In this document: in pieces, positions 1 through 64,000 of the stretch | How positions within the stretch are numbered: position 1 is the first letter of the stretch | How the letters are laid out: each line of letters begins with the position of its first letter | Position numbers and translations under genes: made by a program | The notes under the pieces: generated by a model | What the model was told of the DNA's origin: nothing | Database searches by the model: none | The model's input: the letters and a program-made list of their open reading frames with translations, nothing else | From: Parvularculaceae bacterium | GTDB taxonomy: Bacteria; Pseudomonadota; Alphaproteobacteria; Caulobacterales; Parvularculaceae | Length of the DNA: 64,000 nt | Direction of reading: 5' to 3' | Assembly (NCBI GenBank): GCA_020446945.1 | Contig: JAGRDS010000006.1 | Location: forward strand, 1 to 64,000

Positions 1-466
1 CGAACATGACGTCCGGCCGGCCGGCGTCGTATTCATCGAAAACGAGGGCGACCGGGCGCTGGAACGCCCAGGGCAGTATACCCTCCTTGAACGCTGTCAC
101 CTGTTGGCCGTTCTCTACGACGATCGCATCTTTTCCGATTAGGTCGATGCGGCTTACGTGACTGTCGAGATTGATACGTATGCAGGGCCAGTTGAGGCGC
201 GCGGCGACCTGTTCGATATGCGTCGATTTTCCGGTGCCGTGATAGCCTTGCACCATGACGCGGCGGTTGCAGGCGAAGCCGGCGAGTATCGAGCGTGTCG
301 TTTGCGGATCGAAGCGATAAGCCTTATCGACTGCGGGAACATACTCATTTGGTTTTGAAAAAGCCGGAACCGGTGCGCCGAATTCGACGCCGAAGGTTTT
401 CTTCGCATCGACGCTTGCATCGGGCTTTTCCATGAATTTGTCGTCGAGGGCCGCCATAACGCTCAT
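1..466 (-). CDS. cobS: Cobaltochelatase subunit CobS, N-terminal part
   Basis: AAA+ ATPase subunit of the aerobic (CobNST) cobaltochelatase, which drives cobalt insertion into hydrogenobyrinic acid a,c-diamide during cobalamin synthesis. The gene enters the window from the left edge; 155 residues are visible. The reverse-strand translation has an acidic N-terminus, then the conserved stretch EYVPAVDKAYRFD (41-53), a Walker A motif GYHGTGKST (74-82) and a Walker B motif LVFDEYD (141-147), all as expected for CobS. I chose the first ATG (MSVMAAL); a second in-frame ATG lies three codons on and no clear ribosome site decides between them. A J-domain gene lies upstream on the same strand. The cobT partner would be off the left edge, which is inference. 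Confidence 0.93.
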   Translation of the reverse strand, partial: MSVMAALDDKFMEKPDASVDAKKTFGVEFGAPVPAFSKPNEYVPAVDKAYRFDPQTTRSILAGFACNRRVMVQGYHGTGKSTHIEQVAARLNWPCIRINLDSHVSRIDLIGKDAIVVENGQQVTAFKEGILPWAFQRPVALVFDEYDAGRPDVMF

Positions 467-605
467 TTCACCGCTTTAATCGCGCCGGACACTTGCCCGA
501 AAGCCCATGAATTTCAAGGGCCGCGATCAGCGCTCCCATGTCGCGTCCGGGCGTTCGCTCTCTTAAATATGTCGTCTGCCGGCTTTCAGTTCCCGATTGA
601 ACCGG

Positions 606-1238
606 TCAGCAGAAACCGGCCTTTTTTAGTATCTGGTGTGCTTTGACGACTTCCTGCAACTGGGTTTCTGCGCTTCTGTCGCCGCCATTGGCATCCGGGT
701 GGAACCGGCGCACCATCTCCGCATAGCGGCGCCGAATTTCGGGCGCTGGCGATGAAACGGCGAGATCGAGCGTTTCAAACGCATTTTTCTGGAGTTTTGA
801 AACGGGGCGGCCGTCGCGCAACGCGCCGGCCTCGGCGGAGGTCGATTTCACGGCCTCGCTGAAAAGCCCGAAGGAATCACGCAGATCGGCCGGACCTCTG
901 GCGCGGGAGGCAGTTCGGGCGCGCTCGTTCTTTCCCATTTCCCAGGTCGGCCGGTCGCCGTAAATATTTGAAAGTCGCGCAGCTTCCGCTTCCGATTCAG
1001 AAAGGCCCTCGAAAAAGTTCCATTTCGCATTATGGGCGCGCGCGTGTTCCGCGCAGAGCCAGATTTTCGTGTTCGCCTCGCGCGGGCTTTTTGCGGCGCG
1101 CACGACGGCCTTTTCCTCGCACCCGTCCAGATCGCATTTGCGCGTGTGATTGCGCGCCCAGGCCGGCGGCTCCTTGCGCGAGCCGGGCGGTTTGACCCGG
1201 ATATCAAATCCGTGACGGGGGCGATAGGAATAACTCAT
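606..1238 (-). CDS. J-domain (DnaJ-like) protein
   Basis: A 210-residue protein with a C-terminal J domain: the helix II region RRRYAEMVRRF is followed by the diagnostic HPD tripeptide (180-182) and the helix III region QLQEVVKAHQILKK. J domains stimulate the ATPase of Hsp70 (DnaK). The N-terminal half is unlike classical DnaJ; it has a basic stretch and paired Cys (C35, C40, C62 with H65) that could bind a metal. No Gly/Phe region or CxxCxGxG repeats are present, so this is not DnaJ itself. The start MSYSYRP was taken as an ATG at 1238; the open frame runs further upstream, but that part crosses the divergent bolA region and looks non-coding. Position next to bolA and cobS fits alphaproteobacterial gene order. 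Confidence 0.85.
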   Translation of the reverse strand: MSYSYRPRHGFDIRVKPPGSRKEPPAWARNHTRKCDLDGCEEKAVVRAAKSPREANTKIWLCAEHARAHNAKWNFFEGLSESEAEAARLSNIYGDRPTWEMGKNERARTASRARGPADLRDSFGLFSEAVKSTSAEAGALRDGRPVSKLQKNAFETLDLAVSSPAPEIRRRYAEMVRRFHPDANGGDRSAETQLQEVVKAHQILKKAGFC

Positions 1239-1337
1239 GGGCCGATTATGGTGCGCGCGCCGGGTTGATACAATCTTGACAGGCGCGTAAAGGCGGGTGA
1301 GGGCGTTGAAATTAAACAAAATTGCGAGATTGACCCA

Positions 1338-1631
1338 ATGACGGTCGCGGACCGGATCGACGCCAAATTGAGAGCTGGGCTGGCGCCCGAACGCCTCGAA
1401 ATCAAGGACGAATCGCACCTCCACGCCGGCCATGCCGGGGCGCGGCCCGACGGCGAATCGCATTTTCGGCTTTTTATTGTGACGTCAAAATTCGATGGTC
1501 TCGCGCGCGTCGAGAGGCAAAGGCTCGTCAATAGCCTCCTGCGCGACGAGTTGGCCGAACGCATTCATGCGCTAGCGATGAAAACGCTTACGCCGGCGGA
1601 ATATGAACGCGAAGCGGCTCAATCGCGATAG
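1338..1631 (+). CDS. BolA family protein
   Basis: A 97-residue small protein of the BolA/IbaG family. It shows the KH-like fold signature: ESHLHAGHAGARPDGESHFRL in the first half and the helix-turn motif VTSKFDGLARVERQRLVNSLL, where the family has V-x-x-x-F-x-G-x-x-x-x-x-R-H/Q-R-x-V. BolA proteins work with monothiol glutaredoxins in Fe-S cluster handling and in stress morphology; this role is family knowledge. It is divergent from the J-domain gene (99 bp apart) and its 3' end overlaps by 13 bp the 3' end of the convergent methyltransferase gene. Confidence 0.9.
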   Translation: MTVADRIDAKLRAGLAPERLEIKDESHLHAGHAGARPDGESHFRLFIVTSKFDGLARVERQRLVNSLLRDELAERIHALAMKTLTPAEYEREAAQSR

Positions 1632-2332
1632 GCGATAACGCTTTTGTCGAGGCCGAGGAATTTCTCGCGGGCGATTTCCGCCTCCGGAAAGAGGGCGCGC
1701 ATCTGTCCCTCGTCAAGCAGGCGCGCGGACTGCACGCGCCGCATGGAAGCGTCGACCGTCTTTTTCGCTTCCGCAAATCCGAGCGACATCCGCTTCACCA
1801 GACGATAGCGCATCTGTTCGGGAAGCCAGTGAACGAACAGGCACCGGAAATGGGGTTCATAAGGGAACCAGAAATTCGGCGTCTGTACGTAGTAAACCGG
1901 CGCAAGGCGGCGAATATTATCGGCCGTCATCGACATGCGTTCCCAGTCGCCGACATGCTCGATCACGGAATTGGAGTGAACGAAGTCGAAACTCATATCG
2001 TCCAGTTCGCCAAGATCCGCAGCGTCGCCGTCGAAATGGCGAAATTTTCCCTGTGCGGTTTCAGCTTCCTTCGGATTGATCAGTGTGATCTCAACCGATC
2101 TGGCGGAAACAAAACCCTCGGCGATGTCCCAGTAATATTTCGTGCCGCCGATATCGGCTATCCGGCATACGCCCTTAGCAGCGATGATCCGGTCGATCAT
2201 GGCGGCGACCCGCTCAAACCGTTTGGCGCGAAATCGGCGGGAAAGCGCTTTGGGGTCGCCATAGGCGCGCGCGATCATGGCCCGCGGATCGACGGCGGCG
2301 GCCGAAACCGGATTTGAAACAGATGCGGTCAT
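1619..2332 (-). CDS. Class I SAM-dependent methyltransferase
   Basis: A 237-residue protein with a Rossmann methyltransferase core: motif I ADIGGTKYYWDI (59-70), an acidic strand-2 end near ITLINPKE, and the post-motif HSNSVIEHVGDW (119-130), typical of the Methyltransf_11 group. The C-terminal half is rich in aromatic residues (NFWFPYEPHFRCLFVHW), as in sugar- or lipid-directed methyltransferases. The substrate cannot be read from the sequence. The ATG start lies at the upstream limit of the frame. It is convergent with bolA and divergent from the rhomboid gene. Confidence 0.75.
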   Translation of the reverse strand: MTASVSNPVSAAAVDPRAMIARAYGDPKALSRRFRAKRFERVAAMIDRIIAAKGVCRIADIGGTKYYWDIAEGFVSARSVEITLINPKEAETAQGKFRHFDGDAADLGELDDMSFDFVHSNSVIEHVGDWERMSMTADNIRRLAPVYYVQTPNFWFPYEPHFRCLFVHWLPEQMRYRLVKRMSLGFAEAKKTVDASMRRVQSARLLDEGQMRALFPEAEIAREKFLGLDKSVIAYRD

Positions 2333-2444
2333 AGGCGTTTATTAGAGGTTTATTATTAACGCCTGATTTATCGCCCCGGGCCGATTGCGATCCGGCCAGA
2401 ACAGGCGAAAACTGAGCGTTTACGAGAGGGCGAGGAATTTTATT

Positions 2445-3038
2445 GTGGATTTGTTTTCGGCGCCGGCGACGCTCGCACTCATTCTGGTTAACACTGCTAT
2501 CAGCCTTTACGCCTTTTACGGCGACCGGACATTTATCAATCAGTTCGCGTTTCAGGTTCACGCGGTGCGCGATCTCAAGCAGCACTATCGGATTGTTACG
2601 TCGAGTTTTGTGCACGCCAATCTCCCGCATCTGATATTGAACCTGATGACCCTGTTTTTTTTCGGGCCGGAGGTCGAGCGTATTCTCGGCAAGCTCGGAT
2701 TCCTGGTGGTTTATTTTGGCGCGATTATTACAAGCGGCCTGGTCTCAATGCGCGTCAACCGCGACAATCCTAAATATGCATCGGTAGGCGCGTCAGACGC
2801 TGTTTCCGGCGTCGTCCTTTCATTTTGCTGTTTTTACCCGTTCGAGAAAATTTATTTTCTTCTTTTGCCGGTCGGAATTCCGGCGATACTTTTCGGGGCG
2901 CTCTTCATCCTGCTATCCGCCCAAATGATGGACCGCCAGGACCGCGTCATCGCACATGAAGGCCATCTGGGCGGGGCGCTCGCCGGGCTGGCTCTCACGA
3001 TATTAATGCGCCCCGAAGTAGTGACGAGGCTGTTTTAA
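2445..3038 (+). CDS. Rhomboid family intramembrane serine protease
   Basis: A polytopic membrane protease of about 197 residues with six predicted hydrophobic helices. Rhomboids cleave membrane-anchored substrates inside the bilayer with a Ser-His dyad. Seen: the helix 2 signature HANLPHLILN (H57, H62, N66), the active-site Ser in VGASDAVSG (S117) and the catalytic His in HEGHLGG (H174). The usual GxSG is GASD here, so the Gly after Ser is Asp. I chose GTG at 2445 because GAGG lies 9 bases before it; an in-frame TTG at 2385 would add 20 residues. The natural substrate is unknown. Confidence 0.88.
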   Translation: MDLFSAPATLALILVNTAISLYAFYGDRTFINQFAFQVHAVRDLKQHYRIVTSSFVHANLPHLILNLMTLFFFGPEVERILGKLGFLVVYFGAIITSGLVSMRVNRDNPKYASVGASDAVSGVVLSFCCFYPFEKIYFLLLPVGIPAILFGALFILLSAQMMDRQDRVIAHEGHLGGALAGLALTILMRPEVVTRLF

Positions 3039-3087
3039 CGCGCGCGCTTGGTGCTAGTCTTCGTCCTTCGATTTCTGGGAGGTTCGA

Positions 3088-3588
3088 ATGCGATCGATCT
3101 TAATCGTCAGCGTCTTTTGGGCGCTCGCCGCTTGCGCGACGGCTGTCGGAACAGCCTACGGCCCGGCGGATGCGAAAGGCTACGGCTATGAGGAAACGCG
3201 CATAGAGACGAACCGGTATCGGATCAGCTTCGCTGGCGACGGCGCAACGCCTATGGCGGTCGTCGAAGATTACGCGCTGTTGCGTGCGGCGGAACTTGCG
3301 ATCGACAACGGGTTTGACTGGTTCCGAATTATAGGCCGCAGCATGGACGAGCAGGAAAAAGGCGGCGTCGGGCTTGGCGCGGGGGTTGGCGGCGGCGGAA
3401 GAAACGTCGGCGTCGGAGTTGGCGGCAATCTCGGCAATATTGGCGCGCGCAAGTTTTACACCGCCCGGCTCGAAGTCCTGTTCGGCTCCGGAGAAAAACC
3501 GGCCGATGAAGCCGGCGGCGAGATTTACGACGCCCGGTCCGTCATTGAAACGATACGTGCGCGGATCGACGGCGCTCCTGCCCAATGA
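3088..3588 (+). CDS. CC0125/CC1285 family lipoprotein
   Basis: A 166-residue predicted lipoprotein. A signal peptide ends in a lipobox (ALAAC, Cys16). The central motif YRISFAGDGATPMAVVEDYALLRAAELAIDNGFDWFRI matches the CC0125/CC1285 family found in Caulobacter relatives, where a YRV/I-F-G opening and a YALLRAAEL helix are conserved. A Gly-rich insert (GVGLGAGVGGGGRNVGVGVGG) follows, and the C-terminus is a short beta-rich segment. Function is not known for the family. The stop codon overlaps the start of the next gene (ATGA), suggesting translational coupling. Confidence 0.82.
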   Translation: MRSILIVSVFWALAACATAVGTAYGPADAKGYGYEETRIETNRYRISFAGDGATPMAVVEDYALLRAAELAIDNGFDWFRIIGRSMDEQEKGGVGLGAGVGGGGRNVGVGVGGNLGNIGARKFYTARLEVLFGSGEKPADEAGGEIYDARSVIETIRARIDGAPAQ

Positions 3589-4145
3589 TCTGGGACGATC
3601 TGCGCCGAATCGTAACGGAAGAAAATGCGAACGGGCGATCGTCCGTTATGCTGGACGGCGGGCCGGCGAAACTGCTTAACGTCGATGAGGGCGGTCTCGC
3701 CGAAATCTGGTCCGCATCTATCGGCGCAACGCTTCTCGATGGTGTCGATCGGCTGGCGGATGAAGACGTCAGGCTGGAACCCTCGCCGGGGGCGATCAAA
3801 ATTCGCTGGTTCACGGTTCCGGCGGAAAAAGAATCCGCGAGCGCTTCGGAGCGGGAGGCGGAAGCGGCCTTCGCATTCGCCGCCTGCGCGGCAACGCACG
3901 CGCGCGTCGATACTGCGCGCCATGCGATGATGCATGAAACGAAAACGCTTGACGCGATCATTCTTGTCAGGGGTTCCGTCGATCTGCTTCTTGATGATGG
4001 CGAGGCGCGATCGTTAAAGCCCGGCGACGTTGTTATACAGCGCTCGACAAATCACGCATGGGTCAATACAGGAAACGAAACGGCGCTGCTTGTCGCAGTG
4101 CTTGTTAAATCGCCTGCGGCGCAGGATGGCGACGAAGCTCCGTAG
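3585..4145 (+). CDS. Cupin domain protein
   Basis: A 186-residue protein whose second half is a small cupin barrel: H117 and the LDAIILVRGSVDLLLDDGEARSLKPGDVVIQ stretch form cupin motif 1 to the inter-motif loop, and NHAWVN (H157) forms motif 2. The first half is a beta-rich segment without a recognised family. It starts inside the stop codon of the lipoprotein gene, so the two are probably co-translated. Similar proteins bind a divalent metal and act as sensors or small-molecule isomerases/dioxygenases; no specific reaction can be assigned. Confidence 0.78.
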   Translation: MIWDDLRRIVTEENANGRSSVMLDGGPAKLLNVDEGGLAEIWSASIGATLLDGVDRLADEDVRLEPSPGAIKIRWFTVPAEKESASASEREAEAAFAFAACAATHARVDTARHAMMHETKTLDAIILVRGSVDLLLDDGEARSLKPGDVVIQRSTNHAWVNTGNETALLVAVLVKSPAAQDGDEAP

Positions 4146-4277
4146 AGAGAGAAAATATCAGCAAATAACGTGCGTTGTCGCGTTTATGCGCGCGCAACCT
4201 GCCCGTCGATGCGCGCGGCGCCGGCGGGGAATTCGTCATAGATCTGGAGCAGCGGCCCAAGGACGGCGGGACGGCGG

Positions 4278-4298
4278 CGCCGGAATTCATCCGGCGCA
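4278..4298. repeat. Hairpin-forming inverted repeat
   Basis: A perfect 8-bp stem (GCGCCGGA / TCCGGCGC) with a 5-base loop lies in the 234-bp gap between the cupin gene and the thioesterase gene. No T-run follows, so it is not a classical intrinsic terminator; it could stabilise the upstream mRNA end or pause polymerase. Apart from this hairpin I see no gene in the gap; a 70-codon open frame there has no family signature. Confidence 0.45.
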
Positions 4299-4379
4299 GA
4301 TCCGATGCGCTTCGACCTTTGATGAGCGCGGCATTTGCCCTATCGTTCGCTGCGGAACCGTCGGATTTGAAAGTCAACA

Positions 4380-4796
4380 ATGAGTGAAGAAAATCTCGCC
4401 GCCGCCTTTAACGAAAATAACGCGCCATTCGCCCGGATGATGGGCGTTAAGGTGACGCTCGCAACGAAAACCCGGTTGGAAGCGGAACTGCTGGTTACGC
4501 CCGACCATTGTACGATTCCGGCGACTTTGCATGGCGGCGCCATCATGGCTTTCGCCGACAATCTCGGCGGTTGCGGCGCATTTTTGAATATGCCGAGCGG
4601 GATGATGACGACGACGGTCGAGAGCAAGACGAATTTTCTCCGGCCGATCCCAGTCGGCCAGAAAGCATTCGCCGTTACCGAGCCGGTTCACATCGGTCGC
4701 TCGCTTCAGGTCTGGAAAACAGAAATAAGCCGCGAGGATGGAAAACTCGCGGCGATCGTAACGCAGACCCAAATGATCAGGCAGGCGCACGAATGA
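4380..4796 (+). CDS. PaaI-family hotdog-fold thioesterase
   Basis: A 138-residue single hotdog domain. The central helix carries the family signature TLHGGAIMAFADNLGG (49-64) with HGG and the catalytic-type Asp60, followed by beta strands TTTVESKTNFLRPIPVG and EISREDGKLAAIVTQTQ. Members hydrolyse acyl-CoA thioesters, often aromatic or medium-chain ones. The ATG is clear. The stop codon overlaps the start of the hydroxylase-like gene downstream (ATGA), and an acyl-CoA synthetase follows, so a role in acyl-CoA turnover is plausible (inference). Confidence 0.87.
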   Translation: MSEENLAAAFNENNAPFARMMGVKVTLATKTRLEAELLVTPDHCTIPATLHGGAIMAFADNLGGCGAFLNMPSGMMTTTVESKTNFLRPIPVGQKAFAVTEPVHIGRSLQVWKTEISREDGKLAAIVTQTQMIRQAHE

Positions 4797-5839
4797 CGAC
4801 GCTCGACCGCGCCCGGCGATATGCGCGCGCGTTCCTCGCGAAGACGAACGATCCGGTTACTGCGCTATACGCTGGTGAGGCGGCCTATCTCGCCGGTGCG
4901 CTGGAAGTCGCCGTTGCGATCTGGTCGGTCGGCGACGACCTCGACCCCCAAATGCTGAGGCTCGCTGATGATGAACGCGCCCCGCAGGAAGCGAGGAACG
5001 TGTCGAAGGTCGCGAACAAATCGTTCAAGGGTTTTTTCACGCGCCAGCACGCGGACGCGATGGACGCGATGGAGCGTGAAGAAGGCGCTGGCGCTGCACG
5101 CATCAGGGCTGCGGTCTGGCCGCTAACGCATGATGGCGGATTTGAATACATCACGCCGATGCAGCGCCCGACTGTTTTTTATGTGCCGGCGTTGCCGGCC
5201 GCGCCGGTAGAGGCGAATGCGCGTTTTCCATGGGTCGGCGAGATTGAGGCCGCCTGGGCCGATATTCGTAACGAATTTGAACGCGCAACGGCGGAAAAGT
5301 TGCCGATGACGCCCTATGTGCCCGAGCAGATGCAGGGCGATGAATGGCGAAAACTGCGCGGTGCGGAAGACTGGTCCGCCATTCATCTGTTCAAGGAAGC
5401 GACGCGCACGCCGCTCGCTGACCGTTTCCCGAAGACGGCGGCTGCGTTATCAAATGTCGATCTCGTAAAGATCGACGGCGTTCCGCTGGAAGCTTTTTTC
5501 TCCAGATTAAAGCCCGGCGCCCATATCCCACCGCATTACGGGCTCACAAACTCCCGCATGACCGTACACCTTGCTGTCGATGCGCCGGAAAATTGCGCCA
5601 TACGGGTCGGCGAGACGGCCTATTCGTGGAGCGACGGCGAGGTTGTCGCGTTCGACGACAGTTTCGAGCATGAGGCCTGGAATCGGTCCGATCGCGATCG
5701 CGTCGTGCTGATTTTCGAGGCTCACCACCCCGACCTGACCGAATATGAAAGGAAAGCCGTTGAACGCGCCTACAGCGTAAGGCAAAATTGGTTGAAAGGA
5801 CGCGGCAGGTTGATCCGCAATTTTGCGGCGGGCCGTTGA
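4793..5839 (+). CDS. Aspartyl/asparaginyl beta-hydroxylase domain protein
   Basis: A 348-residue protein: an alpha-helical N-terminal region (about 1-120, TPR-like, beginning LDRARRYARAFLAKTNDPVTALYAGEAA) and a C-terminal Asp/Asn beta-hydroxylase (AspH) double-stranded beta-helix. Seen: LKPGAHIPPHYGLTNSRMTVHL with metal-ligand type H248, then FDDSFEHEAWN with H293, and the 2-oxoglutarate-binding region RDRVVLIFEAHHPDLT. These Fe(II)/2OG enzymes hydroxylate protein side chains; the substrate is unknown. The start overlaps the thioesterase stop. The open frame extends upstream of this ATG, but that part lies antiphase over the thioesterase gene. Confidence 0.83.
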   Translation: MTTLDRARRYARAFLAKTNDPVTALYAGEAAYLAGALEVAVAIWSVGDDLDPQMLRLADDERAPQEARNVSKVANKSFKGFFTRQHADAMDAMEREEGAGAARIRAAVWPLTHDGGFEYITPMQRPTVFYVPALPAAPVEANARFPWVGEIEAAWADIRNEFERATAEKLPMTPYVPEQMQGDEWRKLRGAEDWSAIHLFKEATRTPLADRFPKTAAALSNVDLVKIDGVPLEAFFSRLKPGAHIPPHYGLTNSRMTVHLAVDAPENCAIRVGETAYSWSDGEVVAFDDSFEHEAWNRSDRDRVVLIFEAHHPDLTEYERKAVERAYSVRQNWLKGRGRLIRNFAAGR

Positions 5840-5854
5840 GGCGACGTTGAGGCG

Positions 5855-7474
5855 ATGGGCTACAGCGCCAATCTCAGGGAAAGTTATTTTCCGGCCGTCG
5901 CAGATGGCGAACTTCGCGCGTTGACGATCGGCGCAATGTTGCGCGAACAGGCGGCGGCTTTCGCATACCAGCCGGCGATGAAAGAACTCGACTATTCCGG
6001 TGAAATCGCGCGCACATGGACGTATGCGGAGCTATTGCGCGATTGCGAACGCTTGGCGCGCGCGCTCGCCAGCCGCCACAAACCGGGTGCGCGCGTCGCT
6101 GTATACGCCAATAATATTCCCGAATGGGTGTTGATCGAACTTGCCTGCGGTATCGCCGGCGTCACGCTGGTCACGGTAAATCCGGCCTATCAGGCGCGTG
6201 AACTGAAATTCGTGCTGGAGCAATCGCACGCCGAGGCGATCTATCTTGTCGAGTCGTTTCGCGGCAATCCGATGGGCGCAATCGCCGACGAAGCGATCGC
6301 CGGCAACGAGGCCGTAAAATTTAAAATCTTTCTTACCGATCACGATGCGCTTTTTGCGGGCGAAGATGAGGGCGCGCCGGGTGAAGTCGCGCCCGACAAC
6401 GTCGCGCAAATACAATATACGTCCGGAACAACGGGCTTTCCGAAGGGCGCATTGCTGCACCACCAAGGACTAATTCAAAATGGTTTGGACGGCATGCGCC
6501 GCAATGGGGTCGCCGCTGGCGACGTTTTCGTTCACCACATGCCTATGTTTCACACGACAGGTTGTGCGATCATGACGCTCGGCGGGCTGGCTGTCGGCGG
6601 AACGTTCCTGCTTGCTCCAATATTCGATCCTGAAATGATCGTGCGTGTGATGGAACGCGAAAGATCCAGGTTCTGCCTGGGCGTACCGACGATGCTCGTC
6701 GCGCTCATTGATGAGGCGCGGCGCAGCGGGCGCGATTTGTCATGCGTCAAGCGAATTATGTCGGGCGGGGCGATGGTGGCGCCCGAGCTTTGCCGAAAGG
6801 CGCGCGAAACGTTCGGCGCTGCGATCCAGATCGTCTACGGCCAGACCGAATCCTCGCCTCTCATCACACAGGCCTGGTCCGACGACGCCTTCGATGATCT
6901 TACCGGGACCGTCGGCCAGCCGGTTCCCCATGTCGAGGTTTCGATCCGCGATCCGCGGACAAACGCCGTTTTGCCGATAGATTCGCAAGGCGAAATCTGC
7001 GCGCGCGGCTATAATATCATGTGCGGCTATAACGACAACGCCGAGGCGACCGCAAAAGCAATCGACGCGGACGGATGGCTCCATACCGGCGATCTTGGAA
7101 CGATGGATGCGCGCGGATACGTGAAAATTACCGGCCGGGTGAAAGAGATGATCATCCGCGGGGGCGAAAATCTCTTTCCGGCGGAGATTGAAAATGCGCT
7201 GCTCGAACATCCGGCGATCGACGAAATCGCGGTGGTTGGCGTGCCGGATGCAAAATGGGGCGAGGAAGTCGCATGTTTTATGCGCGTTGAAGCCTTGGCG
7301 CGCCCTGACGCGGCCGAGTTGAAAGCGTTTATTCGCAAACGCCTTTCGCCGCAGAAAACGCCCGCCTACTGGATATTTGTCGACGAATGGCCGCTGACGG
7401 GATCGGGAAAAATTCAAAAATTCAAACTCGCCGAGGCTTTTCAGCGCGGTGAGTTCGATCCGTTGAAAGCCTGA
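5855..7474 (+). CDS. Acyl-CoA synthetase (AMP-binding)
   Basis: A 539-residue member of the ANL adenylating family that activates fatty acids to acyl-CoA through an acyl-AMP. Seen: the P-loop YTSGTTGFPKGA (188-199), the aromatic/His motif HHMPMFHTTG, the adenine motif VYGQTESSP, GWLHTGDLG (Asp for ribose hydroxyls), the hinge GRVKEMIIRGGENLFPAEIE, and the catalytic Lys in GSGKIQKFK near the C-terminus. Length is normal for medium- or long-chain fatty acid ligases. It lies 15 bp after the hydroxylase-like gene, likely in the same transcript. It is convergent with rsmA: their 3' ends overlap by 34 bp. Confidence 0.9.
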   Translation: MGYSANLRESYFPAVADGELRALTIGAMLREQAAAFAYQPAMKELDYSGEIARTWTYAELLRDCERLARALASRHKPGARVAVYANNIPEWVLIELACGIAGVTLVTVNPAYQARELKFVLEQSHAEAIYLVESFRGNPMGAIADEAIAGNEAVKFKIFLTDHDALFAGEDEGAPGEVAPDNVAQIQYTSGTTGFPKGALLHHQGLIQNGLDGMRRNGVAAGDVFVHHMPMFHTTGCAIMTLGGLAVGGTFLLAPIFDPEMIVRVMERERSRFCLGVPTMLVALIDEARRSGRDLSCVKRIMSGGAMVAPELCRKARETFGAAIQIVYGQTESSPLITQAWSDDAFDDLTGTVGQPVPHVEVSIRDPRTNAVLPIDSQGEICARGYNIMCGYNDNAEATAKAIDADGWLHTGDLGTMDARGYVKITGRVKEMIIRGGENLFPAEIENALLEHPAIDEIAVVGVPDAKWGEEVACFMRVEALARPDAAELKAFIRKRLSPQKTPAYWIFVDEWPLTGSGKIQKFKLAEAFQRGEFDPLKA

Positions 7475-8295
7475 GCGAGCGCCTTGAACTGATCCAGCGT
7501 CAACTCCTCGGCGCGCTGCGTTTCTTGTACGCCTGCAGCGCTCAGATTGTCGGCGAGATTGTTCCCGAACAGGCCTTTGAGCGATGATCGCAGCATCTTA
7601 CGGCGCTGGCCGAACGCCGCCTGCGTAACGCGCTCAAGCGCGCTGAAATACGCGATCGGTTCCGCCGTCGGTCTAAATAAAACGACGCTCGATTCGACTT
7701 TGGGCGGCGGTGTAAACGCCCGCGCGGACAGGTCGAAGGCGCGCGCCGGCGTACTCGTCGCTTGCGAAATGACTGACAACCGTCCGTAGGGCTTGGTTCC
7801 GGGCTTTGCGAGAATTCGGTCGGCTACTTCTTTCTGGAACATCAGCGCCATGGTCGACCAAAGCGATGGTGCGCCGGCGTGATTGGCGCGAAGCCATTTT
7901 ATCAGCAGTTCTGTTGAAATATTGTAAGGAAGATTGGCGACGATCTTGACCGGTTTGTGCGGCGCGATCGCGGCCTCGTCGATATGCAGCGCATCACCTT
8001 CGATCAGGGTCAACCTGTCCGGGTAAGATGTATGCAGCATTTCAAGGGCGGCGATGCAGCGCGTGTCGCGTTCGATCGCGATGACGCTGGCCCCCGCATC
8101 CAGAAGGGCGCGCGTCAAACCGCCCGGGCCAGGTCCGATTTCCATCGCCGTATCGCCGTTGGCGATTTCCGCCGCACGCGCGATTTTACGCGTGATATTC
8201 AAATCAAGAAGGAAATGCTGGCCGAGCGCTTTTTTTGCGCCGAGATCGAACTGCGCAATCACCTCGCGCAGCGGCGGAGGTTCGCCGCCGCTCAT
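7441..8295 (-). CDS. rsmA: 16S rRNA (adenine1518-N6/adenine1519-N6)-dimethyltransferase RsmA
   Basis: KsgA/RsmA dimethylates the two adjacent adenines in the 3' loop of 16S rRNA during small-subunit maturation. The 284-residue protein shows GQHFL (25-29), SAM motif I EIGPGPGGLT (52-61), the acidic IERD loop, and the catalytic motif NLPYNIS (121-127). The C-terminal domain with FGQRRKMLRSSLKGLF is also standard. The ATG overlaps the pdxA stop codon (ATGA), so it is the last gene of the leftward lptFGD-surA-pdxA-rsmA chain. Confidence 0.96.
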   Translation of the reverse strand: MSGGEPPPLREVIAQFDLGAKKALGQHFLLDLNITRKIARAAEIANGDTAMEIGPGPGGLTRALLDAGASVIAIERDTRCIAALEMLHTSYPDRLTLIEGDALHIDEAAIAPHKPVKIVANLPYNISTELLIKWLRANHAGAPSLWSTMALMFQKEVADRILAKPGTKPYGRLSVISQATSTPARAFDLSARAFTPPPKVESSVVLFRPTAEPIAYFSALERVTQAAFGQRRKMLRSSLKGLFGNNLADNLSAAGVQETQRAEELTLDQFKALAQAFNGSNSPR

Positions 8296-9308
8296 GAGGG
8301 GTTGCGGCGCTTTTCGGCCATGAGGGCGGCGAGTTTTATCGCGGCGACAAGACTGTCGGCGCGTGCGATCCCCTTTCCGGCGATATCCAGCGCTGCGCCG
8401 TGATCGGGCGATGTGCGAATGAAAGGAAGGCCGAGCGTGACATTGACCGCCTCGTCGAATGCGAGCGTCTTCGCTGGGATAAGCGCCTGGTCGTGCAGCA
8501 TACATAAAGCAGCGTCATAGGACCGGCGCGAGCGCGCATGAAACATCGTGTCGGCTGCATGCGGGCCCGTTGCGACGAGACCGAGCGCGTTCAGCTTTTC
8601 AATCGCCGGCGCAATGATTTCGATTTCCTCCCCACCGAGATGTCCGTTTTCGCCGGCATGCGGATTTAGGCCCGAGATGGCGAGTTTCGGCCTTTCTATG
8701 CCGAAATCCGCTTTCAACGCTTCTGCGACGACGAGCGCCTTTTCGACGATCATCTCGACACGGAGTGAGGCCGCCGCTTCACGCACTGACTGGTGGATAG
8801 TAATCGGCACAGTCTTGAGGTCGGGCCCCGCGATCATCATTACGGCGGCGCATTTGCGCCTGCTCGCGGTCGCCGTAACGCGCGACAACGATTCAAGGAA
8901 TTCCGTGTGTCCCGGAAATTTGAAACCGGCGCCCAACAGGCTCGATTTCTGAATGGGATTGGTAACGACGCCCGCTGCGTCTCCCGCCAGCGCCGCCCCG
9001 ACCGCGCGCTCAATCGATTCGATTACCGCCGGCGCAGATGCGCGATCGGCCCTGCCGGTTTTCGCGAACAAAGAGTTCTGAAGCGGGATGATCGGCAGCG
9101 CGGCTTTAAATCCAGCGGCCGCATCGGCCGGCGTCTTGATTTCCACAATTTCAACGCCCGCGCCGGTAAACAGCGCCGGATCGGCGAATACGAAAAACGC
9201 CGGACCGCCGGCACTCAGCTCCCGATAAGCCTTTATGGTGATTTCCGGGCCGATCCCGCCCGGCTCGCCCATGGTGAGCGCAAGCGGACGGCCGTGGGCT
9301 GCGTCCAT
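8292..9308 (-). CDS. pdxA: 4-hydroxythreonine-4-phosphate dehydrogenase PdxA
   Basis: NAD-dependent oxidation and decarboxylation of 4-phosphohydroxy-L-threonine in the DXP-dependent pyridoxal phosphate pathway. The 338-residue protein begins with the family motif TMGEPGGIGPEI and carries metal-binding His motifs FPGHTEFL, LNPHAGENGHLGGEE and HDQALIPAK, followed by the substrate loop NVTLGLPFIRTSPDHGAALDIAGKG. Length is normal. It sits 8 bp after surA and overlaps rsmA, the classical surA-pdxA-rsmA order seen in many Proteobacteria. Confidence 0.96.
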   Translation of the reverse strand: MDAAHGRPLALTMGEPGGIGPEITIKAYRELSAGGPAFFVFADPALFTGAGVEIVEIKTPADAAAGFKAALPIIPLQNSLFAKTGRADRASAPAVIESIERAVGAALAGDAAGVVTNPIQKSSLLGAGFKFPGHTEFLESLSRVTATASRRKCAAVMMIAGPDLKTVPITIHQSVREAAASLRVEMIVEKALVVAEALKADFGIERPKLAISGLNPHAGENGHLGGEEIEIIAPAIEKLNALGLVATGPHAADTMFHARSRRSYDAALCMLHDQALIPAKTLAFDEAVNVTLGLPFIRTSPDHGAALDIAGKGIARADSLVAAIKLAALMAEKRRNPS

Positions 9309-9316
9309 GTCGGGCG

Positions 9317-10636
9317 TCAGCCGTTCGGCGCGCCGGGCGTCGCCAGCAATATATCGACTGTCGATTTGCGCTCGACATCTCTCAGATATTGTTGGGCGAT
9401 CCGTTCAAGCTGGCGCGAATAAAGGCGATCCTCGACCGCGCTGCGCGAGGGAATGCCGAGACCTTCATCGACTTCGCAGGCGAGGAAAACGTGGAAATAG
9501 CCGTCAGCCTCAACCATTTCGCTGAGATTGCCACGCGATAGATTCTCGATTGTAGGTCGGAAACGTTCGTCAGCGGTTCCAAGCGTCACGTTTTCGATAA
9601 GCGCGGTCGAAACTTTCTCTCCGAGGTCGAGGCGCAGGGTTCGCCCGCCCGCGCAAGCCTCAGACGTTCTCAGGCGGTCAAGTTCCGTTCTTGCAGCCGC
9701 GCGCCCCGTCGACACCGGCGTCGACGCATAAGCGAGTGTCCAGCTTTTCTCGCCCTGCTTCACTGCTTCGCGCTTGTCGCGGACGGCGAGGATCATGAAG
9801 GCGCCCTCGGTCGGAATTGGATTGGTGACAGCGCCCGGCGGCAAATCGCGCACCGCCGCATCCAGATCGGGCGGCAATTCTCCCGAACGGACCCAACCCA
9901 TATCGCCGCCGGCCGCAGCCGTCGTGCAGGCGGAAAATTGCTGCGCGACGACAGCGAACGGAACGCCGCGACGCATCTGTTCAAGGAGTTGTAGCGCGCC
10001 GTCGTAATAGGCCTGCGATTGATCGGGGGAGGGAACGGCGATGCAAATCTCCGAAACCAGAATCTGCTCCTGGGTCGCGTCGGCGCGCATGCGCTCGATC
10101 GTCGCCTCGACATCATCGTCATTGACCCTGACGCGATTGCCGTAACGTCCCTGAACAAGTCTCGGCCAGACGATCTGCGATGATATCTGGCTTCGAAGCG
10201 CGTTGACGGAAATTCCTTCCGCTTCCAGTCGTTTCGAAAAGTCGTCGAGTGACAGGCCGGATTGCGTAGCCATCGCCTGCAATTCCTTGTCGACTTCGCC
10301 GTCTTCGGGCTTTACGTCGAATTCGCGCGCCTCGTATAGTTTCAGCCGTTCCTCGACAAGGTCGCGAACAGCGCGAAGCTGCAATTGCGGAATAACCTGC
10401 GGATCGATCGCCCCGCCCGAGGACAGGAGCATCATGCGCATGCGCTGCTGCACGTCATAGGTCGTAATGACAGAATCATTAACGACCGCAGCGATTGCGC
10501 TGGCCGGTCCGTCATAGGAATCCGGGATCGTCGGCGCATCACCTTGCTGGGCTGCGGCCCCGTTTATGGCGAAGCCGGCTATCGCCGCCAAAGCTATTGA
10601 TTTAAAACCGCTTTTCAGAGTCTTTTCAGCCGTCAC
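9317..10636 (-). CDS. surA: Peptidyl-prolyl isomerase SurA, periplasmic chaperone
   Basis: Periplasmic chaperone that helps fold outer-membrane proteins. After a signal peptide (about 1-29, ending GAAAQ) comes the SurA N-terminal domain (AIAAVVNDSVITTYDVQQRMRMM), then a parvulin-like domain containing FAVVAQQFSACTTAAAGGDMGWV and a C-terminal helix. Only one recognisable rotamase domain is present, as in many alphaproteobacterial SurA proteins. I chose GTG at 10636 (GGAG nine bases upstream, good signal peptide); an in-frame TTG at 10762 overlaps the lptD 3' end and would prepend 42 residues. It lies directly downstream of lptD, one of its presumed clients. Confidence 0.88.
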   Translation of the reverse strand: MTAEKTLKSGFKSIALAAIAGFAINGAAAQQGDAPTIPDSYDGPASAIAAVVNDSVITTYDVQQRMRMMLLSSGGAIDPQVIPQLQLRAVRDLVEERLKLYEAREFDVKPEDGEVDKELQAMATQSGLSLDDFSKRLEAEGISVNALRSQISSQIVWPRLVQGRYGNRVRVNDDDVEATIERMRADATQEQILVSEICIAVPSPDQSQAYYDGALQLLEQMRRGVPFAVVAQQFSACTTAAAGGDMGWVRSGELPPDLDAAVRDLPPGAVTNPIPTEGAFMILAVRDKREAVKQGEKSWTLAYASTPVSTGRAAARTELDRLRTSEACAGGRTLRLDLGEKVSTALIENVTLGTADERFRPTIENLSRGNLSEMVEADGYFHVFLACEVDEGLGIPSRSAVEDRLYSRQLERIAQQYLRDVERKSTVDILLATPGAPNG

Positions 10637-10758
10637 TCGAACTCGCTCCAACGTCGCCAATGGCTTCGCCGTCCAATTTCCGGTCCGGCGCACCGCGCCG
10701 GTTGTTGCGCGGAAAATAGACGAAATTGGGGTCTGTGCAACAAGGGAGCCTTTCGCCG

Positions 10759-13167
10759 TCAATCAACGAGCGAGCGCAGGGTGAAACGGACAAGGAAGGC
10801 GTTATCCGGCAGCAGGCCGAGATCCTGAGTGCGATCGCGCCTGTAGGTGAGTTCTATCAATGAACACTCGTCCTGGTAGCCGAGTATAAAATCCTGGCGG
10901 ATTGTTCCGTCTCTCGGAATTATCTGCCCGAATGTCGATGAAACCGCGTTGGTGTCAAGGACGGCGCCGGCATTTAGATTTTCGCGCCAGCCCGCCCCGA
11001 CATACCAGTTCTTCGTCAGGCTCAGATTGAGGCGCGCATTGACTTCTTCCCTTCGCCTTGTCGCGCCGGTTGAAAAATCATCGTCCAGCCGGACATAGGT
11101 CGCGTTGCCGCGAAATCGCCAGTAATTCAGAAACGCCATCGACTCGGCGCGCTTCAATGATCCGTCCGTATCGGAAATCCGGAAACGGTTTTCAACGCCG
11201 ATTATGCGCTTGTATCGAATGTTCAATGATCCAACGTAATCGGAACTTTCGTCGCCCAGTCCCGTCGCTGGATCGAACGCATGGGATTGTTGAAGACGAA
11301 ATTGTTGGCCGATCTCACCTTCGATAGCGATTCCATTGTCGAATTCCGCCGACATTGCAACGCCGACATTCATGCGCTGGCCATCTTCAAAGGCGTCGAA
11401 CCCGGGTGACTTGTTGTAATCGAACAATCCGGCGTAATCGAATTCAATGCTTTGCGAATCTTCGTTGATGATGTCGGCGCCGTTGCGTCCGGAAGGACTC
11501 GCGACAAGCTGTACGCGCGGCTCGATAAACAGCCGGGCGCCGCTCATATGGCGCACGAGCGGGTAGGACCATTCAAGCCCTACCGAAGGGGCGAAGCGTG
11601 TATTGTTGCGATTGTCCGCTGATATGCCCTGTAGGTTCTCGGTGCCTTCGTCGAGATCTTCATATCGATACAGATCGCCGCGCAATTCAGCGAAACCCTG
11701 AAAACGGTGGCCGCCGGGCGTAATGATTTCGCGTTCCCAGAACGCGCTCGCGGTAAGGCGACGCGAATCGACGCCGCCGGTGCGTTGCAGCGAGGCGAAA
11801 TTGAGATGTAAGGCCGCCTCGCCGCCGATCGCCGCCGGCGGCGTAATGTATTGTTTGAAATCGATGACGGGCAGCGCGTATGGCGTTAGGCTGGCGACAT
11901 CTTGCGCCTCGGTTACATTCGGATCCTGGGCGATAAAGGCGAAGCAGTTCGCCGTATTCGTGCTAACGCGCTCGCCTGTCGATAAATCGCAGATCGTCCG
12001 CGTGCGAAGCTCCTGGAACGTGTAACTGTCGATTTTCAGTTGAGTATTTTCATCACCCCAGCGTAGATACGTGTTCGTACGCAATCGGTTCGTCTGCGAC
12101 GTGTCGAGTTCTTTTCTCAGATCGCCGCGGCGGCGAACGTCGTACCGCCGAAGATAGGTGTCATCCGACACGCGCTCCACATCATAGCCGGCGCGCAGGT
12201 TGTCGCCGAAATCGCGATGGCCTTTTGCAAAGACGTGCCAGCGCTTTCCCGGAACTCCGATTTCGGTCGGGTCTGGCTTGTAGCCGATATATCCGCCCTG
12301 AATGACATGATTTCCGCTGTCGTCGCGCCTGCGATACTCGCCCTGCCAGAGGACGCCGTCATTTGATGTGTATTTCGGATAGAATGTCGCGTCGTGATGG
12401 TTGGATAGCGCGAGATAATAGGGAACCTCGATATTAAATCCGAGGCGCGACGATGCGCCGATGAGCGGCGTTAAGAAACCGGACTGTCGTTCGACGGACG
12501 GGTCGGGTGCCTGAAGAAACGGCGCATAGAGAATGGGAACGCCCTTCAACTCAAGGAAGGCGTGGTGGAACCGCACGACCTTTCGTTCCTCGTCGCGCGT
12601 AACGCGAAGCGCCTTTACGCGCCAAGTCGGCGTTTTCGATTCGCCTTTGCTGTCGCACACGCCGCAAGCCGTATAGACGGCGTTTCTAAGCCGCGTTCGC
12701 GCGCCTTGCTCCCTTACAGCCGAGTCGGCGGCGAGGCGCGCATTCTCTTCCAGAAGGGCGCTGAAATTTTCAGCGATCCCGTCGCGCAGGTCGCCGGTCA
12801 GTTCGACGCGACCGGCGAATACTGTCTCCTGATTGCGATCGGTGATCGAAACGTTGCCGTCGGCTATCACGATATCGGTCGCTGGATTGTAACTTAACCG
12901 ATCGGCGCGCAGGTAGCGCTCACTGAAATAGGCGCGGACATTTCCTTCGGCGACGATCGGGTCGTTATCGGAGGCGCGCGTGACGGTTTCGGCCTCAAAA
13001 AGGATTTCCTCGTTTTCCTCTCCCGGCCGCGTCGCCGGGCGAGCCGGTTCGTCATCGCGTTCGCCGACGCTGAACGTCTCGTTTTGCGCGTGGACGGCCG
13101 TCGCGGTCGCCACGCTCGCGAGCGCAGTCGTTGCGAGCAGGCGCGCAATCAAACGGGACGAGAACAC
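10759..13167 (-). CDS. lptD: LPS-assembly protein LptD
   Basis: Outer-membrane beta-barrel that inserts lipopolysaccharide into the outer leaflet together with LptE. The 802-residue precursor has a signal peptide (1-27, ending AVHAQ), an OstA/LptA-like beta-jellyroll N-terminus (ILFEAETVTRASDNDPIVAEGNVRAYFSERYLRADRLSY), then a long barrel region rich in alternating aromatic residues. A Cys pair lies in TACGVCDSKG and another Cys near the C-terminus in QDECSLIEL, consistent with the disulfides LptD needs. It is between lptG and surA on the same strand, 109 bp after lptG. Confidence 0.94.
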   Translation of the reverse strand: MFSSRLIARLLATTALASVATATAVHAQNETFSVGERDDEPARPATRPGEENEEILFEAETVTRASDNDPIVAEGNVRAYFSERYLRADRLSYNPATDIVIADGNVSITDRNQETVFAGRVELTGDLRDGIAENFSALLEENARLAADSAVREQGARTRLRNAVYTACGVCDSKGESKTPTWRVKALRVTRDEERKVVRFHHAFLELKGVPILYAPFLQAPDPSVERQSGFLTPLIGASSRLGFNIEVPYYLALSNHHDATFYPKYTSNDGVLWQGEYRRRDDSGNHVIQGGYIGYKPDPTEIGVPGKRWHVFAKGHRDFGDNLRAGYDVERVSDDTYLRRYDVRRRGDLRKELDTSQTNRLRTNTYLRWGDENTQLKIDSYTFQELRTRTICDLSTGERVSTNTANCFAFIAQDPNVTEAQDVASLTPYALPVIDFKQYITPPAAIGGEAALHLNFASLQRTGGVDSRRLTASAFWEREIITPGGHRFQGFAELRGDLYRYEDLDEGTENLQGISADNRNNTRFAPSVGLEWSYPLVRHMSGARLFIEPRVQLVASPSGRNGADIINEDSQSIEFDYAGLFDYNKSPGFDAFEDGQRMNVGVAMSAEFDNGIAIEGEIGQQFRLQQSHAFDPATGLGDESSDYVGSLNIRYKRIIGVENRFRISDTDGSLKRAESMAFLNYWRFRGNATYVRLDDDFSTGATRRREEVNARLNLSLTKNWYVGAGWRENLNAGAVLDTNAVSSTFGQIIPRDGTIRQDFILGYQDECSLIELTYRRDRTQDLGLLPDNAFLVRFTLRSLVD

Positions 13168-13276
13168 GAAACCTCCGCCGGCGAGGCAAGAAAGAACACG
13201 GTGTCCGGCATCGTTAGCTGAGCCGCGGGTCGAGGTCCACGGGGAATGGCGCGCGAAATGCGCGGCGATGGCGCCC

Positions 13277-14368
13277 TCAGCTTTCTTCGTGGCGCATGAG
13301 GACCGCGACCGCGCCGACGACCGCTATGATCGCCGGCGCCCAGGCGGCGGGCGCTTCCGGGATGACGCCCGATTCGCCGAAGGCGGTCGAAATCTCTGAA
13401 ATGGCGTAGAGGCCGAATCCGACGCCCACCGCCGCCAGTATCAGCCCAAATGAATTACCGGACCTGATCGGCCCCATTGAGAACACGGCGGCTATAAGAA
13501 CCATCGCGGTGAGTTTGAGCGGCGTCGAACACAGATCGTGAAAACGGATATTATAGCGCGCAGTCGACAAACCCGCCGCTTCCGCCAGCAGAATAAATCG
13601 GGGCAGATCCCAGATCGACATCGATTCCGGCGGCGGAACGTTTTCACGGAAATCGGCGAGCGACAGTTCCGTCGGCACCGAATAGGTCGGCGTTCGCGTC
13701 GAGAGTTTGTCGCCGGGTCGCTTCATCCTGGCGTCATGCAGTTCGATCGTGCGCCCGGCGAGGATCGCATCTGGCGCATCGATGCGTTCGCCGAATTGTC
13801 CATCTAGCCCAAGACGCCAGATCGTCACCTCTTTAAGCGCGCCGCGATCGGCGTTGAAGCTCGCTGCATTTATCAGCAGGACTTCGCCTTTGTCGCGCTG
13901 GCGCAACCAGATTCCGTCGCCAAAGACGCGCACGAGGCTGGATGACTGGCCGCGGCTGTTAAGTTTCATTTTCTCGCCGAGCGACATCATATGCGACGAG
14001 ATGGGATCGATGAACAAGATGAGGGCGAGGCCGCCGATCGCCGCGAGGAACGCAGCAGGACCGATTAATCTCCAGATCGAAAGGCCGGCGGATCGCATGA
14101 CCGCGAGTTCGGACCGCTTGTTCAATTGATTGAACATCCACATGGACCCGAACAGGAATACGAAAGGAGCCAGCGATTGCGTCATCGCCGGCGTTCGCAG
14201 CGCCGTCACTTGCGCAGCGAACGCGAAATCAGCGCTGACTTTCGATGCAAAACGCAGGTTTTCGAGAAGGTCGACGAGCATGACAAGAGCGGCGAGCGCG
14301 GCGAATAAAGCGGCGACCGCGAGGCAGGTTCGCGAGACGATATATTTGAACAGAGTGACCGGCGGCAT
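13277..14368 (-). CDS. lptG: LPS export ABC transporter permease LptG
   Basis: One of two inner-membrane permeases that, with the LptB ATPase, pull LPS from the inner membrane and push it onto the periplasmic bridge. The 363-residue protein has three N-terminal membrane helices, with the coupling region NKRSELAVMRSAGLSIWRL, a periplasmic beta-jellyroll domain (about 130-260), and three C-terminal helices. The ATG is at the stop codon of lptF (adjacent, overlapping by one base), so the pair is translationally coupled. LptG and LptF are distinguished here by gene order and by similarity to each family. Confidence 0.93.
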   Translation of the reverse strand: MPPVTLFKYIVSRTCLAVAALFAALAALVMLVDLLENLRFASKVSADFAFAAQVTALRTPAMTQSLAPFVFLFGSMWMFNQLNKRSELAVMRSAGLSIWRLIGPAAFLAAIGGLALILFIDPISSHMMSLGEKMKLNSRGQSSSLVRVFGDGIWLRQRDKGEVLLINAASFNADRGALKEVTIWRLGLDGQFGERIDAPDAILAGRTIELHDARMKRPGDKLSTRTPTYSVPTELSLADFRENVPPPESMSIWDLPRFILLAEAAGLSTARYNIRFHDLCSTPLKLTAMVLIAAVFSMGPIRSGNSFGLILAAVGVGFGLYAISEISTAFGESGVIPEAPAAWAPAIIAVVGAVAVLMRHEES

Positions 14369-15495
14369 TATACGTTCTTTCCGCCTTCGCGCTTCTTCGC
14401 ACCCGATATTCGGCGCGGAAACGCCTCAATGATCATAAGCGAGGCGACAATCATCGTGAGCGCCGGGGGAACATAGATCATCGAGTAGAGCTGAAGTTCG
14501 GAGGCTTCGCTCTGCACAAGATAGCCTATAACGCGCAGAGCGCCGACGCCCGCGCAGGCGACCGCGATTCTGAGCGCATAGCCGCGCCGGTTATAGGATC
14601 CGCCGATGAGCGCAAGCACGGCGATCAGCACATAGGCGAAAGCGTATAGCGGCGCGGCGAGGCGCCCATGACCTTCGCCGATAAGTCGCGAAGCGTTCTG
14701 CCGGTCATATGACTTCGTCAGGTCGGGATTGAACAATTCCCCGACATAACGTTCCGTCATTTCGAGTTGCAGATCGTCTGTCGCCGCCTGAAATTGACCG
14801 AGATTTACCGCGGTGCGTTCGAAAAATGCGATATCGACCTCACCATTCTTCTTGTTGACGCGCTGCACATTGCCGTCGGAAAGGTAGAGTATGGGACCGA
14901 TCCCGGTGTCGCGAAGCAGGGCGCGCCGCGCCATATAGGTTTCCGCATCTTCGCCGTCGCGGTAATCGCGAATGAGAAGGCCGGTAAACCGGCCGCCCGG
15001 TTGCGCGTCGTCGACATAGACAGTGAAACCGTCCCGTATCGCAATAAATTCGCCGCTCCTGATCACCGCCGAGGCGAAATCGGCGCGGATATTGGCGATC
15101 TCCTGTTTCAACTCGCGATAGCTGCGCGGCATCAGGTCGACATTGATCCACAGCGTCAGCAGGGCGCCGAACGCGGCGACCAGAAGTATCGGGCGCGTCA
15201 CATCGCTGCGTGAAACGCCGGCCGCGAACATGACCGCGATCTCGCTGTCCGAATGTAGCCGGTGAAGCGCATACAAAGTCGCGGCGAAAAGGCCGAAGGG
15301 AATGATGACCGCGAGCAGGCTAGGTACGATTAACAGGGATAGCCACCCGAACATGGTCAGCGTCTGGCCATGGTCGACGATGATGTCGAGGCGTTGCAGG
15401 CTCTGCGTCATCCACACGATCAGGGTGACGATGCCGGTCGCAAGCAGGAACGGCATCCACATCTGGCGCAATATGTACTGATCGAGACTCTTCAA
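14368..15495 (-). CDS. lptF: LPS export ABC transporter permease LptF
   Basis: Partner permease of LptG in the LptB2FG exporter. The protein (about 375 residues) begins KSLDQYILRQMWMPFLLATGIVTLIVWMTQSL, the usual first helix, and has the coupling-helix segment LHRLHSDSEIAVMFAAGVSRSDV, a periplasmic jellyroll domain and three C-terminal helices. I placed the start at TTG (15495), which gives the family's usual length; the ribosome site is weak and a GTG at about 15534 is an alternative. The open frame continues far upstream, but that part lies antisense over pepA and is not coding. Confidence 0.88.
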   Translation of the reverse strand: MKSLDQYILRQMWMPFLLATGIVTLIVWMTQSLQRLDIIVDHGQTLTMFGWLSLLIVPSLLAVIIPFGLFAATLYALHRLHSDSEIAVMFAAGVSRSDVTRPILLVAAFGALLTLWINVDLMPRSYRELKQEIANIRADFASAVIRSGEFIAIRDGFTVYVDDAQPGGRFTGLLIRDYRDGEDAETYMARRALLRDTGIGPILYLSDGNVQRVNKKNGEVDIAFFERTAVNLGQFQAATDDLQLEMTERYVGELFNPDLTKSYDRQNASRLIGEGHGRLAAPLYAFAYVLIAVLALIGGSYNRRGYALRIAVACAGVGALRVIGYLVQSEASELQLYSMIYVPPALTMIVASLMIIEAFPRRISGAKKREGGKNV

Positions 15496-15684
15496 TCCGA
15501 CAATCCATTCGTCGCCGCGTCGAGCGCCTGACACCGCCTCATAAAAGCTTTCGCCGCCAAGGTCGATGCCTGACCCGCCTGTTGCCTCGCCGCGCCAGCC
15601 GGAATAGGACAAGCGCCCACCGGCCCTGCCTGCAGAGCGCTCCAATCCGCCAGCACGGCCGCTCGTCCAATCGAGAGGATTTGA

Positions 15685-17172
15685 ATGAAAATCGGATTTT
15701 CCAAAACCGCCTTGCCGCTCGCCGGCGCCGTGATTGCGCCGGTGTTTGAAGATGCAGATCCGACCGCCGCGCACGCCGTGCTCGACGCGGCGACGTCCGG
15801 CGCGCTCGCAAAAGCGATCAAGGCGGCGGATTTTTCCGGCAAGAAGGGGCGAGTGCTGGACCTCGTAGGTTTGCAAGGGATGGAATCGGCGCGCATTGTT
15901 ATAATCGGCGCCGGTAAGCGCGCCGATTTCAGCCTTCTCGATGCGGAAGCATTGGGCGGCGACGCGATCGGGCCGATTCTGAAAACGCGGGCGAAGTCGG
16001 CGGTGTTTGCGCTTGACGGCTTTTCGACCGACGCGGTTCCGGCAGGCGACGCCGCGGCGCGCATCGCGCTCGGCGCGCTTTTGAAATCTTATCGCTTCGA
16101 CAAATACCGCACGAGGCTTGAGCAGGATCAAAAGCCCGCGCTCGAAAAATTAACAATCAATACGCCGACGGCGAATGCGAAAACAAAATTCGCAGAGCTG
16201 GAAAAGATCGCCGAAGGCGTCGCTTTCACGCGCGATCTCGTGTCGGAACCGCCGAACGTTCTTTATCCCGAGAGTTTTGCGGCGCGCTGCAAAGAACTTG
16301 AGGCGCTCGGTGTGAAAGTGACAGTGCTTGGCGAGAAGGAAATGCAAAAGCTCGGCATGCACATGTTGCTCGGCGTCGGACAGGGCTCGGCCCGCGAGTC
16401 AAAGCTTGTCGCAATGGAATGGATGGGCGGCAAGAAGGGCGCGGCCCCGGTCGCCTTCGTCGGAAAGGGCGTTTGTTTCGATACAGGCGGAATTTCGCTG
16501 AAACCGGGGCCCGGTATGGACGAAATGAAATGGGATATGGGCGGCGCGGGCGCCGTCGCCGGCGCCATAAAAGCGATCGCGGGGCGCAAGGCGAAAGCCA
16601 ACGTCGTCGGCGTTATCGGCCTTGTTGAGAATATGCCGGACGGGGCCGCTCAGCGGCCGGGCGATATCGTTAGATCCATGTCGGGTCAAACAGTCGAAAT
16701 ACTTAACACCGATGCAGAAGGGCGCCTCGTGCTGGGCGACGCCGTCTGGTGGACGCAGGAAAAATACAAGCCGAAAACGATGGTCGATCTTGCGACATTG
16801 ACGGGTGCGATCCTGATCGCGCTCGCGAGTGAATATGCAGGGTTGTTCACGCAGGACGACAAGCTCGCCGACCAGCTCCAGCAAGCGGCCAGGACAAGCG
16901 GCGATCCGTTGTGGCGCATGCCGCTTGCGCGCGCGCATTTCGACATGATCAAATCGGACGTCGCGGATATGAAAAATATCGGCCCGCGCGAGGGCGGATC
17001 GTCGACGGCGGCGGCTTTCATCGGCAAATTCGTCAAGGACGGCCAGTCATGGGCGCATCTCGACATCGCCGGAACCGCGTGGAACAAGAAAGACAAGCCG
17101 ACCTGCCCCAAAGGAGGAGCCGGCTTCGGCGTCAGGTTGCTGGACGAGTTCGTTCGGGCCAATTGCGAGTAG
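15685..17172 (+). CDS. pepA: Leucyl aminopeptidase (cytosol aminopeptidase PepA)
   Basis: Two-metal M17 aminopeptidase removing N-terminal residues from peptides. The 495-residue protein has an N-terminal macro-like domain and a C-terminal catalytic domain with GKGVCFDTGGISLKPG (Lys and Asp ligands), MKWDMGGAGAV, and the M17 signature NTDAEGRLVLGDAV. Length is typical (about 490-500). Divergent from lptF by about 190 bp, which must hold both promoters. In other bacteria PepA also binds DNA; nothing here tests that. Confidence 0.95.
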   Translation: MKIGFSKTALPLAGAVIAPVFEDADPTAAHAVLDAATSGALAKAIKAADFSGKKGRVLDLVGLQGMESARIVIIGAGKRADFSLLDAEALGGDAIGPILKTRAKSAVFALDGFSTDAVPAGDAAARIALGALLKSYRFDKYRTRLEQDQKPALEKLTINTPTANAKTKFAELEKIAEGVAFTRDLVSEPPNVLYPESFAARCKELEALGVKVTVLGEKEMQKLGMHMLLGVGQGSARESKLVAMEWMGGKKGAAPVAFVGKGVCFDTGGISLKPGPGMDEMKWDMGGAGAVAGAIKAIAGRKAKANVVGVIGLVENMPDGAAQRPGDIVRSMSGQTVEILNTDAEGRLVLGDAVWWTQEKYKPKTMVDLATLTGAILIALASEYAGLFTQDDKLADQLQQAARTSGDPLWRMPLARAHFDMIKSDVADMKNIGPREGGSSTAAAFIGKFVKDGQSWAHLDIAGTAWNKKDKPTCPKGGAGFGVRLLDEFVRANCE

Positions 17173-17226
17173 AAAAGTTCGCAACACTGAAAGCATCGCA
17201 GCGGTACCATTGGTGAAAGTAGTGCG

Positions 17227-17679
17227 ATGACGCAGGTTCTGTTCTATCATCTTGAACGCGCGCGGCTTGAAAGCGTGTTGCCGGGTCTTCTTGAAAAGAC
17301 GCTTGAGCGCGGATGGAAAGCGGTCGTGCGCTGCGGTTCGCGCGAAACGGTCGAGCGGCTCGATGAGTTGCTGTGGACCTATGACGAGGCGTCGTTTCTG
17401 CCGCATGGCGCAACGTCTGAAAGCGCAGGCGACCAACCCGTTTATCTCACTGACGCCGATGAAGCGCCAAATAATGCGGAACTGCTTTTTCTCGTCGATA
17501 ATGCGACGGCGGATGTCGTCGCGCTTTCGGGTCTTGTGCGCTGCGTGACGATCTTCGACGGTGGCGATGAAAGTGCGGTCGCCAGCGCGCGCGAATTCTG
17601 GAGCGCGGTCCGGCAGGCCGGCCACGATGCAACGTACTGGAAACAATCGCCGCAAGGTCGCTGGGAGAAACAGGCTTAG
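17227..17679 (+). CDS. holC: DNA polymerase III chi subunit HolC
   Basis: Chi links the clamp-loader complex to single-stranded DNA binding protein. The 150-residue protein begins TQVLFYHLERARLESVLPGLLEKTLERGWK and continues with VRCGSRETVERLDELLWTY and the conserved SFLPHG motif, then NAELLFLVDNA; all fit the chi family. It lies 54 bp after pepA, a common alphaproteobacterial order, and 12 bp before the DksA-like gene. Confidence 0.93.
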   Translation: MTQVLFYHLERARLESVLPGLLEKTLERGWKAVVRCGSRETVERLDELLWTYDEASFLPHGATSESAGDQPVYLTDADEAPNNAELLFLVDNATADVVALSGLVRCVTIFDGGDESAVASAREFWSAVRQAGHDATYWKQSPQGRWEKQA

Positions 17680-17691
17680 CGGAAGCGCGTT

Positions 17692-18033
17692 ATGGAAACT
17701 GAGCGGAGGGCCTATTTCAAGGACTTGCTGACGCGGCGGCGTTCCGAACTGCTGGCGCTTTCCGATGACGCTGCGGACGCGCGAAAGCCGGTTGAATTGG
17801 ATCAGCAAGCCGTCGGGCGTGTATCGCGACAGGACGCGCTTCAGCAGCAGGCGATGGCCAAGGCGCAGGATGCGCGGCGCGCCTACGAGCTGAAACGCAT
17901 CGCCGCCGCGCTTGCCCGTATCGCCGATGGCGACTTTGGCTGGTGCGCCGAATGCGGTGAGGCGATCGCCGAAAGGCGACTGGAGATTGATCCGACAGCC
18001 GAGAGGTGCGTAAGCTGCGCACACGGCCTCTGA
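17692..18033 (+). CDS. TraR/DksA family zinc-finger protein
   Basis: A 113-residue DksA/TraR-type regulator, shorter than classical DksA (about 150). The N-terminal half is a coiled coil (about 1-80) and the C-terminal zinc finger has C85-x2-C88 and C106-x2-C109, including GWCAECGE. Such proteins enter the RNA polymerase secondary channel and modulate promoter opening. The acidic DxxDxA tip of DksA is not clearly matched (LSDDAADA near 24-31 is a candidate), so I call only the family. It follows holC and is convergent with pspF. Confidence 0.85.
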   Translation: METERRAYFKDLLTRRRSELLALSDDAADARKPVELDQQAVGRVSRQDALQQQAMAKAQDARRAYELKRIAAALARIADGDFGWCAECGEAIAERRLEIDPTAERCVSCAHGL

Positions 18034-18051
18034 CAGGAAGCCGGAACCGAT

Positions 18052-19077
18052 TTAAGCGCGCTTGTTCGCTCTTTCGACGCTCGGCGCCAGATTGTGCTTG
18101 CGCACGAGGCCGCGCATTTGATCATAAGTAAGCGACAGAAAATTCGCTGCTTCCTTCTGGTTCCATCCGCATGCGGCAAGCGCATTCTCGGCCGCGCGCT
18201 TTTCAAAATCGTTCAGGGATTTTCTCAAGTCGATCCTGCCGTCTTGCTTTTCGCGAGGGCGTTCATCGAGTCGCGGCGGCGCAGTTGTCGCGACGGTTTT
18301 TGCAAACGGATCGATCGAGACTTCATCGACTGGCCCGGACGCACCCATCGATATCCATCTATGGAATGACCGCTCAGCCGCATTTTTCAGCTCACGGACG
18401 TTCCCCGGCCAGTGATGCGATAGAAAGGCGGCGAGCGCCTTAGGCGTGAAACCGGAAAATTGCACGCCGATCTCACGCGCAATGGCGCCGGCGAAATGTG
18501 CGGCGAGCAAGGGGATATCTTCTCGCCTTTCCCGCAGGGGCGGCGCGGCGATTACGTCGAAAGCGAGCCTGTCGAGTAGGTCGGCGCGAAATGAGTTCGC
18601 TTCCGCCATAGCGGGGAGGTCGGCGTTCGCTGCGGCGATGACGCGAACATCGGCGATCAAAGTTTCCGAGCCGCCAACCCTTTCAAATTCGCCATATTCG
18701 ATGACGCGCAGGAGTTTTTCCTGAATGCGCAAACTCGCCGAGGCGATCTCGTCAAGAAAGAGCGTTCCGCCTTCCGCGCGCTCGAAACGCCCGGAATGTC
18801 GGCGCGTCGCGCCGGTGAAGGCGCCCGCTTCATGGCCGAACAACTCACTGTCGAGGAGTTCGTCGGAAAGAGCCGCGCAATTGACTTTGATCAGCGGTCC
18901 ATCCCAGCGCGGTGAAAGAAAGTGGATGCGCGCGGCGATCAGTTCCTTGCCCGACCCCCGCTCGCCGCAAATAAGGAGCGGCCTGTCGAGCGCGGCCATT
19001 GTCGATGCATGAGCGAGAGCATCGAGAAAAGCCGGCGCCTGGCCAATCAGTTCAGGCGGCTGACGGAGGTTTTCCAT
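18052..19077 (-). CDS. pspF: Phage-shock operon transcriptional activator PspF
   Basis: A sigma-54 enhancer-binding protein of 341 residues without an N-terminal receiver domain. Seen: AAA+ Walker A GERGSGKE (38-45), the sigma-54-contacting GAFTGA loop (85-90), Walker B GGTLFLDEI (103-111), the FRADLLDRL region, and a C-terminal Fis-type helix-turn-helix (NQKEAANFLSLTYDQMRGLV). PspF is normally held inactive by PspA and activates the psp promoter when PspA is recruited to damaged membrane. It is divergent from the psp genes, which have a sigma-54 promoter. The ATG was chosen because the family starts there; the frame is open further upstream. Confidence 0.93.
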   Translation of the reverse strand: MENLRQPPELIGQAPAFLDALAHASTMAALDRPLLICGERGSGKELIAARIHFLSPRWDGPLIKVNCAALSDELLDSELFGHEAGAFTGATRRHSGRFERAEGGTLFLDEIASASLRIQEKLLRVIEYGEFERVGGSETLIADVRVIAAANADLPAMAEANSFRADLLDRLAFDVIAAPPLRERREDIPLLAAHFAGAIAREIGVQFSGFTPKALAAFLSHHWPGNVRELKNAAERSFHRWISMGASGPVDEVSIDPFAKTVATTAPPRLDERPREKQDGRIDLRKSLNDFEKRAAENALAACGWNQKEAANFLSLTYDQMRGLVRKHNLAPSVERANKRA

Positions 19078-19080
19078 AGG

Positions 19081-19157
19081 TGAAATATACCGGAGAATAG
19101 AGGTAAAAAAAGCCTGAAATTGGTGAAAATTACCGATTCCCCAGTTTTGAAATTGAT
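19081..19157. promoter_or_regulatory. Candidate PspF upstream activating repeats
   Basis: The AT-rich segment between pspF and the psp genes carries four TGAAA-starting blocks at 19081, 19115, 19124 and 19148. Two of them (TGAAATTGGT and TGAAATTGAT) are 33 bp apart, close to three helical turns. They lie 55-130 bp upstream of the sigma-54 promoter, where an enhancer-binding protein normally sits. They are repeat-based candidates only; I have no binding evidence. Confidence 0.4.
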
Positions 19158-19211
19158 CTGGAAAATGGAAAAATAATCGTAATAACAAATACTTAAAAGA
19201 AATTCGTGCAG

Positions 19212-19228
19212 TTGGCACGGTCTTCGCA
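19212..19228 (+). promoter_or_regulatory. Sigma-54 promoter of the psp operon
   Basis: The element TTGGCACGGTCTTCGCA matches the sigma-54 consensus TGGCACGrNNNTTGCw with one mismatch (TCGC for TTGC) and has the invariant GG-N10-GC spacing. It points right toward the micropeptide gene and pspA; the expected transcript start is near 19240, about 50 bases before the first ATG. The divergent PspF and the sigma-54 element explain each other. Confidence 0.85.
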
Positions 19229-19290
19229 AAGAGCTGGTTAATCAGAGGTGAATGCGCCTTGTGTTTGGCGCTCGAAGGAGAAGGAAGACC

Positions 19291-19422
19291 ATGAGCTACT
19301 ACCGATACGGCGAACGTGACGAAGATTGGGAGGCCCGGTTTTCCCGCGCCTGCCGCGCGAGAGAAGGATTCGCCTGGGGCGCATTCCTTATTGGTTTCGT
19401 GATCGGCGGCATTATCTTTTGA
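19291..19422 (+). CDS. 43-residue membrane micropeptide, first gene of the psp operon
   Basis: A short gene of 44 codons beginning ATGAGCTACTACCGA, preceded by a very strong ribosome site (GAAGGAGAAGGAAG). The product starts MSYYRYGERDEDWEARF, a charged cytosolic-type segment, and ends with one hydrophobic helix, about FAWGAFLIGFVIGGIIF (27-43), with no residues after it: a C-tail-anchored single-span peptide. It is the first gene after the sigma-54 promoter and stops 11 bp before pspA. I do not recognise a family. Its place suggests a regulator or accessory of the PspABC complex, which is inference. Confidence 0.75.
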   Translation: MSYYRYGERDEDWEARFSRACRAREGFAWGAFLIGFVIGGIIF

Positions 19423-19433
19423 CGGAGGATCGA

Positions 19434-20111
19434 ATGGGCGTTTTTTCAAGACTGTCAGACATCATCAATTCAAACCTGAATTCGATGCTCGACAAGGCGG
19501 AGGATCCGGAAAAGATCGTGCGTCTTATAATCCAGGAAATGGAGGATACGCTTGTCGAGGTGCGAAGCCGTGCGGCGCGCGCCATCGCCGACCGCAAGGA
19601 AGTCGAACGCAAGAAGGCGGAATTCGAGCGACGGGCGAATGAGTGGGAATCGAAAGCTGAACTCGCAATCGCCAAGGGACGCGAAGATCTCGCGCGCGGA
19701 GCCATCGCCGCAAAGCGCAAGGCGCTGGAAATGGTCGAATTGTTCGACAAGGAATTCGACGCGATCGACAATAGTCTCGGCAAGGCTAATGACGATCTCG
19801 AAAAGCTTCAGTCCAAGCTGAAGGAGGCCCGCGCCAAACAACGCAGCCTCGAAATTCGCCGCTCGACAGCGGAGGGCGCGGTCCGGATCAACCGCGCGGT
19901 ATATGACGGGCGGATCGATGAAGCCATGGCGCGTTACGAACGATACGAGCGCCGCATAGACGAGCTTGAAGCGGAAGCGGAAAGCTATGTCCTCGGTCGG
20001 CCGAAATCGCTGGAACAGGAATTCCGCGAGCTGGAAACGGAAGACGATGTTAACGCGGAACTCGATGAAATGAAGAAGCGGGTCGCGGCCCGCGCCGGCG
20101 GCGCTGCCTAG
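19434..20111 (+). CDS. pspA: Phage shock protein A (PspA/IM30 family)
   Basis: A 225-residue coiled-coil protein that binds stressed inner membrane and, unbound, inhibits PspF. It begins MGVFSRLSDIINSNLNSMLDKAEDPEKIVRLIIQEME, the N-terminal amphipathic helix and conserved region of PspA, followed by long heptad helices (about 40-200) with many Lys/Glu. Length is near the E. coli 222. The ATG at 19434 has GGAGG close upstream. It belongs to the micropeptide-pspA-pspB-pspC transcript. Confidence 0.96.
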   Translation: MGVFSRLSDIINSNLNSMLDKAEDPEKIVRLIIQEMEDTLVEVRSRAARAIADRKEVERKKAEFERRANEWESKAELAIAKGREDLARGAIAAKRKALEMVELFDKEFDAIDNSLGKANDDLEKLQSKLKEARAKQRSLEIRRSTAEGAVRINRAVYDGRIDEAMARYERYERRIDELEAEAESYVLGRPKSLEQEFRELETEDDVNAELDEMKKRVAARAGGAA

Positions 20112-20137
20112 CGCCGCCGAAATCAAGAGGGCGAAAT

Positions 20138-20386
20138 ATGGAAAACCCCTGGCCGTATATCGTTGCGATTGTTGCAATCGTTGTGATTGGTCTGCCGTCA
20201 ATGGTGATGCACTATTTTACTGAAATGAAGAAGATGAAGGCGCCGACGCCAGACGATGAACGGCTTGTGGAGGATCTCTGGCGCACCGCGCAACGTCTTG
20301 AGCGCCGCATTGATGCGCTCGAAACCATCCTCGACAAGGAAGCGCCGAAATGGCGCGAGGATTACAAGGAGCGACCCCATGTCTAG
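20138..20386 (+). CDS. pspB: Phage shock protein B
   Basis: An 82-residue inner-membrane protein: one N-terminal helix (WPYIVAIVAIVVIGLPSMVMHYF) followed by the cytosolic coiled-coil LVEDLWRTAQRLERRIDALETIL, the classic PspB form with its LxxxAxRxxRRIxxLExIL pattern. PspB works with PspC as membrane stress sensor. Its 3' end overlaps the pspC start by 8 bp. Confidence 0.94.
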   Translation: MENPWPYIVAIVAIVVIGLPSMVMHYFTEMKKMKAPTPDDERLVEDLWRTAQRLERRIDALETILDKEAPKWREDYKERPHV

Positions 20387-20924
20387 ACGGCGCCGCAGGC
20401 ATCGCGACCATTGGGACATGCGCGGCGACGGCGTACATCCTGAAGTCGAGCGCTTCATCAAGCATGTGAACGGCTATTTCGATGATCTGAAAGGCCATGG
20501 CCGATACGCGCACCATGTGGGCGATCCTGGCCCCGGTCCGAATCGTCATCGAATCTATCGAGATGTGCGCGGCGGCAAGATCGCCGGCGTATGTGCGGGG
20601 CTTGCCGATTATTTCGGATGGCGAGTCAAATATGTGCGAATTGCGCTCGTCCTTTTGACATTGGTTTCGTTTCCAATTCCGATTTTCCTTTATGGTGCGG
20701 CGGCGATTTTCATGCCGCCTGGAGAGACAATCGCCACGCGATACGACAATCCGGATGAGGAACATTTCTGGCGCAATTATTCGATGCGCCCAAAGGTGAC
20801 CTATTCGCAATTGCGTCACCGGTTCAGAGCGATTGAGGCGCGCATCGCCGATATGGAGAGGGCGGTGACCTCAAACGAGTATGCATTGAGAAAGGAATTC
20901 CGCGACCTCGAAAGCGGAGCCTGA
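20379..20924 (+). CDS. pspC: Phage shock protein C (PspC domain protein)
   Basis: A 181-residue membrane protein. A His/Arg-rich N-terminal extension (RRRRRHRDHWD) precedes the PspC domain: RDVRGGKIAGVCAGLADYFGWRVKYVRIALVLLTLVSFPIPIFLYGAAAIFMP. The C-terminal 70 residues form a soluble helical tail (TYSQLRHRFRAIEARIADME). PspC with PspB relays envelope stress to PspA. The N-terminal extension makes it longer than E. coli PspC (119 residues). The start overlaps pspB. Confidence 0.93.
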   Translation: MSRRRRRHRDHWDMRGDGVHPEVERFIKHVNGYFDDLKGHGRYAHHVGDPGPGPNRHRIYRDVRGGKIAGVCAGLADYFGWRVKYVRIALVLLTLVSFPIPIFLYGAAAIFMPPGETIATRYDNPDEEHFWRNYSMRPKVTYSQLRHRFRAIEARIADMERAVTSNEYALRKEFRDLESGA

Positions 20925-21001
20925 AGGATCGCTAAATTACAGGCGTCAGACGGTCCCAAACCGGGCCGGCGGGAGAGTTGCGCCTCAAAAGGGAGAGAAA
21001 G

Positions 21002-21151
21002 ATGCGTTACGCCATTAAAGGGGGCTGGTTATTGCTTCTTGCGGCGGCTGGCTTGTTTGCGGCTTCGGTTTCGGGCGGGCCCGCGCCGGTGTCGCTTGCT
21101 CACGGGGCGTCCGCCCAGCCCCCGGCATGCTGCCTTTATATAATATTCTGA
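21002..21151 (+). CDS. 49-residue exported or membrane peptide after pspC
   Basis: A 50-codon frame beginning ATGCGTTACGCC with a good ribosome site (AAGGGAGAG, 5-6 bases upstream). The product has a basic N-terminus (MRYAIKGGW), a hydrophobic core (LLLLAAAGLFAASV) and a possible cleavage site after GASA, leaving a short tail with two adjacent Cys (QPPACCLYIIF). No family is recognised. It lies 77 bp after pspC in the same orientation, so it may be the last gene of the psp transcript or stand alone. Real expression is uncertain. Confidence 0.5.
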   Translation: MRYAIKGGWLLLLAAAGLFAASVSGGPAPVSLAHGASAQPPACCLYIIF

Positions 21152-21206
21152 TGGATACGCCCGGTTGCCCGATATCCGCCGAGGCCGCTATGTTCAGGCT
21201 AATCCC

Positions 21207-21230
21207 GGGGCCCCTGACAGCGCGGGCCCC
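21207..21230 (+). repeat. GC-rich hairpin in the ppx leader
   Basis: A perfect 7-bp stem (GGGGCCC / GGGCCCC) with a 10-base loop lies 20 bases before the start codon of the Ppx/GppA gene. There is no T-run, so it is not a classical terminator. It could reduce initiation of the downstream gene or end the psp transcript with Rho. Nothing else was found in this 99-bp gap. Confidence 0.4.
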
Positions 21231-21250
21231 ACAGCGAGGACGCAAGGACC

Positions 21251-22423
21251 ATGGCCAGGAAACGCCGAAAGCGGCGCAGCGAGCCGACGGCGAGTGACAG
21301 CGGAAAAAGCGCGCAGGCGAAAAACTGCGACACGTCGGCCGACCCCGGTCAGGCGCGCGCTATATCCTCCGGCGGAGATACTCAAAAAAGCGCCGCAGCG
21401 CGGAACGCGCAGGCGCGGTTCGCCGCACTAGATCTTGGTACGAACAACTGCCGCCTGTTGATAGCAAGCCCGCGCCCAAGCGGGTTTCGCGTGTTTGATG
21501 CGTTTTCACGAATTGTAAGACTTGGAGAAGGCGTCGGCGAATCAGGCGCGTTGTCGGACGCGGCTATGGCGCGCACGATCGAAGCGTTAAAGATATGCGC
21601 TGAAAAAATAGATAAGCGCGCCGTCACGCGACAGCGCTGCATCGCGACGCAGGCGTGCCGCGCAGCGTCGAACGGCGCGGAATTTCTTGAGCGCGTGCGC
21701 GAGCAAACAGGTCTTCAACTTGAAATCATTACGCCCGCCGAGGAGGCGCGCCTGTCCGTCGCCGGATGCGTGGAACTTTTCGATCGTGAAGCGCGGGCAG
21801 GTTTAATATTCGATATCGGCGGCGGCTCGACAGAAATTTCCTGGATCCGTCCGCGAGAAGGTGGGAAAAGTGAAAATGGCGCGGCGACAGATATCGCCGC
21901 CTGGACCTCATTACCGATCGGCGTCGTCAACCTGTCAGAGCGATTCGGCGGTCGCGAAATGACCGATGCGATCTACAAGAATGTTGTCGAAGCCGTTCGA
22001 AAGGAGATCGCGGCGTTCGGCGATCCTGCGGGCATGAAAGGCGTATTCCGGGATGGCGGCGCGCACCTTCTCGGCACGTCGGGCACGGTGACGTCGATCG
22101 CCGGCGTGCATCTGAGGCTGCCGCGCTACCGGCGCGAAGCGGTCGACGGCATTTGGCTTAATGACGGGGACGTACGATCCGTCACCGATCGCTTGCGCGC
22201 GATGACTTATGAGGAGCGCGCGGACGAGCCGTGTATCGGCCTGGAGCGCGCAGACCTCGTCGTTTGCGGGTGCGCAATTCTTGACGCGCTATTGCTCGAA
22301 TGGCCGTCAAACCGCGTAAGGGTCGCCGATCGCGGTCTGCGCGAAGGAATTCTTGTTGGACTATCGCGCGCACATCGGCGCGAGCGCGAGAAAAACCGGC
22401 GTCGTCGCCGCCGGCGCCGCTAG
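21251..22423 (+). CDS. Ppx/GppA family phosphatase
   Basis: An exopolyphosphatase / guanosine pentaphosphate phosphatase family enzyme of 390 residues. After a basic, low-complexity 50-residue N-terminus comes the actin-like ATPase fold: FAALDLGTNNCRLLIA (phosphate 1), FDIGGGSTEIS (phosphate 2), LGTSGTVTSIAGVHL, and RVADRGLREGIL. The C-terminus is a run of eight Arg codons, which is unusual. In relatives it precedes rlmE; here two stress genes on the other strand are inserted between them. The stop codon shares a CTAG palindrome with the stop of the convergent LysM gene. Whether it acts on polyphosphate or pppGpp is unclear. Confidence 0.88.
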   Translation: MARKRRKRRSEPTASDSGKSAQAKNCDTSADPGQARAISSGGDTQKSAAARNAQARFAALDLGTNNCRLLIASPRPSGFRVFDAFSRIVRLGEGVGESGALSDAAMARTIEALKICAEKIDKRAVTRQRCIATQACRAASNGAEFLERVREQTGLQLEIITPAEEARLSVAGCVELFDREARAGLIFDIGGGSTEISWIRPREGGKSENGAATDIAAWTSLPIGVVNLSERFGGREMTDAIYKNVVEAVRKEIAAFGDPAGMKGVFRDGGAHLLGTSGTVTSIAGVHLRLPRYRREAVDGIWLNDGDVRSVTDRLRAMTYEERADEPCIGLERADLVVCGCAILDALLLEWPSNRVRVADRGLREGILVGLSRAHRREREKNRRRRRRRR

Positions 22424-22857
22424 GCGGCGGTTGCCGGCGGAATACGCAGGACCTGACCAGGATAGATCTTGTCCGGATCTTTGAGCATCGGCTTGTTGGC
22501 TTCGAATATGGCCGGATATTTCATCGCATCGCCATAATGCGCCTTGGCGATTTTCGACAGCGTGTCACCCGACTTCACGGTGTAAAAGACCGCCGGTTCT
22601 GCGGTGTCCGATACATCGATGCGGCTTTCGACTTTGGAAACGCCAGGGGTATTGCCCGCGGCGATGATCGCCTTTTCAGCTTCGGCGCGCGACTTGGCGT
22701 TGCCCGTCAATATAACCTTGTCTCCGTCATGTTCGACCTTCAGGTCATCGACTTGCGTTTTGTTGCCGGCGATCCGGTCTTTAATTCCCCCGGCGAGATC
22801 GCCGATTGATCCACGCAACGATTCGCCGGCGTCGCGCGCAAACTCGAAAATATTCAT
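22420..22857 (-). CDS. BON and LysM domain protein (Kbp/YgaU-like)
   Basis: A 145-residue soluble protein with an N-terminal segment (MNIFEFARDAGESLRGSIGD), a BON domain (about 25-85, LKVEHDGDKVILTGNAKSRAEAEKAI) and a LysM domain (about 91-140, YTVKSGDTLSKIAKAHYGDAMKYPAIFEANK). The architecture and length match E. coli Kbp/YgaU, a potassium-binding, osmotic-stress-induced protein. It has no signal peptide. A strong ribosome site (AGGAG) precedes the ATG, and an EcfG-type promoter lies 40 bases upstream. Its stop codon overlaps the ppx stop. Confidence 0.9.
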   Translation of the reverse strand: MNIFEFARDAGESLRGSIGDLAGGIKDRIAGNKTQVDDLKVEHDGDKVILTGNAKSRAEAEKAIIAAGNTPGVSKVESRIDVSDTAEPAVFYTVKSGDTLSKIAKAHYGDAMKYPAIFEANKPMLKDPDKIYPGQVLRIPPATAA

Positions 22858-22897
22858 TCTGCACTCCTTTTTTTGAGACTTTAGTATCCGGTGGGCG

Positions 22898-22923
22898 AAC
22901 GCGCGCAATCGGCGAAAAGTTCC
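22898..22923 (-). promoter_or_regulatory. EcfG-type general stress promoter of the BON-LysM gene
   Basis: On the minus strand the sequence reads GGAAC, then 17 bases, then CGTT, an exact match to the alphaproteobacterial sigma-EcfG consensus (GGAAC-N16/17-CGTT). The CGTT box ends at 22898, about 40 bases before the ATG at 22857, allowing a short leader. The downstream gene is of a stress-induced family, which supports the call. This predicts PhyR/NepR-controlled expression in general stress. Confidence 0.75.
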
Positions 22924-22960
22924 GCCGCCCGACGCGATCCTCCGGACCGGCCGAACCGAA

Positions 22961-22981
22961 CGGCGCCGCTCACGGGCGCCG
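22961..22981 (-). terminator. Possible hairpin terminator of the GlsB/YeaQ gene
   Basis: A 7-bp perfect stem (CGGCGCC / GGCGCCG) with a 7-base loop lies 23-43 bases after the stop codon of the leftward GlsB/YeaQ gene. The T-run is poor (TTCGG), so intrinsic termination would be weak. It also separates this gene from the EcfG promoter of the next gene on the same strand. Confidence 0.35.
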
Positions 22982-23003
22982 CCGCTCGATTAAAATGGTC
23001 GTA

Positions 23004-23258
23004 TCAGGCGCCGCGTTTGCGCACCGCCGCGATGATGAAAAGTAGCACCGCCCCGCCGATCAGCGCCGCGATAAGGCCGCCGACCATTCCGGCACTCGCG
23101 CCAATGCCGATAAGGCCGAGAACGAAATAGCCGATGCCGCCGCCGAGGATGCCGACAACAGAATTCCAAAGCGTGCCGAGACTTTTATCCTTCATAAGAT
23201 AGCCGGCGATGTTGCCGCCGAGCGCGCCGATAGCAAGACCAATGATGAGACCGATCAT
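23004..23258 (-). CDS. GlsB/YeaQ/YmgE family stress-response membrane protein
   Basis: An 84-residue, very hydrophobic protein with three Gly-rich helices: IGLIIGLAIGALGGNIAGYLM, SVVGILGGGIGYFVLGLIGI and GGLIAALIGGAVLLFIIAAV. This is the transglycosylase-associated (GlsB/YeaQ/YmgE) family, induced by acid, osmotic or general stress; its mechanism is unknown. A strong ribosome site (GGAGG) precedes the ATG. It is on the same strand as the BON-LysM gene downstream. Confidence 0.9.
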   Translation of the reverse strand: MIGLIIGLAIGALGGNIAGYLMKDKSLGTLWNSVVGILGGGIGYFVLGLIGIGASAGMVGGLIAALIGGAVLLFIIAAVRKRGA

Positions 23259-23533
23259 GGAGCCCTCCTTGAGGTTAATCGCTTGGTGTCCACTATACGC
23301 GCTAAGAGTGTGATCGGCGTCGCGGAGGCGTTCAAGTCAAATGACCGATTAAGTTCCCAAAGCTGTGAAAAGCATTATAAATGCATCATTACAATGGTTT
23401 AGCGCAGTTTTTGCATCTTGGTCCTGAGGCGGAGATATTCCCGGTGGGCTGCGAACCGCATGGAGTTCTCGCTTGAGGGGCGCGCGTCTCGATCGCCCTT
23501 TGCGACTCGAAATCGGCTCTGCTATAGCGCGCC

Positions 23534-24340
23534 ATGGAGCGGCGCAAATCGGCATCGACGGGCGGGACAAAGCCCGAAAAACAGGATCCCGCAAATCAGG
23601 CGAAGACGGCGCTTGGGGCGGTTCCGGAAAAGCGCGGCCTCAAATCCCTTCCGGCCAAGGACAAGGATGGTTCCGCAGTTGGTCAGCGCGACATGCGCGT
23701 CAACGTGAAAACGGCGAAAAAGCGCAAACTCTCATCGACCCTCTGGCTCGACCGGCAATTGAACGACCCTTACGTCGCGCGCGCGAAGGCGGAGGGATAT
23801 CGCAGCCGCGCCGCCTATAAGCTGAAAGAGATCAACGAAAAATTCCATTTGATCCGCAAAGGCTCGCGCGTTGTCGATCTCGGCTGCGCGCCCGGCGGAT
23901 GGTTGCAGGCCGCCGTCCAGGCCGGCGCGGCCAAAGTCGTCGGCATCGATTATCTGGAATTGGCGAACGTTTCCGGCGCGCAGCATCTGCAACTCGATTT
24001 CCTTGATGCGAGTGCGCCGGAAAAGCTGAAAACGATGCTTGGCGGCGAGGCCGATGTCGTGCTTTCCGATATGGCGGCGCCGACGACGGGTCACAAGAAC
24101 ACCGATCATATCCGTATCATTGCGCTCGCCGAAGCCGCTCTCGATTTCGCCGAAGACGTGCTTGCGCCAGGCGGGGCGTTTGTCTCCAAGGTATTTCAGG
24201 GCGGCGCCGAAGGCGAATTGCTGGCGCGCCTCAAATCAGAATTCGCTGTTGTAAAACACGCCAAGCCGAAATCCTCTCGGGCGGATTCGGCGGAGATGTA
24301 TGTTGTCGCGACAGGGTTCAAAGGCGGGGCTGACAAATGA
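23534..24340 (+). CDS. rlmE: 23S rRNA (uridine2552-2'-O)-methyltransferase RlmE
   Basis: RlmE (RrmJ/FtsJ) methylates the 2'-OH of U2552 in the 50S A-loop. The 268-residue protein has a charged, poorly conserved N-terminal extension (about 1-65) and then the FtsJ core: SRAAYKLKEI with catalytic Lys96, motif I VVDLGCAPGGW (113-123), VLSDMAAP with the second catalytic Asp, and FVSKVFQGG with the second Lys. The extension makes it longer than E. coli RlmE (209). The start is the first ATG in the frame; a later start would drop part of the extension. It is coupled to the next gene by ATGA. Confidence 0.93.
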   Translation: MERRKSASTGGTKPEKQDPANQAKTALGAVPEKRGLKSLPAKDKDGSAVGQRDMRVNVKTAKKRKLSSTLWLDRQLNDPYVARAKAEGYRSRAAYKLKEINEKFHLIRKGSRVVDLGCAPGGWLQAAVQAGAAKVVGIDYLELANVSGAQHLQLDFLDASAPEKLKTMLGGEADVVLSDMAAPTTGHKNTDHIRIIALAEAALDFAEDVLAPGGAFVSKVFQGGAEGELLARLKSEFAVVKHAKPKSSRADSAEMYVVATGFKGGADK

Positions 24341-24786
24341 AAACAATTCCCTTGATATCGGCGATCTTGTTTTGCGTCGCCTGCGCGAGCCCGGCGTCCG
24401 ATGGCGCGGTGAAAACCTATTCGTCGCTTGCTGCGCCGACGCCGGACAACGTCTCGCTGGTAATCAAGGGCGACAGAAATGGGCAGAAGGTATCCGTAAA
24501 GGTTGGAACGACGATCGCCGTTGAACTCGTCGGCGCGCCGACCGCCGGTTACATGTGGACGCTTGCCGAAACGCCGGGCGTTCTTGAGGTCGCCGGAGAA
24601 TATGGCGGGCCGACATCGTCGGCGCAGCTTGAACGAGGTTTCGCCGGCGGCAGTCATTGGGAAGCGTTTTTGTTTAACGTTATGAGTGCGGGCGAGGGCG
24701 AATTGCGCCTTGAACAGCGCCGCCCGTGGGAAAGTGATGAGCCGCCCGCAGAAAGGTTTTCCGTTAATGTGCTTGCGGAGGAATAG
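24337..24786 (+). CDS. Chagasin-like (I42) protease inhibitor, probable lipoprotein
   Basis: A 149-residue protein with a signal peptide and a possible lipobox (CVAC, Cys16; the -3 residue is Cys, not Leu). The mature part matches the I42 chagasin fold, which blocks papain-like cysteine proteases through three loops: APTAGY (67-72, for NPTTGY), GFAGGSHW (101-108, the central loop), and RRPW (128-131, for RPW). Located in the periplasm or on a membrane face, it could protect against secreted or host cysteine proteases; the target is unknown. Its start overlaps the rlmE stop. Confidence 0.85.
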   Translation: MKTIPLISAILFCVACASPASDGAVKTYSSLAAPTPDNVSLVIKGDRNGQKVSVKVGTTIAVELVGAPTAGYMWTLAETPGVLEVAGEYGGPTSSAQLERGFAGGSHWEAFLFNVMSAGEGELRLEQRRPWESDEPPAERFSVNVLAEE

Positions 24787-24797
24787 GCGCTGGAAAA

Positions 24798-25147
24798 ATG
24801 ACTATGATTGAAGCGCGTTGTCATTGCGGAAAATTGAGCCTTCGGGCGACGATGCCGCCTGAATGGGTCGGATATCGTGCGATTGCTCGATTTGCCGGCG
24901 TACCGGCGGGCTTTGGACTTATTACTCGCCCGCCGATGCGGAACGCAAAAACGCGTCGGCGCTGTCGGCGAAATATTTGTGGGGCGACAAGACGCTTAGC
25001 CTTCATTTTTGCGGCGAATGCAGCCGCGTTACGCATTGGACGGCTGTCGATCCTGGCTATGAGCGCATGGGTGTCAATGTGCGGATGATGCCGGATGTGG
25101 AACTGGATGAAATTGAAGTGCGCCGGATCGACGGCGCATCGTATTGA
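24798..25147 (+). pseudogene. GFA (glutathione-dependent formaldehyde-activating-like) protein, frameshifted
   Basis: The zinc-binding GFA domain is split between two frames. The first frame gives MTMIEARCHCGKLSLRATMPPEW with the first CxC motif; the match then moves to another frame, which gives GRISCDCSICRRTGGLWTYYSPADAERK with the second CxCxxC motif, then LHFCGECSRVTHW with the third, and ends at 25147. The jump is near 24862-24870 and equals one missing base (or two extra). Each half is otherwise intact and well conserved. It is therefore either a recent frameshift mutation or an assembly error. Function of the family is zinc-dependent thiol chemistry; the specific substrate is unknown. 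Confidence 0.72.
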
Positions 25148-26626
<1,479 letters not shown>

Positions 26627-26646
26627 TACGATCAGAAAGCAACCAA

Positions 26647-27978
26647 GTGCGAGATTCCGGCCGCGTTTCGGCGGCGATCGCCATTCTCGAAGATTTTGAT
26701 CGGCGCCGAGTGCCGCTGAAAACAGCGATCGCCGATTGGGCCCGGAATGCGCGTTACGCCGGCGCAAAGGATCGCGCGTGGATATCGGGTCTATGCCTTG
26801 ATGTGATGCGCCGACGCGCTTCGCTCGGCGCTACTATGAGCGATTCAAGTCCGCGTGCAGCGACGCTTGCCGCATTAAGGCTCATGTGGCGCCGATCCGA
26901 AGACGAAGTCGAATATCTTGCCTCGGAAGAACCGCACGGTCCGGGCGGGTTGACGGAGGTTGAGCGTGATCGGCTGCGCCTTTGCGCGCCGGCGCCGGCG
27001 GAAAACGAACGCAATCTATCCTTATCGGTTCTCGGCGACTTCCCCGAATGGATGGAATCGTCCGTTGAAAGAGTATTCGGAGCGCGCGCGCTGGAAGAGA
27101 TGCGCGCGCTTTCCTCACGCGCCGATGTCGATTTGCGAATCAATACGTTACAGGCGCCGGTCGAAAAGGCGCTTTCCGCAATTTCGAAAGTTGGCGCGGA
27201 GGCGCATCCTTTCGTCAGGTCCGCGGCGCGTATTCCGGCGCCGGATCCGGCGAAGCGCGCACCGGCCGTCACCATAATTCCCGCTTTCAACAAAGGCTGG
27301 GTGGAGGTGCAGGATCTGGCAAGCCAGATCTCCGCCTGCGCGTCCGGCGATGTAAAGGGCGCGCAAGTCCTCGACTTTTGTGCAGGCGGCGGCGGCAAAA
27401 CTCTGGCGCTGGCCGCAATGATGGAAAACATGGGCCAGCTCTACGCCTATGACATTGACGCGCGCAGATTAAAGCCGCTTTACGATCGCGCGCGCCGGGC
27501 GGGCGTCAGGAACCTTCAGATCATCAATCCGGCTTCGGACGCTGGAATGCTCGAGGCTCTGGCCGGAAAAATGGATGTCGCATTCGTAGATGCACCCTGC
27601 ACCGGCTCGGGTACGTGGCGCCGCCATCCGGACGCGAAATGGCGCCTGCGTGAAGATCAGTTGAAAAAGCGCCTGGAAGAACAGGATAATGTTCTCAATG
27701 CCGCTGCGCAATTTGTAAAACCCGGCGGACGGCTCGTTTATGCGACCTGCTCATTCCTTATGGAAGAAAACGAGGATCGTCTCTCAGTCTTTCGCACCGC
27801 CCACCCGGAATTCGAGCCTGTTCGCGCGCTTGATTCCATCGACCAATCCGGTCTTCTGGCTGGGCCCGGCCGCGACGCGCTCAAAACTTGCGAGACGCAA
27901 GACGGCGCCCTGCGTATAACCCCGGCTCGCATCGGCGCGGACGGATTTTATGTATCTGTCATGACAAGAAAGAGATAG
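26647..27978 (+). CDS. RsmB/NOP family RNA m5C methyltransferase
   Basis: A SAM-dependent cytosine-C5 methyltransferase of the RsmB/NOP2 family, about 443 residues. An N-terminal NusB-like helical domain (RVSAAIAILEDFDRRRVPL onward) precedes the Rossmann core: motif I LDFCAGGGGKTLALAAMM, the catalytic VDAPCTGSGTWRRHPD, and ATCSFLMEENED with the second catalytic Cys. In E. coli RsmB methylates C967 of 16S rRNA; the exact target here is inferred. I chose GTG at 26647 (MRDSGRVSAA); an in-frame TTG at 26623 overlaps the guaB stop and is possible. It lies between guaB and guaA. Confidence 0.9.
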   Translation: MRDSGRVSAAIAILEDFDRRRVPLKTAIADWARNARYAGAKDRAWISGLCLDVMRRRASLGATMSDSSPRAATLAALRLMWRRSEDEVEYLASEEPHGPGGLTEVERDRLRLCAPAPAENERNLSLSVLGDFPEWMESSVERVFGARALEEMRALSSRADVDLRINTLQAPVEKALSAISKVGAEAHPFVRSAARIPAPDPAKRAPAVTIIPAFNKGWVEVQDLASQISACASGDVKGAQVLDFCAGGGGKTLALAAMMENMGQLYAYDIDARRLKPLYDRARRAGVRNLQIINPASDAGMLEALAGKMDVAFVDAPCTGSGTWRRHPDAKWRLREDQLKKRLEEQDNVLNAAAQFVKPGGRLVYATCSFLMEENEDRLSVFRTAHPEFEPVRALDSIDQSGLLAGPGRDALKTCETQDGALRITPARIGADGFYVSVMTRKR

Positions 27979-27987
27979 AGACGCCTA

Positions 27988-29562
27988 ATGGCATTAGATC
28001 CTCACGCCGCCCTTCACGAACGTGTTCTTATTGTCGATTTCGGCAGTCAGGTTACGCAGCTTATCGCCAGACGCCTCCGCGAAGCGGGGGTTTATTGCGA
28101 GATTCACCCATTTAATCGCGCCGACGAAAAATTTATCGACGAATACAAGCCGAGGGCGATCATCCTGTCCGGCGGTCCGGCGAGCGTAAAAACGCAGGCG
28201 TCGCCGCGCGCCGACGCCGCTGTGTTCGAGGCTGGCGTCCCAATTCTCGGCATTTGTTACGGTGAGCAGACAATTTGCGCGCAACTGGGCGGCGATGTTG
28301 AACGATCCGATCATCGCGAGTTCGGCCGCGCCCATGTTGAAGTGAAAAAGGAAAGCGCGCTTTTCGACGGCGTCTGGGAAAAAGGCGGCAAATATCAAGT
28401 CTGGATGAGCCATGGCGACCGCGTCAATGCTATTCCGGAAGGGTTTGACGTTATTGCAACATCACAAGGCGCTCCATTCGCAGCGATCCATGATGCGAAG
28501 CGCGATATATACGCAGTGCAGTTTCATCCCGAAGTCGCGCACACGCCGGATGGTGCCAAACTCCTCCGGAATTTCGTGCGCAAGATCGCTGGGCTGAACG
28601 GCGACTGGTCGATGGCTTCGTTCCGGTCGGAAGCGATCGCGCAGATCAGGAAGCAGGTCGGCGACGCGCGCGTCATCTGCGGGCTCTCTGGCGGTGTTGA
28701 TTCATCTGTCGCCGCCGTTTTGATTCATGAAGCGATTGGCGAACAATTGACCTGCGTCTTCGTCGATACCGGGCTGATGCGCGCGGGCGAAGGCGAAGAG
28801 GTCGTGCGCCTGTTTCGCGACAGCTATAATATTCCGCTTATTCATGTTGAGGCGGCGGATTTGTTCCTCGGCAAGCTCGCTGGCGTCGATGATCCGGAAA
28901 AAAAGCGCAAAATTATCGGCGCGACCTTCATCGATGTATTTGAAGCGGAAGCGAAGAAAATAGAGAACGCGGAATATCTAGCGCAGGGTACGCTTTATCC
29001 GGACGTTATTGAAAGCGTCTCGTTCGACGGCGGCCCGTCAGTGACGATCAAGTCGCATCACAATGTCGGCGGCCTGCCCGAGCGAATGAATTTGAAACTC
29101 GTCGAGCCCTTGCGAGAGCTCTTCAAGGATGAGGTGAGGGTGCTCGGGCGTGAGCTTGGGCTTCCCGATCATTTCGTTGCGCGCCATCCGTTTCCAGGGC
29201 CGGGGCTTGCGATTCGCATACCGGGTGAGGTGACGAAGGAAAAAGCGGATATATTGCGCAAGGCCGACGCAATTTATCTCGACGAAATCCGAAAGGCGGG
29301 CCTCTATGATGAAATATGGCAGGCTTTCGCCGTGTTGTTGCCTGTTCGCACCGTAGGCGTCATGGGCGACGAACGGACTTATGACCATGTGCTGGCGTTA
29401 AGGGCCGTCACGTCAACGGATGGAATGACGGCTGATTATTATCCGTACAGCCACGAATTTCTCGGCCGTTGCGCAACGCGGATCATCAATGAAGTACGCG
29501 GCGTCAACCGCGTCGTCTACGATGTCACTTCAAAGCCGCCGGGTACGATCGAGTGGGAATAG
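27988..29562 (+). CDS. guaA: GMP synthase (glutamine-hydrolysing) GuaA
   Basis: Converts XMP to GMP with glutamine and ATP. The 524-residue protein has a class I amidotransferase domain with the nucleophile in [15 protein letters not shown] (about Cys90; the common GICYGMQ has Met in place of Glu), the His-Glu dyad in VQFHPEVAH, the ATP-pyrophosphatase P-loop [12 protein letters not shown], and the dimerisation domain ending KPPGTIEWE. It follows rsmB by 9 bp. The sequence is highly conserved and full length. Confidence 0.97.
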
Positions 29563-29599
29563 ATTCTCGCCTTTGCGTGGTGGAAGCAGCGCGTTGAAA

Positions 29600-29636
29600 C
29601 GCCTCCCGACTTATTGAGGCGAGCGAGATTTTGTTT
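29600..29636 (+). terminator. Possible intrinsic terminator after guaA
   Basis: An inverted repeat CGCCTC / GAGGCG with a 10-base loop begins 38 bases after the guaA stop; a T-rich stretch (ATTTTGTTT) follows after a few bases. The short stem and the gap before the T-run make it a moderate candidate. The rest of the 349-bp gap to the toxin-antitoxin genes holds the AT-rich promoter described separately and no convincing gene. Confidence 0.4.
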
Positions 29637-29784
29637 GGCGCAGTTGAGGCGCGTTCCAGCTTATTTTAGTGGTTCGGCAGACCTCGGTTGATATTTGGCG
29701 GCGCGCCAGCCGGGGACGTGAAACCGAAATCCGCATCCGGCAAATCTGACTATTTCGACCGTAGCTTTATAATGCGCAATATTC

Positions 29785-29820
29785 TGTGCAAAAACACATA
29801 TATCACGGTGTATTGAGCAC
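29785..29820. promoter_or_regulatory. Candidate HipB operator half-sites
   Basis: Two short inverted repeats lie upstream of the hipBA promoter: TGTG-caaaaa-CACA at 29785-29798 and GTG-tattgag-CAC near 29808-29820. HipB-type antitoxins autoregulate by binding palindromes near their promoter, so these are candidate operators. The assignment rests on position and symmetry only. Confidence 0.35.
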
Positions 29821-29845
29821 AATATGGCGCAATTGCATAGAGATG

Positions 29846-29873
29846 TTGACAATCTGTTTATGCGTCGTATTAT
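29846..29873 (+). promoter_or_regulatory. Sigma-70 type promoter of hipBA
   Basis: A perfect -35 box TTGACA and a near-consensus -10 box TATTAT are separated by 16 bases in a low-GC segment. The -10 box ends 38 bases before the HipB ATG. This is the best housekeeping-type promoter seen in the window, fitting a tightly autorepressed toxin-antitoxin operon. Confidence 0.65.
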
Positions 29874-29911
29874 GAACAATAAAGCCATTATGCAACGATT
29901 TTGAGAAAAGT

Positions 29912-30274
29912 ATGTCGCAAAAAATAGACTACGAAATCGCGCCGCCGGAACAGGTGGAGCGTGATCTCGGGCGGCGACTCGAACGGCTTCGCCTGTCCGA
30001 AAACATGAACCAGACGAGCCTCGCCAATGGCGCCGGGGTTTCGCGCCGGACGATTACGCGGCTCGAGAATGGCGAGGGTGTTTCTCTCGACACCCTGATC
30101 CGGGTCATGAAAGCGCTCGGCGTCGCAGACCGTCTGGAGGGGCTCCTTCCGGACCCGGCCGTGCGACCGATCGAACGAATTCGCCTGAAAGGGCGTGAGC
30201 GCAAACGCGCGCGCGAGACAGCGAGAAAACCGGCCGAGGCCTGGCGATGGGGTGAGGGATCGAAAGGGCGATGA
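29912..30274 (+). CDS. hipB: HipB-like antitoxin (XRE family regulator)
   Basis: A 120-residue DNA-binding protein with a Cro/C1-type helix-turn-helix at about 19-75 (RRLERLRLSENMNQTSLANGAGVSRRTITRLENGEGVSLDTLIRVMKALG). A basic C-terminal tail follows (RIRLKGRERKRARETARK). HipB-type antitoxins bind the toxin HipA and repress their own operon. The stop overlaps the hipA start by 4 bp, the usual coupling. The upstream region is AT-rich, unlike its surroundings, which may mark acquisition by transfer. Confidence 0.9.
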   Translation: MSQKIDYEIAPPEQVERDLGRRLERLRLSENMNQTSLANGAGVSRRTITRLENGEGVSLDTLIRVMKALGVADRLEGLLPDPAVRPIERIRLKGRERKRARETARKPAEAWRWGEGSKGR

Positions 30275-31569
30275 CCGATGCGCGCGTCATTCTCTGGGGA
30301 CGCGATATCGGTGCGGTTTCCTGGCTCGCCGATCGGGAAGTCGGCGTTTTTCAGTATGCGCCCGAATTTCTGGGAAGCGGGATCGAGCCTGCGCCGATCC
30401 GGATGCCGCTTCGCGCGGCGCCTTATGAATTCCCGGGACTGGCGAAAGAAACGTTCAATGGATTGCCGGGATTGCTGGCGGATTCACTTCCCGACAAATA
30501 TGGGAATGCATTGATAGACGCGTGGCTCGCGAGGCGAGGGAGAACGCCAGAAAGCTTTAATCCGGTCGAAAGGCTTTGCTACATTGGCGCGCGCGGAATG
30601 GGGGCGCTTGAATTTCAGCCCGCGATTCTGGACGCTCATAAAAAAGACGCCGAGCTGGAAGTCGCAGCGTTGGTAGAGCTCGCCAATCGCGTATTTGATG
30701 AACGAAATTCTCTGGCGGGAGAGTTTTCCGGGAATGATGACGCGGGCGTTATCGAAGATATCATTCGGGTAGGGACGTCCGCGGGCGGCGCGCGCGCGAA
30801 GGCGATATTGGCGTGGAATGAAGAAACAGGCGCGTTTCGTTCCGGGCAGATTTCGCAGGGTTCCGGCTATTCGTACTGGCTGATGAAGTTCGACGGGGTC
30901 AGGGGCGACATAAATAGTGAGATTGCAGATCCGCAAGGATATGGATTGATCGAATACGCCTATTCACTCATGGCCGTCGCTGCCGGAATTGAAATGTCCG
31001 AGTGCCGGCTGCATCACGAAGGCGGACGGTCGCATTTCATGACGAAACGATTCGACCGGACCGATAAGGGCGAAAAGCTGCATATGCAGTCTCTCGGCGC
31101 AATGATGCATTTCGATTTCAATCGACCGGACGCCTATTCCTATGAGCAGGCTTTACAGACGATGTTGAAGGTCGGCATGGCGTTGACAGACCTGGAGCAA
31201 CAGTTCCGTCGAGCGGCCTTCAACGTCATCGCGCGCAATCACGACGACCACGTAAAAAATATCGCGTTTTTGATGAACAAGTCCGGGGAGTGGCGCCTGT
31301 CGCCGGCGTTTGACGTTGCTTATTCCTACAATCCCGCAGGCGCCTGGACCAGCCGGCATCAGATGAGCGTCAATGGGAAGCGGGATAAATTCGACAAGGA
31401 AGATTTGCTGGCGCTTGCGCAGGTCGGCGCAATCAAGAAGGCCAAAGCCGGAAAAGTGATTGAGGAAGTCGCCGCGTCGGTAAGTCGCTGGCGAGAGTTT
31501 GCGGACCGCGCGCAGATCGATGCTGAAACGGCAGATCGCATTGGAAACGCCCATCGACAGCTCCTCTAG
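30271..31569 (+). CDS. hipA: HipA-like serine/threonine kinase toxin
   Basis: A 432-residue kinase toxin; E. coli HipA phosphorylates glutamyl-tRNA synthetase and halts growth. Seen: the N-subdomain (FNGLPGLLADSLPDKYGNALIDAWL, 62-86), the Gly-rich nucleotide loop GTSAGGARAKA (168-178), the lysine in WLMKFD (K206), the catalytic loop NHDDHVKNIAF (323-333) with its Asp, and the metal-binding FDVAYSY (347-353). All key residues are present, so the toxin looks active. The specific target here is not known. HipB immediately precedes it. Confidence 0.92.
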   Translation: MTDARVILWGRDIGAVSWLADREVGVFQYAPEFLGSGIEPAPIRMPLRAAPYEFPGLAKETFNGLPGLLADSLPDKYGNALIDAWLARRGRTPESFNPVERLCYIGARGMGALEFQPAILDAHKKDAELEVAALVELANRVFDERNSLAGEFSGNDDAGVIEDIIRVGTSAGGARAKAILAWNEETGAFRSGQISQGSGYSYWLMKFDGVRGDINSEIADPQGYGLIEYAYSLMAVAAGIEMSECRLHHEGGRSHFMTKRFDRTDKGEKLHMQSLGAMMHFDFNRPDAYSYEQALQTMLKVGMALTDLEQQFRRAAFNVIARNHDDHVKNIAFLMNKSGEWRLSPAFDVAYSYNPAGAWTSRHQMSVNGKRDKFDKEDLLALAQVGAIKKAKAGKVIEEVAASVSRWREFADRAQIDAETADRIGNAHRQLL

Positions 31570-31574
31570 GGATA

Positions 31575-31590
31575 GCGGCGACGTCGCCGC
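31575..31590. repeat. Perfect 16-bp palindrome after hipA
   Basis: GCGGCGACGTCGCCGC is perfectly self-complementary and begins 6 bases after the hipA stop codon. It has no loop or T-run, so it is more like a protein-binding dyad than a terminator. The remaining 221-bp gap up to the M28 peptidase gene also holds a tandem 10-bp repeat; no gene was seen. Confidence 0.5.
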
Positions 31591-31594
31591 CGAT

Positions 31595-31620
31595 TTCCTG
31601 ATCAGCCGAATTCCTGATCA
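31595..31620. repeat. Tandem 10-bp direct repeat after hipA
   Basis: TTCCTGATCA occurs twice, at 31595-31604 and 31611-31620, with 6 bases between. Each copy contains the palindrome TGATCA. It lies directly after the 16-bp palindrome at the hipBA end. It may be a protein-binding site, a remnant of an insertion boundary, or chance. Confidence 0.45.
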
Positions 31621-31790
31621 ATTGAAGCCGGGATCGTATCGCCACGGCGGCTGAGCCGGCTGGCCCCGAATTCCGGCGCCGTCGGGCGCGAACCGTTGTG
31701 TTGCAAGTCCGGTGCATCCCCGCATAGTCTGCCGCCTCAATCATCGCCGCGTCCGGTTTCCGGCGCGTAACGCCTGCTGGAGGGAATTTC

Positions 31791-34034
31791 ATGAAAACGC
31801 CAAATCTGCTCATGTCGGTCTGCTCGCTCGCGCTCATCGCGGCCGCGCCGACCGCCGCAATTGCGAAAGATGAGGCGCTCGAAGCGAAATTCGACAAGCT
31901 GATCGATCCGGCCGAAATGAACCGCTGGCTCGAAACGATGGCCGCAGAACCCAATCATGTCGGTTCGCCGCACAACAAGGCGAACGCGGAAATGACGCTG
32001 AAACAGTTCCAGGACTGGGGATGGGAAGCGAAAATTGAAACTTACAACGTTCTCTACCCGACGCCGCTTGAGGTTTCACTGGATCTTCTCGGCGACAACG
32101 GTTTTTCTGCGAACGTGAAGGAGCCGCCGGTTGAGGGGGACGAACCCACAAAGACGGATTCGGCGCTCCCCGCCTATCTTGGCTATCAGGGGGACGGTGA
32201 CGTTTCCGCGCCGCTCGTTTACGTAAATTACGGCATGCCGGATGACTACGAAACGTTGAAACGCATGGGCGTCGACGTCAAAGGCAAGATTGTCATCGCG
32301 CGCTACGGCGCGGGCTGGCGCGGGCTGAAGCCGAAACTTGCTCAGGAGCACGGCGCCGTCGGCTGTATAATCTATTCCGATCCGCATGAGGATGGTTACG
32401 CAATCGACGACCCCTACCCAAAAGGCGCGTCGCGCCCGCCGGAGGGTTTGCAGCGCGGTTCCGTAATGGACATGCCGACATATCCCGGCGACCCGTTAAC
32501 GCCGGGGCGGGGGGCGACGTCCAAGGCGAAGCGGCTTTCGCGCGCGAACGCCAAGACGATTCTCAAAATTCCCGCCCTTCCAATCTCTTATGGCGAGGCG
32601 CAAAAGCTTTTCGCCGCTATGGGCGGTCAAGTTGCGCCGAAAAATTTTCAGGGGTCAATTGGTCAGACATATCATCTGGGCGACGACGGGGCTGCGAAAG
32701 CCCGCCTCGTCGTTAAATCGGACTGGAGTTTAAAACCGGCCTACAATGTGGTTGCGACTATGCGCGGCGCGCAGTTCCCCGATCAGTGGATACTTCGCGG
32801 CAACCATCGCGACGGGTGGGTGATGGGTGCGGGCGATCCATTATCCGGGCACATCGCCATGATGGGCGAGGCAAAAGCTATCGGCGCGCTAGTCAAGGAT
32901 GGATGGCGACCCAAACGAACGCTTGTCTATCTTTCCTGGGACGCGGAGGAGCCGGGGCTTATCGGCTCGACCGAATACGCCGAGACTTATGAGAATGAGC
33001 TGACATCGAAGGCGGTAATGTATGTGAACTCGGACGGAAACGGGCGTGGTTTCGTCAATGCGGCGGGAAGTCACTCGTTGCAACATTTTGTCAACGGCGT
33101 CATCGAGGATGTAGACGATCCGCAAACAGACGGATCAGTCGGCGAACGGCTGAGGGCCGCTCTTATGGCGGCGGCGGCGCAGGAAGGGGCCAGCGGGGAG
33201 AATAAAAAGCTAGGGGCGATCGCCGCCGATCCAGCGCAGGATTTGCCGATAGACGCCCTGGGATCGGGATCGGACTATACCGCATTTTTGCAACATCTCG
33301 GTCTCGCCTCGCTCCATATCGGTTATTCGGGCGAGGGCAATGACGATGGCGTTTATCATTCGCTGTACGACGATTTTGCGCATCACAATAAATTCGTCGA
33401 TCCGGGTTCTGTTTATGGCGGCGCGCTGGCGCGAACAATCGGGCGCGTTGTAATCCGCGCCGCGGATGCCGACCTGCCTATGGCGCGGTACGGCGATTTT
33501 GCGAAAACAGTCGCAGGCTATCTCGACGAGGTGAAAGAGCTCGCTGAAAATCGGCGTTCTCTCGCTGAGGCGCAGGCCGCGGCTATTAAAGCGGGCGCTT
33601 TTTCGCGTTCGCATGACCCGCAAAAGAAATATGGTGCGCCGACAGCGCTCAAGCAAACGCCGCATTTCAATTTCGCGCCGCTGGAAGATGCGGTCGAGCG
33701 ATTGTCGAAAAGCGCGGCCGCTTATGACGCGGCGCTTGCCGAAAAAGGCGCCGGCCTGTCCGCTGCGCAGAAAAACGAACTGTTCACTCTGGCGCGTGAG
33801 GCGGAACTTGCCTTAAAGCTAAAGGAAGGCTTGCCAGGGCGTCCCTGGTTTCGTCATTCAATATATGCGCCAGGAACGCTCACCGGGTACGGCGTCAAAA
33901 CCCTGCCCGGCGTAAGGGAGGCGATTGAGCAGGAGCGTTTTGCGGACGTCGACAGATATTCGATGCTTACAGGCGCGGCGCTCCAACGCTATGCGGACAA
34001 GCTCGACGCGGCTGTCAAAATCATGAACGAGTAA
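31791..34034 (+). CDS. Exported M28 family metallopeptidase (glutamate carboxypeptidase II-like)
   Basis: A 747-residue precursor with a signal peptide (1-25, ending AAIAK). The order is: N-terminal protease-associated segment, PA-like insert (LVYVNYGMPDDYETLKRMGVDVKGKIVIARYG), M28 catalytic domain and a C-terminal transferrin-receptor-like dimerisation domain. Zinc-site motifs are GNHRDGWVMGAGDPLSG (His and Asp), SWDAEEPGLIGSTEY (Glu-Glu), NSDGNG, GSGSDYTAFLQHLG and YHSLYDDF (final His). This matches the folate hydrolase / carboxypeptidase II group, which removes C-terminal acidic residues from peptides; the substrate is inferred. It lies in the periplasm or outside. Confidence 0.92.
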   Translation: MKTPNLLMSVCSLALIAAAPTAAIAKDEALEAKFDKLIDPAEMNRWLETMAAEPNHVGSPHNKANAEMTLKQFQDWGWEAKIETYNVLYPTPLEVSLDLLGDNGFSANVKEPPVEGDEPTKTDSALPAYLGYQGDGDVSAPLVYVNYGMPDDYETLKRMGVDVKGKIVIARYGAGWRGLKPKLAQEHGAVGCIIYSDPHEDGYAIDDPYPKGASRPPEGLQRGSVMDMPTYPGDPLTPGRGATSKAKRLSRANAKTILKIPALPISYGEAQKLFAAMGGQVAPKNFQGSIGQTYHLGDDGAAKARLVVKSDWSLKPAYNVVATMRGAQFPDQWILRGNHRDGWVMGAGDPLSGHIAMMGEAKAIGALVKDGWRPKRTLVYLSWDAEEPGLIGSTEYAETYENELTSKAVMYVNSDGNGRGFVNAAGSHSLQHFVNGVIEDVDDPQTDGSVGERLRAALMAAAAQEGASGENKKLGAIAADPAQDLPIDALGSGSDYTAFLQHLGLASLHIGYSGEGNDDGVYHSLYDDFAHHNKFVDPGSVYGGALARTIGRVVIRAADADLPMARYGDFAKTVAGYLDEVKELAENRRSLAEAQAAAIKAGAFSRSHDPQKKYGAPTALKQTPHFNFAPLEDAVERLSKSAAAYDAALAEKGAGLSAAQKNELFTLAREAELALKLKEGLPGRPWFRHSIYAPGTLTGYGVKTLPGVREAIEQERFADVDRYSMLTGAALQRYADKLDAAVKIMNE

Positions 34035-34080
34035 AAGCTGGCGGCGGCGCGGCGCCGTTCAGCTCGGGAATATATAGGAA

Positions 34081-34105
34081 GGCGAGGCGGATTTTCCGCT
34101 TCGCC
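34081..34105 (+). terminator. Hairpin terminator candidate after the M28 peptidase gene
   Basis: A 10-bp stem (GGCGAGGCGG / CCGCTTCGCC, one G-T wobble) with a 5-base loop lies 46 bases after the M28 peptidase stop. A short T-rich segment (AATTTT) follows at a few bases distance. This is a reasonable, if not perfect, intrinsic terminator. Confidence 0.5.
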
Positions 34106-34152
34106 TCCCGAATTTTGACCGCTCGGCCGGCCTCGGCTATTTCCCTCCCGCC

Positions 34153-34767
34153 ATGTCGGATTTTTTGTCGCTTTTCGCCACCCGCATCCATCGCGCCGCG
34201 TTTTCAAAAACAGGCGCGCTGAACGATGATATCGTCGCCGCAGCGCTGACTTTCGCCGGCGATGACGAGGCCGGGCGCGCGTGGTCCCAACAAAACGCCT
34301 ATCCGGGTTATACATCCTACGGGTCGATCAACGATTTGCCGGCGCGCGCGCCCTGTTTCGCCGCGCTCAAAAAGCTGATTGAGGCCGAAGCGGCGAAGTT
34401 CGCCGAAATCGTCCATTTCGATCTTTCAGGCGGCGGGCCGACGCTCGATAATATGTGGATCAACATACTGGAACCCGGCGGTTTTCATTCCGGGCATATT
34501 CATCCGCATGCAATTATATCAGGCGTTTACTATGCGCAAATTCCCGACGGCGCGTCGTCAATCAGATTCGAGGATCCTCGCCTGCCGATGATGATGGCGG
34601 CGCCGCAGCGAAACGACGATGCGCCACAGGAGTTGCTAAACTACGTTTATCTCGCGCCGGAGGCGGGCATGATGTTGATGTGGGAAAGCTGGCTGCGCCA
34701 TGAGGTTGTACGCAATGAGGCCGATGATTTGCGGATATCCGTAAGTTTCAATTTTCGGCGGGAGTAG
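34153..34767 (+). CDS. TIGR02466 family 2OG-Fe(II) oxygenase-like protein
   Basis: A 204-residue protein with a double-stranded beta-helix fold. It has the family motif WINILEPGGFHSGHIHPHAIISGVYY, holding H112, H115, H117 and H119, then an Asp-like IRFEDP, and a second-half His in WESWLRHEVV followed by the 2-oxoglutarate-binding Arg in LRISVSFN. TIGR02466 proteins are often found in phage-related and marine genomes; their substrates are not established. It lies between two secreted/lipid-type genes with no clear operon partner. Confidence 0.86.
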   Translation: MSDFLSLFATRIHRAAFSKTGALNDDIVAAALTFAGDDEAGRAWSQQNAYPGYTSYGSINDLPARAPCFAALKKLIEAEAAKFAEIVHFDLSGGGPTLDNMWINILEPGGFHSGHIHPHAIISGVYYAQIPDGASSIRFEDPRLPMMMAAPQRNDDAPQELLNYVYLAPEAGMMLMWESWLRHEVVRNEADDLRISVSFNFRRE

Positions 34768-34803
34768 GCGTAACGACGATCCCGCGCGCGGTGCGCCAGG
34801 AAT

Positions 34804-35577
34804 TTACGCATTGTCGCGCACGCCGAATGTCATTTGTCGCGTTCCGATTGCTTCGTCGAATACGCGGAAGCCTTTTTGCCGCAATATCTCCGCGCATTCG
34901 ATGTTCGTACGTGCGCCGCGCCGTTCTGCGCCCGTATCGAGCGCGACCGCGCGCACCAGGGAAAAAGCGGCGCCGATTCCTTCGAGAACTTCAGGTTCTG
35001 CGCCTTCAGCATCGCATTTGACAAGATCTATTCGGGTGAGCCCGTGCGTGCGCGCGAAGCTCTCAATTGTTGTGGCGCGCCGCGATATTTTGGGCCCGTC
35101 CGCGAAAACCGAAGAATCGGCGCGCGCCGGCGCCAGGGCGAATTCAATAGCGCCGCCCTCCTTCCAGACAACATCATCGAAGAGATGCGCCCGGGAGAGC
35201 GGCCCTGCATTTTTCATTAGACAACTGAACACTTCGGGGTCAGGTTCAAAGCAGAATATTTCGGCGCCGCTCCGCGCGCAGACATGGGCGAATTCGCCAG
35301 CGTTGGCTCCAACGTCTATTACGATGCTTTCTGGCCCAAGAATAACGTGCCGTCCGACGCCGTATTCGCATTCAAGGCGGTCCAGCCTCGCCGTCCAGCC
35401 CTTGCGGTAAAGTTTCCAGCGCAGCGGCGAGGGGACCGCGATCCGTTCGCCGTCGACGAGGACGAATACGCCATCCGAGCCATGTTCGAGGCGGACATCC
35501 GCATTTTCGCCGATGCGCAGCGCCGCAAGCGCGCGCTGGCGTAAAAGCTTCAGTCGCTGAACGGGCGGCAGCTGCAA
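34804..35577 (-). CDS. FkbM family methyltransferase
   Basis: A 257-residue SAM-dependent methyltransferase of the FkbM family. The Rossmann core shows IVIDVGANAGEFAHVCAR (motif I), IFCFEPDPEVF (acidic loop) and LVKCDAEGAEPEVLEGI, the diagnostic FkbM D-x-E-G-x-E motif. FkbM members O-methylate sugars, peptides or polyketides; the substrate cannot be inferred from neighbours. The gene is divergent from the DUF2855 gene. Confidence 0.85.
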   Translation of the reverse strand: MQLPPVQRLKLLRQRALAALRIGENADVRLEHGSDGVFVLVDGERIAVPSPLRWKLYRKGWTARLDRLECEYGVGRHVILGPESIVIDVGANAGEFAHVCARSGAEIFCFEPDPEVFSCLMKNAGPLSRAHLFDDVVWKEGGAIEFALAPARADSSVFADGPKISRRATTIESFARTHGLTRIDLVKCDAEGAEPEVLEGIGAAFSLVRAVALDTGAERRGARTNIECAEILRQKGFRVFDEAIGTRQMTFGVRDNA

Positions 35578-35647
35578 TGGATTCTCCGAATGGGCGGAAA
35601 TTCGCTATAGTGCGCTCATCGCGTCCTGTCACGCAGCGCCAGGGAGA

Positions 35648-36733
35648 ATGACGATGACCGCAGTTTCGGTTTTTGAAGTTCGCAAAGACGATCTCGCCCG
35701 CACACGGATCAGCGAGCGCGCAGCGCCCGCGCCGGCAGACGGTGAAATACTGGTCAAAGTCGACCGCTTTGCGCTCACCGCCAATAACATCACTTACGGC
35801 GTCGTCGGCGAGAAGATAGGCTACTGGAATTTTTTCCCCGCCGAGGCGGGGTGGGGCATTATCCCGGCCTGGGGCTTTGCCGATGTCATGCAGTCGAATT
35901 GTCCGGAGATCCCAGTTGGAGAAAGGCTTTACGGCTATTTCCCGATGGGAACGCATCTGATTATGAAACCCGTAAACGTCGCGGAAAATCGCTTGATGGA
36001 CGGTACGGATCATCGCGCCGGCTTGCCGCCGGTGTATAATTCCTATGCGCGCACGAAATCGGAACCGCATTACGATGCAAGCATGGACAATGAGAGGATG
36101 CTGCTTTTTCCTCTCTTTGCGACATCGTATTGCCTTTATGACTTTCTGGCCGACAATAACTGGTTCGGCGCTGAGCAGGTGATCGTCGCCAGCGCTTCGT
36201 CGAAAACCGCGATCGGGCTAGCCATGGCGCTCGGCGATGATGACGGGTCGCCCGAAATCGTGGCGCTGACCTCGTCTGGAAATCTCGGCGCGGTAAGTAA
36301 ATTGCGCCTTTATTCAGCCGTCCACGCCTATAATGATATCGCATCCCTCGACGCGGCCCGGCCGAGCGTTATCGTAGATATGTCCGGAAACGGCGCCGTT
36401 CTTTCGGAACTGCACAGGCATCTCGGCGAAAATCTGATGTATTGCGCGAATGTCGGCGTCACGCATTATGAAGAAAATGAGATGGGGCCGCATTTCAATC
36501 GGGAAAAGAGCGCGATGTTCTTCGCGCCCGGACATATCCAGAAACGAGTGCAGGACTGGGGGGTGGGCGTTTTCGAAAAAAAGGCGTTCACATTCTGGCG
36601 CGATGCTTCGCTCAAATGCCGCGACTGGCTGAAATTCGAGACGGCGACAGGTGTCGCTGGTCTTGAGGTTGCCTACCGGAAAATTCTCAAGGGAGAATCC
36701 GAGCCTGATCGCGGCGTCATTGTCGAACTCTGA
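35648..36733 (+). CDS. DUF2855 family protein (MDR-like)
   Basis: A 361-residue protein resembling the medium-chain dehydrogenase/reductase fold: an N-terminal GroES-like part (APADGEILVKVDRFALTANNITYGVVGEKIGYWNFFPAEAGWGIIPAWGFADV) and a Rossmann-like part (QVIVASASSKTAIGLAMAL). The zinc ligands of alcohol dehydrogenases are not evident. The family has been linked to olefinic fatty-acid and lipid metabolism but has no settled reaction. The start ATGACGATG has two ATGs; I took the first. Confidence 0.8.
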   Translation: MTMTAVSVFEVRKDDLARTRISERAAPAPADGEILVKVDRFALTANNITYGVVGEKIGYWNFFPAEAGWGIIPAWGFADVMQSNCPEIPVGERLYGYFPMGTHLIMKPVNVAENRLMDGTDHRAGLPPVYNSYARTKSEPHYDASMDNERMLLFPLFATSYCLYDFLADNNWFGAEQVIVASASSKTAIGLAMALGDDDGSPEIVALTSSGNLGAVSKLRLYSAVHAYNDIASLDAARPSVIVDMSGNGAVLSELHRHLGENLMYCANVGVTHYEENEMGPHFNREKSAMFFAPGHIQKRVQDWGVGVFEKKAFTFWRDASLKCRDWLKFETATGVAGLEVAYRKILKGESEPDRGVIVEL

Positions 36734-36806
36734 TAATTGCGGCTTCGGCGAAAGCGCGGCGCTCAGGCTTTTCGCCTGCCGGACGACGCGCTTTCCGCAC
36801 AATCCC

Positions 36807-36829
36807 GACTGACGAACTGAGCGTCAGTC
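36807..36829. repeat. Hairpin between convergent genes
   Basis: A perfect 8-bp stem (GACTGACG / CGTCAGTC) with a 7-base loop overlaps the stop codon of the leftward NTF2-like gene and lies 74 bases after the DUF2855 stop. It has no T-run on either strand. It may serve as a weak bidirectional transcription end. Confidence 0.45.
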
Positions 36830-37312
36830 GAATGAAACGGCGTTTCCGCGATAGTCAAAATAATCGGTATGGCGAACAACTTTTCCGTCCTTTACCTTTA
36901 TGACAGTGACGATCGGCGCGCCGCCCGCAAAGGGCTCACCCTTTTTCGTCTCGCCCTTGTAAGTGAGATCGGCGATGAAAACGACATTGTCCGCGCTCTC
37001 ATAGCGTCGCTTGACGTCGTAATGAACCGAAAAGCTCTTGTAACCGGCCGCGTAATCGCCGAGGCCCCTTAAAATCGCGTCCTTGCCGTCGAACGTGAAT
37101 TCTTCAAAACCTGGAATCTGGTCGTTGGATGTCGGGTCCGTAAAAACGGCGTCGTCGGCGTAAAACGGCGCCATTTTGGCGACGTCAAATGTGCTGTATG
37201 CGGCTAGATAGTTGCTGGCGGTGTCGACGACGCTGCTCTGCGCATCGTTTTGCGCATGCGCGACGGCGAAGAAAGCGGTTGCAACCGCCATCGTATTAAA
37301 TATGAGTTTCAT
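36824..37312 (-). CDS. NTF2/SnoaL-like exported protein
   Basis: A 162-residue protein with a signal peptide (MKLIFNTMAVATAFFAVAHAQ) and an NTF2-like cone fold: ASNYLAAYSTFDVAKMAPFYADDAVFTDPTS, the typical N-terminal helices and strand of SnoaL/NTF2 proteins, then VHYDVKRRYESADNVVFIADLTYKG and VKDGKVVRHTDYFDY. Such folds are small binding proteins or isomerases; the ligand is unknown. The start MKLIF was chosen over an upstream ATG (37336) because it gives a normal signal peptide. Confidence 0.78.
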   Translation of the reverse strand: MKLIFNTMAVATAFFAVAHAQNDAQSSVVDTASNYLAAYSTFDVAKMAPFYADDAVFTDPTSNDQIPGFEEFTFDGKDAILRGLGDYAAGYKSFSVHYDVKRRYESADNVVFIADLTYKGETKKGEPFAGGAPIVTVIKVKDGKVVRHTDYFDYRGNAVSFD

Positions 37313-37431
37313 ATCGGGCGCCCCTTGGCTTCTCATGTCAGACCCTCAAGACGCGCGTCCCCTCAATCTGGCAAGCCGCGTTCGGGGCGGTTGCGCCAGG
37401 ATGTTCGCCTTCTGCGTCGAAGCGCATTCCC

Positions 37432-38211
37432 TCAAGCGTTTTTGAGCGCCATCTTGATCGGACCTTCCGCGCGCCCGTTAACGAACTGGTCGACATAAGG
37501 GTTGCCGGACGAATTTATCTCGTCCGCTGGTCCGCGCCAGATGATCCGGCCCTTGTGGAGCATGGCGATTTCATCGGCGATTTTTCGCGCCGACACCATG
37601 TCATGCGTTATGGAAATGGCGCTCGCGCCGACAGCTTTGACGCGATCGACAATGAGCCGATTGATGACATCGGCCGTAATCGGATCGAGCCCGGTGGTCG
37701 GCTCGTCGAAGAAAAGGATTTTCGGTTCGGCTGCGATTGCGCGCGCGAGCGCCACGCGCTTTTGCATGCCGCCCGATAATTCGGCCGGTGAAAGGTTTGC
37801 AACTTCCGGCGGGAGGCCGACCTGCGCGAGGCGCTCAAGCGCCGCCGCGCGCGCTGAGGCGCTCGATTTGCGATCGCCGTATATGAGGCGAAAGGCGATA
37901 TTCTCCCAGACTTTCAAACTGTCGAAAAGCGCCGCACCCTGAAACAGCATACCGATCTGGCGCGTTTTTCGCGTGCGCTCGAAAGGCGGGAGTTTCAAAA
38001 TGTTGATGCCGTCGATGAGAATTTCTCCGGCGTCGGGCGTGATCAGGCCGAGAATGCATTTCAACAATACGGATTTGCCGGTGCCCGATCCGCCTATAAC
38101 GACCAGCGAGTTTCCTTTCTGAAGGTCGAAATCGACGCCGCACAATACCTCTTTTTCGCCGAAGGATTTCCTCAGGCCTCGGACGGAAATTTTCGGCGTT
38201 TCCTCGCTCAT
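37432..38211 (-). CDS. mlaF: ABC transporter ATP-binding protein MlaF-like
   Basis: The ATPase of a Mla/MCE lipid transporter. The 259-residue protein has Walker A GGSGTGKSVLLK, the signature LSGGMQKRVALARAI and Walker B ILFFDEPTTGLDPI, with the Mla-specific FQGAALFDSL Q-loop and ITHDMVSARKIADEIAMLHKGRIIW. It lies one base after the mlaE stop and is likely co-translated. The ATG was chosen by the family start MSEETPKISVRGLRKSFG. No MCE-domain mlaD gene follows; the next gene downstream is an NTF2-like protein. Confidence 0.92.
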   Translation of the reverse strand: MSEETPKISVRGLRKSFGEKEVLCGVDFDLQKGNSLVVIGGSGTGKSVLLKCILGLITPDAGEILIDGINILKLPPFERTRKTRQIGMLFQGAALFDSLKVWENIAFRLIYGDRKSSASARAAALERLAQVGLPPEVANLSPAELSGGMQKRVALARAIAAEPKILFFDEPTTGLDPITADVINRLIVDRVKAVGASAISITHDMVSARKIADEIAMLHKGRIIWRGPADEINSSGNPYVDQFVNGRAEGPIKMALKNA

Positions 38212-38212
38212 A

Positions 38213-38995
38213 TTAAAAATCCACAAAGAGCGAAGTCATGATGTAATTCGATGCCAGAATTGCAACCGCCGAAGCGACGACCGCTGATCGCGTAGCGCCG
38301 CCGACGCCTTGCGCGCCGCCGCGGCTCTTATATCCGTAATAGCAGCCCATGACGGATATCAGGAAACCGAAGACGCCCGCTTTTATCAGTCCAGATGTGA
38401 CATCTTCCGTTGTCAGGAAGGAATCGATGTTGCGGATATAGGTCGCGCCCTCGAATCCGAGTGCGTAGACCGCAACCGCCCAACCGCCGAGGATGCCGAT
38501 AAGGTCGGCGACAAGCACGATGAACGGCAACATGATCGTTGTCGCCAGGATGCGGGGTGAGATCAGGAATTTGAACGGATCGACAGCGAGCGTCGACATC
38601 GCATCTATCTGATCCGAGACGCGCATGGCGCCGAGTTCCGCAGCCATGCCGGATGACGATCGTCCCGCAACCATGAGAGCGGCGAAGCCGGGGCCTAATT
38701 CGCGTACAATTGAAACGGCGAGAATTTGCGGCAGGAATGTTTCGGCGTTAAAGCGCGCCGAACCGTCATAGATGTTGAGGGCGAGCGCGGCGCCGGTGAA
38801 AACGGCTGTAAGGCCGACGACGGGAAGGGAATTGAAACCGATCCGTATCGCTGCGCTTATGAACTCACGGGTATAAAACGGACCCGACACCCATGCGAAT
38901 GCGCCGCGCAATGCGAAAAGCGATATTGCGCCGATTTCCGCGAGTAGCGCGATCGCCGCGCGTCCGAATTGCGCTGCCGGATTCAAGGTTTCCAT
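38213..38995 (-). CDS. mlaE: ABC transporter permease MlaE-like
   Basis: A 260-residue integral membrane permease of the MlaE/Ttg2B family with about five to six helices. The family motif IVRELGPGFAALMVAGRSSSGMAAELGAMRVSDQIDAMSTLAVDPFKFL (about 113-165) is present, as are the C-terminal GGAQGVGGATRSAVV segment and helix. It acts with MlaF to move phospholipids between membranes. It lies 3 bp after alr and just before mlaF. Confidence 0.92.
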   Translation of the reverse strand: METLNPAAQFGRAAIALLAEIGAISLFALRGAFAWVSGPFYTREFISAAIRIGFNSLPVVGLTAVFTGAALALNIYDGSARFNAETFLPQILAVSIVRELGPGFAALMVAGRSSSGMAAELGAMRVSDQIDAMSTLAVDPFKFLISPRILATTIMLPFIVLVADLIGILGGWAVAVYALGFEGATYIRNIDSFLTTEDVTSGLIKAGVFGFLISVMGCYYGYKSRGGAQGVGGATRSAVVASAVAILASNYIMTSLFVDF

Positions 38996-38998
38996 CCC

Positions 38999-40132
38999 CT
39001 ATTCGCCGGCGATTGTCGCATCCGCCGGCGCACCATTCCAGAGGTAGCGGCGCTCGACCCTCAGGCCAAGCGCGGATTGGCGTTTTGCGAGCCCGCCAAT
39101 GGCGGTCAGCAACTCATAACCAATCGTACCGCAGGCTTTTGCGACGGCGTCGATGGGCATGGCCGGCCCGAAAAACTCGGCCCTGTCGCCGATATCCGGG
39201 CGGTTCGGCGCGTCAGTCGCGTCAAGAACGATCAGGTCCATCGACACGCGGCCGGCTATCGGACAGGGTGCGCCGCCCAGAACGGCCGCAGCGCGGTTCG
39301 AACCCGCGCGGGGAAAACCGTCGCCATAGCCGAGGGCGACCGTCGCCAGAACGCTTTTTCGGTCAGCGGTGAAGGATGCGCCGTAACCGACTGTTTCACC
39401 TGCCTCAATTTCCTGGACCTGAAGCACCGGCGCACTAAGGCGCACAACCGGTTCGATTTGATCGACGGCCGTTTCGTGCGGGCTCACCCCGTATAGGCCG
39501 ACGCCGAGGCGCGTCATGTCATAAGCGAAAGGCGCGCCAAGCAGCGCGCCGCCCGATGAGGAAAGGCTCAAGCGTGCGGCGGGGAACAGGGCCGCCAGTC
39601 TCGCCATTGCGGCGCGCTGGCGCGCATTCATCGGATGCGCAGGATCGGATGCGCAGGCGAGATGGCTCATGACGAGCGAAACATTAAGCCCGTCGGCCGC
39701 CGCCGCGTCCTGCGCCTCATTGAGCGGCATGCCGAGGCGGTGCATGCCGGTGTCGATATGGATCGCGGCCGGCGCGCTTTTCATTTCGATCGCCCAAAGG
39801 CGCGCCTGATCGATTGTATTGACAACCGGGATGAGACGGAATTCACGAAATGCGTCGAGATCGGTCTCAAACGGTCCGTTGAATATGTAGATGTCCGGGT
39901 CGGAGCCGAGCGCTTCTCTCAGCGCCGCGCCTTCGCCGCAATAGGCGACGAAAAACGAGCGGCATTTTCCGTGACGCATCAAGGCGGCGCCGACCGCCGC
40001 CGCGCCCAATCCATAGGCGTCGCATTTTACGACGCTCGCAGCTTCGCTCGCAGGCGCCATGTCAGCCAGCCGGCGATAGTTCCGGCACAACGCCGCCAGG
40101 TCGATATCGAGATAGGGTTTGAAAGCGCGCAT
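38999..40132 (-). CDS. alr: Alanine racemase
   Basis: PLP-dependent racemisation of L- to D-alanine for peptidoglycan. The 377-residue protein shows the PLP-binding Lys36 in VVKCDAYGLG (for VVKADAYGHG), HIDTGMHRLGM, LGVGLYGVSP and the catalytic Tyr250 in TVGYGASF. Cys instead of Ala after the PLP lysine and Leu instead of His near it are small departures from the usual motif. The ATG (MRAFKPYLDIDLAAL) was preferred over an upstream TTG at 40150. It is between dnaB and mlaE in a leftward chain. Confidence 0.92.
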   Translation of the reverse strand: MRAFKPYLDIDLAALCRNYRRLADMAPASEAASVVKCDAYGLGAAAVGAALMRHGKCRSFFVAYCGEGAALREALGSDPDIYIFNGPFETDLDAFREFRLIPVVNTIDQARLWAIEMKSAPAAIHIDTGMHRLGMPLNEAQDAAAADGLNVSLVMSHLACASDPAHPMNARQRAAMARLAALFPAARLSLSSSGGALLGAPFAYDMTRLGVGLYGVSPHETAVDQIEPVVRLSAPVLQVQEIEAGETVGYGASFTADRKSVLATVALGYGDGFPRAGSNRAAAVLGGAPCPIAGRVSMDLIVLDATDAPNRPDIGDRAEFFGPAMPIDAVAKACGTIGYELLTAIGGLAKRQSALGLRVERRYLWNGAPADATIAGE

Positions 40133-40201
40133 GGCGAAATGATTGCTCAATGATGCGGCAGCTTTAGGGAGTTTTGGCGGAGGGGCAAAGGCGATGCGCG
40201 A

Positions 40202-41701
40202 TCAATGCCCCGAAAAACCGTCATAGCGGCGATCGAGATTGGAAAATTTCGTCAGTTTCTCTTCGAACGCCAGTTCAACCTTGCCGATCGGTCCGTGGCG
40301 CTGCTTGCCGATAATGACTTCGGCGACACCATGCGCCGCGTCGCAATCGGAGATCCATTTGGCGTGCGCCTCTGAATCCGGGCGCGGCTCGGCGCGTCTT
40401 AGATAATACTCTTCGCGATAGACGAACATGACGACGTCGGCGTCCTGTTCGATCGAGCCGGATTCGCGAAGATCGGCGAGTTGCGGGCGCTTGTCGTCGC
40501 GCTGCTCCACCTGTCTCGACAATTGCGACAGGGCCACGACAGGGACATTAAGTTCCTTCGCCAACGCCTTGAGACCCATAGAGATTTCGGTGATTTCCTG
40601 AACCCGGCCGTCATTGCGTTTGGCGCCGCTGCCGGTCAGCAACTGAAGATAATCGACGATCAGCAGGCCGAGCCCATGCTGGCGCTTGAGCCGCCTTGCC
40701 CGCGCGGCGAGCTGCGCGATCGACAGCCCGCCCGTATCGTCGATATAGAGCGGCAGCGATTCCAGTTCGCGGGCGGCGTGATAGATCCGTTCAAACTGTT
40801 CGGGATCGATTTCGCCGCGCCGGATTTCATTCGACGGGACGTTCGACACCTCGGCGATGATGCGGGTCGCAAGCTGTTCGGCGGCCATTTCCAGCGAAAA
40901 CAGGCCGACGACAGCGCCGTCGAGCGTTTTCACAGAGCCGTCCGCCTGACGCTCGGCCTTATAGGCGCGCGCCGCATTGAGGCCGATATTCGTCGCCAGC
41001 GCCGTTTTGCCCATAGATGGGCGGCCGGCGAGAATGATGAGATCGGACGGGTGAAGCCCGCCGAGCGTATGATCGAGATCGCGCAAGCCGCTGGAGACGC
41101 CGGCGAGGCCGCCATCGCGCTGAACGGCGGCGTCCGCGAGATCGATCGCTTCGGCGATTGCGGTGCGAAAGCTTTTAAAGCCGCCGCCATATTTGCCGGT
41201 TTCGGCGAGTTTGTAGAGCGATTGCTCCGCCTCGGCGAGTTGCGCGGCGGGCGCGTCCTCGAATGACGCATCGCGCGCGCGATCGATCATTTCCGACCCG
41301 ACGGAGATCAGGCCGCGGCGAACGGACATGTCGAATACGACGCGCGCGTAATCCGGCGCGCCGGCGGTCGAAGGAACGTTCGCGGCGAGATTTTCAAGAT
41401 ATCGCCGTCCGCCCGCCTCGATATAGCCGGGCGACGCAGCGAGCGAGGCGTCGATCATCAGGGGCGAGGCGAGGCGCCCCTGATTTATAAGCGCGCCGCA
41501 ACTATTGTAGATAAGCTGGTGAACGGGATCAAAAAAATGTTCCGTCTTCAGGAATGCGGCGATGCGATAATAAATTTCATTGTCGAACAATATCGCGCCC
41601 AGAACCGCCTGTTCCGATTCAAGACTGACGGGCGTGCGTTCGCCGCCGGAATTCGGCGTCGCATTCGGTTCCGCTCTTAATGGATTTGCGCCGTCCGCCA
41701 T
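40202..41701 (-). CDS. dnaB: Replicative DNA helicase DnaB
   Basis: The hexameric 5'-3' helicase of the replication fork. The 499-residue protein has the N-terminal DnaB domain (SLESEQAVLGAILFDNEIYYRIAAFLKTEHFFDPVHQLIY), a linker helix, and the RecA-like core with Walker A AGRPSMGKTALATN (225-238), the Walker B segment LGLLIVDYLQLL and VAHELNVPVV-like KALAKELNVPVVALSQLSRQVEQR. Its start lies just downstream of a terminator for the rpsF-rpsR-rplI genes; its promoter is therefore unclear. It precedes alr, 69 bp apart. Confidence 0.96.
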   Translation of the reverse strand: MADGANPLRAEPNATPNSGGERTPVSLESEQAVLGAILFDNEIYYRIAAFLKTEHFFDPVHQLIYNSCGALINQGRLASPLMIDASLAASPGYIEAGGRRYLENLAANVPSTAGAPDYARVVFDMSVRRGLISVGSEMIDRARDASFEDAPAAQLAEAEQSLYKLAETGKYGGGFKSFRTAIAEAIDLADAAVQRDGGLAGVSSGLRDLDHTLGGLHPSDLIILAGRPSMGKTALATNIGLNAARAYKAERQADGSVKTLDGAVVGLFSLEMAAEQLATRIIAEVSNVPSNEIRRGEIDPEQFERIYHAARELESLPLYIDDTGGLSIAQLAARARRLKRQHGLGLLIVDYLQLLTGSGAKRNDGRVQEITEISMGLKALAKELNVPVVALSQLSRQVEQRDDKRPQLADLRESGSIEQDADVVMFVYREEYYLRRAEPRPDSEAHAKWISDCDAAHGVAEVIIGKQRHGPIGKVELAFEEKLTKFSNLDRRYDGFSGH

Positions 41702-41716
41702 GGACTTTATCAACCA

Positions 41717-41750
41717 CAAAAAAAACCGGCCGTCGAGCGGCCGGTTTTCC
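41717..41750 (-). terminator. Intrinsic terminator after rplI, inside the dnaB leader
   Basis: On the minus strand a 9-bp stem (AACCGGCCG / CGGCCGGTT) with a 5-base loop is followed by a run of eight T. It lies 34-67 bases after the rplI stop and 16-49 bases before the dnaB start, so any rpl transcript must cross it to reach dnaB. This is the strongest intrinsic terminator in the window. Confidence 0.88.
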
Positions 41751-41783
41751 TATTCATCCACAGGCGCAACCTGCGTCCTGTTC

Positions 41784-42365
41784 TTACTCGCTCGCGTCGG
41801 CGTCGGTTTGCGCCGCCGCGTTCTCGTCGAAGAATTCGGCGCCGGCGGCTTCATCGGCCGGGGCTTCATCTTCAACGCGCGCAAGAACGTCTTCGCCGCG
41901 CGCCTGGCGCTCGGCTTCGTCGGCCGAACGCGCGATGTTGATTTCAATCGTCGCCGTCACTTCCGGATGAAGCACGATGCGGACTTTTGAGATGCCGAGC
42001 GTCTTCAGCGGCTTGTCGAGGCGGACCTGCGTGCGATCGATTTTGACGCCTTCGGATTCTGCGGCTTCAGCGATGTCGCGCGTCGAGACCGATCCGTAAA
42101 GAAGGCCGGCGTCCGACGCCTGACGAATAACGACGAAGGAGCGCGCGTCGAGTTTCTTCGCTGCGCCTTCCGCTTCCTTGCGGCGCTCAAGGTTGCGCGC
42201 TTCAAGATCGGCGCGCTGGGCGTCGAAAATCTTCCTGTTTTCGTCATTGGCGCGCAGCGCCTTGTTGCGGGGCAACAGGAAATTGCGTGCAAAGCCGGGA
42301 CGGACTTTTACGACGTCGCCCATCTGGCCAAGGTTTTCAACTCGTTCGAGAAGGATGACTTCCAT
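41784..42365 (-). CDS. rplI: 50S ribosomal protein L9
   Basis: A 193-residue L9: N-terminal domain [40 protein letters not shown], a long central helix ([31 protein letters not shown]), and the C-terminal domain [33 protein letters not shown]. The acidic C-terminal extension (after about residue 155) makes it longer than E. coli L9 (149), which is common in Alphaproteobacteria. Last of rpsF-rpsR-rplI, with its own terminator. Confidence 0.97.
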
Positions 42366-42370
42366 GGCGC

Positions 42371-42595
42371 CTACTCCGATGCATAGGGAAGCAGCGCAAG
42401 GAAGCGCGCACGCTTGATCGCGCGGGCGAGCTCTCGCTGCTTTTTTGCCGACACCGCAGAAATGCGGGAGGGAACGATCTTGCCGCGTTCGGAAACGTAA
42501 CGCTGCAAAAGCTTGGGATCCTTGTAGTCGATTTTCGGCGCGTTTTCACCCGAGAACGGGCACGTCTTGCGACGACGCATAAATGGTTTCGCCAT
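42371..42595 (-). CDS. rpsR: 30S ribosomal protein S18
   Basis: A 74-residue S18 with the standard core: [67 protein letters not shown]. It pairs with S6 on 16S rRNA. It is between rpsF and rplI with short spacers (14 and 5 bases), a typical ribosomal cluster. Confidence 0.97.
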
Positions 42596-42609
42596 TTTCA
42601 GTGCTCCTT

Positions 42610-42978
42610 TCAGCCTCTGCGGCCGCGATCGCCGTCGCGGTCCTTGCCGTCGCGATCGCGGCGGGAAAGAACGGGCGAGGGTGTTTCGTCATGTTCCTCA
42701 ACGCGGATCGTCAGGCTGCGAAGAATGTCGTCATTGAGTTTTTCCTGGCGCTCCAGTTCCTGGATGACAGGCGCGGCCGCGTCGATGTTGAAAAGGCTGT
42801 AATGGCCCTTGCGGTTCTTCTTGATCTTGTACTGAAGCGAGCGAAGGCCCCAATATTCGGACTTCGTGATTTTGCCGCCATTGTCGGCGACGAGTTTTTG
42901 AAGGGTTTCGGTCAACCCTTCGACCTGCGCGGGGGAAATATCCTGACGCGCGATAAAGATATGCTCGTAAAGAGGCAT
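42610..42978 (-). CDS. rpsF: 30S ribosomal protein S6
   Basis: A 122-residue S6: [97 protein letters not shown] is the usual fold, and the C-terminus is a charged [17 protein letters not shown] tail, common in Alphaproteobacteria. The frame is open further upstream across the trkH leader, but the ATG here matches all S6 proteins. First gene of rpsF-rpsR-rplI. Confidence 0.96.
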
Positions 42979-43221
42979 CAAGCCAGCTCCGTATTGGCGA
43001 TGGAGACATCCCGTTTGCGCAGCTGGATGCGCCGGACGCCTTCGGCCCGAAGCCCGGCGGGACCATCCCGCATACCGCCAGAAGGTCGCTGACGGCGGCT
43101 CCGGCCATCGCTCGGAAGCGCGCGAGGTAGCCGAAGAGCCGGGCCGATGCAAGCCGTCGTCCGGGAAATCGGCGCGCCGGCGCTTTTCGAGGACGAAGAA
43201 TGGGGCTAGACGCCCGCAATC

Positions 43222-44667
43222 GTGTTGACGCTTACGCCAGTCTTCCGGATGCTCGGCGGCCTGCTGATCGCCTTTTCGGCTTTCATGCTGGTCCCGCTCC
43301 TTGTCGCGCCGTCCCCTTTCCACCAGCCGGGCGGGGCGTTCGTATTGGGGGCGCTGGCGTCGGCCTTTGCGGGTCTCGCCCTGATCGCGCTCAGCCCGGC
43401 GAGCGGCGCGTTCGAGATGACGCGCCGGCAAGGCTTTCTCGTAACCGCGCTCGCCTGGACGATCCTGCCGGCTTTCGGGGCCCTGCCGCTGCTCGGCGTC
43501 GAGCTTTCCGCGGCCGACGCCTATTTCGAGGCGGTCTCGGCGATGACGACGACGGGTTCGACGGTGATGACGGGGCTCGACTTCGCGCCGCCGTCGATCC
43601 TTCTGTGGAGATCCCTGATGCAGGCGATCGGCGGCGTCGGCGTTATCGTCCTCGGCATTATCATGATGCCTTTCCTGCGCGTCGGCGGCATGCAGCTTTT
43701 CCACACCGAAAGTTCGGACACGTCGGAAAAGATCGTCGCCAAGGCGTTTGATCTCGCCGCATGGATTTTCGGCCTTTTCGTTTTGCTGACGCTCGCGTGC
43801 GCCGGCGCCTATCATGTTTTCGGCATGCACTGGTTCGACGCCGTCAATCACGCGCTGACGACGGTATCGACCGGCGGATTTTCCACCCATGACAGCTCGT
43901 TCGGATATTTCGAGGACGCGCGCCTGACCTGGGTCGCGACTGTTTTCATGCTCGCCGGCGCGTTGCCGTTCGTCGCCTATATCCGGCTGGCGCGCGGGCG
44001 AACCTTCGAGTTTGTCGGCGATATCCAGATGCGTGCGCTGTTGATTTTTCTCGTCGCGATCAGCCTGCTCGTCACGGTGACGCGCGTCATCCGTTCCGAT
44101 ACGCCGGTTTTCGAAGCCTTGACGACATCGGCGTTTCATATCGTATCGGTTGTAACGACGACCGGTTACGCATCGGAAGACTATCAGCTCTGGGGCCCGT
44201 TCGCCGTCGGCCTTTTCTTTATACTGACTTTCGTCGGCGGCTGTTCGGGTTCGACGGCCGGCGGGGTGAAGATATACCGCTTCCAGATACTCGGACGCCT
44301 CGCCGCCGCGCATCTTACGCGCATCGTGTCGCCGAGCCGCATTCATCCTGTGCTCTATCATGAGCGCAAGGTCGAGGATAATGTCGCGTATTCCATCCTG
44401 TCCTTCCTTGTCGCGCTTTTGATTTCGCTGCTGGCGTCGACCTTCCTTCTCGCCTGGCTCGGCGTCGATCTCATCACCGCGCTCACCGCGACATCGACCG
44501 CGCTCGCCAATGTCGGTCCGGGCCTTGGCGCGACGGTGGGGCCGGTTGGAAATTTCGCCAGCCTGCCGGATGCCGCCAAGTGGATATTGTCGTTCATGAT
44601 GATCCTTGGGCGGCTGGAGTTTTTCACCATCCTCGTGCTTTTGACGCCGGCGTTCTGGCGCGCGTGA
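43222..44667 (+). CDS. trkH: TrkH/KtrB family potassium uptake protein
   Basis: A 481-residue potassium transporter with about ten or more membrane helices. The four selectivity-filter-like loops are visible: [43 protein letters not shown] (strong TTTGY filter) and [14 protein letters not shown]. TrkH needs a cytosolic TrkA-type regulatory subunit, which is not in the window. The start is GTG; it is divergent from rpsF, and the 243-bp gap between them holds both promoters but no clear gene. Confidence 0.92.
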
Positions 44668-44738
44668 ACGGCGGCGAATTGCCAGCCCATCCCTGCTGAG
44701 CTAGGGGAGGCGCGAGAAATCAAACGGGAGCGGCGCAG

Positions 44739-45677
44739 ATGGCGCGATGCTTTGTATTTCCCGGCCAGGGCAGCCAGACAGTCGGCATGGGCTGCGCGCT
44801 CGCCGACGCCTTTCCTGCGGCGCGGGAGGTTTTTGAAGAGGTCGACGATGCGATCGGCCGGCGTCTTTCGAATGTGATGTGGGAAGGCCCGGCAGAAGAG
44901 CTTAATCTCACCGCCAATACCCAGCCCGCGCTGATGGCGCATTCCGTGGCGATGATCCGCGTGCTTGAAAAGGAATGCGGTCTCGACATCGCCGATGCGA
45001 AATTCGTCGCCGGTCATTCGCTCGGAGAATATTCGGCGCTTTGTGCGGCCCGCGCGATTACGCTCGCCGACGCCGCACGGCTTTTGCGCATACGCGGCGA
45101 GGCGATGCAGGCGGCGGTTCCCGTCGGCGAGGGGGCGATGGCGGCGCTGATCGGCATCGACATCGCGGGAGCGGAAAAAGCGATCGCGGAAACGAGCGAA
45201 AATCCGGGCGTGTGCGAAATCGCCAATGACAATGCGCCGGGACAGGTTGTGATTTCGGGCGCGCGCGCGCGTGTTGAGGTGGTCGCGGAAGCGGCGAAAA
45301 AACATGGCGCGAAAATGGCGAAGATGCTTGCGGTCTCCGCGCCGTTCCATTCCTCGCTGATGGCGCCGGCGGCGGACAGGATGGCCGAGGCGCTCGCAAA
45401 GGCGAACGTGAAGGCGCCGGTGACGCCGCTCGTGGCCAATGTGACGGCGCGCGAGACGGCGAGCCCGGATGAAATCCGCGATCTCCTGGTCAGGCAGGTG
45501 ACGGGGCGCGTTCGCTGGACGCAAAGCGTCGGCTACATGGTCGAAAACGGCGCCGACAAGTTCATTGAAATCGGATCGGGCAAAGTGCTGGCCGGTCTTG
45601 TAAAGCGTATCGCGAAGGACGCCGCCATCATGAGCGCGGGAGAACCTGGCGATATCGACGCATTCGTAAAGTTCTGA
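44739..45677 (+). CDS. fabD: Malonyl-CoA:ACP transacylase FabD
   Basis: Transfers malonyl from CoA to ACP for fatty-acid elongation. The 312-residue protein starts with the FPGQGSQTVGMG motif and has the nucleophile Ser94 in GHSLGEYSAL and the catalytic His204 in APFHSSLM. Length is normal. It is first of fabD-fabG-acpP-fabF on the plus strand, with 24 bp to fabG. Confidence 0.96.
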   Translation: MARCFVFPGQGSQTVGMGCALADAFPAAREVFEEVDDAIGRRLSNVMWEGPAEELNLTANTQPALMAHSVAMIRVLEKECGLDIADAKFVAGHSLGEYSALCAARAITLADAARLLRIRGEAMQAAVPVGEGAMAALIGIDIAGAEKAIAETSENPGVCEIANDNAPGQVVISGARARVEVVAEAAKKHGAKMAKMLAVSAPFHSSLMAPAADRMAEALAKANVKAPVTPLVANVTARETASPDEIRDLLVRQVTGRVRWTQSVGYMVENGADKFIEIGSGKVLAGLVKRIAKDAAIMSAGEPGDIDAFVKF

Positions 45678-45700
45678 CAATTCTTTATCGGGGATCTGCA

Positions 45701-46438
45701 ATGTTCGACCTTTCAGGAAAATGCGCGCTTGTGACGGGCGCGACCGGCGGCATCGGCGGCGCGGTGGCGCGCGCTTTTCACGCGCAGGGCGCGAGCGTTA
45801 CGCTCTCCGGAACGCGGGCCGAAAAACTTGAATCGCTCGCACACGAATTGAAGGAGCGCGTCCACGTCGCGCCGTGCAATCTCTCCGATCTTGAAGCGGT
45901 CGATGCGCTCGCCAAAACGGCGAATGAACAGATGGGCGCCCTTCACATCGTCGTGTCGAATGCGGGCGTCACGCGCGACACGCTGATGATGATGATGAAG
46001 CCGGAAATGTGGGATGAGGTTCTTCGAATCAATCTGACGGCCTATTTCCGTCTCGCCAAGGCGTCGCTGCGCACGATGACGAAGCAGCGCTTCGGGCGAA
46101 TCATCGGCGTGACCTCCGTTGTCGGCGTTACGGGCAACGCCGGCCAGGCCAATTACGCCGCCTCCAAGGCGGGCATGATCGGCATGACGAAAAGCCTCGC
46201 GCAGGAGGTCGCCTCGCGTAACGTTACGGTGAACTGCATCGCGCCGGGCTTTATCGCGACCGCCATGACGGACGCGCTCAACGACGCGCAGAAGGCGGCG
46301 ATTCTCGGGAAAATTCCGGCCGGCGCCATGGGAAAAGCCGACGATATCGCGTCTGCGGCCGTTTACCTTGCGAGCGAGGAGGCCGGTTACATGACGGGCC
46401 AGACGCTGCATGTGAACGGCGGGATGGCGATGATTTGA
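45701..46438 (+). CDS. fabG: 3-oxoacyl-[ACP] reductase FabG
   Basis: NADPH-dependent reduction of beta-ketoacyl-ACP. The 245-residue SDR protein has the cofactor motif TGATGGIGGAVA (12-23), SNAGVTRDTLMMMM, the catalytic triad Ser139, Tyr152 and Lys156 (in NYAASKAGM) and the C-terminal ASEEAGYMTGQTLHVNGGMAMI typical of FabG. Followed by a 207-bp gap and then acpP. Confidence 0.95.
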   Translation: MFDLSGKCALVTGATGGIGGAVARAFHAQGASVTLSGTRAEKLESLAHELKERVHVAPCNLSDLEAVDALAKTANEQMGALHIVVSNAGVTRDTLMMMMKPEMWDEVLRINLTAYFRLAKASLRTMTKQRFGRIIGVTSVVGVTGNAGQANYAASKAGMIGMTKSLAQEVASRNVTVNCIAPGFIATAMTDALNDAQKAAILGKIPAGAMGKADDIASAAVYLASEEAGYMTGQTLHVNGGMAMI

Positions 46439-46645
46439 CGGCCCGGGCGGATCGTCCGATTTTGCCGGTTGCGGGCGGGCGGCGCGGGTTGCGTTCGTTT
46501 GGCGTTGCAACAAATCGAAATTTGCCGTAATCGCCCCCGGGAATCTCAGCTGCGCTGGACTGGTTTTCGGGGGCCGGCTTTGTTCTAGTCTAACCGTGCG
46601 CCCAATCCTCAGCAGCTGGCGCAACTTCGAGAAGGAGCCTTTCGA

Positions 46646-46882
46646 ATGTCTGATCTTGCTGAACGCGTGAAGAAAATCGTGGTCGAGCATCTTGATGTCG
46701 ACCCGGCCAAAGTCGAGCCGAAAGCGAGCTTCATCGACGATCTCGGCGCGGACAGTCTCGACATCGTCGAGCTGGTCATGGCGTTCGAAGAAGAGTTCGA
46801 TGTCGAAATTCCCGATGACGCCGCCGAGACCATCCAGACGGTCGGCGACGCCATCAAATTCATCACCGAACAAAAAGGCTGA
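46646..46882 (+). CDS. acpP: Acyl carrier protein
   Basis: A 78-residue acidic four-helix carrier with the 4'-phosphopantetheine site Ser37 in [26 protein letters not shown]. It carries growing acyl chains between the Fab enzymes. The ribosome site (AAGGAG) is strong, as needed for an abundant protein. The 207-bp gap upstream probably has its own promoter; no clear box could be fixed. Confidence 0.97.
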
Positions 46883-46969
46883 AGCGCGCGGCGCGCGCTC
46901 GGCGGTTTTCGCTTTGCAGCGAATCAAATTGCGGCGAAACGTTAAATCCAGGGAAGGGGCGTCGGCTTT

Positions 46970-48259
46970 ATGAGGCGCGTCGTTGTCACCGGGATTGGCA
47001 TGGTTTCGCCGCTCGCCGCGAATGTCGAGGCGACATGGCGGCGCCTTCTCGCATGCGATTCCGGCGCCGGCCGGATTGAAAAATTCGACACGACGGATCT
47101 CGCCTGCAAGATCGGAGCCGAAGTTCCGCGTACGAACGGTTATGGCGGCGGCGCGGCGGCCGGGGCCGACGCATTCAACGCAGATGATTATCTGTCGCCC
47201 AAGGAGCAGCGGCGCGTTGAAGACTTCATCGTCTTCGGCATCGCAGCCGCCGATATGGCGATCGCCGACGCCGGCCTTGAATTCCGGACAGAGGATGAAA
47301 AGGAACGCGCCGGCGTCCTGATCGGATCGGGCATCGGCGGGCTCGACGGCATCGCCAAGCAAACGCTTGTGCTGCACGAACAGGGGGCGCGGCGCGTCTC
47401 GCCTTTCTTCATCACATCGAGCCTTATCAATCTTGTTTCCGGACAGGTTTCGATCCGGCACGGGCTGAAGGGACCGAACCATTCGGTTGTCACGGCGTGC
47501 GCGACCGGCGCGCATGCGATCGGCGATGCGGCGCGTCTGATCGCGCTTGGCGACGCCGATATCATGGTCGCAGGCGGCGCGGAATCGGCGATCTGCCCGA
47601 TCGGTTATGCGGGATTTTGCGCGACCAAGGCGCTGACCACGCATTTCAACGACAATCCGGCCGCCGCTTCGCGCCCCTATGATCGCGACCGCGACGGTTT
47701 CCTGATGGGCGAGGGCGCGGGCGTCGTCATTCTTGAAGATCTCGAAACGGCGAAGGCGCGCGGCGCGAAAATCTACGCCGAGATTATCGGTTACGGCCTT
47801 TCGGGCGATGCGCATCATATCACCGCGCCTGCCGATGACGGCTCGGGCGGTTTTCGCGCGATGAAAATGGCGCTTGCGCGCGCCGGCGTCGAGGCGAGCG
47901 ACATCGATTATGTGAATGCCCACGGAACATCGACGCCGCTCGGCGACGAGATCGAACTGAAAGCCGTCGAACGGTTGTTCGCCGGCGCAGGCGCGGGCGA
48001 TCTCGTCATGTCGTCGACGAAATCCTCGATCGGTCATCTTCTCGGCGCGGCCGGCGCGGTCGAGGCGATTTTCTCCATCCTCGCGATTCGCGACGGCGTT
48101 TGTCCGCCGACGCTCAATCTCGACAATCCGACGGTTGAGACCGCGATCAATCTCGCCGCGAACGCGCCGGTCGAAAAGACCGTCAATATCGCCCTTTCCA
48201 ACTCCTTCGGCTTCGGCGGAACGAACGCAAGTCTGGTCGTGCGCCGCTTTGACGGCTAA
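46970..48259 (+). CDS. fabF: Beta-ketoacyl-ACP synthase II FabF
   Basis: Condenses malonyl-ACP with acyl-ACP. The 429-residue protein has the catalytic triad Cys177 (VTACATGAHAIG), His318 (NAHGTSTPLGD) and His356 (KSSIGHLLGAAGAVEA) and ends with SFGFGGTNASLVVRR. About 15 residues longer than E. coli FabF because of a Gly/Ala-rich insert near 58-68. It sits 87 bp after acpP and 30 bp before mltG. Confidence 0.96.
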   Translation: MRRVVVTGIGMVSPLAANVEATWRRLLACDSGAGRIEKFDTTDLACKIGAEVPRTNGYGGGAAAGADAFNADDYLSPKEQRRVEDFIVFGIAAADMAIADAGLEFRTEDEKERAGVLIGSGIGGLDGIAKQTLVLHEQGARRVSPFFITSSLINLVSGQVSIRHGLKGPNHSVVTACATGAHAIGDAARLIALGDADIMVAGGAESAICPIGYAGFCATKALTTHFNDNPAAASRPYDRDRDGFLMGEGAGVVILEDLETAKARGAKIYAEIIGYGLSGDAHHITAPADDGSGGFRAMKMALARAGVEASDIDYVNAHGTSTPLGDEIELKAVERLFAGAGAGDLVMSSTKSSIGHLLGAAGAVEAIFSILAIRDGVCPPTLNLDNPTVETAINLAANAPVEKTVNIALSNSFGFGGTNASLVVRRFDG

Positions 48260-48289
48260 GCTTTTTCCGGCTGGATCTGGGAGATTGGA

Positions 48290-49303
48290 ATGCGGGCGGG
48301 CGAACGGGGCGGCGCGGTGAAATCCTTTCTTGTTTTCCTTTTCGGACTTTTTGCGCTCGTCCTGGTCGCCGCCGGGACGGGCGGCTATTTCGCCTGGCGT
48401 GAGATGTCGCGGCCCGGACCGCTTGCGGAGGACGCCGTCATTCTTTTCGAACCGGGCGCCAGCGTCGTGTCCATGGCCGACCGGCTCGAAGATGCCGGGG
48501 CGATTCGCTATCCGGAGCTTTTCCGGGCGACGGTGCGCCTGCGCGGCGAGGACGGGGCGCTCAAAGCCGGCGAATACCGCATCCCGGCGCGCGCTTCGGT
48601 CAATGAGATCATCGACCTTCTCGTCGAAGGAAAAAGCATCCTTCATTACCTGACCGCGCCGGAAGGTCGAACGACGCAGCAGATCCTGAAGATCATCGCG
48701 GAAAACGGCGCGCTTGTCGGCGAGCTGACTTTGACGCCGGGCGAGGGCGAACTTCTTCCCGAAACTTACGCATTCACGCGCGGGCGAAGCCGCGACGAAC
48801 TCGTGCGCGACATGATGAAGGCGCAGGACGCCGTTATTGAAAGCCTTTGGCGCAGCCGCGCAATGGACCTGCCGTTTTCGACGCCTGAAGAAGCGATCAT
48901 CCTCGCCTCGATCGTTGAAAAGGAAACCGGCGTCGCTGCGGAACGTGCGCTGATCGCCGCGGTTTTCGTCAATCGCCTCAGGAAAAACATGCGCCTGCAA
49001 TCCGACCCGACGGTGATTTACGGTCTCACCGCCGGCGAACCGCTCGGCCGGGGCTTGCGCGTCAGCGAGCTGGAGCGCGCAACGCCCTACAACACCTATG
49101 TCATTCCGGGCCTGCCGCCGACGCCGATCGCCAATCCCGGACGAGCGGCGATCGAGGCGGTGCTGAACCCGGCCGATTCCGATGCGCTTTATTTCGTCGC
49201 CGACGGCGCCGGCGGGCATGTTTTCGCAAAGTCGCTCGCCGAACATAACCGCAATGTCGCCGAATGGCGCCGCATAGAACGCGCGCGGCGCGAGGAAGGG
49301 TGA
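48290..49303 (+). CDS. mltG: Endolytic murein transglycosylase MltG
   Basis: A 337-residue membrane-anchored lytic transglycosylase of the YceG/MltG family that cuts nascent glycan strands near the synthase. One N-terminal helix (about 11-33), a LysM-like segment (LKAGEYRIPARASVNEIIDLL), then the catalytic domain with Glu210 in AIILASIVEKETG, followed by RLQSDPTVIYGL and YNTYVIPGLPPTPIANPG. The ATG has a good GGAG-type site. The placement after fab genes is common in Proteobacteria. Confidence 0.95.
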   Translation: MRAGERGGAVKSFLVFLFGLFALVLVAAGTGGYFAWREMSRPGPLAEDAVILFEPGASVVSMADRLEDAGAIRYPELFRATVRLRGEDGALKAGEYRIPARASVNEIIDLLVEGKSILHYLTAPEGRTTQQILKIIAENGALVGELTLTPGEGELLPETYAFTRGRSRDELVRDMMKAQDAVIESLWRSRAMDLPFSTPEEAIILASIVEKETGVAAERALIAAVFVNRLRKNMRLQSDPTVIYGLTAGEPLGRGLRVSELERATPYNTYVIPGLPPTPIANPGRAAIEAVLNPADSDALYFVADGAGGHVFAKSLAEHNRNVAEWRRIERARREEG

Positions 49304-49307
49304 GGCG

Positions 49308-50189
49308 ATGGCGCTGTCCTCCATGACGGGTTTTGCGCGCGCTGAAGGCGCGCTTGAGGAAACGCGCTGGGTCTGGGAGATCAAGAGCGTCAATGGGCGC
49401 GGGCTCGAACCGCGTTTCCGCCTGCCGCCCGGATATGATTTCCTCGAACTCGACCTGCGCAAGGCGCTGTCGCAAAAATTCTCGCGCGGATCGTTCAATG
49501 CGTTCCTGTCGCTGAAGGGCGCCGCCGTCGACGGCGCATTCATCGTCAATCGCGCCGCGCTGTCGAGCGCCGTCAAACTGGTCGATGAAATCCGCCTGTC
49601 CGTCGATTGCGACAAGCCGCGCCCGGAAGGATTGCTCGCCCTGCGCGGCGTCATCGAACCCGAATCGGCGCTTGACGATGAAGACGCCCGCGCCGCGCTC
49701 GCCGCCGCGTTGAAAAAAAGCTTTGCAGAGGCGTTGGCGCTGCTTGAGCGCGCGCGATTGAACGAAGGCGCGGCCATCGGCGCGCTGATCCGCGCGCAAC
49801 TCGATGCGATTTCGGACCTGACGGCGCGTGCGCGCGCCAGCGCGGACGCTGCGCCCGATGCGATCCGCGCGCGTATCGCCCAGCAGCTCGCCGACCTCCT
49901 GAACGGCGCGGTCGATGAAACGCGCATTGCCGAGGAAGCGGCGATGCTGGCGCTGCGCGCCGACATTCGCGAGGAGCTTGACCGGCTCGCCGCCCATGTC
50001 GAGGCCGGGCGCGCACTCATCGAAAAAGGCGGCGTAATCGGCCGCAAACTCGACTTCCTGACCCAGGAATTTAACCGCGAGGCGAATACGCTGTGTTCCA
50101 AAGCGCAGGACATGGCGCTCAAACGCATCGGCCTTGAACTGAAAAGCGGCATCGACCAGATGCGCGAACAGGTCCAGAATCTGGAATAG
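49308..50189 (+). CDS. YicC/YloC family endoribonuclease
   Basis: A 293-residue protein of the YicC family, shown in E. coli to be an endoribonuclease that promotes RyhB decay. Seen: the N-terminal SSMTGFARAEG motif, WEIKSVNGRGLEPRFRLPPGYDFLE, and the C-terminal conserved segment GGVIGRKLDFLTQEFNREANTLCSKAQD. The target RNAs are unknown. It follows mltG by 4 bp and is 2 bp before gmk. Confidence 0.94.
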   Translation: MALSSMTGFARAEGALEETRWVWEIKSVNGRGLEPRFRLPPGYDFLELDLRKALSQKFSRGSFNAFLSLKGAAVDGAFIVNRAALSSAVKLVDEIRLSVDCDKPRPEGLLALRGVIEPESALDDEDARAALAAALKKSFAEALALLERARLNEGAAIGALIRAQLDAISDLTARARASADAAPDAIRARIAQQLADLLNGAVDETRIAEEAAMLALRADIREELDRLAAHVEAGRALIEKGGVIGRKLDFLTQEFNREANTLCSKAQDMALKRIGLELKSGIDQMREQVQNLE

Positions 50190-50191
50190 GC

Positions 50192-50836
50192 ATGAAAGTC
50201 GACGCGACAAAAGTTGACCGGCGCGGTTTGATGTTTGTCTTGTCCAGCCCATCGGGCGCAGGCAAGACGACGCTCGCCGACCGGCTGTTGAAGGGCGATC
50301 CGAAAATCAACCTTTCGATTTCGGCGACGACGCGCCCGGCGCGCCCCGGCGAAAAGGACGGCGAGGATTATTATTTCGTCACCGAGGAAAAGTTCCGCGC
50401 CATGCGCGACAAAAGCGAATTTCTCGAATGGGCGAATGTCTTCGGCAATTACTACGGCACGCCGCGCGCGCAGGTTTTCGATCAGCTCAAGATCGGCAAT
50501 GACGTTTTGTTCGACATCGACTGGCAGGGCGCGCAGCAGCTTGATGCGGTCGCCGGCGGCGATGTCGTAAAGGTTTTTATTTTGCCGCCCTCGCGCGCCG
50601 AGCTTGAGCGGCGCCTGCGTGCGCGCAATCAGGATCCCGAAGACGTCGTATTGAAGCGCATGGCGAAAGCCGACGCCGAAATTTCTCACTGGGCGGAGTA
50701 TGATTACGTCATCATCAATTACGATCTTGACGAATCCGCACAGATGTTGCGCGCGATCCTGCTCGCCGAACGTCTGCGTCGCCGGCGTCAGACCGGCCTT
50801 TCGGCGATCGTCACCGACATGTTGAATGAAGGCTGA
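50192..50836 (+). CDS. gmk: Guanylate kinase
   Basis: ATP-dependent phosphorylation of GMP to GDP. The 214-residue protein has the P-loop SSPSGAGKTTLAD (18-30), the GMP-binding segment SISATTRPARPGEKDGEDYYFVTEEKF, EFLEWANVFGNYYGT and DIDWQGAQQL. Length is normal. It is the last gene of the fab-mltG-yicC-gmk chain; guanine nucleotide synthesis genes guaB and guaA are elsewhere in the window. Confidence 0.97.
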   Translation: MKVDATKVDRRGLMFVLSSPSGAGKTTLADRLLKGDPKINLSISATTRPARPGEKDGEDYYFVTEEKFRAMRDKSEFLEWANVFGNYYGTPRAQVFDQLKIGNDVLFDIDWQGAQQLDAVAGGDVVKVFILPPSRAELERRLRARNQDPEDVVLKRMAKADAEISHWAEYDYVIINYDLDESAQMLRAILLAERLRRRRQTGLSAIVTDMLNEG

Positions 50837-51240
50837 CGTTCCGCGCATGTGCGTCGGCGTAAATTTCCCCGCTCGCGGATAATGTTCTTGCGCTTGGCGC
50901 CCGACGGCCGGCGGCGCCGAAAATCCGCTGCAAGGCGCGTTGCGCGGCGCGCGAATGCGCGTTGAAGCGGTTTGGAAAATTGTCACGCGCATCCTCCTTT
51001 CGTTCGTCGCTATTGCGCCCTTAGGTTCATTCCGGCGCGCCGCGCCATACGGCGAACGGAAATGACCCGCGGCGCGAAAGACATAATAAGGCGCCGGAGA
51101 AGGTGTTGGATAAGTAGGGGGATAACTTTGACGCGCCGTTCAATATCAACGGCTTATATGGTTAATGCGGTGGCGCTTGCGGGCTTTTGCAAAAAATAAA
51201 TTTCGCCTATCGTCAAAGGAAAAACTGGAGGACGGGGGAG
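50837..51240. other. 404-bp intergenic region
   Basis: Between gmk and the two-TonB-domain gene. No convincing gene is present; a short plus-strand frame lacks a family match and good codon use. It has GC-rich inverted sequence near 50897-50925 and an AT-richer stretch from 51120 to 51220, likely the promoter area of the next gene. TTGACG at about 51128 could be a -35 box, but the matching -10 spacing is poor. Confidence 0.4.
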
Positions 51241-52287
51241 ATGGGCTCATTTCTGACAGCTATAGGTTTGGCGTTCGCGATGGCGGCGCAGGGAAGCGCG
51301 GTGGATGCCGATAGGCCGGCGTTGCCAAAGTCGCGGCCGTCGCTCAGCTATCCGTCGTCGTGCATGCCCAAAGCAGGCGAAACGCCGACTCCGCAGAAAG
51401 TGACGGTCGTTTATAAAGTCAACGAGGACGGCGCCGTTGAAGAGGTGCGCGTGCGGGAGACTACCGACGCCTGTTTCAACGAAGCGGCGATCGCCGCCGT
51501 CAGAAGCTGGAAATTCGAGCCGGCGCGGCGCGGAGGATATTATGTCGAGCAGGAAGATCTCGAAACGACGTTCACATTTGTAATCAATGAAGAAGCGAAA
51601 ACCGTGGATTTCGATGCGCGTCCGATAACCCGTTATCCGCCAAGATACCCTGAGCGGTGCATGGATGACGCCAGAAACAAAGAGACGGTTTATGTCGAGT
51701 TCGACGTTACTGAAGAAGGCGATACAGAAAACATAACGATTTTTGATTCGACAAATTCGTGTCTGAACTCCTCCGCCCTGATCGCGGTGAAAAAGTGGAA
51801 ATACAGACCAAAGCTGGAAGACGGCAAGCCGGTCAAAAGACGTGGCGTTCAGACCCAGATCACCTATGAATTAGCAAGCCGATTCGACCCGCCGCCGAAC
51901 CGTTTGGTGGTCGGGCGCAAGATGAACAGCATAGCGGCGAGAATTCGCCGCGGCGATGATCCTCATTCAATCCTGGCGGAGCTCGATGAAATAGAACTGA
52001 AATACGGCGACGATTTCTCTCGAACGGAATTGCGGGCGTTCCATCAATTGCGCGGTTCGGCGCGGCTGAGCGCGAAAGATTATCGCGGCGCACTCGACGA
52101 TTTTCGCGCTGCGCAAAGATTGGGCGTCAGCGGCGACGCAGGTGAGGCGATTGCGACGACGATTGAGCAACTCGAAGCCTATATCGCCGCAGAAGACGCC
52201 GCCGCCGCAGCCGAAAATGGCGGTGAGGTTTCCGAAACGCAGAATTCGCCGGCGCCGAAGCAGGCGCCGTCGCCGGAAGGCCGTTAG
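51241..52287 (+). CDS. Exported protein with two TonB C-terminal-like domains
   Basis: A 348-residue precursor with a signal peptide (about 1-19, ending QGSAVD). Two tandem domains of the TonB C-terminal/energy-transducer type follow: first about 37-115 (VTVVYKVNEDGAVEEVRVRETTDACFNEAAIAAVRSWKFEPARRGG) and second about 125-215 (VYVEFDVTEEGDTENITIFDSTNSCLNSSALIAVKKWKYRPKLEDGKPVKRRG). The rest is a helical, TPR-like region. It lacks the N-terminal membrane anchor and Pro-rich linker of a true TonB, so it cannot be a normal energy transducer. Each domain has one Cys at the same place, perhaps for a disulfide. Function unknown. Confidence 0.78.
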   Translation: MGSFLTAIGLAFAMAAQGSAVDADRPALPKSRPSLSYPSSCMPKAGETPTPQKVTVVYKVNEDGAVEEVRVRETTDACFNEAAIAAVRSWKFEPARRGGYYVEQEDLETTFTFVINEEAKTVDFDARPITRYPPRYPERCMDDARNKETVYVEFDVTEEGDTENITIFDSTNSCLNSSALIAVKKWKYRPKLEDGKPVKRRGVQTQITYELASRFDPPPNRLVVGRKMNSIAARIRRGDDPHSILAELDEIELKYGDDFSRTELRAFHQLRGSARLSAKDYRGALDDFRAAQRLGVSGDAGEAIATTIEQLEAYIAAEDAAAAAENGGEVSETQNSPAPKQAPSPEGR

Positions 52288-52297
52288 GTTCGGGCCG

Positions 52298-53161
52298 CTA
52301 CGCCCCCAGCCGGTCGCGATAACGCCGGCTGCCGGGCGCTTCATCGCCCGATCTAAGGCGTATCGTCACGTCGCCGTCGCCGGCGGGAATGATTTCGGCG
52401 ATCTGCGATTTGTTGACGAGCCAGGAGCGATGCGCGCGCACGACGGGCGCGCCGGCGCCGGCGAGCTGTTCTTCAAGTGCGGCCATTGTGATGCGCGCCA
52501 GATGCGTTTTGCCGCCGGCGACGATTTCGACGTAATTGCCGGCGGCTTTCGCGTATTCGATAGACCCCGCGTCGATAAAGATCGTTCGCCCGCCGCATTT
52601 CAGCGTCAGCCGGCTGGTCTCGCTCGCCTCGCGCCGGGCCGCATCGCGCTCGCGCAGCGCGTCGGCGCGGCTGCGCCACAAGGTGAAAAGGCCGGTGAGG
52701 ATAGCAAATCCGAGCGCGTCCTTGCGAAATTCGTAAACCGCCTCGATCGCGAAAGGCCGGTCAGCGGAAACAAAATGATAGGTCTCGCCGAAAAACGCCG
52801 CAAATACCGCCTTGCGGATCGCCACCATGCCGGCGACGTGAACGATGGAATAGGCGAGCGCGCCGGCGGCGTATATCGCCGCGAGACGCGGCCAGCCATC
52901 CGCCGTCAGGGGAAAGCGGCGGGTGAACCAGGCCATGGCGAACAGGATCGGCACGTGGATGATGAAGGACGACGCCTCATAGATCCAGAAATAGACAGCG
53001 GGCGTATCGACGCCGATGCGATGGTATTCGGTAATGCCGGACAGGGAATTGACGATCGTAAACCCGGCGATAATGCCGATGGCGATTAAAACCGCCTGAC
53101 GGTCGGTGCGCGCGTCATCGGCGAGCGCTCTTTGAAGCGAAGCGGAAGGGCGTCCGATCAT
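52298..53161 (-). CDS. Membrane-anchored LytTR family DNA-binding protein
   Basis: A 287-residue protein with four to five N-terminal membrane helices (about 20-170) and a C-terminal LytTR DNA-binding domain (about 182-285): LKCGGRTIFIDAGSIEYAKAAGNYVEIVAGGKTHLARITMAALEEQL, then VVRAHRSWLVNKSQI. LytTR proteins usually lie downstream of response-regulator receiver domains; here the receiver is replaced by a membrane sensor region, so a one-component membrane regulator is likely. The neighbouring two-TonB-domain gene is convergent with only 10 bp between stop codons. Confidence 0.85.
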   Translation of the reverse strand: MIGRPSASLQRALADDARTDRQAVLIAIGIIAGFTIVNSLSGITEYHRIGVDTPAVYFWIYEASSFIIHVPILFAMAWFTRRFPLTADGWPRLAAIYAAGALAYSIVHVAGMVAIRKAVFAAFFGETYHFVSADRPFAIEAVYEFRKDALGFAILTGLFTLWRSRADALRERDAARREASETSRLTLKCGGRTIFIDAGSIEYAKAAGNYVEIVAGGKTHLARITMAALEEQLAGAGAPVVRAHRSWLVNKSQIAEIIPAGDGDVTIRLRSGDEAPGSRRYRDRLGA

Positions 53162-53399
53162 CGCCCGCTATGTCGCTCAAATCGCGCCGTCCCGCAATCG
53201 CGCGCACCCCGGTTTTTGTCACGCCGCAGCGTATTTTCGTCCCGCGCGCGTTGTTTTTTATCACGTTTTCCGGGGACGGGCGGCGCCCGGCCCGCCGGCG
53301 CGCGCGCCGCGTCTTTACGCTCGCGCCGGCGGCGCAGCGGTCCGACAAACGCCAGGCGAACGCAGCGCGGCCGCCCCGGAACCGGAGGCGGCCAGGCGC

Positions 53400-53431
53400 A
53401 GGAAACAAGATGGCCGAAAGGAAACAAGATG
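53400..53431 (+). repeat. Duplicated ribosome-site and start segment
   Basis: The 13-mer AGGAAACAAGATG occurs at 53400-53412 and again at 53419-53431. The second copy supplies the ribosome site and ATG of the acyltransferase gene. The first ATG opens a ten-codon frame (MAERKQDDRR) that ends past the second ATG in another frame, so it could act as an upstream leader. The rest of the 267-bp gap to the LytTR gene is Arg-rich open frame without signs of coding. Confidence 0.55.
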
Positions 53432-54652
53432 ACCGCAGGTAATAACACCTCCGTCCACCCCCGCGATCAACGCCGCTACGATCTCGACTGGCTGCGCGTC
53501 ATCGCGTTCGGCCTTTTGATTTTTTACCACATCGGAATGTTCTACGTGACATGGGACTGGCATGTGAAAAGTCCCCATGCCGGCCCCGCCGCCGAACTGG
53601 CGATGATGTTCGTCAATCCGTGGCGGCTGGCGCTTTTGTTCTTCATATCCGGGATCGTCGTTCGCTACGCCATGGACAAATACGCGGCGGCCGGCTTATC
53701 GACGGCGCGTTTTGCGTGGAAACGCTTCTGGCGGCTGTTCATTCCGGTTGTTTTCGGCATGGGCGTCGTCGTCATGCCGCAGGCCTATTTCCAGCTTCGC
53801 TACGAAGGCGTCGTCGCGCCCGGCATCCTTGCCTTCTGGCCGCAATATTTCTCTTTCGACGATCATTTCGGGATCATCACGCCGACATGGAACCATCTTT
53901 GGTATGTGGTCTACCTGCTCGTTTATACGATGATCGTTTGCGCCTTCGCGCCCGCCTTGCGCGCGCTTGGCGATAAATTGTCGGCTGCGAAAGTTCGCGG
54001 CGGGCTTGCGCTTATCGCGCTGACGCCCGTTCCGTTTCTCGTTTACCGTTTCGCCCTCGATCCATATTTCCCTCAAACGCATGGGCTGCTCGATGACTGG
54101 GCGAACCACGCGCATCGGATCACGATTTTTCTGCTCGGTTTCGCCGTTGCAAAAAGCGATGGCTTCTGGCGCGCAATTGATCGTGCGGCGCCGGCCGCGC
54201 TCGGCTATCTCGTTTTGACGGTTCCGCTTTTCGCAATGGCGTGGTCCGGCGACAATTGGGAAAGGGTCGAGGCGATCGGCATGGCCGATCTGTTGCGCGG
54301 TATGCGGATCGTATACGCCTGGGCCGCCATTGTCGCGCTTTGCGCCATGGCGCGCCGTTACCTGAACCGCGACAGCAAAACGCTCCGCTATCTGACGGGC
54401 GCCGTATTCTGCTATTACATTCTGCACCAGACGATAATTGTCGCCGTCGGTTACGGTCTTGCAAAACTCGCCCTGCCGGCTGCGCTGGAATTCTCCATTC
54501 TGACGCTGGCGACCGTCGGCGGCTGCGTCATCGGTTATGAGGCGTTTCGCCGCGCGCCGTATTTGCGTTTCGCGCTGGGGATAGACGTCGCGCGTGCGAA
54601 TTCGGACCGGCGCGCCGGCGCATTCAAACCGGCGACGCCGGCGGCGGCCTGA
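53429..54652 (+). CDS. Acyltransferase family membrane protein
   Basis: A 407-residue multi-pass membrane protein of the acyltransferase-3 / OpgC type with about ten helices. It starts RRYDLDWLRVIAFGLLIFYHIGMFYVTWDW, with the conserved D-LR and His (YHIG) motif at the first helix, and later TWNHLWYVVYLLVYT. Such enzymes acylate sugars in exopolysaccharides or glucans; the substrate cannot be read. Start chosen at the ATG of the second 13-mer copy. The upstream frame is open for 99 residues but Arg-rich and probably non-coding. Confidence 0.82.
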   Translation: MTAGNNTSVHPRDQRRYDLDWLRVIAFGLLIFYHIGMFYVTWDWHVKSPHAGPAAELAMMFVNPWRLALLFFISGIVVRYAMDKYAAAGLSTARFAWKRFWRLFIPVVFGMGVVVMPQAYFQLRYEGVVAPGILAFWPQYFSFDDHFGIITPTWNHLWYVVYLLVYTMIVCAFAPALRALGDKLSAAKVRGGLALIALTPVPFLVYRFALDPYFPQTHGLLDDWANHAHRITIFLLGFAVAKSDGFWRAIDRAAPAALGYLVLTVPLFAMAWSGDNWERVEAIGMADLLRGMRIVYAWAAIVALCAMARRYLNRDSKTLRYLTGAVFCYYILHQTIIVAVGYGLAKLALPAALEFSILTLATVGGCVIGYEAFRRAPYLRFALGIDVARANSDRRAGAFKPATPAAA

Positions 54653-54692
54653 ATCTGGGCGCAGCAGGGCGCCTTCGCCGCCGCCGCCAAAC

Positions 54693-56021
54693 ATGATAGC
54701 GACATCCGGATGTGGAGTAACGGAAGGCGCAGCGGCGGAAGGCGTAATGGCGGAAGGTGCGGCGGCTGAATTCGGCGGCGATGCGATCGGCGCGCTGTCC
54801 GCGCTTGCGACAGCGGGCGCGGCCGGGTTCCTTATCGGCTTTGAGCGCGAGTGGACGCATCGCATGGAGGGGCGGCGCGAATCCTTCGCCGGCGCGCGCA
54901 CCTTTGCGCTCGTCGCCTTCACCGGCGCGCTCGCCGGCCTTCTGGGCGAGGCGCTGCTTGTCATCGCAGCGTTTTCATTGATCGGCGTATTGACGATCAT
55001 CGCCTACCGGATTTCCGCACGCGAGCCGGACGGCGGACGCGGCGGCACGACCGAGGTCGCGTTGATGGCGGCTTTTCTTCTTGGGCTCGCCGCCGCGAAA
55101 GACCTTTCGATCGTTACCGTTCTCGGCGCTGTCGGCGTTACGGTTCTGCTCAGCCTCAAATCGGAAATAGAAGCGATCGCGAGCGCGATGGATGAGAAAG
55201 AAATCCACGCGGCGCTGCGCTTTCTCGTCATTTCGGTGATGGTGCTGCCCTTGCTGCCGAATGAGGGCTACGGGCCCTATGACGCGCTTAATCCGCGCGA
55301 CATCTGGCAGATGGTCGTCTTTATCTCCGGCCTTTCGTTTGTCGGTTATTGGCTGACGAAATGGCTCGGCGCTGAAAAGGGCGTCATGCTTACAGGGCTT
55401 GTCGGCGGCATGGCCTCGTCCACGGCGACGACATTGTCGCTGGCGCAGCGTGCGCGCGACACGCGGGGCGAGCCTGGCGCCTATGCGGCGGGGATCGTCG
55501 CGGCCAATTGCGTGATGCTGGCGCGCATCGCCATTTTGTTCGCCGTCATCGCGCCGGGCGCGTTTTATGCGGCGCTGCCTGCGCTCGGCGCCGGCGCAAG
55601 CGTCGGCTTTATCGCCGCTTTTCTTTTCTGGCGCGGCGTCAAACATAATGATGCGGCCGGCGCGCTCGAACTCGGCAATCCATTCGAACTCAAACCCGCG
55701 CTGATATTCGGCGCCGTTCTCGCCGCCATCTCGCTCGCCGCCGCATTCGGCGCGGACCGGTTCGGCGAGGCGGGACTTTACGCGGTCGCGCTGGTGTCGG
55801 GCCTCGCCGATGTCGATGCGATTACGCTCGCCGCGGCGGGCGAAGCGCGCGCCGGCGCGATTTCGCCCGATCTGGCGGCGCGCGCGGCACTGATCGCCGC
55901 CGGGTCGAACATCGTCGTCAAGGGCGTGATGAGCTATTCGGCGGGCGGCGCGAAAATCGGCGCGCGTGTCGCTGGCGCCTTCGCACTTATGGGCGCGGCG
56001 ATGTTTCTCGCCAGCCTGTAA
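54693..56021 (+). CDS. MgtC/DUF4010-type membrane protein
   Basis: A 442-residue membrane protein with about twelve hydrophobic segments. The N-terminal part (AAGAAGFLIGFEREWTHRMEGRRESFAGARTFALVAFTGALAGLLG) is the MgtC/SapB-type motif with its acidic/basic pair, and the second half (VGYWLTKWLGAEKGVMLTGLVGGMASSTATTLSLAQRAR) is the DUF4010 signature. Family members affect magnesium or phosphate homeostasis, but the ion is not certain here. The ATG was chosen before the repetitive EGAAAEG stretch; its upstream frame is open but non-coding. Confidence 0.83.
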   Translation: MIATSGCGVTEGAAAEGVMAEGAAAEFGGDAIGALSALATAGAAGFLIGFEREWTHRMEGRRESFAGARTFALVAFTGALAGLLGEALLVIAAFSLIGVLTIIAYRISAREPDGGRGGTTEVALMAAFLLGLAAAKDLSIVTVLGAVGVTVLLSLKSEIEAIASAMDEKEIHAALRFLVISVMVLPLLPNEGYGPYDALNPRDIWQMVVFISGLSFVGYWLTKWLGAEKGVMLTGLVGGMASSTATTLSLAQRARDTRGEPGAYAAGIVAANCVMLARIAILFAVIAPGAFYAALPALGAGASVGFIAAFLFWRGVKHNDAAGALELGNPFELKPALIFGAVLAAISLAAAFGADRFGEAGLYAVALVSGLADVDAITLAAAGEARAGAISPDLAARAALIAAGSNIVVKGVMSYSAGGAKIGARVAGAFALMGAAMFLASL

Positions 56022-56030
56022 TCGGCGATG

Positions 56031-56657
56031 TCAGATCTGTTCCGGCGCGAGATAGCGCCCGAAAAAGCGCGCGATGCGGCGGCGAATGCGGAAGATGAGC
56101 CGTTTGCGCTCGTGCGAGCGGTTTTTCACGGGAAACGGTTCGTCCGGCGGCGTGCGGCCCAGAAAATCGCACAGCGCTTTCCAGCCGTCGCCTTTTTCAA
56201 GATCCATGATGAGCAGGTCGTGCGGTCGATCTGCGAAATGGGCGCGCACGGCGCGCTCATGCGCGGCGTAGATTTCAAGATAACGCGCTTTGGCCTGTGC
56301 GGGCGCGGCGGCGTCGCGCCCATAGATGAACGATTGCATCTCGTCGCCATTGGCGCCGAAATGTTTCTCAATCGAGGCGAACCAATGTTCGTAATCGCGC
56401 AGTGTAAGGATGAATTTCGACCCCGGATAGGCGGCGTCAAGCTCGCGGTAGAAAACCGGCCAGGGCATGTCCTGTGCGGCGTCGAAATCGCGCATCGTCT
56501 CGATGCAAAGCGCCGCGCCCTGCGACGCGAGCCGGTCGGCGCTCCAGTCGCGTCCGACCACGGCGGCCGTCTTGTATCCAAGCCGCGTCAACGCCGCATA
56601 AAGCGACGTCGTCCCCGTCTTCTGGAATCCGATGCAAAAGACCTTGCCAGCGCTCAT
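56031..56657 (-). CDS. Sulfotransferase family protein
   Basis: A protein of about 208 residues with the PAPS-binding 5'-phosphate loop FCIGFQKTGTTSLYAALTRLGYK and the 3'-phosphate strand KFILTLRDYEHWFAS. These match bacterial sulfotransferases that sulfate sugars or lipids. The start was set at MSAGKVFC because it precedes the P-loop as usual; an upstream in-frame alternative (56690) would add 11 residues. The downstream neighbours are membrane proteins that might share a surface-modification role, an inference only. Confidence 0.82.
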   Translation of the reverse strand: MSAGKVFCIGFQKTGTTSLYAALTRLGYKTAAVVGRDWSADRLASQGAALCIETMRDFDAAQDMPWPVFYRELDAAYPGSKFILTLRDYEHWFASIEKHFGANGDEMQSFIYGRDAAAPAQAKARYLEIYAAHERAVRAHFADRPHDLLIMDLEKGDGWKALCDFLGRTPPDEPFPVKNRSHERKRLIFRIRRRIARFFGRYLAPEQI

Positions 56658-56711
56658 GCGGACGAGACTAAGCGCGATCGTTTGCGCCAAAGTTAAGAAG
56701 GAGTGAAAAAT

Positions 56712-57257
56712 TCACCCGCCGAAGAGCGGCAGCTTTTCAACCGCGAATGCGCCTTCGATATCGAGCAGCCTGCGCTTCGCGCCGGCGCCGCCGGGCGCTG
56801 AAAAACCGCCCATCCGTCCGCCCGCGCCCGTAACGCGGTGGCAGGGGATAATGATCGGGAACGGGTTCGCGCCCATCGCCGCGCCGACGGCGCGCGAAAG
56901 GTTCTTATCGCCCAGCGCTTCGGCGATCGCGCCATAGGTCGTCGTCTCCCCGAATGGAACGCGCAGGAGTATGTCGTAAATGCGGTTCGCGAGCGGTTCG
57001 ATATCGTCGCGGTCGAGCGGCGCGCCGTCAAAGGCGACAGGCGCGCCCGAACAAAGCCGGCGGATCCTGTCGATCGCCGCCGCGACGAAGGCCGGCGGCT
57101 CGCCCGGCATGGCGTTCCTGTCGCGCCGGGCGATCGCCGCGCGCATCGCTGCGTCGTTTTCGGCCGGCAGCAGGACGCCGGACAACCGTTCGCCGCGCCA
57201 GAGCAGGGCGCAGCGGCCGATGTCGGTGTCGAATATGCAATAGCAAGGGTCGGACAC
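56712..57257 (-). CDS. Methylated-DNA--protein-cysteine methyltransferase
   Basis: A 181-residue suicide repair protein that removes alkyl groups from O6 of guanine. The active-site motif IIIPCHRV is at Cys139, and the HTH-like segment RVPFGETTTYGAIAEALGDKNLSRAVGAAMGANPFP is complete. The N-terminal domain is RNase-H-like and poorly conserved. No Ada regulatory domain is present, so it is the Ogt type. It lies between a sulfotransferase gene and flgH on the minus strand. Confidence 0.92.
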   Translation of the reverse strand: MSDPCYCIFDTDIGRCALLWRGERLSGVLLPAENDAAMRAAIARRDRNAMPGEPPAFVAAAIDRIRRLCSGAPVAFDGAPLDRDDIEPLANRIYDILLRVPFGETTTYGAIAEALGDKNLSRAVGAAMGANPFPIIIPCHRVTGAGGRMGGFSAPGGAGAKRRLLDIEGAFAVEKLPLFGG

Positions 57258-57307
57258 GCAGCGAATTTACGCCGCCCGCGCCTCGCGCGCCACCCGGTTT
57301 TTGCGCC

Positions 57308-58051
57308 CTAGAAGGGGAACAGGATATCGTAAAGCTGCTGGCCGTACCGCGCCTGCTGGACATCGGTGAGCTGTCCGCGCCCGCCATAGGAGATGCGAGC
57401 TTCGGCGATCTGCGTGTGATCGATGCGGTTGGCGTTCGAAATGTCTTCCGGGCGGATGACGCCGGTGACCGTCAGTTCGCGAACCTCGTTATTGACGCGC
57501 ACCTCCTGCTTGCCCGCGACGACAAGATTGCCGTTCGGCAAAACGTCGGTGACGACGGCGGCGATGACCAGCTCGACATCTTCTCGCCTGTCGACGGCGC
57601 CTTCGCCGCGCACGGTCGAGCCGGAGGACAGATCGACAAGTTTCGCCGGATTGGCGCCGTCGGGAAGTATGTCCGTCAGGGTCTGCTCCAGTCCGCCGAA
57701 AGCCGGAATCTGCGCCGACTCGCCATTGTCGCGCGTGCGCTCGGTCGAATTATTGAGGCGCGCGCGATCATTGATGTCGATGACGACGGTGACGATATCG
57801 CCGAGGCGGCGCGCGCGCTGGTCCTTGAAGAAAGTGCGCGAGCCTGCGCGCCAGAGAGAATTCGCATTCGCCGCTTCGGCATCAGGCGCGGGCATAGGCA
57901 TCGCGATGGTTCGCCCGCCGTAAAGCGAGGCCGGGTTTTCAGTCGGCGAAAGGTCCGGCGCCTTGCCGATATTCTTGATGCGGCCCGCCGCAGCGCAGCC
58001 ATTGGCGCCGGCGAGCAGGAGGAACAACAGGGCGATGCGCATGTATCTCAT
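57308..58051 (-). CDS. flgH: Flagellar L-ring protein FlgH
   Basis: Outer-membrane lipoprotein forming the L-ring around the flagellar rod. The 247-residue precursor has a lipobox GANGC (Cys19) and the conserved segments SLWRAGSRTFFKDQRARRLGDIVTVVIDINDRARLNN, NLVVAGKQEVRVNNEVRELTVTGVIRPEDISNANRID and ARISYGGRGQLTDVQQARYGQQLYDILFPF. Length is usual. It is last in flgF-flgG-flgA-flgH. Confidence 0.95.
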   Translation of the reverse strand: MRYMRIALLFLLLAGANGCAAAGRIKNIGKAPDLSPTENPASLYGGRTIAMPMPAPDAEAANANSLWRAGSRTFFKDQRARRLGDIVTVVIDINDRARLNNSTERTRDNGESAQIPAFGGLEQTLTDILPDGANPAKLVDLSSGSTVRGEGAVDRREDVELVIAAVVTDVLPNGNLVVAGKQEVRVNNEVRELTVTGVIRPEDISNANRIDHTQIAEARISYGGRGQLTDVQQARYGQQLYDILFPF

Positions 58052-58055
58052 AATA

Positions 58056-58793
58056 TCAATCCAGTGATGCGACGTTAGAGCCGGCGCGGAAAACCGCTTT
58101 CGCAGCGCCGCGCGCTACGATGACCGCCTTGAATTCGCGATTGCTGTTGACGTTCCTGAACGCGATGACATCGCCTTCGCCGCCCGAAGCGAGCGCGATC
58201 GCGGCCTGCGTCAATCGAATGCCGGGTGCATCGAGAACGATTGTCGCCGTATCGCCGCGCTTGATAAGTGTGGGCGAGGCGATATCGAGTTTTCTCAACG
58301 GCGTTTTCGCGGCGAGCGGACGGCGCGCGATCTTCCCGATAATCCGCTCGGCGTCGTCGATATAAAGGTCGGCGCGCGGATCAGATACTTCTATCCAGTC
58401 AATATCGTTCTCGCCGATGATTTCATTTCGCTCCAGCGCCCGCGCAAGAACGGGAAGTGTTGCGACGGCGATCGCCTCGCCGGCGATCAGCACGCTCGCG
58501 CCGTCTATCTGCGTGCGGATCAGATATCGCCCGCTGGCGCGATTATAGCTCACGCTGTCGAAGGCGAGCGGCGTCGCCGGATCGACGGCGATCGTCGCGT
58601 CGGGCGCTGCAAGCGTGACGCGGATCGTTTCCGGCGCGCCGGCGGCGACGAGCGCGGCGCGGATTTCCGCCTTGCGATCGGCGAGGCGCGATGAGGAAAA
58701 CTCCTCGGCGCCGGCGGGGGAAATCGCGATCTGCAACAGCCACATCGCCATGGCCGCGTAGGTGAGAATGCCGGGAATGCGGAGCGGTTTCAT
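58056..58793 (-). CDS. flgA: Flagellar basal body P-ring formation protein FlgA
   Basis: Periplasmic chaperone for the P-ring. The 245-residue precursor has a signal sequence (ending SPAGAEE) and a C-terminal SAF/FlgA domain: VLARALERNEIIGENDIDWIEV, RIIGKIARRPLAAKTPLRKLDIASPTLIKRGDTATIVLDAPGIRLTQAAIAL and VIAFRNVNSNREFKAVIVARG. It lies between flgG and flgH with 4-10 bp gaps. Confidence 0.94.
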   Translation of the reverse strand: MKPLRIPGILTYAAMAMWLLQIAISPAGAEEFSSSRLADRKAEIRAALVAAGAPETIRVTLAAPDATIAVDPATPLAFDSVSYNRASGRYLIRTQIDGASVLIAGEAIAVATLPVLARALERNEIIGENDIDWIEVSDPRADLYIDDAERIIGKIARRPLAAKTPLRKLDIASPTLIKRGDTATIVLDAPGIRLTQAAIALASGGEGDVIAFRNVNSNREFKAVIVARGAAKAVFRAGSNVASLD

Positions 58794-58803
58794 TTATCGT
58801 TTC

Positions 58804-59592
58804 CTATCGGCGGAGATTGGCGTTGATCGAAAGCATCTCGTCCGACGTTTCGATAACGCGCGCGTTCATTTCGTACGCGCGCTGCGCGGCGATCAGCGTC
58901 GTGATTTCCTGAACGGGATCGACATTGGCGTTTTCAAGATAACCTTGCAGAACCGAGCCGAATCCCGGATCGCCCGGATTGCCGATAACGGGTTCGCCGG
59001 AGGCGGAAGTTTCCAGGAGCAGATTGTCGCCGATCGCCTCCAGCCCGCTTTCGTTGAAGAACACCGCAAGATCGAGCCGGCCGATCTCGCGCAGTTTCTG
59101 GTCGCCCGCGACGCGCGCCTCGACGACGCCGTCTTTCGATATCGTCACATCAACGACATCCTCGGGCAGCGTCACGCCCGGCAGCACTTCATACCCGTCT
59201 TCGGTGACGAGACGTCCGTCCGATGAGATCGCGAAATTGCCGGCGCGCGTATACGCCTCGCGCCCGTCCGGCAGGTCGACGCGGAAATATCCCTTGCCGG
59301 AAATCGCGATATCGAAATCGTTCCCGGTTGAGGTCACCGCGCCCTGTTCCGCGATGCGGTAAACGGAGCCGGTCTTGACGCCGGCGCCGATCTGAATGCC
59401 GTTCGGCACGGTCGTTCCAGAGGCCGAGGAAAGCGCGCCGGCGCGCTCAATCGTCTGATAGAGCAGATCCTGAAACTCCGCGCGCTGGCGTTTGTAGCCG
59501 ACCGTATTGAGGTTCGCGATATTGTTCGAAATCACCTCGACATTGCGCTGCTGCGCGAGCATGCCGGTTGCGGCGATGGAAAGGGATTGCAT
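58804..59592 (-). CDS. flgG: Flagellar distal rod protein FlgG
   Basis: The outermost rod protein. The 262-residue protein begins MQSLSIAATGMLAQQRNVEVISNNIANLNTVGYKRQRAEFQDLLY, the N-terminal rod signature, and ends with NANVDPVQEITTLIAAQRAYEMNARVIETSDEMLSINANL, the FlgG C-terminal signature. It is 10 bp before flgA and 14 bp after flgF. Confidence 0.96.
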   Translation of the reverse strand: MQSLSIAATGMLAQQRNVEVISNNIANLNTVGYKRQRAEFQDLLYQTIERAGALSSASGTTVPNGIQIGAGVKTGSVYRIAEQGAVTSTGNDFDIAISGKGYFRVDLPDGREAYTRAGNFAISSDGRLVTEDGYEVLPGVTLPEDVVDVTISKDGVVEARVAGDQKLREIGRLDLAVFFNESGLEAIGDNLLLETSASGEPVIGNPGDPGFGSVLQGYLENANVDPVQEITTLIAAQRAYEMNARVIETSDEMLSINANLRR

Positions 59593-59606
59593 TTCAAGTC
59601 TCCGCC

Positions 59607-60341
59607 TTAATTCGTTTCGCTGAGCGTTTGAACCGCCTGGCGTTCAAGCTCGCTCGCTGTTTCCGTCAGTCGCGCCGCCTGTTCATAGGCGCGCATGATC
59701 TCGATCATGTCGGTCATCGCGGCGACCGGGTTGACATTCGACGTTTCGATGAATCCCTGGCGAACGCGCGGGGATGATACGGGCGCCGCCTCGCCGGATG
59801 CGACGGCGAACATATTGTCGCCCGTCTTGCGCAACTGGCGCAGGTCGTCGAAGCGGAAAACGCCAAGCTGCGCGATCGGCGTCGCATTCTGCTGCAATTC
59901 GCCGTCGGGCGTCGCAAGCACGGGGCCGGCTTCGGGATCGACGAGGATCGGCGCGCCGCCGGCATCCAGCACCTGCGCGCCGTCGCGCGTTACAAGTTCG
60001 CCATAGGCGTTGACGCTGAAGCGACCGTCGCGCGTGTAGCGCAGGCCCGCCGCGGTTTCAACGGCGAAAAAGCCGGCGCCGTCGATTGCGAAATCGAGGT
60101 CGCGATAGCTCTGTTCAAGACCGCCGCCTGAAAAATCCGTATATGTGTCCGGGTCAATGACAAGCGAAACAGTCGGATCGGCGCTCGCCGCCGCATCGAC
60201 GCGCGCGATATATTCGCGGAATGCGATATGATCGGCCTTGAACCCGGATGTCGTCTGGTTGGCGACATTGTTCGCGGTCGTATCAAGCGCGCGCGCGAGT
60301 ACGATCTGCTTGGAGAGGCCGGCGACGATCGCGGTATCCAT
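59607..60341 (-). CDS. flgF: Flagellar basal-body rod protein FlgF
   Basis: Proximal rod protein of 244 residues. Begins MDTAIVAGLSKQIVLARALDTTANNVANQTTSGFKADHIAFREY and ends ETSNVNPVAAMTDMIEIMRAYEQAARLTETASELERQAVQTL, the family termini. It is the first gene of the flgF-flgG-flgA-flgH operon; its leader contains a hairpin, a CtrA-like box and a strong sigma-54 element. Confidence 0.95.
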   Translation of the reverse strand: MDTAIVAGLSKQIVLARALDTTANNVANQTTSGFKADHIAFREYIARVDAAASADPTVSLVIDPDTYTDFSGGGLEQSYRDLDFAIDGAGFFAVETAAGLRYTRDGRFSVNAYGELVTRDGAQVLDAGGAPILVDPEAGPVLATPDGELQQNATPIAQLGVFRFDDLRQLRKTGDNMFAVASGEAAPVSSPRVRQGFIETSNVNPVAAMTDMIEIMRAYEQAARLTETASELERQAVQTLSETN

Positions 60342-60344
60342 CTC

Positions 60345-60360
60345 TTAATCTTCCGTTAAC
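60345..60360. promoter_or_regulatory. CtrA-like box between flgF and fliL
   Basis: TTAA-N7-TTAAC matches the full CtrA site (TTAA-N7-TTAA) of Caulobacter-type Alphaproteobacteria. It lies 4-19 bases upstream of the flgF ATG and 26 bp from the sigma-54 element. A half-site (TTAACC) is also present near 60497 before fliL. CtrA control of early flagellar genes is established in Caulobacter; its use here is inferred from the match alone. Confidence 0.6.
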
Positions 60361-60385
60361 GGACGGAAAGCGTCCGCATCTTTAC

Positions 60386-60402
60386 TGGCAATCGCCATGC
60401 CA
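60386..60402 (-). promoter_or_regulatory. Sigma-54 promoter of flgF operon, near-palindromic
   Basis: On the minus strand TGGCATGGCGATTGCC keeps the GG-N10-GC pattern and 14 of the consensus positions (TGGCA..G and TTGC are intact; the C and final A/T differ). Expected start near 60376, about 35 bases before the flgF ATG, opening with a hairpin (CGGACG / CGTCCG, 60360-60376). The same 17 bases read on the plus strand as TGGCAATCGCCATGCC with GG-N10-GC as well, a weaker element toward fliL. Confidence 0.7.
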
Positions 60403-60549
60403 TCGAAAAGATGAGGAAAAACAACGCGCCGCCGTTCGCCGTGCGATGGGCCGGGAAATATTTGCCGGGCAAGAAGCGCCGCGGAAACGCTCCCTTAACC
60501 GTAATTTCCGACAAAAGGCGGCGGAGATAACGAGTGGAAGCGTCAATTT

Positions 60550-61050
60550 ATGGCCGGATTGGCTGAACGGGCGAATGGCGGGCGAACCGCGGGGCGGCGC
60601 GTGCGCGTTCGTACGCCCGGCAAGCATATCGTGCTTTTCGCGCTCGCCGTCACCTTCATGTTCGGCCTTTCCACGACTGCGTTGCGATCAAACCGGATTT
60701 TTCCGCCCGACTATATCGGCGCGGGCGCAAAAGAAGACGGCGGCGCGCTTTTGACGCCTGAATTTGATTTTCTGACGGATCTTGCGCCCGATGCGACGGG
60801 CCGGACGGCGTTTTTGAAAGCGCGGATAAAAATCGTCGCGCGCGACGCCGATGCGCTCGATGAGCTGGCCGGGCGCCGGGCGTTCATACAGGAGCGGATC
60901 GGATTTTTCCTGCGCGGCTTGACGCCGGAAGATTTCGAAGGAAGCGACGGCGTCGCACGGATCAAGGCGGAATTGAGAAAGCGCGCCAATATCGCCGCCG
61001 AAAGCGACGCCGCGAGCGATGTCGTCATTGAAGACCTCGTCATTCAATAG
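60550..61050 (+). CDS. fliL: Flagellar basal body-associated protein FliL
   Basis: A 166-residue single-span inner-membrane protein near the stator. A basic N-terminus (AERANGGRTAGRRVRVRTPGKH) precedes one helix (IVLFALAVTFMFGLSTTAL), and the periplasmic part has the FliL conserved FDFLTDLAPDATGRTAFLKARIKIVARDADALDEL and LRKRANIA. It is first of the plus-strand fliL-fliM group, 10 bp before fliM. Divergent from flgF by 208 bp. Confidence 0.86.
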   Translation: MAGLAERANGGRTAGRRVRVRTPGKHIVLFALAVTFMFGLSTTALRSNRIFPPDYIGAGAKEDGGALLTPEFDFLTDLAPDATGRTAFLKARIKIVARDADALDELAGRRAFIQERIGFFLRGLTPEDFEGSDGVARIKAELRKRANIAAESDAASDVVIEDLVIQ

Positions 61051-61060
61051 GAGAGCGGAC

Positions 61061-62077
61061 TTGGCCCCCAAAGTTTTCGAAGGCGACGGCGACGACGTAG
61101 TGTGGAAAGAAGATTCCCCGCTCACCGAACTGCTTGGCTTTGATTTCAGCGCCGAGGACGGCCAGGACCGCTCCGGATTGAAGGCGCTGATCAATTCGGC
61201 TGTCGTTTCCCATAAGCGGATGCCGATGCTCGATGTCATATTCGATCGCACGGCGCGCCTGATGTCGACGAGCCTGCGTCAACTCACGAATGAAAATATC
61301 GAAGTAACGCTGGACAACGTGTCCTCAGTCCGGTTCGGCGAGTTTATCCAGGCGCAATCGGCGGCCGGCGTTATCGGCGTCATTCATTCGAAATCCTTTG
61401 ACGGTTACGCGCTTCTGGCGGCGGACAGCCCGCTCGTTCACAGTGTTGTCGATCTTCTCCTCGGCGGGCGCCGTTCCTCCGGAACGGGGGTCGAAGGGCG
61501 CGCATTGACGGCGATTGAGCTTGGTCTCGCCGAGCGCATGCTGAAGACGCTCATTGACGATTTCGGGGAGGCTTTCGCGCCGGTCGCAGACGCCGCCTTT
61601 GCGCTCGACCGGGTCGAGACGACGCCGCGCTTCGCCGCAATCGCGCAGGACGCCAGCGTCTGCACGCTTGCAAAGTTCAAGATCCGCCTGGAAGAGATGA
61701 CAACGCGCGCGACGATACTTGTTCCGCATGCGATGATCGAACCGGTTCGCGAAAAACTCCTGTGCGATTTTATCGGGGAATCCGGCGCGGCGGATGAAAT
61801 CTGGAAGCGCCGTCTCGGCGCAGGCGTATCGGCTTCCGGCGTTGAACTCGCCGCCGTTCTCGCCGACCGCAGCATGACGATAGGCGATCTTCGCGCTTTG
61901 AAAATCGGCGAAACCCTGAAATTTGCGGCCAATGTCGGCGCGCGGGTCGAGCTTCGCGCGGGCGCGCTGTCCGTTGCGAAAGGGCGCGTCGGCCGAATGG
62001 GCGAACTTGTCGCCGTAAAGATCGATGCGGCGCTCGCCAAACCCGAAAGCGAAATGGAACCGGAGGCGGCGGCGTGA
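61061..62077 (+). CDS. fliM: Flagellar motor switch protein FliM
   Basis: Switch-complex protein that binds CheY-P and, with FliG and FliN, sets rotation direction. The product (about 338 residues) shows RMPMLDVIFDRTARLMSTSLRQLTNENIEVTLDNVSSVRFGEFIQ, the FliM middle domain with the LTNENIEV segment, and the C-terminal SpoA/FliN domain (SVAKGRVGRMGELVAVKIDA). I chose TTG at 61061 because AGGAG lies 8 bases upstream. The N-terminal CheY-binding LSQxEIDALL motif is not visible at this start, which is noted as odd. Confidence 0.88.
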   Translation: MAPKVFEGDGDDVVWKEDSPLTELLGFDFSAEDGQDRSGLKALINSAVVSHKRMPMLDVIFDRTARLMSTSLRQLTNENIEVTLDNVSSVRFGEFIQAQSAAGVIGVIHSKSFDGYALLAADSPLVHSVVDLLLGGRRSSGTGVEGRALTAIELGLAERMLKTLIDDFGEAFAPVADAAFALDRVETTPRFAAIAQDASVCTLAKFKIRLEEMTTRATILVPHAMIEPVREKLLCDFIGESGAADEIWKRRLGAGVSASGVELAAVLADRSMTIGDLRALKIGETLKFAANVGARVELRAGALSVAKGRVGRMGELVAVKIDAALAKPESEMEPEAAA

Positions 62078-62442
62078 ATATCGGCGTCATACTGGATATC
62101 GTGTTGATCGTTCTGCTTGTCGCGGGCGCGGCGGGCGGATTTTACATCAATGGCAGGCTTCAGCGCCTGACGACGGCGCAGGAAGAGTTGAAAGCGGCGA
62201 TCGCTCATTTCGACGAGGCGGCCTTGCGCGCGGAAGGCGCAATGAAGCGTCTTGAGGCGGGCGGACTTGCGAAAAGCGCCGAATTGCAGGCGGCGGCGCT
62301 CCGCGCTGAAACGCTCGTGACGGAGCTGTCCGTGATGTCGAGCGCCGGCGAGCGCATCGCCGACCGTATCGAAAGCGTGCTTGGCGACGTGCGCAGCCTC
62401 GGGCGCACGCGCGCAAGCGAAAAATCGCGGAGAGCGGCATGA
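62074..62442 (+). CDS. DUF6468 domain protein
   Basis: A 122-residue protein: one N-terminal membrane helix (IGVILDIVLIVLLVAGAAGGFYI), then a coiled-coil stretch (RLQRLTTAQEELKAAIAHFDEAALRAEGAMKRLEAGG) and a charged tail. This is the DUF6468 type found in Alphaproteobacteria next to fliM. Its GTG start overlaps the fliM stop. The role is unknown, but location and topology suggest a motor or stator accessory (inference). Confidence 0.8.
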   Translation: MNIGVILDIVLIVLLVAGAAGGFYINGRLQRLTTAQEELKAAIAHFDEAALRAEGAMKRLEAGGLAKSAELQAAALRAETLVTELSVMSSAGERIADRIESVLGDVRSLGRTRASEKSRRAA

Positions 62443-63059
62443 GCGCGCCGTTAAACAGGCGCCGCGTTCGCCTTGCGCCCGTTATCATGACGGCGGCGTT
62501 CGCGCTCGCCTCGCTCAAGGCGGCGGGACTTTGGATCGGCTTTTCAGCCGCGGAAGCAGAAGATGCGGTCGTCGCGGAGGTTGCGGCCGACGCGGCGGCG
62601 CCGGCGCCGCAGATCCCGGCGTCCCTCACCCAGGAGCGGCTTTTGGAGCAACTTGCCGCGCGAAAGGCTGAACTTGACGCGCGCGAGGCGCAGCTCGATA
62701 CGCGCGAAAGCGTTCTTGAAGCGGCGGAGTTGCGTCTTGAAAGCGCGATAAAGTCCGTACAGGAAGAAAAAGCCGCGATCGCTTCGGCCGAAAATAACCG
62801 CGTGCGCGCAAAACAGGGCGAAATCGGCGCGCTCGCAAACGCTTATGAACGCATGAAGCCGCGCGAGGCGGCCCGGATCTTCGAAATTCTCGACGACGAT
62901 ATTCTGATACCGGTCGCCGCCGGCATGCGCATGCAATCGCTTGCCGGCGTGCTGGCGGAAATGGCGCCTGAAAAAGCGCGGGCGCTCACGGTCGCGCTCG
63001 CCAATCGCGCCGCGCAAACACCCGCTGCGGAAAATGCGGTGGAAGGCGAGACGCCGTGA
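62439..63059 (+). CDS. MotE-like flagellar motility protein
   Basis: A 206-residue protein with an N-terminal signal/anchor helix (APVIMTAAFALASLKAAGLWI), an Ala/acid-rich linker, a coiled coil (about 65-130, ERLLEQLAARKAELDAREAQLDTRESVLEAAELRLESAI) and a small C-terminal domain (ALANAYERMKPREAARIFEILDDDILIPVAAGMRMQSLAGVLAEMAPEKARALTV) resembling the MgtE N-domain. In Rhizobia MotE chaperones the stator protein MotC; no motC is in the window. Its start overlaps the DUF6468 stop. Confidence 0.82.
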   Translation: MSAPLNRRRVRLAPVIMTAAFALASLKAAGLWIGFSAAEAEDAVVAEVAADAAAPAPQIPASLTQERLLEQLAARKAELDAREAQLDTRESVLEAAELRLESAIKSVQEEKAAIASAENNRVRAKQGEIGALANAYERMKPREAARIFEILDDDILIPVAAGMRMQSLAGVLAEMAPEKARALTVALANRAAQTPAAENAVEGETP

Positions 63060-64000
63060 CAAACGCGAAACCTCACGCCGCCGCAAGGCGCGCCGGCGCA
63101 ATAATCGCCGGCGCCGCAATGGCCGGCATGGCGCTCGCCGGCGCGGTTGCGGCGAATGACACTTATTCCGCGCCCGATTTCGACCGCGCGTCCTTCATGC
63201 GCCAGGCGGCTGAACGCGGCTTCGGCGCAGCCGAAGAAGCGCGCCTGACGCTGGCCGGCGAAGGCGATGCGGACGCCATTATCGATCTCGGGCGCTTTTA
63301 CATGGCGCACGAATTGTGGATCGAAGCGCTGGCGGCGTTTGACCGTCTTGAAACGGAGGACGCCCCGCGCACGCTGACGCTCAAGGCCGAATGCGCCTAC
63401 AGGATGGGCCGTTATGCGGCGGTCGCCGACATGCTGGCCGAAAGCGCGCGCGCCGAACCGCTGCGCGCAATGGCGCTGTCGCGTCTTGGCGCTTATCTCG
63501 ACGCCGCCGCCTTGTTCGCCGAAACGCGCATCGACGATACGCCGCAGAATTTGCGGCGTGATTATCAACTCGCCGCAGCGGAGGCGTTCGCGCAAACGGG
63601 CGAGAGCGTCGCGGCGAATGCGGCGCTGGAAGGCGCCGGGGACTTCGCCGGCGGCGATGCGCGGCTCGATTTCCTCGTTGCGAAAATCCGCAAGTCGGAA
63701 GGACAGGCCTCGCGCGAGAATGCGGCGCTGCGCCGCGCCGGCGCGGAAGGGACGGGCGAATGGGCGATGCGCGCGCGCCTTGCGATCGCGGCTGCGGCGG
63801 GCGATGCGCAGGAAATCGAATTGCTGGCCCTTCAATATCGCGGCGGCGCGTTTGAACGCGAAAAGCGGCTCGCGCTTGGTGAAATCCGGCTCGCGGGCAG
63901 GGATTTCGATCGCGGTTTTTCCGCTCTTTCAGGTCTCGTCGACCGTTACCCGCGCTCCGACGCCGCTCTGACGGCGCAGGAAATGATCGCCGCCAACCTT
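63056..64000 (+). CDS. Exported helical-repeat protein in the flagellar operon, 3' end missing
   Basis: The frame runs open to the right edge (315 codons, no stop). The GTG start overlaps the motE stop. The product has a signal-like N-terminus (AARRAGAIIAGAAMAGMALAGAVAAND) and then a run of Ala-rich paired helices such as AIIDLGRFYMAHELWIEALAAFDRLE and CAYRMGRYAAVADMLAESARA, resembling TPR/Sel1-like repeats. Proteins of this type are found at the end of fliM-motE clusters; their role is unknown. The periplasmic location and link to flagellar function are inferred. Confidence 0.7.
   Translation, partial: MTNAKPHAAARRAGAIIAGAAMAGMALAGAVAANDTYSAPDFDRASFMRQAAERGFGAAEEARLTLAGEGDADAIIDLGRFYMAHELWIEALAAFDRLETEDAPRTLTLKAECAYRMGRYAAVADMLAESARAEPLRAMALSRLGAYLDAAALFAETRIDDTPQNLRRDYQLAAAEAFAQTGESVAANAALEGAGDFAGGDARLDFLVAKIRKSEGQASRENAALRRAGAEGTGEWAMRARLAIAAAAGDAQEIELLALQYRGGAFEREKRLALGEIRLAGRDFDRGFSALSGLVDRYPRSDAALTAQEMIAANL

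Follow-up and report, generated by a model that had tools for sequence, protein, structure and literature searches.

Few envelope stress systems have been studied as thoroughly as the Psp response. The integral membrane proteins YdjG and YdjH are required for the membrane recruitment of PspA in B. subtilis (PMC8581546), and YohP alters membrane properties, its early production inducing PspA and PspC (PMC12719787). PspD is encoded after pspC, and PMC11237479 records it solely from Gammaproteobacteria that have this operon. PMC9239133 further describes LiaI, from the liaIH operon of B. subtilis, as shown experimentally to anchor the PspA homologue LiaH at the membrane.

Here, we describe a gene for a 43-aa protein heading the psp operon of a Parvularculaceae bacterium, in a window of 64,000 nucleotides (the whole stretch of DNA that was analysed, to which all coordinates refer). 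The gene order is divergent pspF, the small open reading frame (ORF), pspA, pspB and pspC. The sigma-54 activator PspF is encoded at 18052-19080 on the minus strand (TIGR02974, 451.5 bits), while the plus strand carries pspA (19434-20111; TIGR02977, 286 bits), pspB (20138-20386; TIGR02976, 69.6 bits) and pspC (20379-20924; TIGR02978, 104.9 bits), all four scoring above the cut-offs of their models. A sigma-54 -24/-12 promoter element (TGGCACGGTCTTCGCA, 19213-19228, plus strand), agreeing with the consensus at 11 of 12 scored positions, begins 78 nt before the ATG of the small ORF and recurs at the same place in most related psp loci. The small ORF itself spans 19291-19422 (plus strand, stop included) and translates as MSYYRYGERDEDWEARFSRACRAREGFAWGAFLIGFVIGGIIF; its frame, sequence and coordinates in the original prediction were exact when the window was re-read. 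Two further in-frame starts, at 19252 and 19261, were rejected as the true start, being unconserved in relatives, unlike 19291. The Shine-Dalgarno (SD) region of the small ORF (AAGGAGAAGGA, 19275-19285, plus strand) pairs with the anti-SD at -8.8 kcal/mol (RNAduplex), ranking in the top 6% among the 83 long ORFs of the window and within the top 1.6% of all its ATGs. The ribosome site, described beforehand as exceptionally strong, is thus strong but not the strongest, as the pspA SD (GGAGG, 19424-19428, plus strand), directly 3' of the small ORF's stop, reaches -9.5 kcal/mol. Between that stop and pspA lies a gap of 11 nt.

That the small ORF leads the psp operon, as had been proposed, is borne out by the position of the promoter and by a survey of promoter spacing. 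The order promoter, small ORF, pspA on a single strand also recurs in 42 distinct loci whose promoter could be recognized. The median distance from the promoter to the small ORF start is 67 nt where the ORF is present, and since this is close to the distance from promoter to pspA where it is absent (median 57.5 nt), the small ORF fills the slot of the first gene.

The arrangement resembles that of LiaI in B. subtilis in that a small membrane protein is encoded directly before a PspA homologue in a stress operon, the membrane nature being predicted here. LiaI, however, is longer than the 43-aa protein and showed no homology to it by any test made, and liaIH is under LiaRS, whereas the operon of the small ORF is under PspF and sigma-54. 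PspB, PspC, PspD and PspG are similar as membrane-associated members of the PspF regulon, the first two sharing the operon here. In E. coli, by contrast, the pspF-pspA interval measures 166 nt and holds no annotated gene. YdjG and YdjH are likewise membrane proteins from a pspA operon (pspA-ydjGHI), but their genes lie after pspA and they act with the SPFH protein YdjI. YohP-type proteins share a length below 50 residues, a single transmembrane helix and a link to envelope stress (PMC12719787); their genes, however, are found outside psp operons, whereas the small ORF is strictly tied to pspA.

Purifying selection acts on the amino acids of the small ORF. Across nine aligned 43-codon sequences from relatives, the pooled pN/pS of its frame is 0.24, compared with 1.8 and 1.4 for the other sense frames of the same alignment, and the differences by codon position (249/181/673) are in excess at the third. 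Frame conservation with a low pN/pS, named in the original prediction as the pattern that would speak for the gene, is therefore present. An antisense frame at 19238-19384 was also considered as a gene and rejected: it is open in seven of the nine relatives, but its pN/pS of 1.46 indicates no coding constraint. Short open frames are common, as this antisense frame also illustrates, and the small ORF could be read as a chance frame or as non-coding regulatory DNA, but the probability of this is negligible. The reading is refuted by selection (pN/pS of 0.24, while the other sense frames reach 1.4-1.8 and the open antisense frame 1.46), by the retention of the ORF across many families, by profile matches upstream of pspA and by co-occurrence with PspA. 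It is near-certain that the small ORF is a real gene and a Psp partner.

For co-occurrence, 61 genomes of relatives within the window's genus, family and order were searched with a profile built from an alignment of 30 diverse members of the small ORF family (A4) and with the PspA model TIGR02977. PspA is carried by 32 of the 61 genomes, and the identical 32 carry the small ORF, always adjoining pspA, while the profile search found it in none of the 29 PspA-less genomes. There are exceptions in neither direction, and the Fisher p of 5e-18, uncorrected for phylogeny, overstates the case because relatives are non-independent samples. With tblastn, close homologues were found throughout the genus and family, every one directly before pspA. 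A frame missing from close relatives, earlier put forward as evidence against the gene, was not observed: start, reading frame and protein are conserved in all 32 PspA-bearing relatives, as are the anticipated charged N-terminus and C-terminal helix. One genome (G054) has an extra weak profile match with a stop inside, and in another (G059) PspA falls just below the cut-off, with the small ORF adjoining it. When the profile was run over 17,142 reading frames of psp loci, every match at E<1e-4 lay upstream of pspA; the strong genome-wide matches are all at psp loci, and the small ORF was never seen away from pspA.

Of 387 genomes drawn across the class, 47 carry PspA, and the regions upstream of pspA were read in all 47. 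The small ORF family is present in 13 of them at E<1e-4, and two loci, L063 and L090, probably hold further members, L063 grouping with holders on the PspA tree. Named holders include Parvularculaceae, Marinicaulis, Robiginitomaculum, Litorimonas, Algimonas, Hellea, Hyphomonas, Ponticaulis, Inquilinus and Azospirillum. The small ORF was not found in the psp loci of Thalassospira, Kiloniella and Novispirillum, and in the first two pspA itself starts at the small ORF's distance from the promoter. None was found in the Gammaproteobacteria examined, including E. coli, and in a phylum-wide search the matches from outside Alphaproteobacteria were all weak (E 6e-4 or worse) and fell in frames that were long or broken by stops. 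In the PspA tree, every member of the clade formed by the window's order is positive except L005, which the presence pattern mislabelled. Other alphaproteobacterial lineages are patchy, with eight or fewer changes between presence and absence, a slight overcount since the pattern missed L005 (SHRGFAWG) and probably L063. A MAG named Luteitalea, a genus of Acidobacteriota (L110), carries a Parvularculaceae-type psp locus with a PspA 84% identical, and is therefore probably mislabelled or misbinned.

The 43-aa protein comprises a charged N-terminal part, a basic juxtamembrane stretch and a predicted C-terminal transmembrane helix (residues about 26-43; hydropathy 2.25). AF2 models one helix over residues 9-42, with confidence in the transmembrane part only (mean pLDDT 91-92 over residues 31-43). 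Family members differ in the length of the N-terminal part, and the core motif is R-x4-W-x-(F/A)-F-x-(A/I)-G-x3-(G/A), with a short hydrophobic stretch closing the protein. Judged from the sequence, the Arg-rich segment preceding the helix and the lack of a tail suggest an N-in orientation that places the C-terminus on the opposite side of the membrane, and we infer a single-span, tail-anchored inner-membrane protein with a cytoplasmic N-terminus. Amphipathicity of the juxtamembrane helix was not significant in any of five members, and conservation along the transmembrane helix did not concentrate significantly on one face either (moment p = 0.26), so no interface is pinpointed. As the search pattern partly fixed W, F and G in the conservation-moment test, their invariance is taken from the 30-member alignment A4.

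No Pfam or NCBIfam model matches the small ORF family, so that the label unannotated, given to the gene at the outset, holds at the family level. Known families in Pfam, NCBIfam and PDB sequences were rejected, with single-member or weak matches only; a LiaI-type domain had no Pfam or NCBIfam match, and none of the 30 members matched the PspB, PspC, PspD or PspG family models at E<=0.5. The suggestion that the gene lies below common gene-calling limits is doubtful, as its 132 nt exceed the default Prodigal minimum of 90 nt and RefSeq called an unrelated ORF of 48 aa at the corresponding position in Sphingomonas parapaucimobilis. We found no description of such a gene in the open literature searched, and the accessible portions of two large psp surveys (PMC9239133, PMC11237479) make no mention of one. 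As far as those portions extend, both surveys appear to have missed a gene heading the psp operon across a whole order; neighbours in PMC9239133 are there defined via known protein domains, and the small ORF family is without any. The core motif could be used by annotation pipelines to recognize the family.

The best explanation, to which we assign about an even chance, is that the small ORF is the first gene of a PspF/sigma-54 psp operon and that its product, a dedicated Psp partner, docks PspA and/or PspBC at the membrane. Both membership of the Psp complex and the docking role are inferred from the following fit: the strict linkage to PspA, the first position in the operon and the single-span form. 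The small protein would be made first upon psp induction and insert into the inner membrane, where, as a docking or adaptor subunit, it would contact PspA and/or PspB-PspC via its conserved cytoplasmic and juxtamembrane stretch and the W-x2-F-x2-G-x3-(G/A) helix. Docking may help to recruit PspA to the membrane or to release PspF, and the small protein would relate to PspA as LiaI does to LiaH. It counts against this role that many alphaproteobacterial psp operons, those of Thalassospira and Kiloniella among them, and all gammaproteobacterial ones examined work without the small ORF. A broader and more tentative proposal, which we hold at somewhat less than an even chance, is that the protein is an undescribed core subunit of many alphaproteobacterial Psp systems, in the form of a minimal, tail-anchored docking protein whose synthesis precedes that of PspA and which sets where and when PspA assembles on the membrane. 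It would be a proteobacterial counterpart of LiaI of independent origin, with unrelated small proteins in the same slot in other alphaproteobacteria. As a strictly psp-linked membrane protein of 43 residues, it represents a small, testable handle on PspA membrane recruitment outside E. coli and Bacillus.

The main rival to docking is a regulator within the complex, in which the protein would be a Psp subunit acting negatively on, or fine-tuning, PspB/PspC signalling or the PspA-PspF interaction instead of anchoring PspA; this is possible, though on the whole doubtful. A regulator of a membrane protein complex, as the original prediction had it, is a plausible candidate role. It draws on the same genomic evidence as docking (selection, profile and co-occurrence); a product encoded first would feed back quickly, W, F and G, invariant in A4, suggest a specific transmembrane contact, and small single-span regulators of membrane proteins are comparable. 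No sequence feature, however, tells a regulator from an anchor, and the conservation moment is non-significant.

Many stress-induced small proteins of bacteria are single-span, and YohP alters membrane properties (PMC12719787). The small ORF might similarly encode a stress-induced protein that acts on the bilayer itself or on another client, such as a protease or a respiratory or transport complex, and is merely coregulated with psp. We consider this unlikely, as the small ORF was never found away from pspA and PspA-less relatives lack it, whereas a general effector would be expected to part from psp sometimes. Even less probable, and in our judgement very improbable, is a leader peptide or translational coupler, where translation and not its product controls pspA expression. 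The stop in the window stands directly before the pspA SD, with the 11-nt gap, and gaps are 9-14 nt in most of the family, as such coupling would have it; in other lineages, however, pspA lies 17 to about 100 nt away, which brings the overall range to 9 to about 100 nt and shows that tight coupling has not been kept. Conservation of amino acids and not codons also disfavours the leader peptide, as does the fact that the conserved part is a transmembrane helix.

Other small ORFs were observed in or near the first-gene slot. In sphingomonad-type psp operons (L091, L093, L095, L096 and L206:2323-2469), the same slot is occupied by a small protein that is unrelated and carries a hydrophobic stretch in its N-terminal part. 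The slot ORF on a Sphingomonas parapaucimobilis plasmid is the unrelated 48-aa RefSeq hypothetical protein WP_347091103.1, and a plasmid-borne annotated relative was rejected, as the sole alphaproteobacterial one among the matches listed (Sphingomonas) has this unrelated ORF. Second pspA copies without pspF (L107, L108) show a similar layout, the small ORF ahead of them being unrelated but likewise having a C-terminal transmembrane helix (METTMTTMTFFAKRAARTNEVTG...). Litorimonas-type loci carry, ahead of the gene for the small membrane protein, a further small ORF rich in Arg (MTFRT.../MTYRT...) (L023 from 1302, L024 from 1319 and L213 from 1307, oriented as pspA). In one family, represented by L031 (1298-1504) and L043 (1271-1483, both oriented as pspA), an extra ORF of 68-70 aa separates the promoter from the small ORF. 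For one of the two there is a weak resemblance to DUF1127 (E 0.012, short of the cut-off); in Salmonella, PspA co-precipitates with YjiS, a DUF1127 protein (PMC11707872). In the window itself, a 49-aa ORF after pspC (21002-21151, plus strand) has a signal-peptide-like N-terminus and an SD, and is weakly conserved, its sole match being a partial one (46%) in the congener L109.
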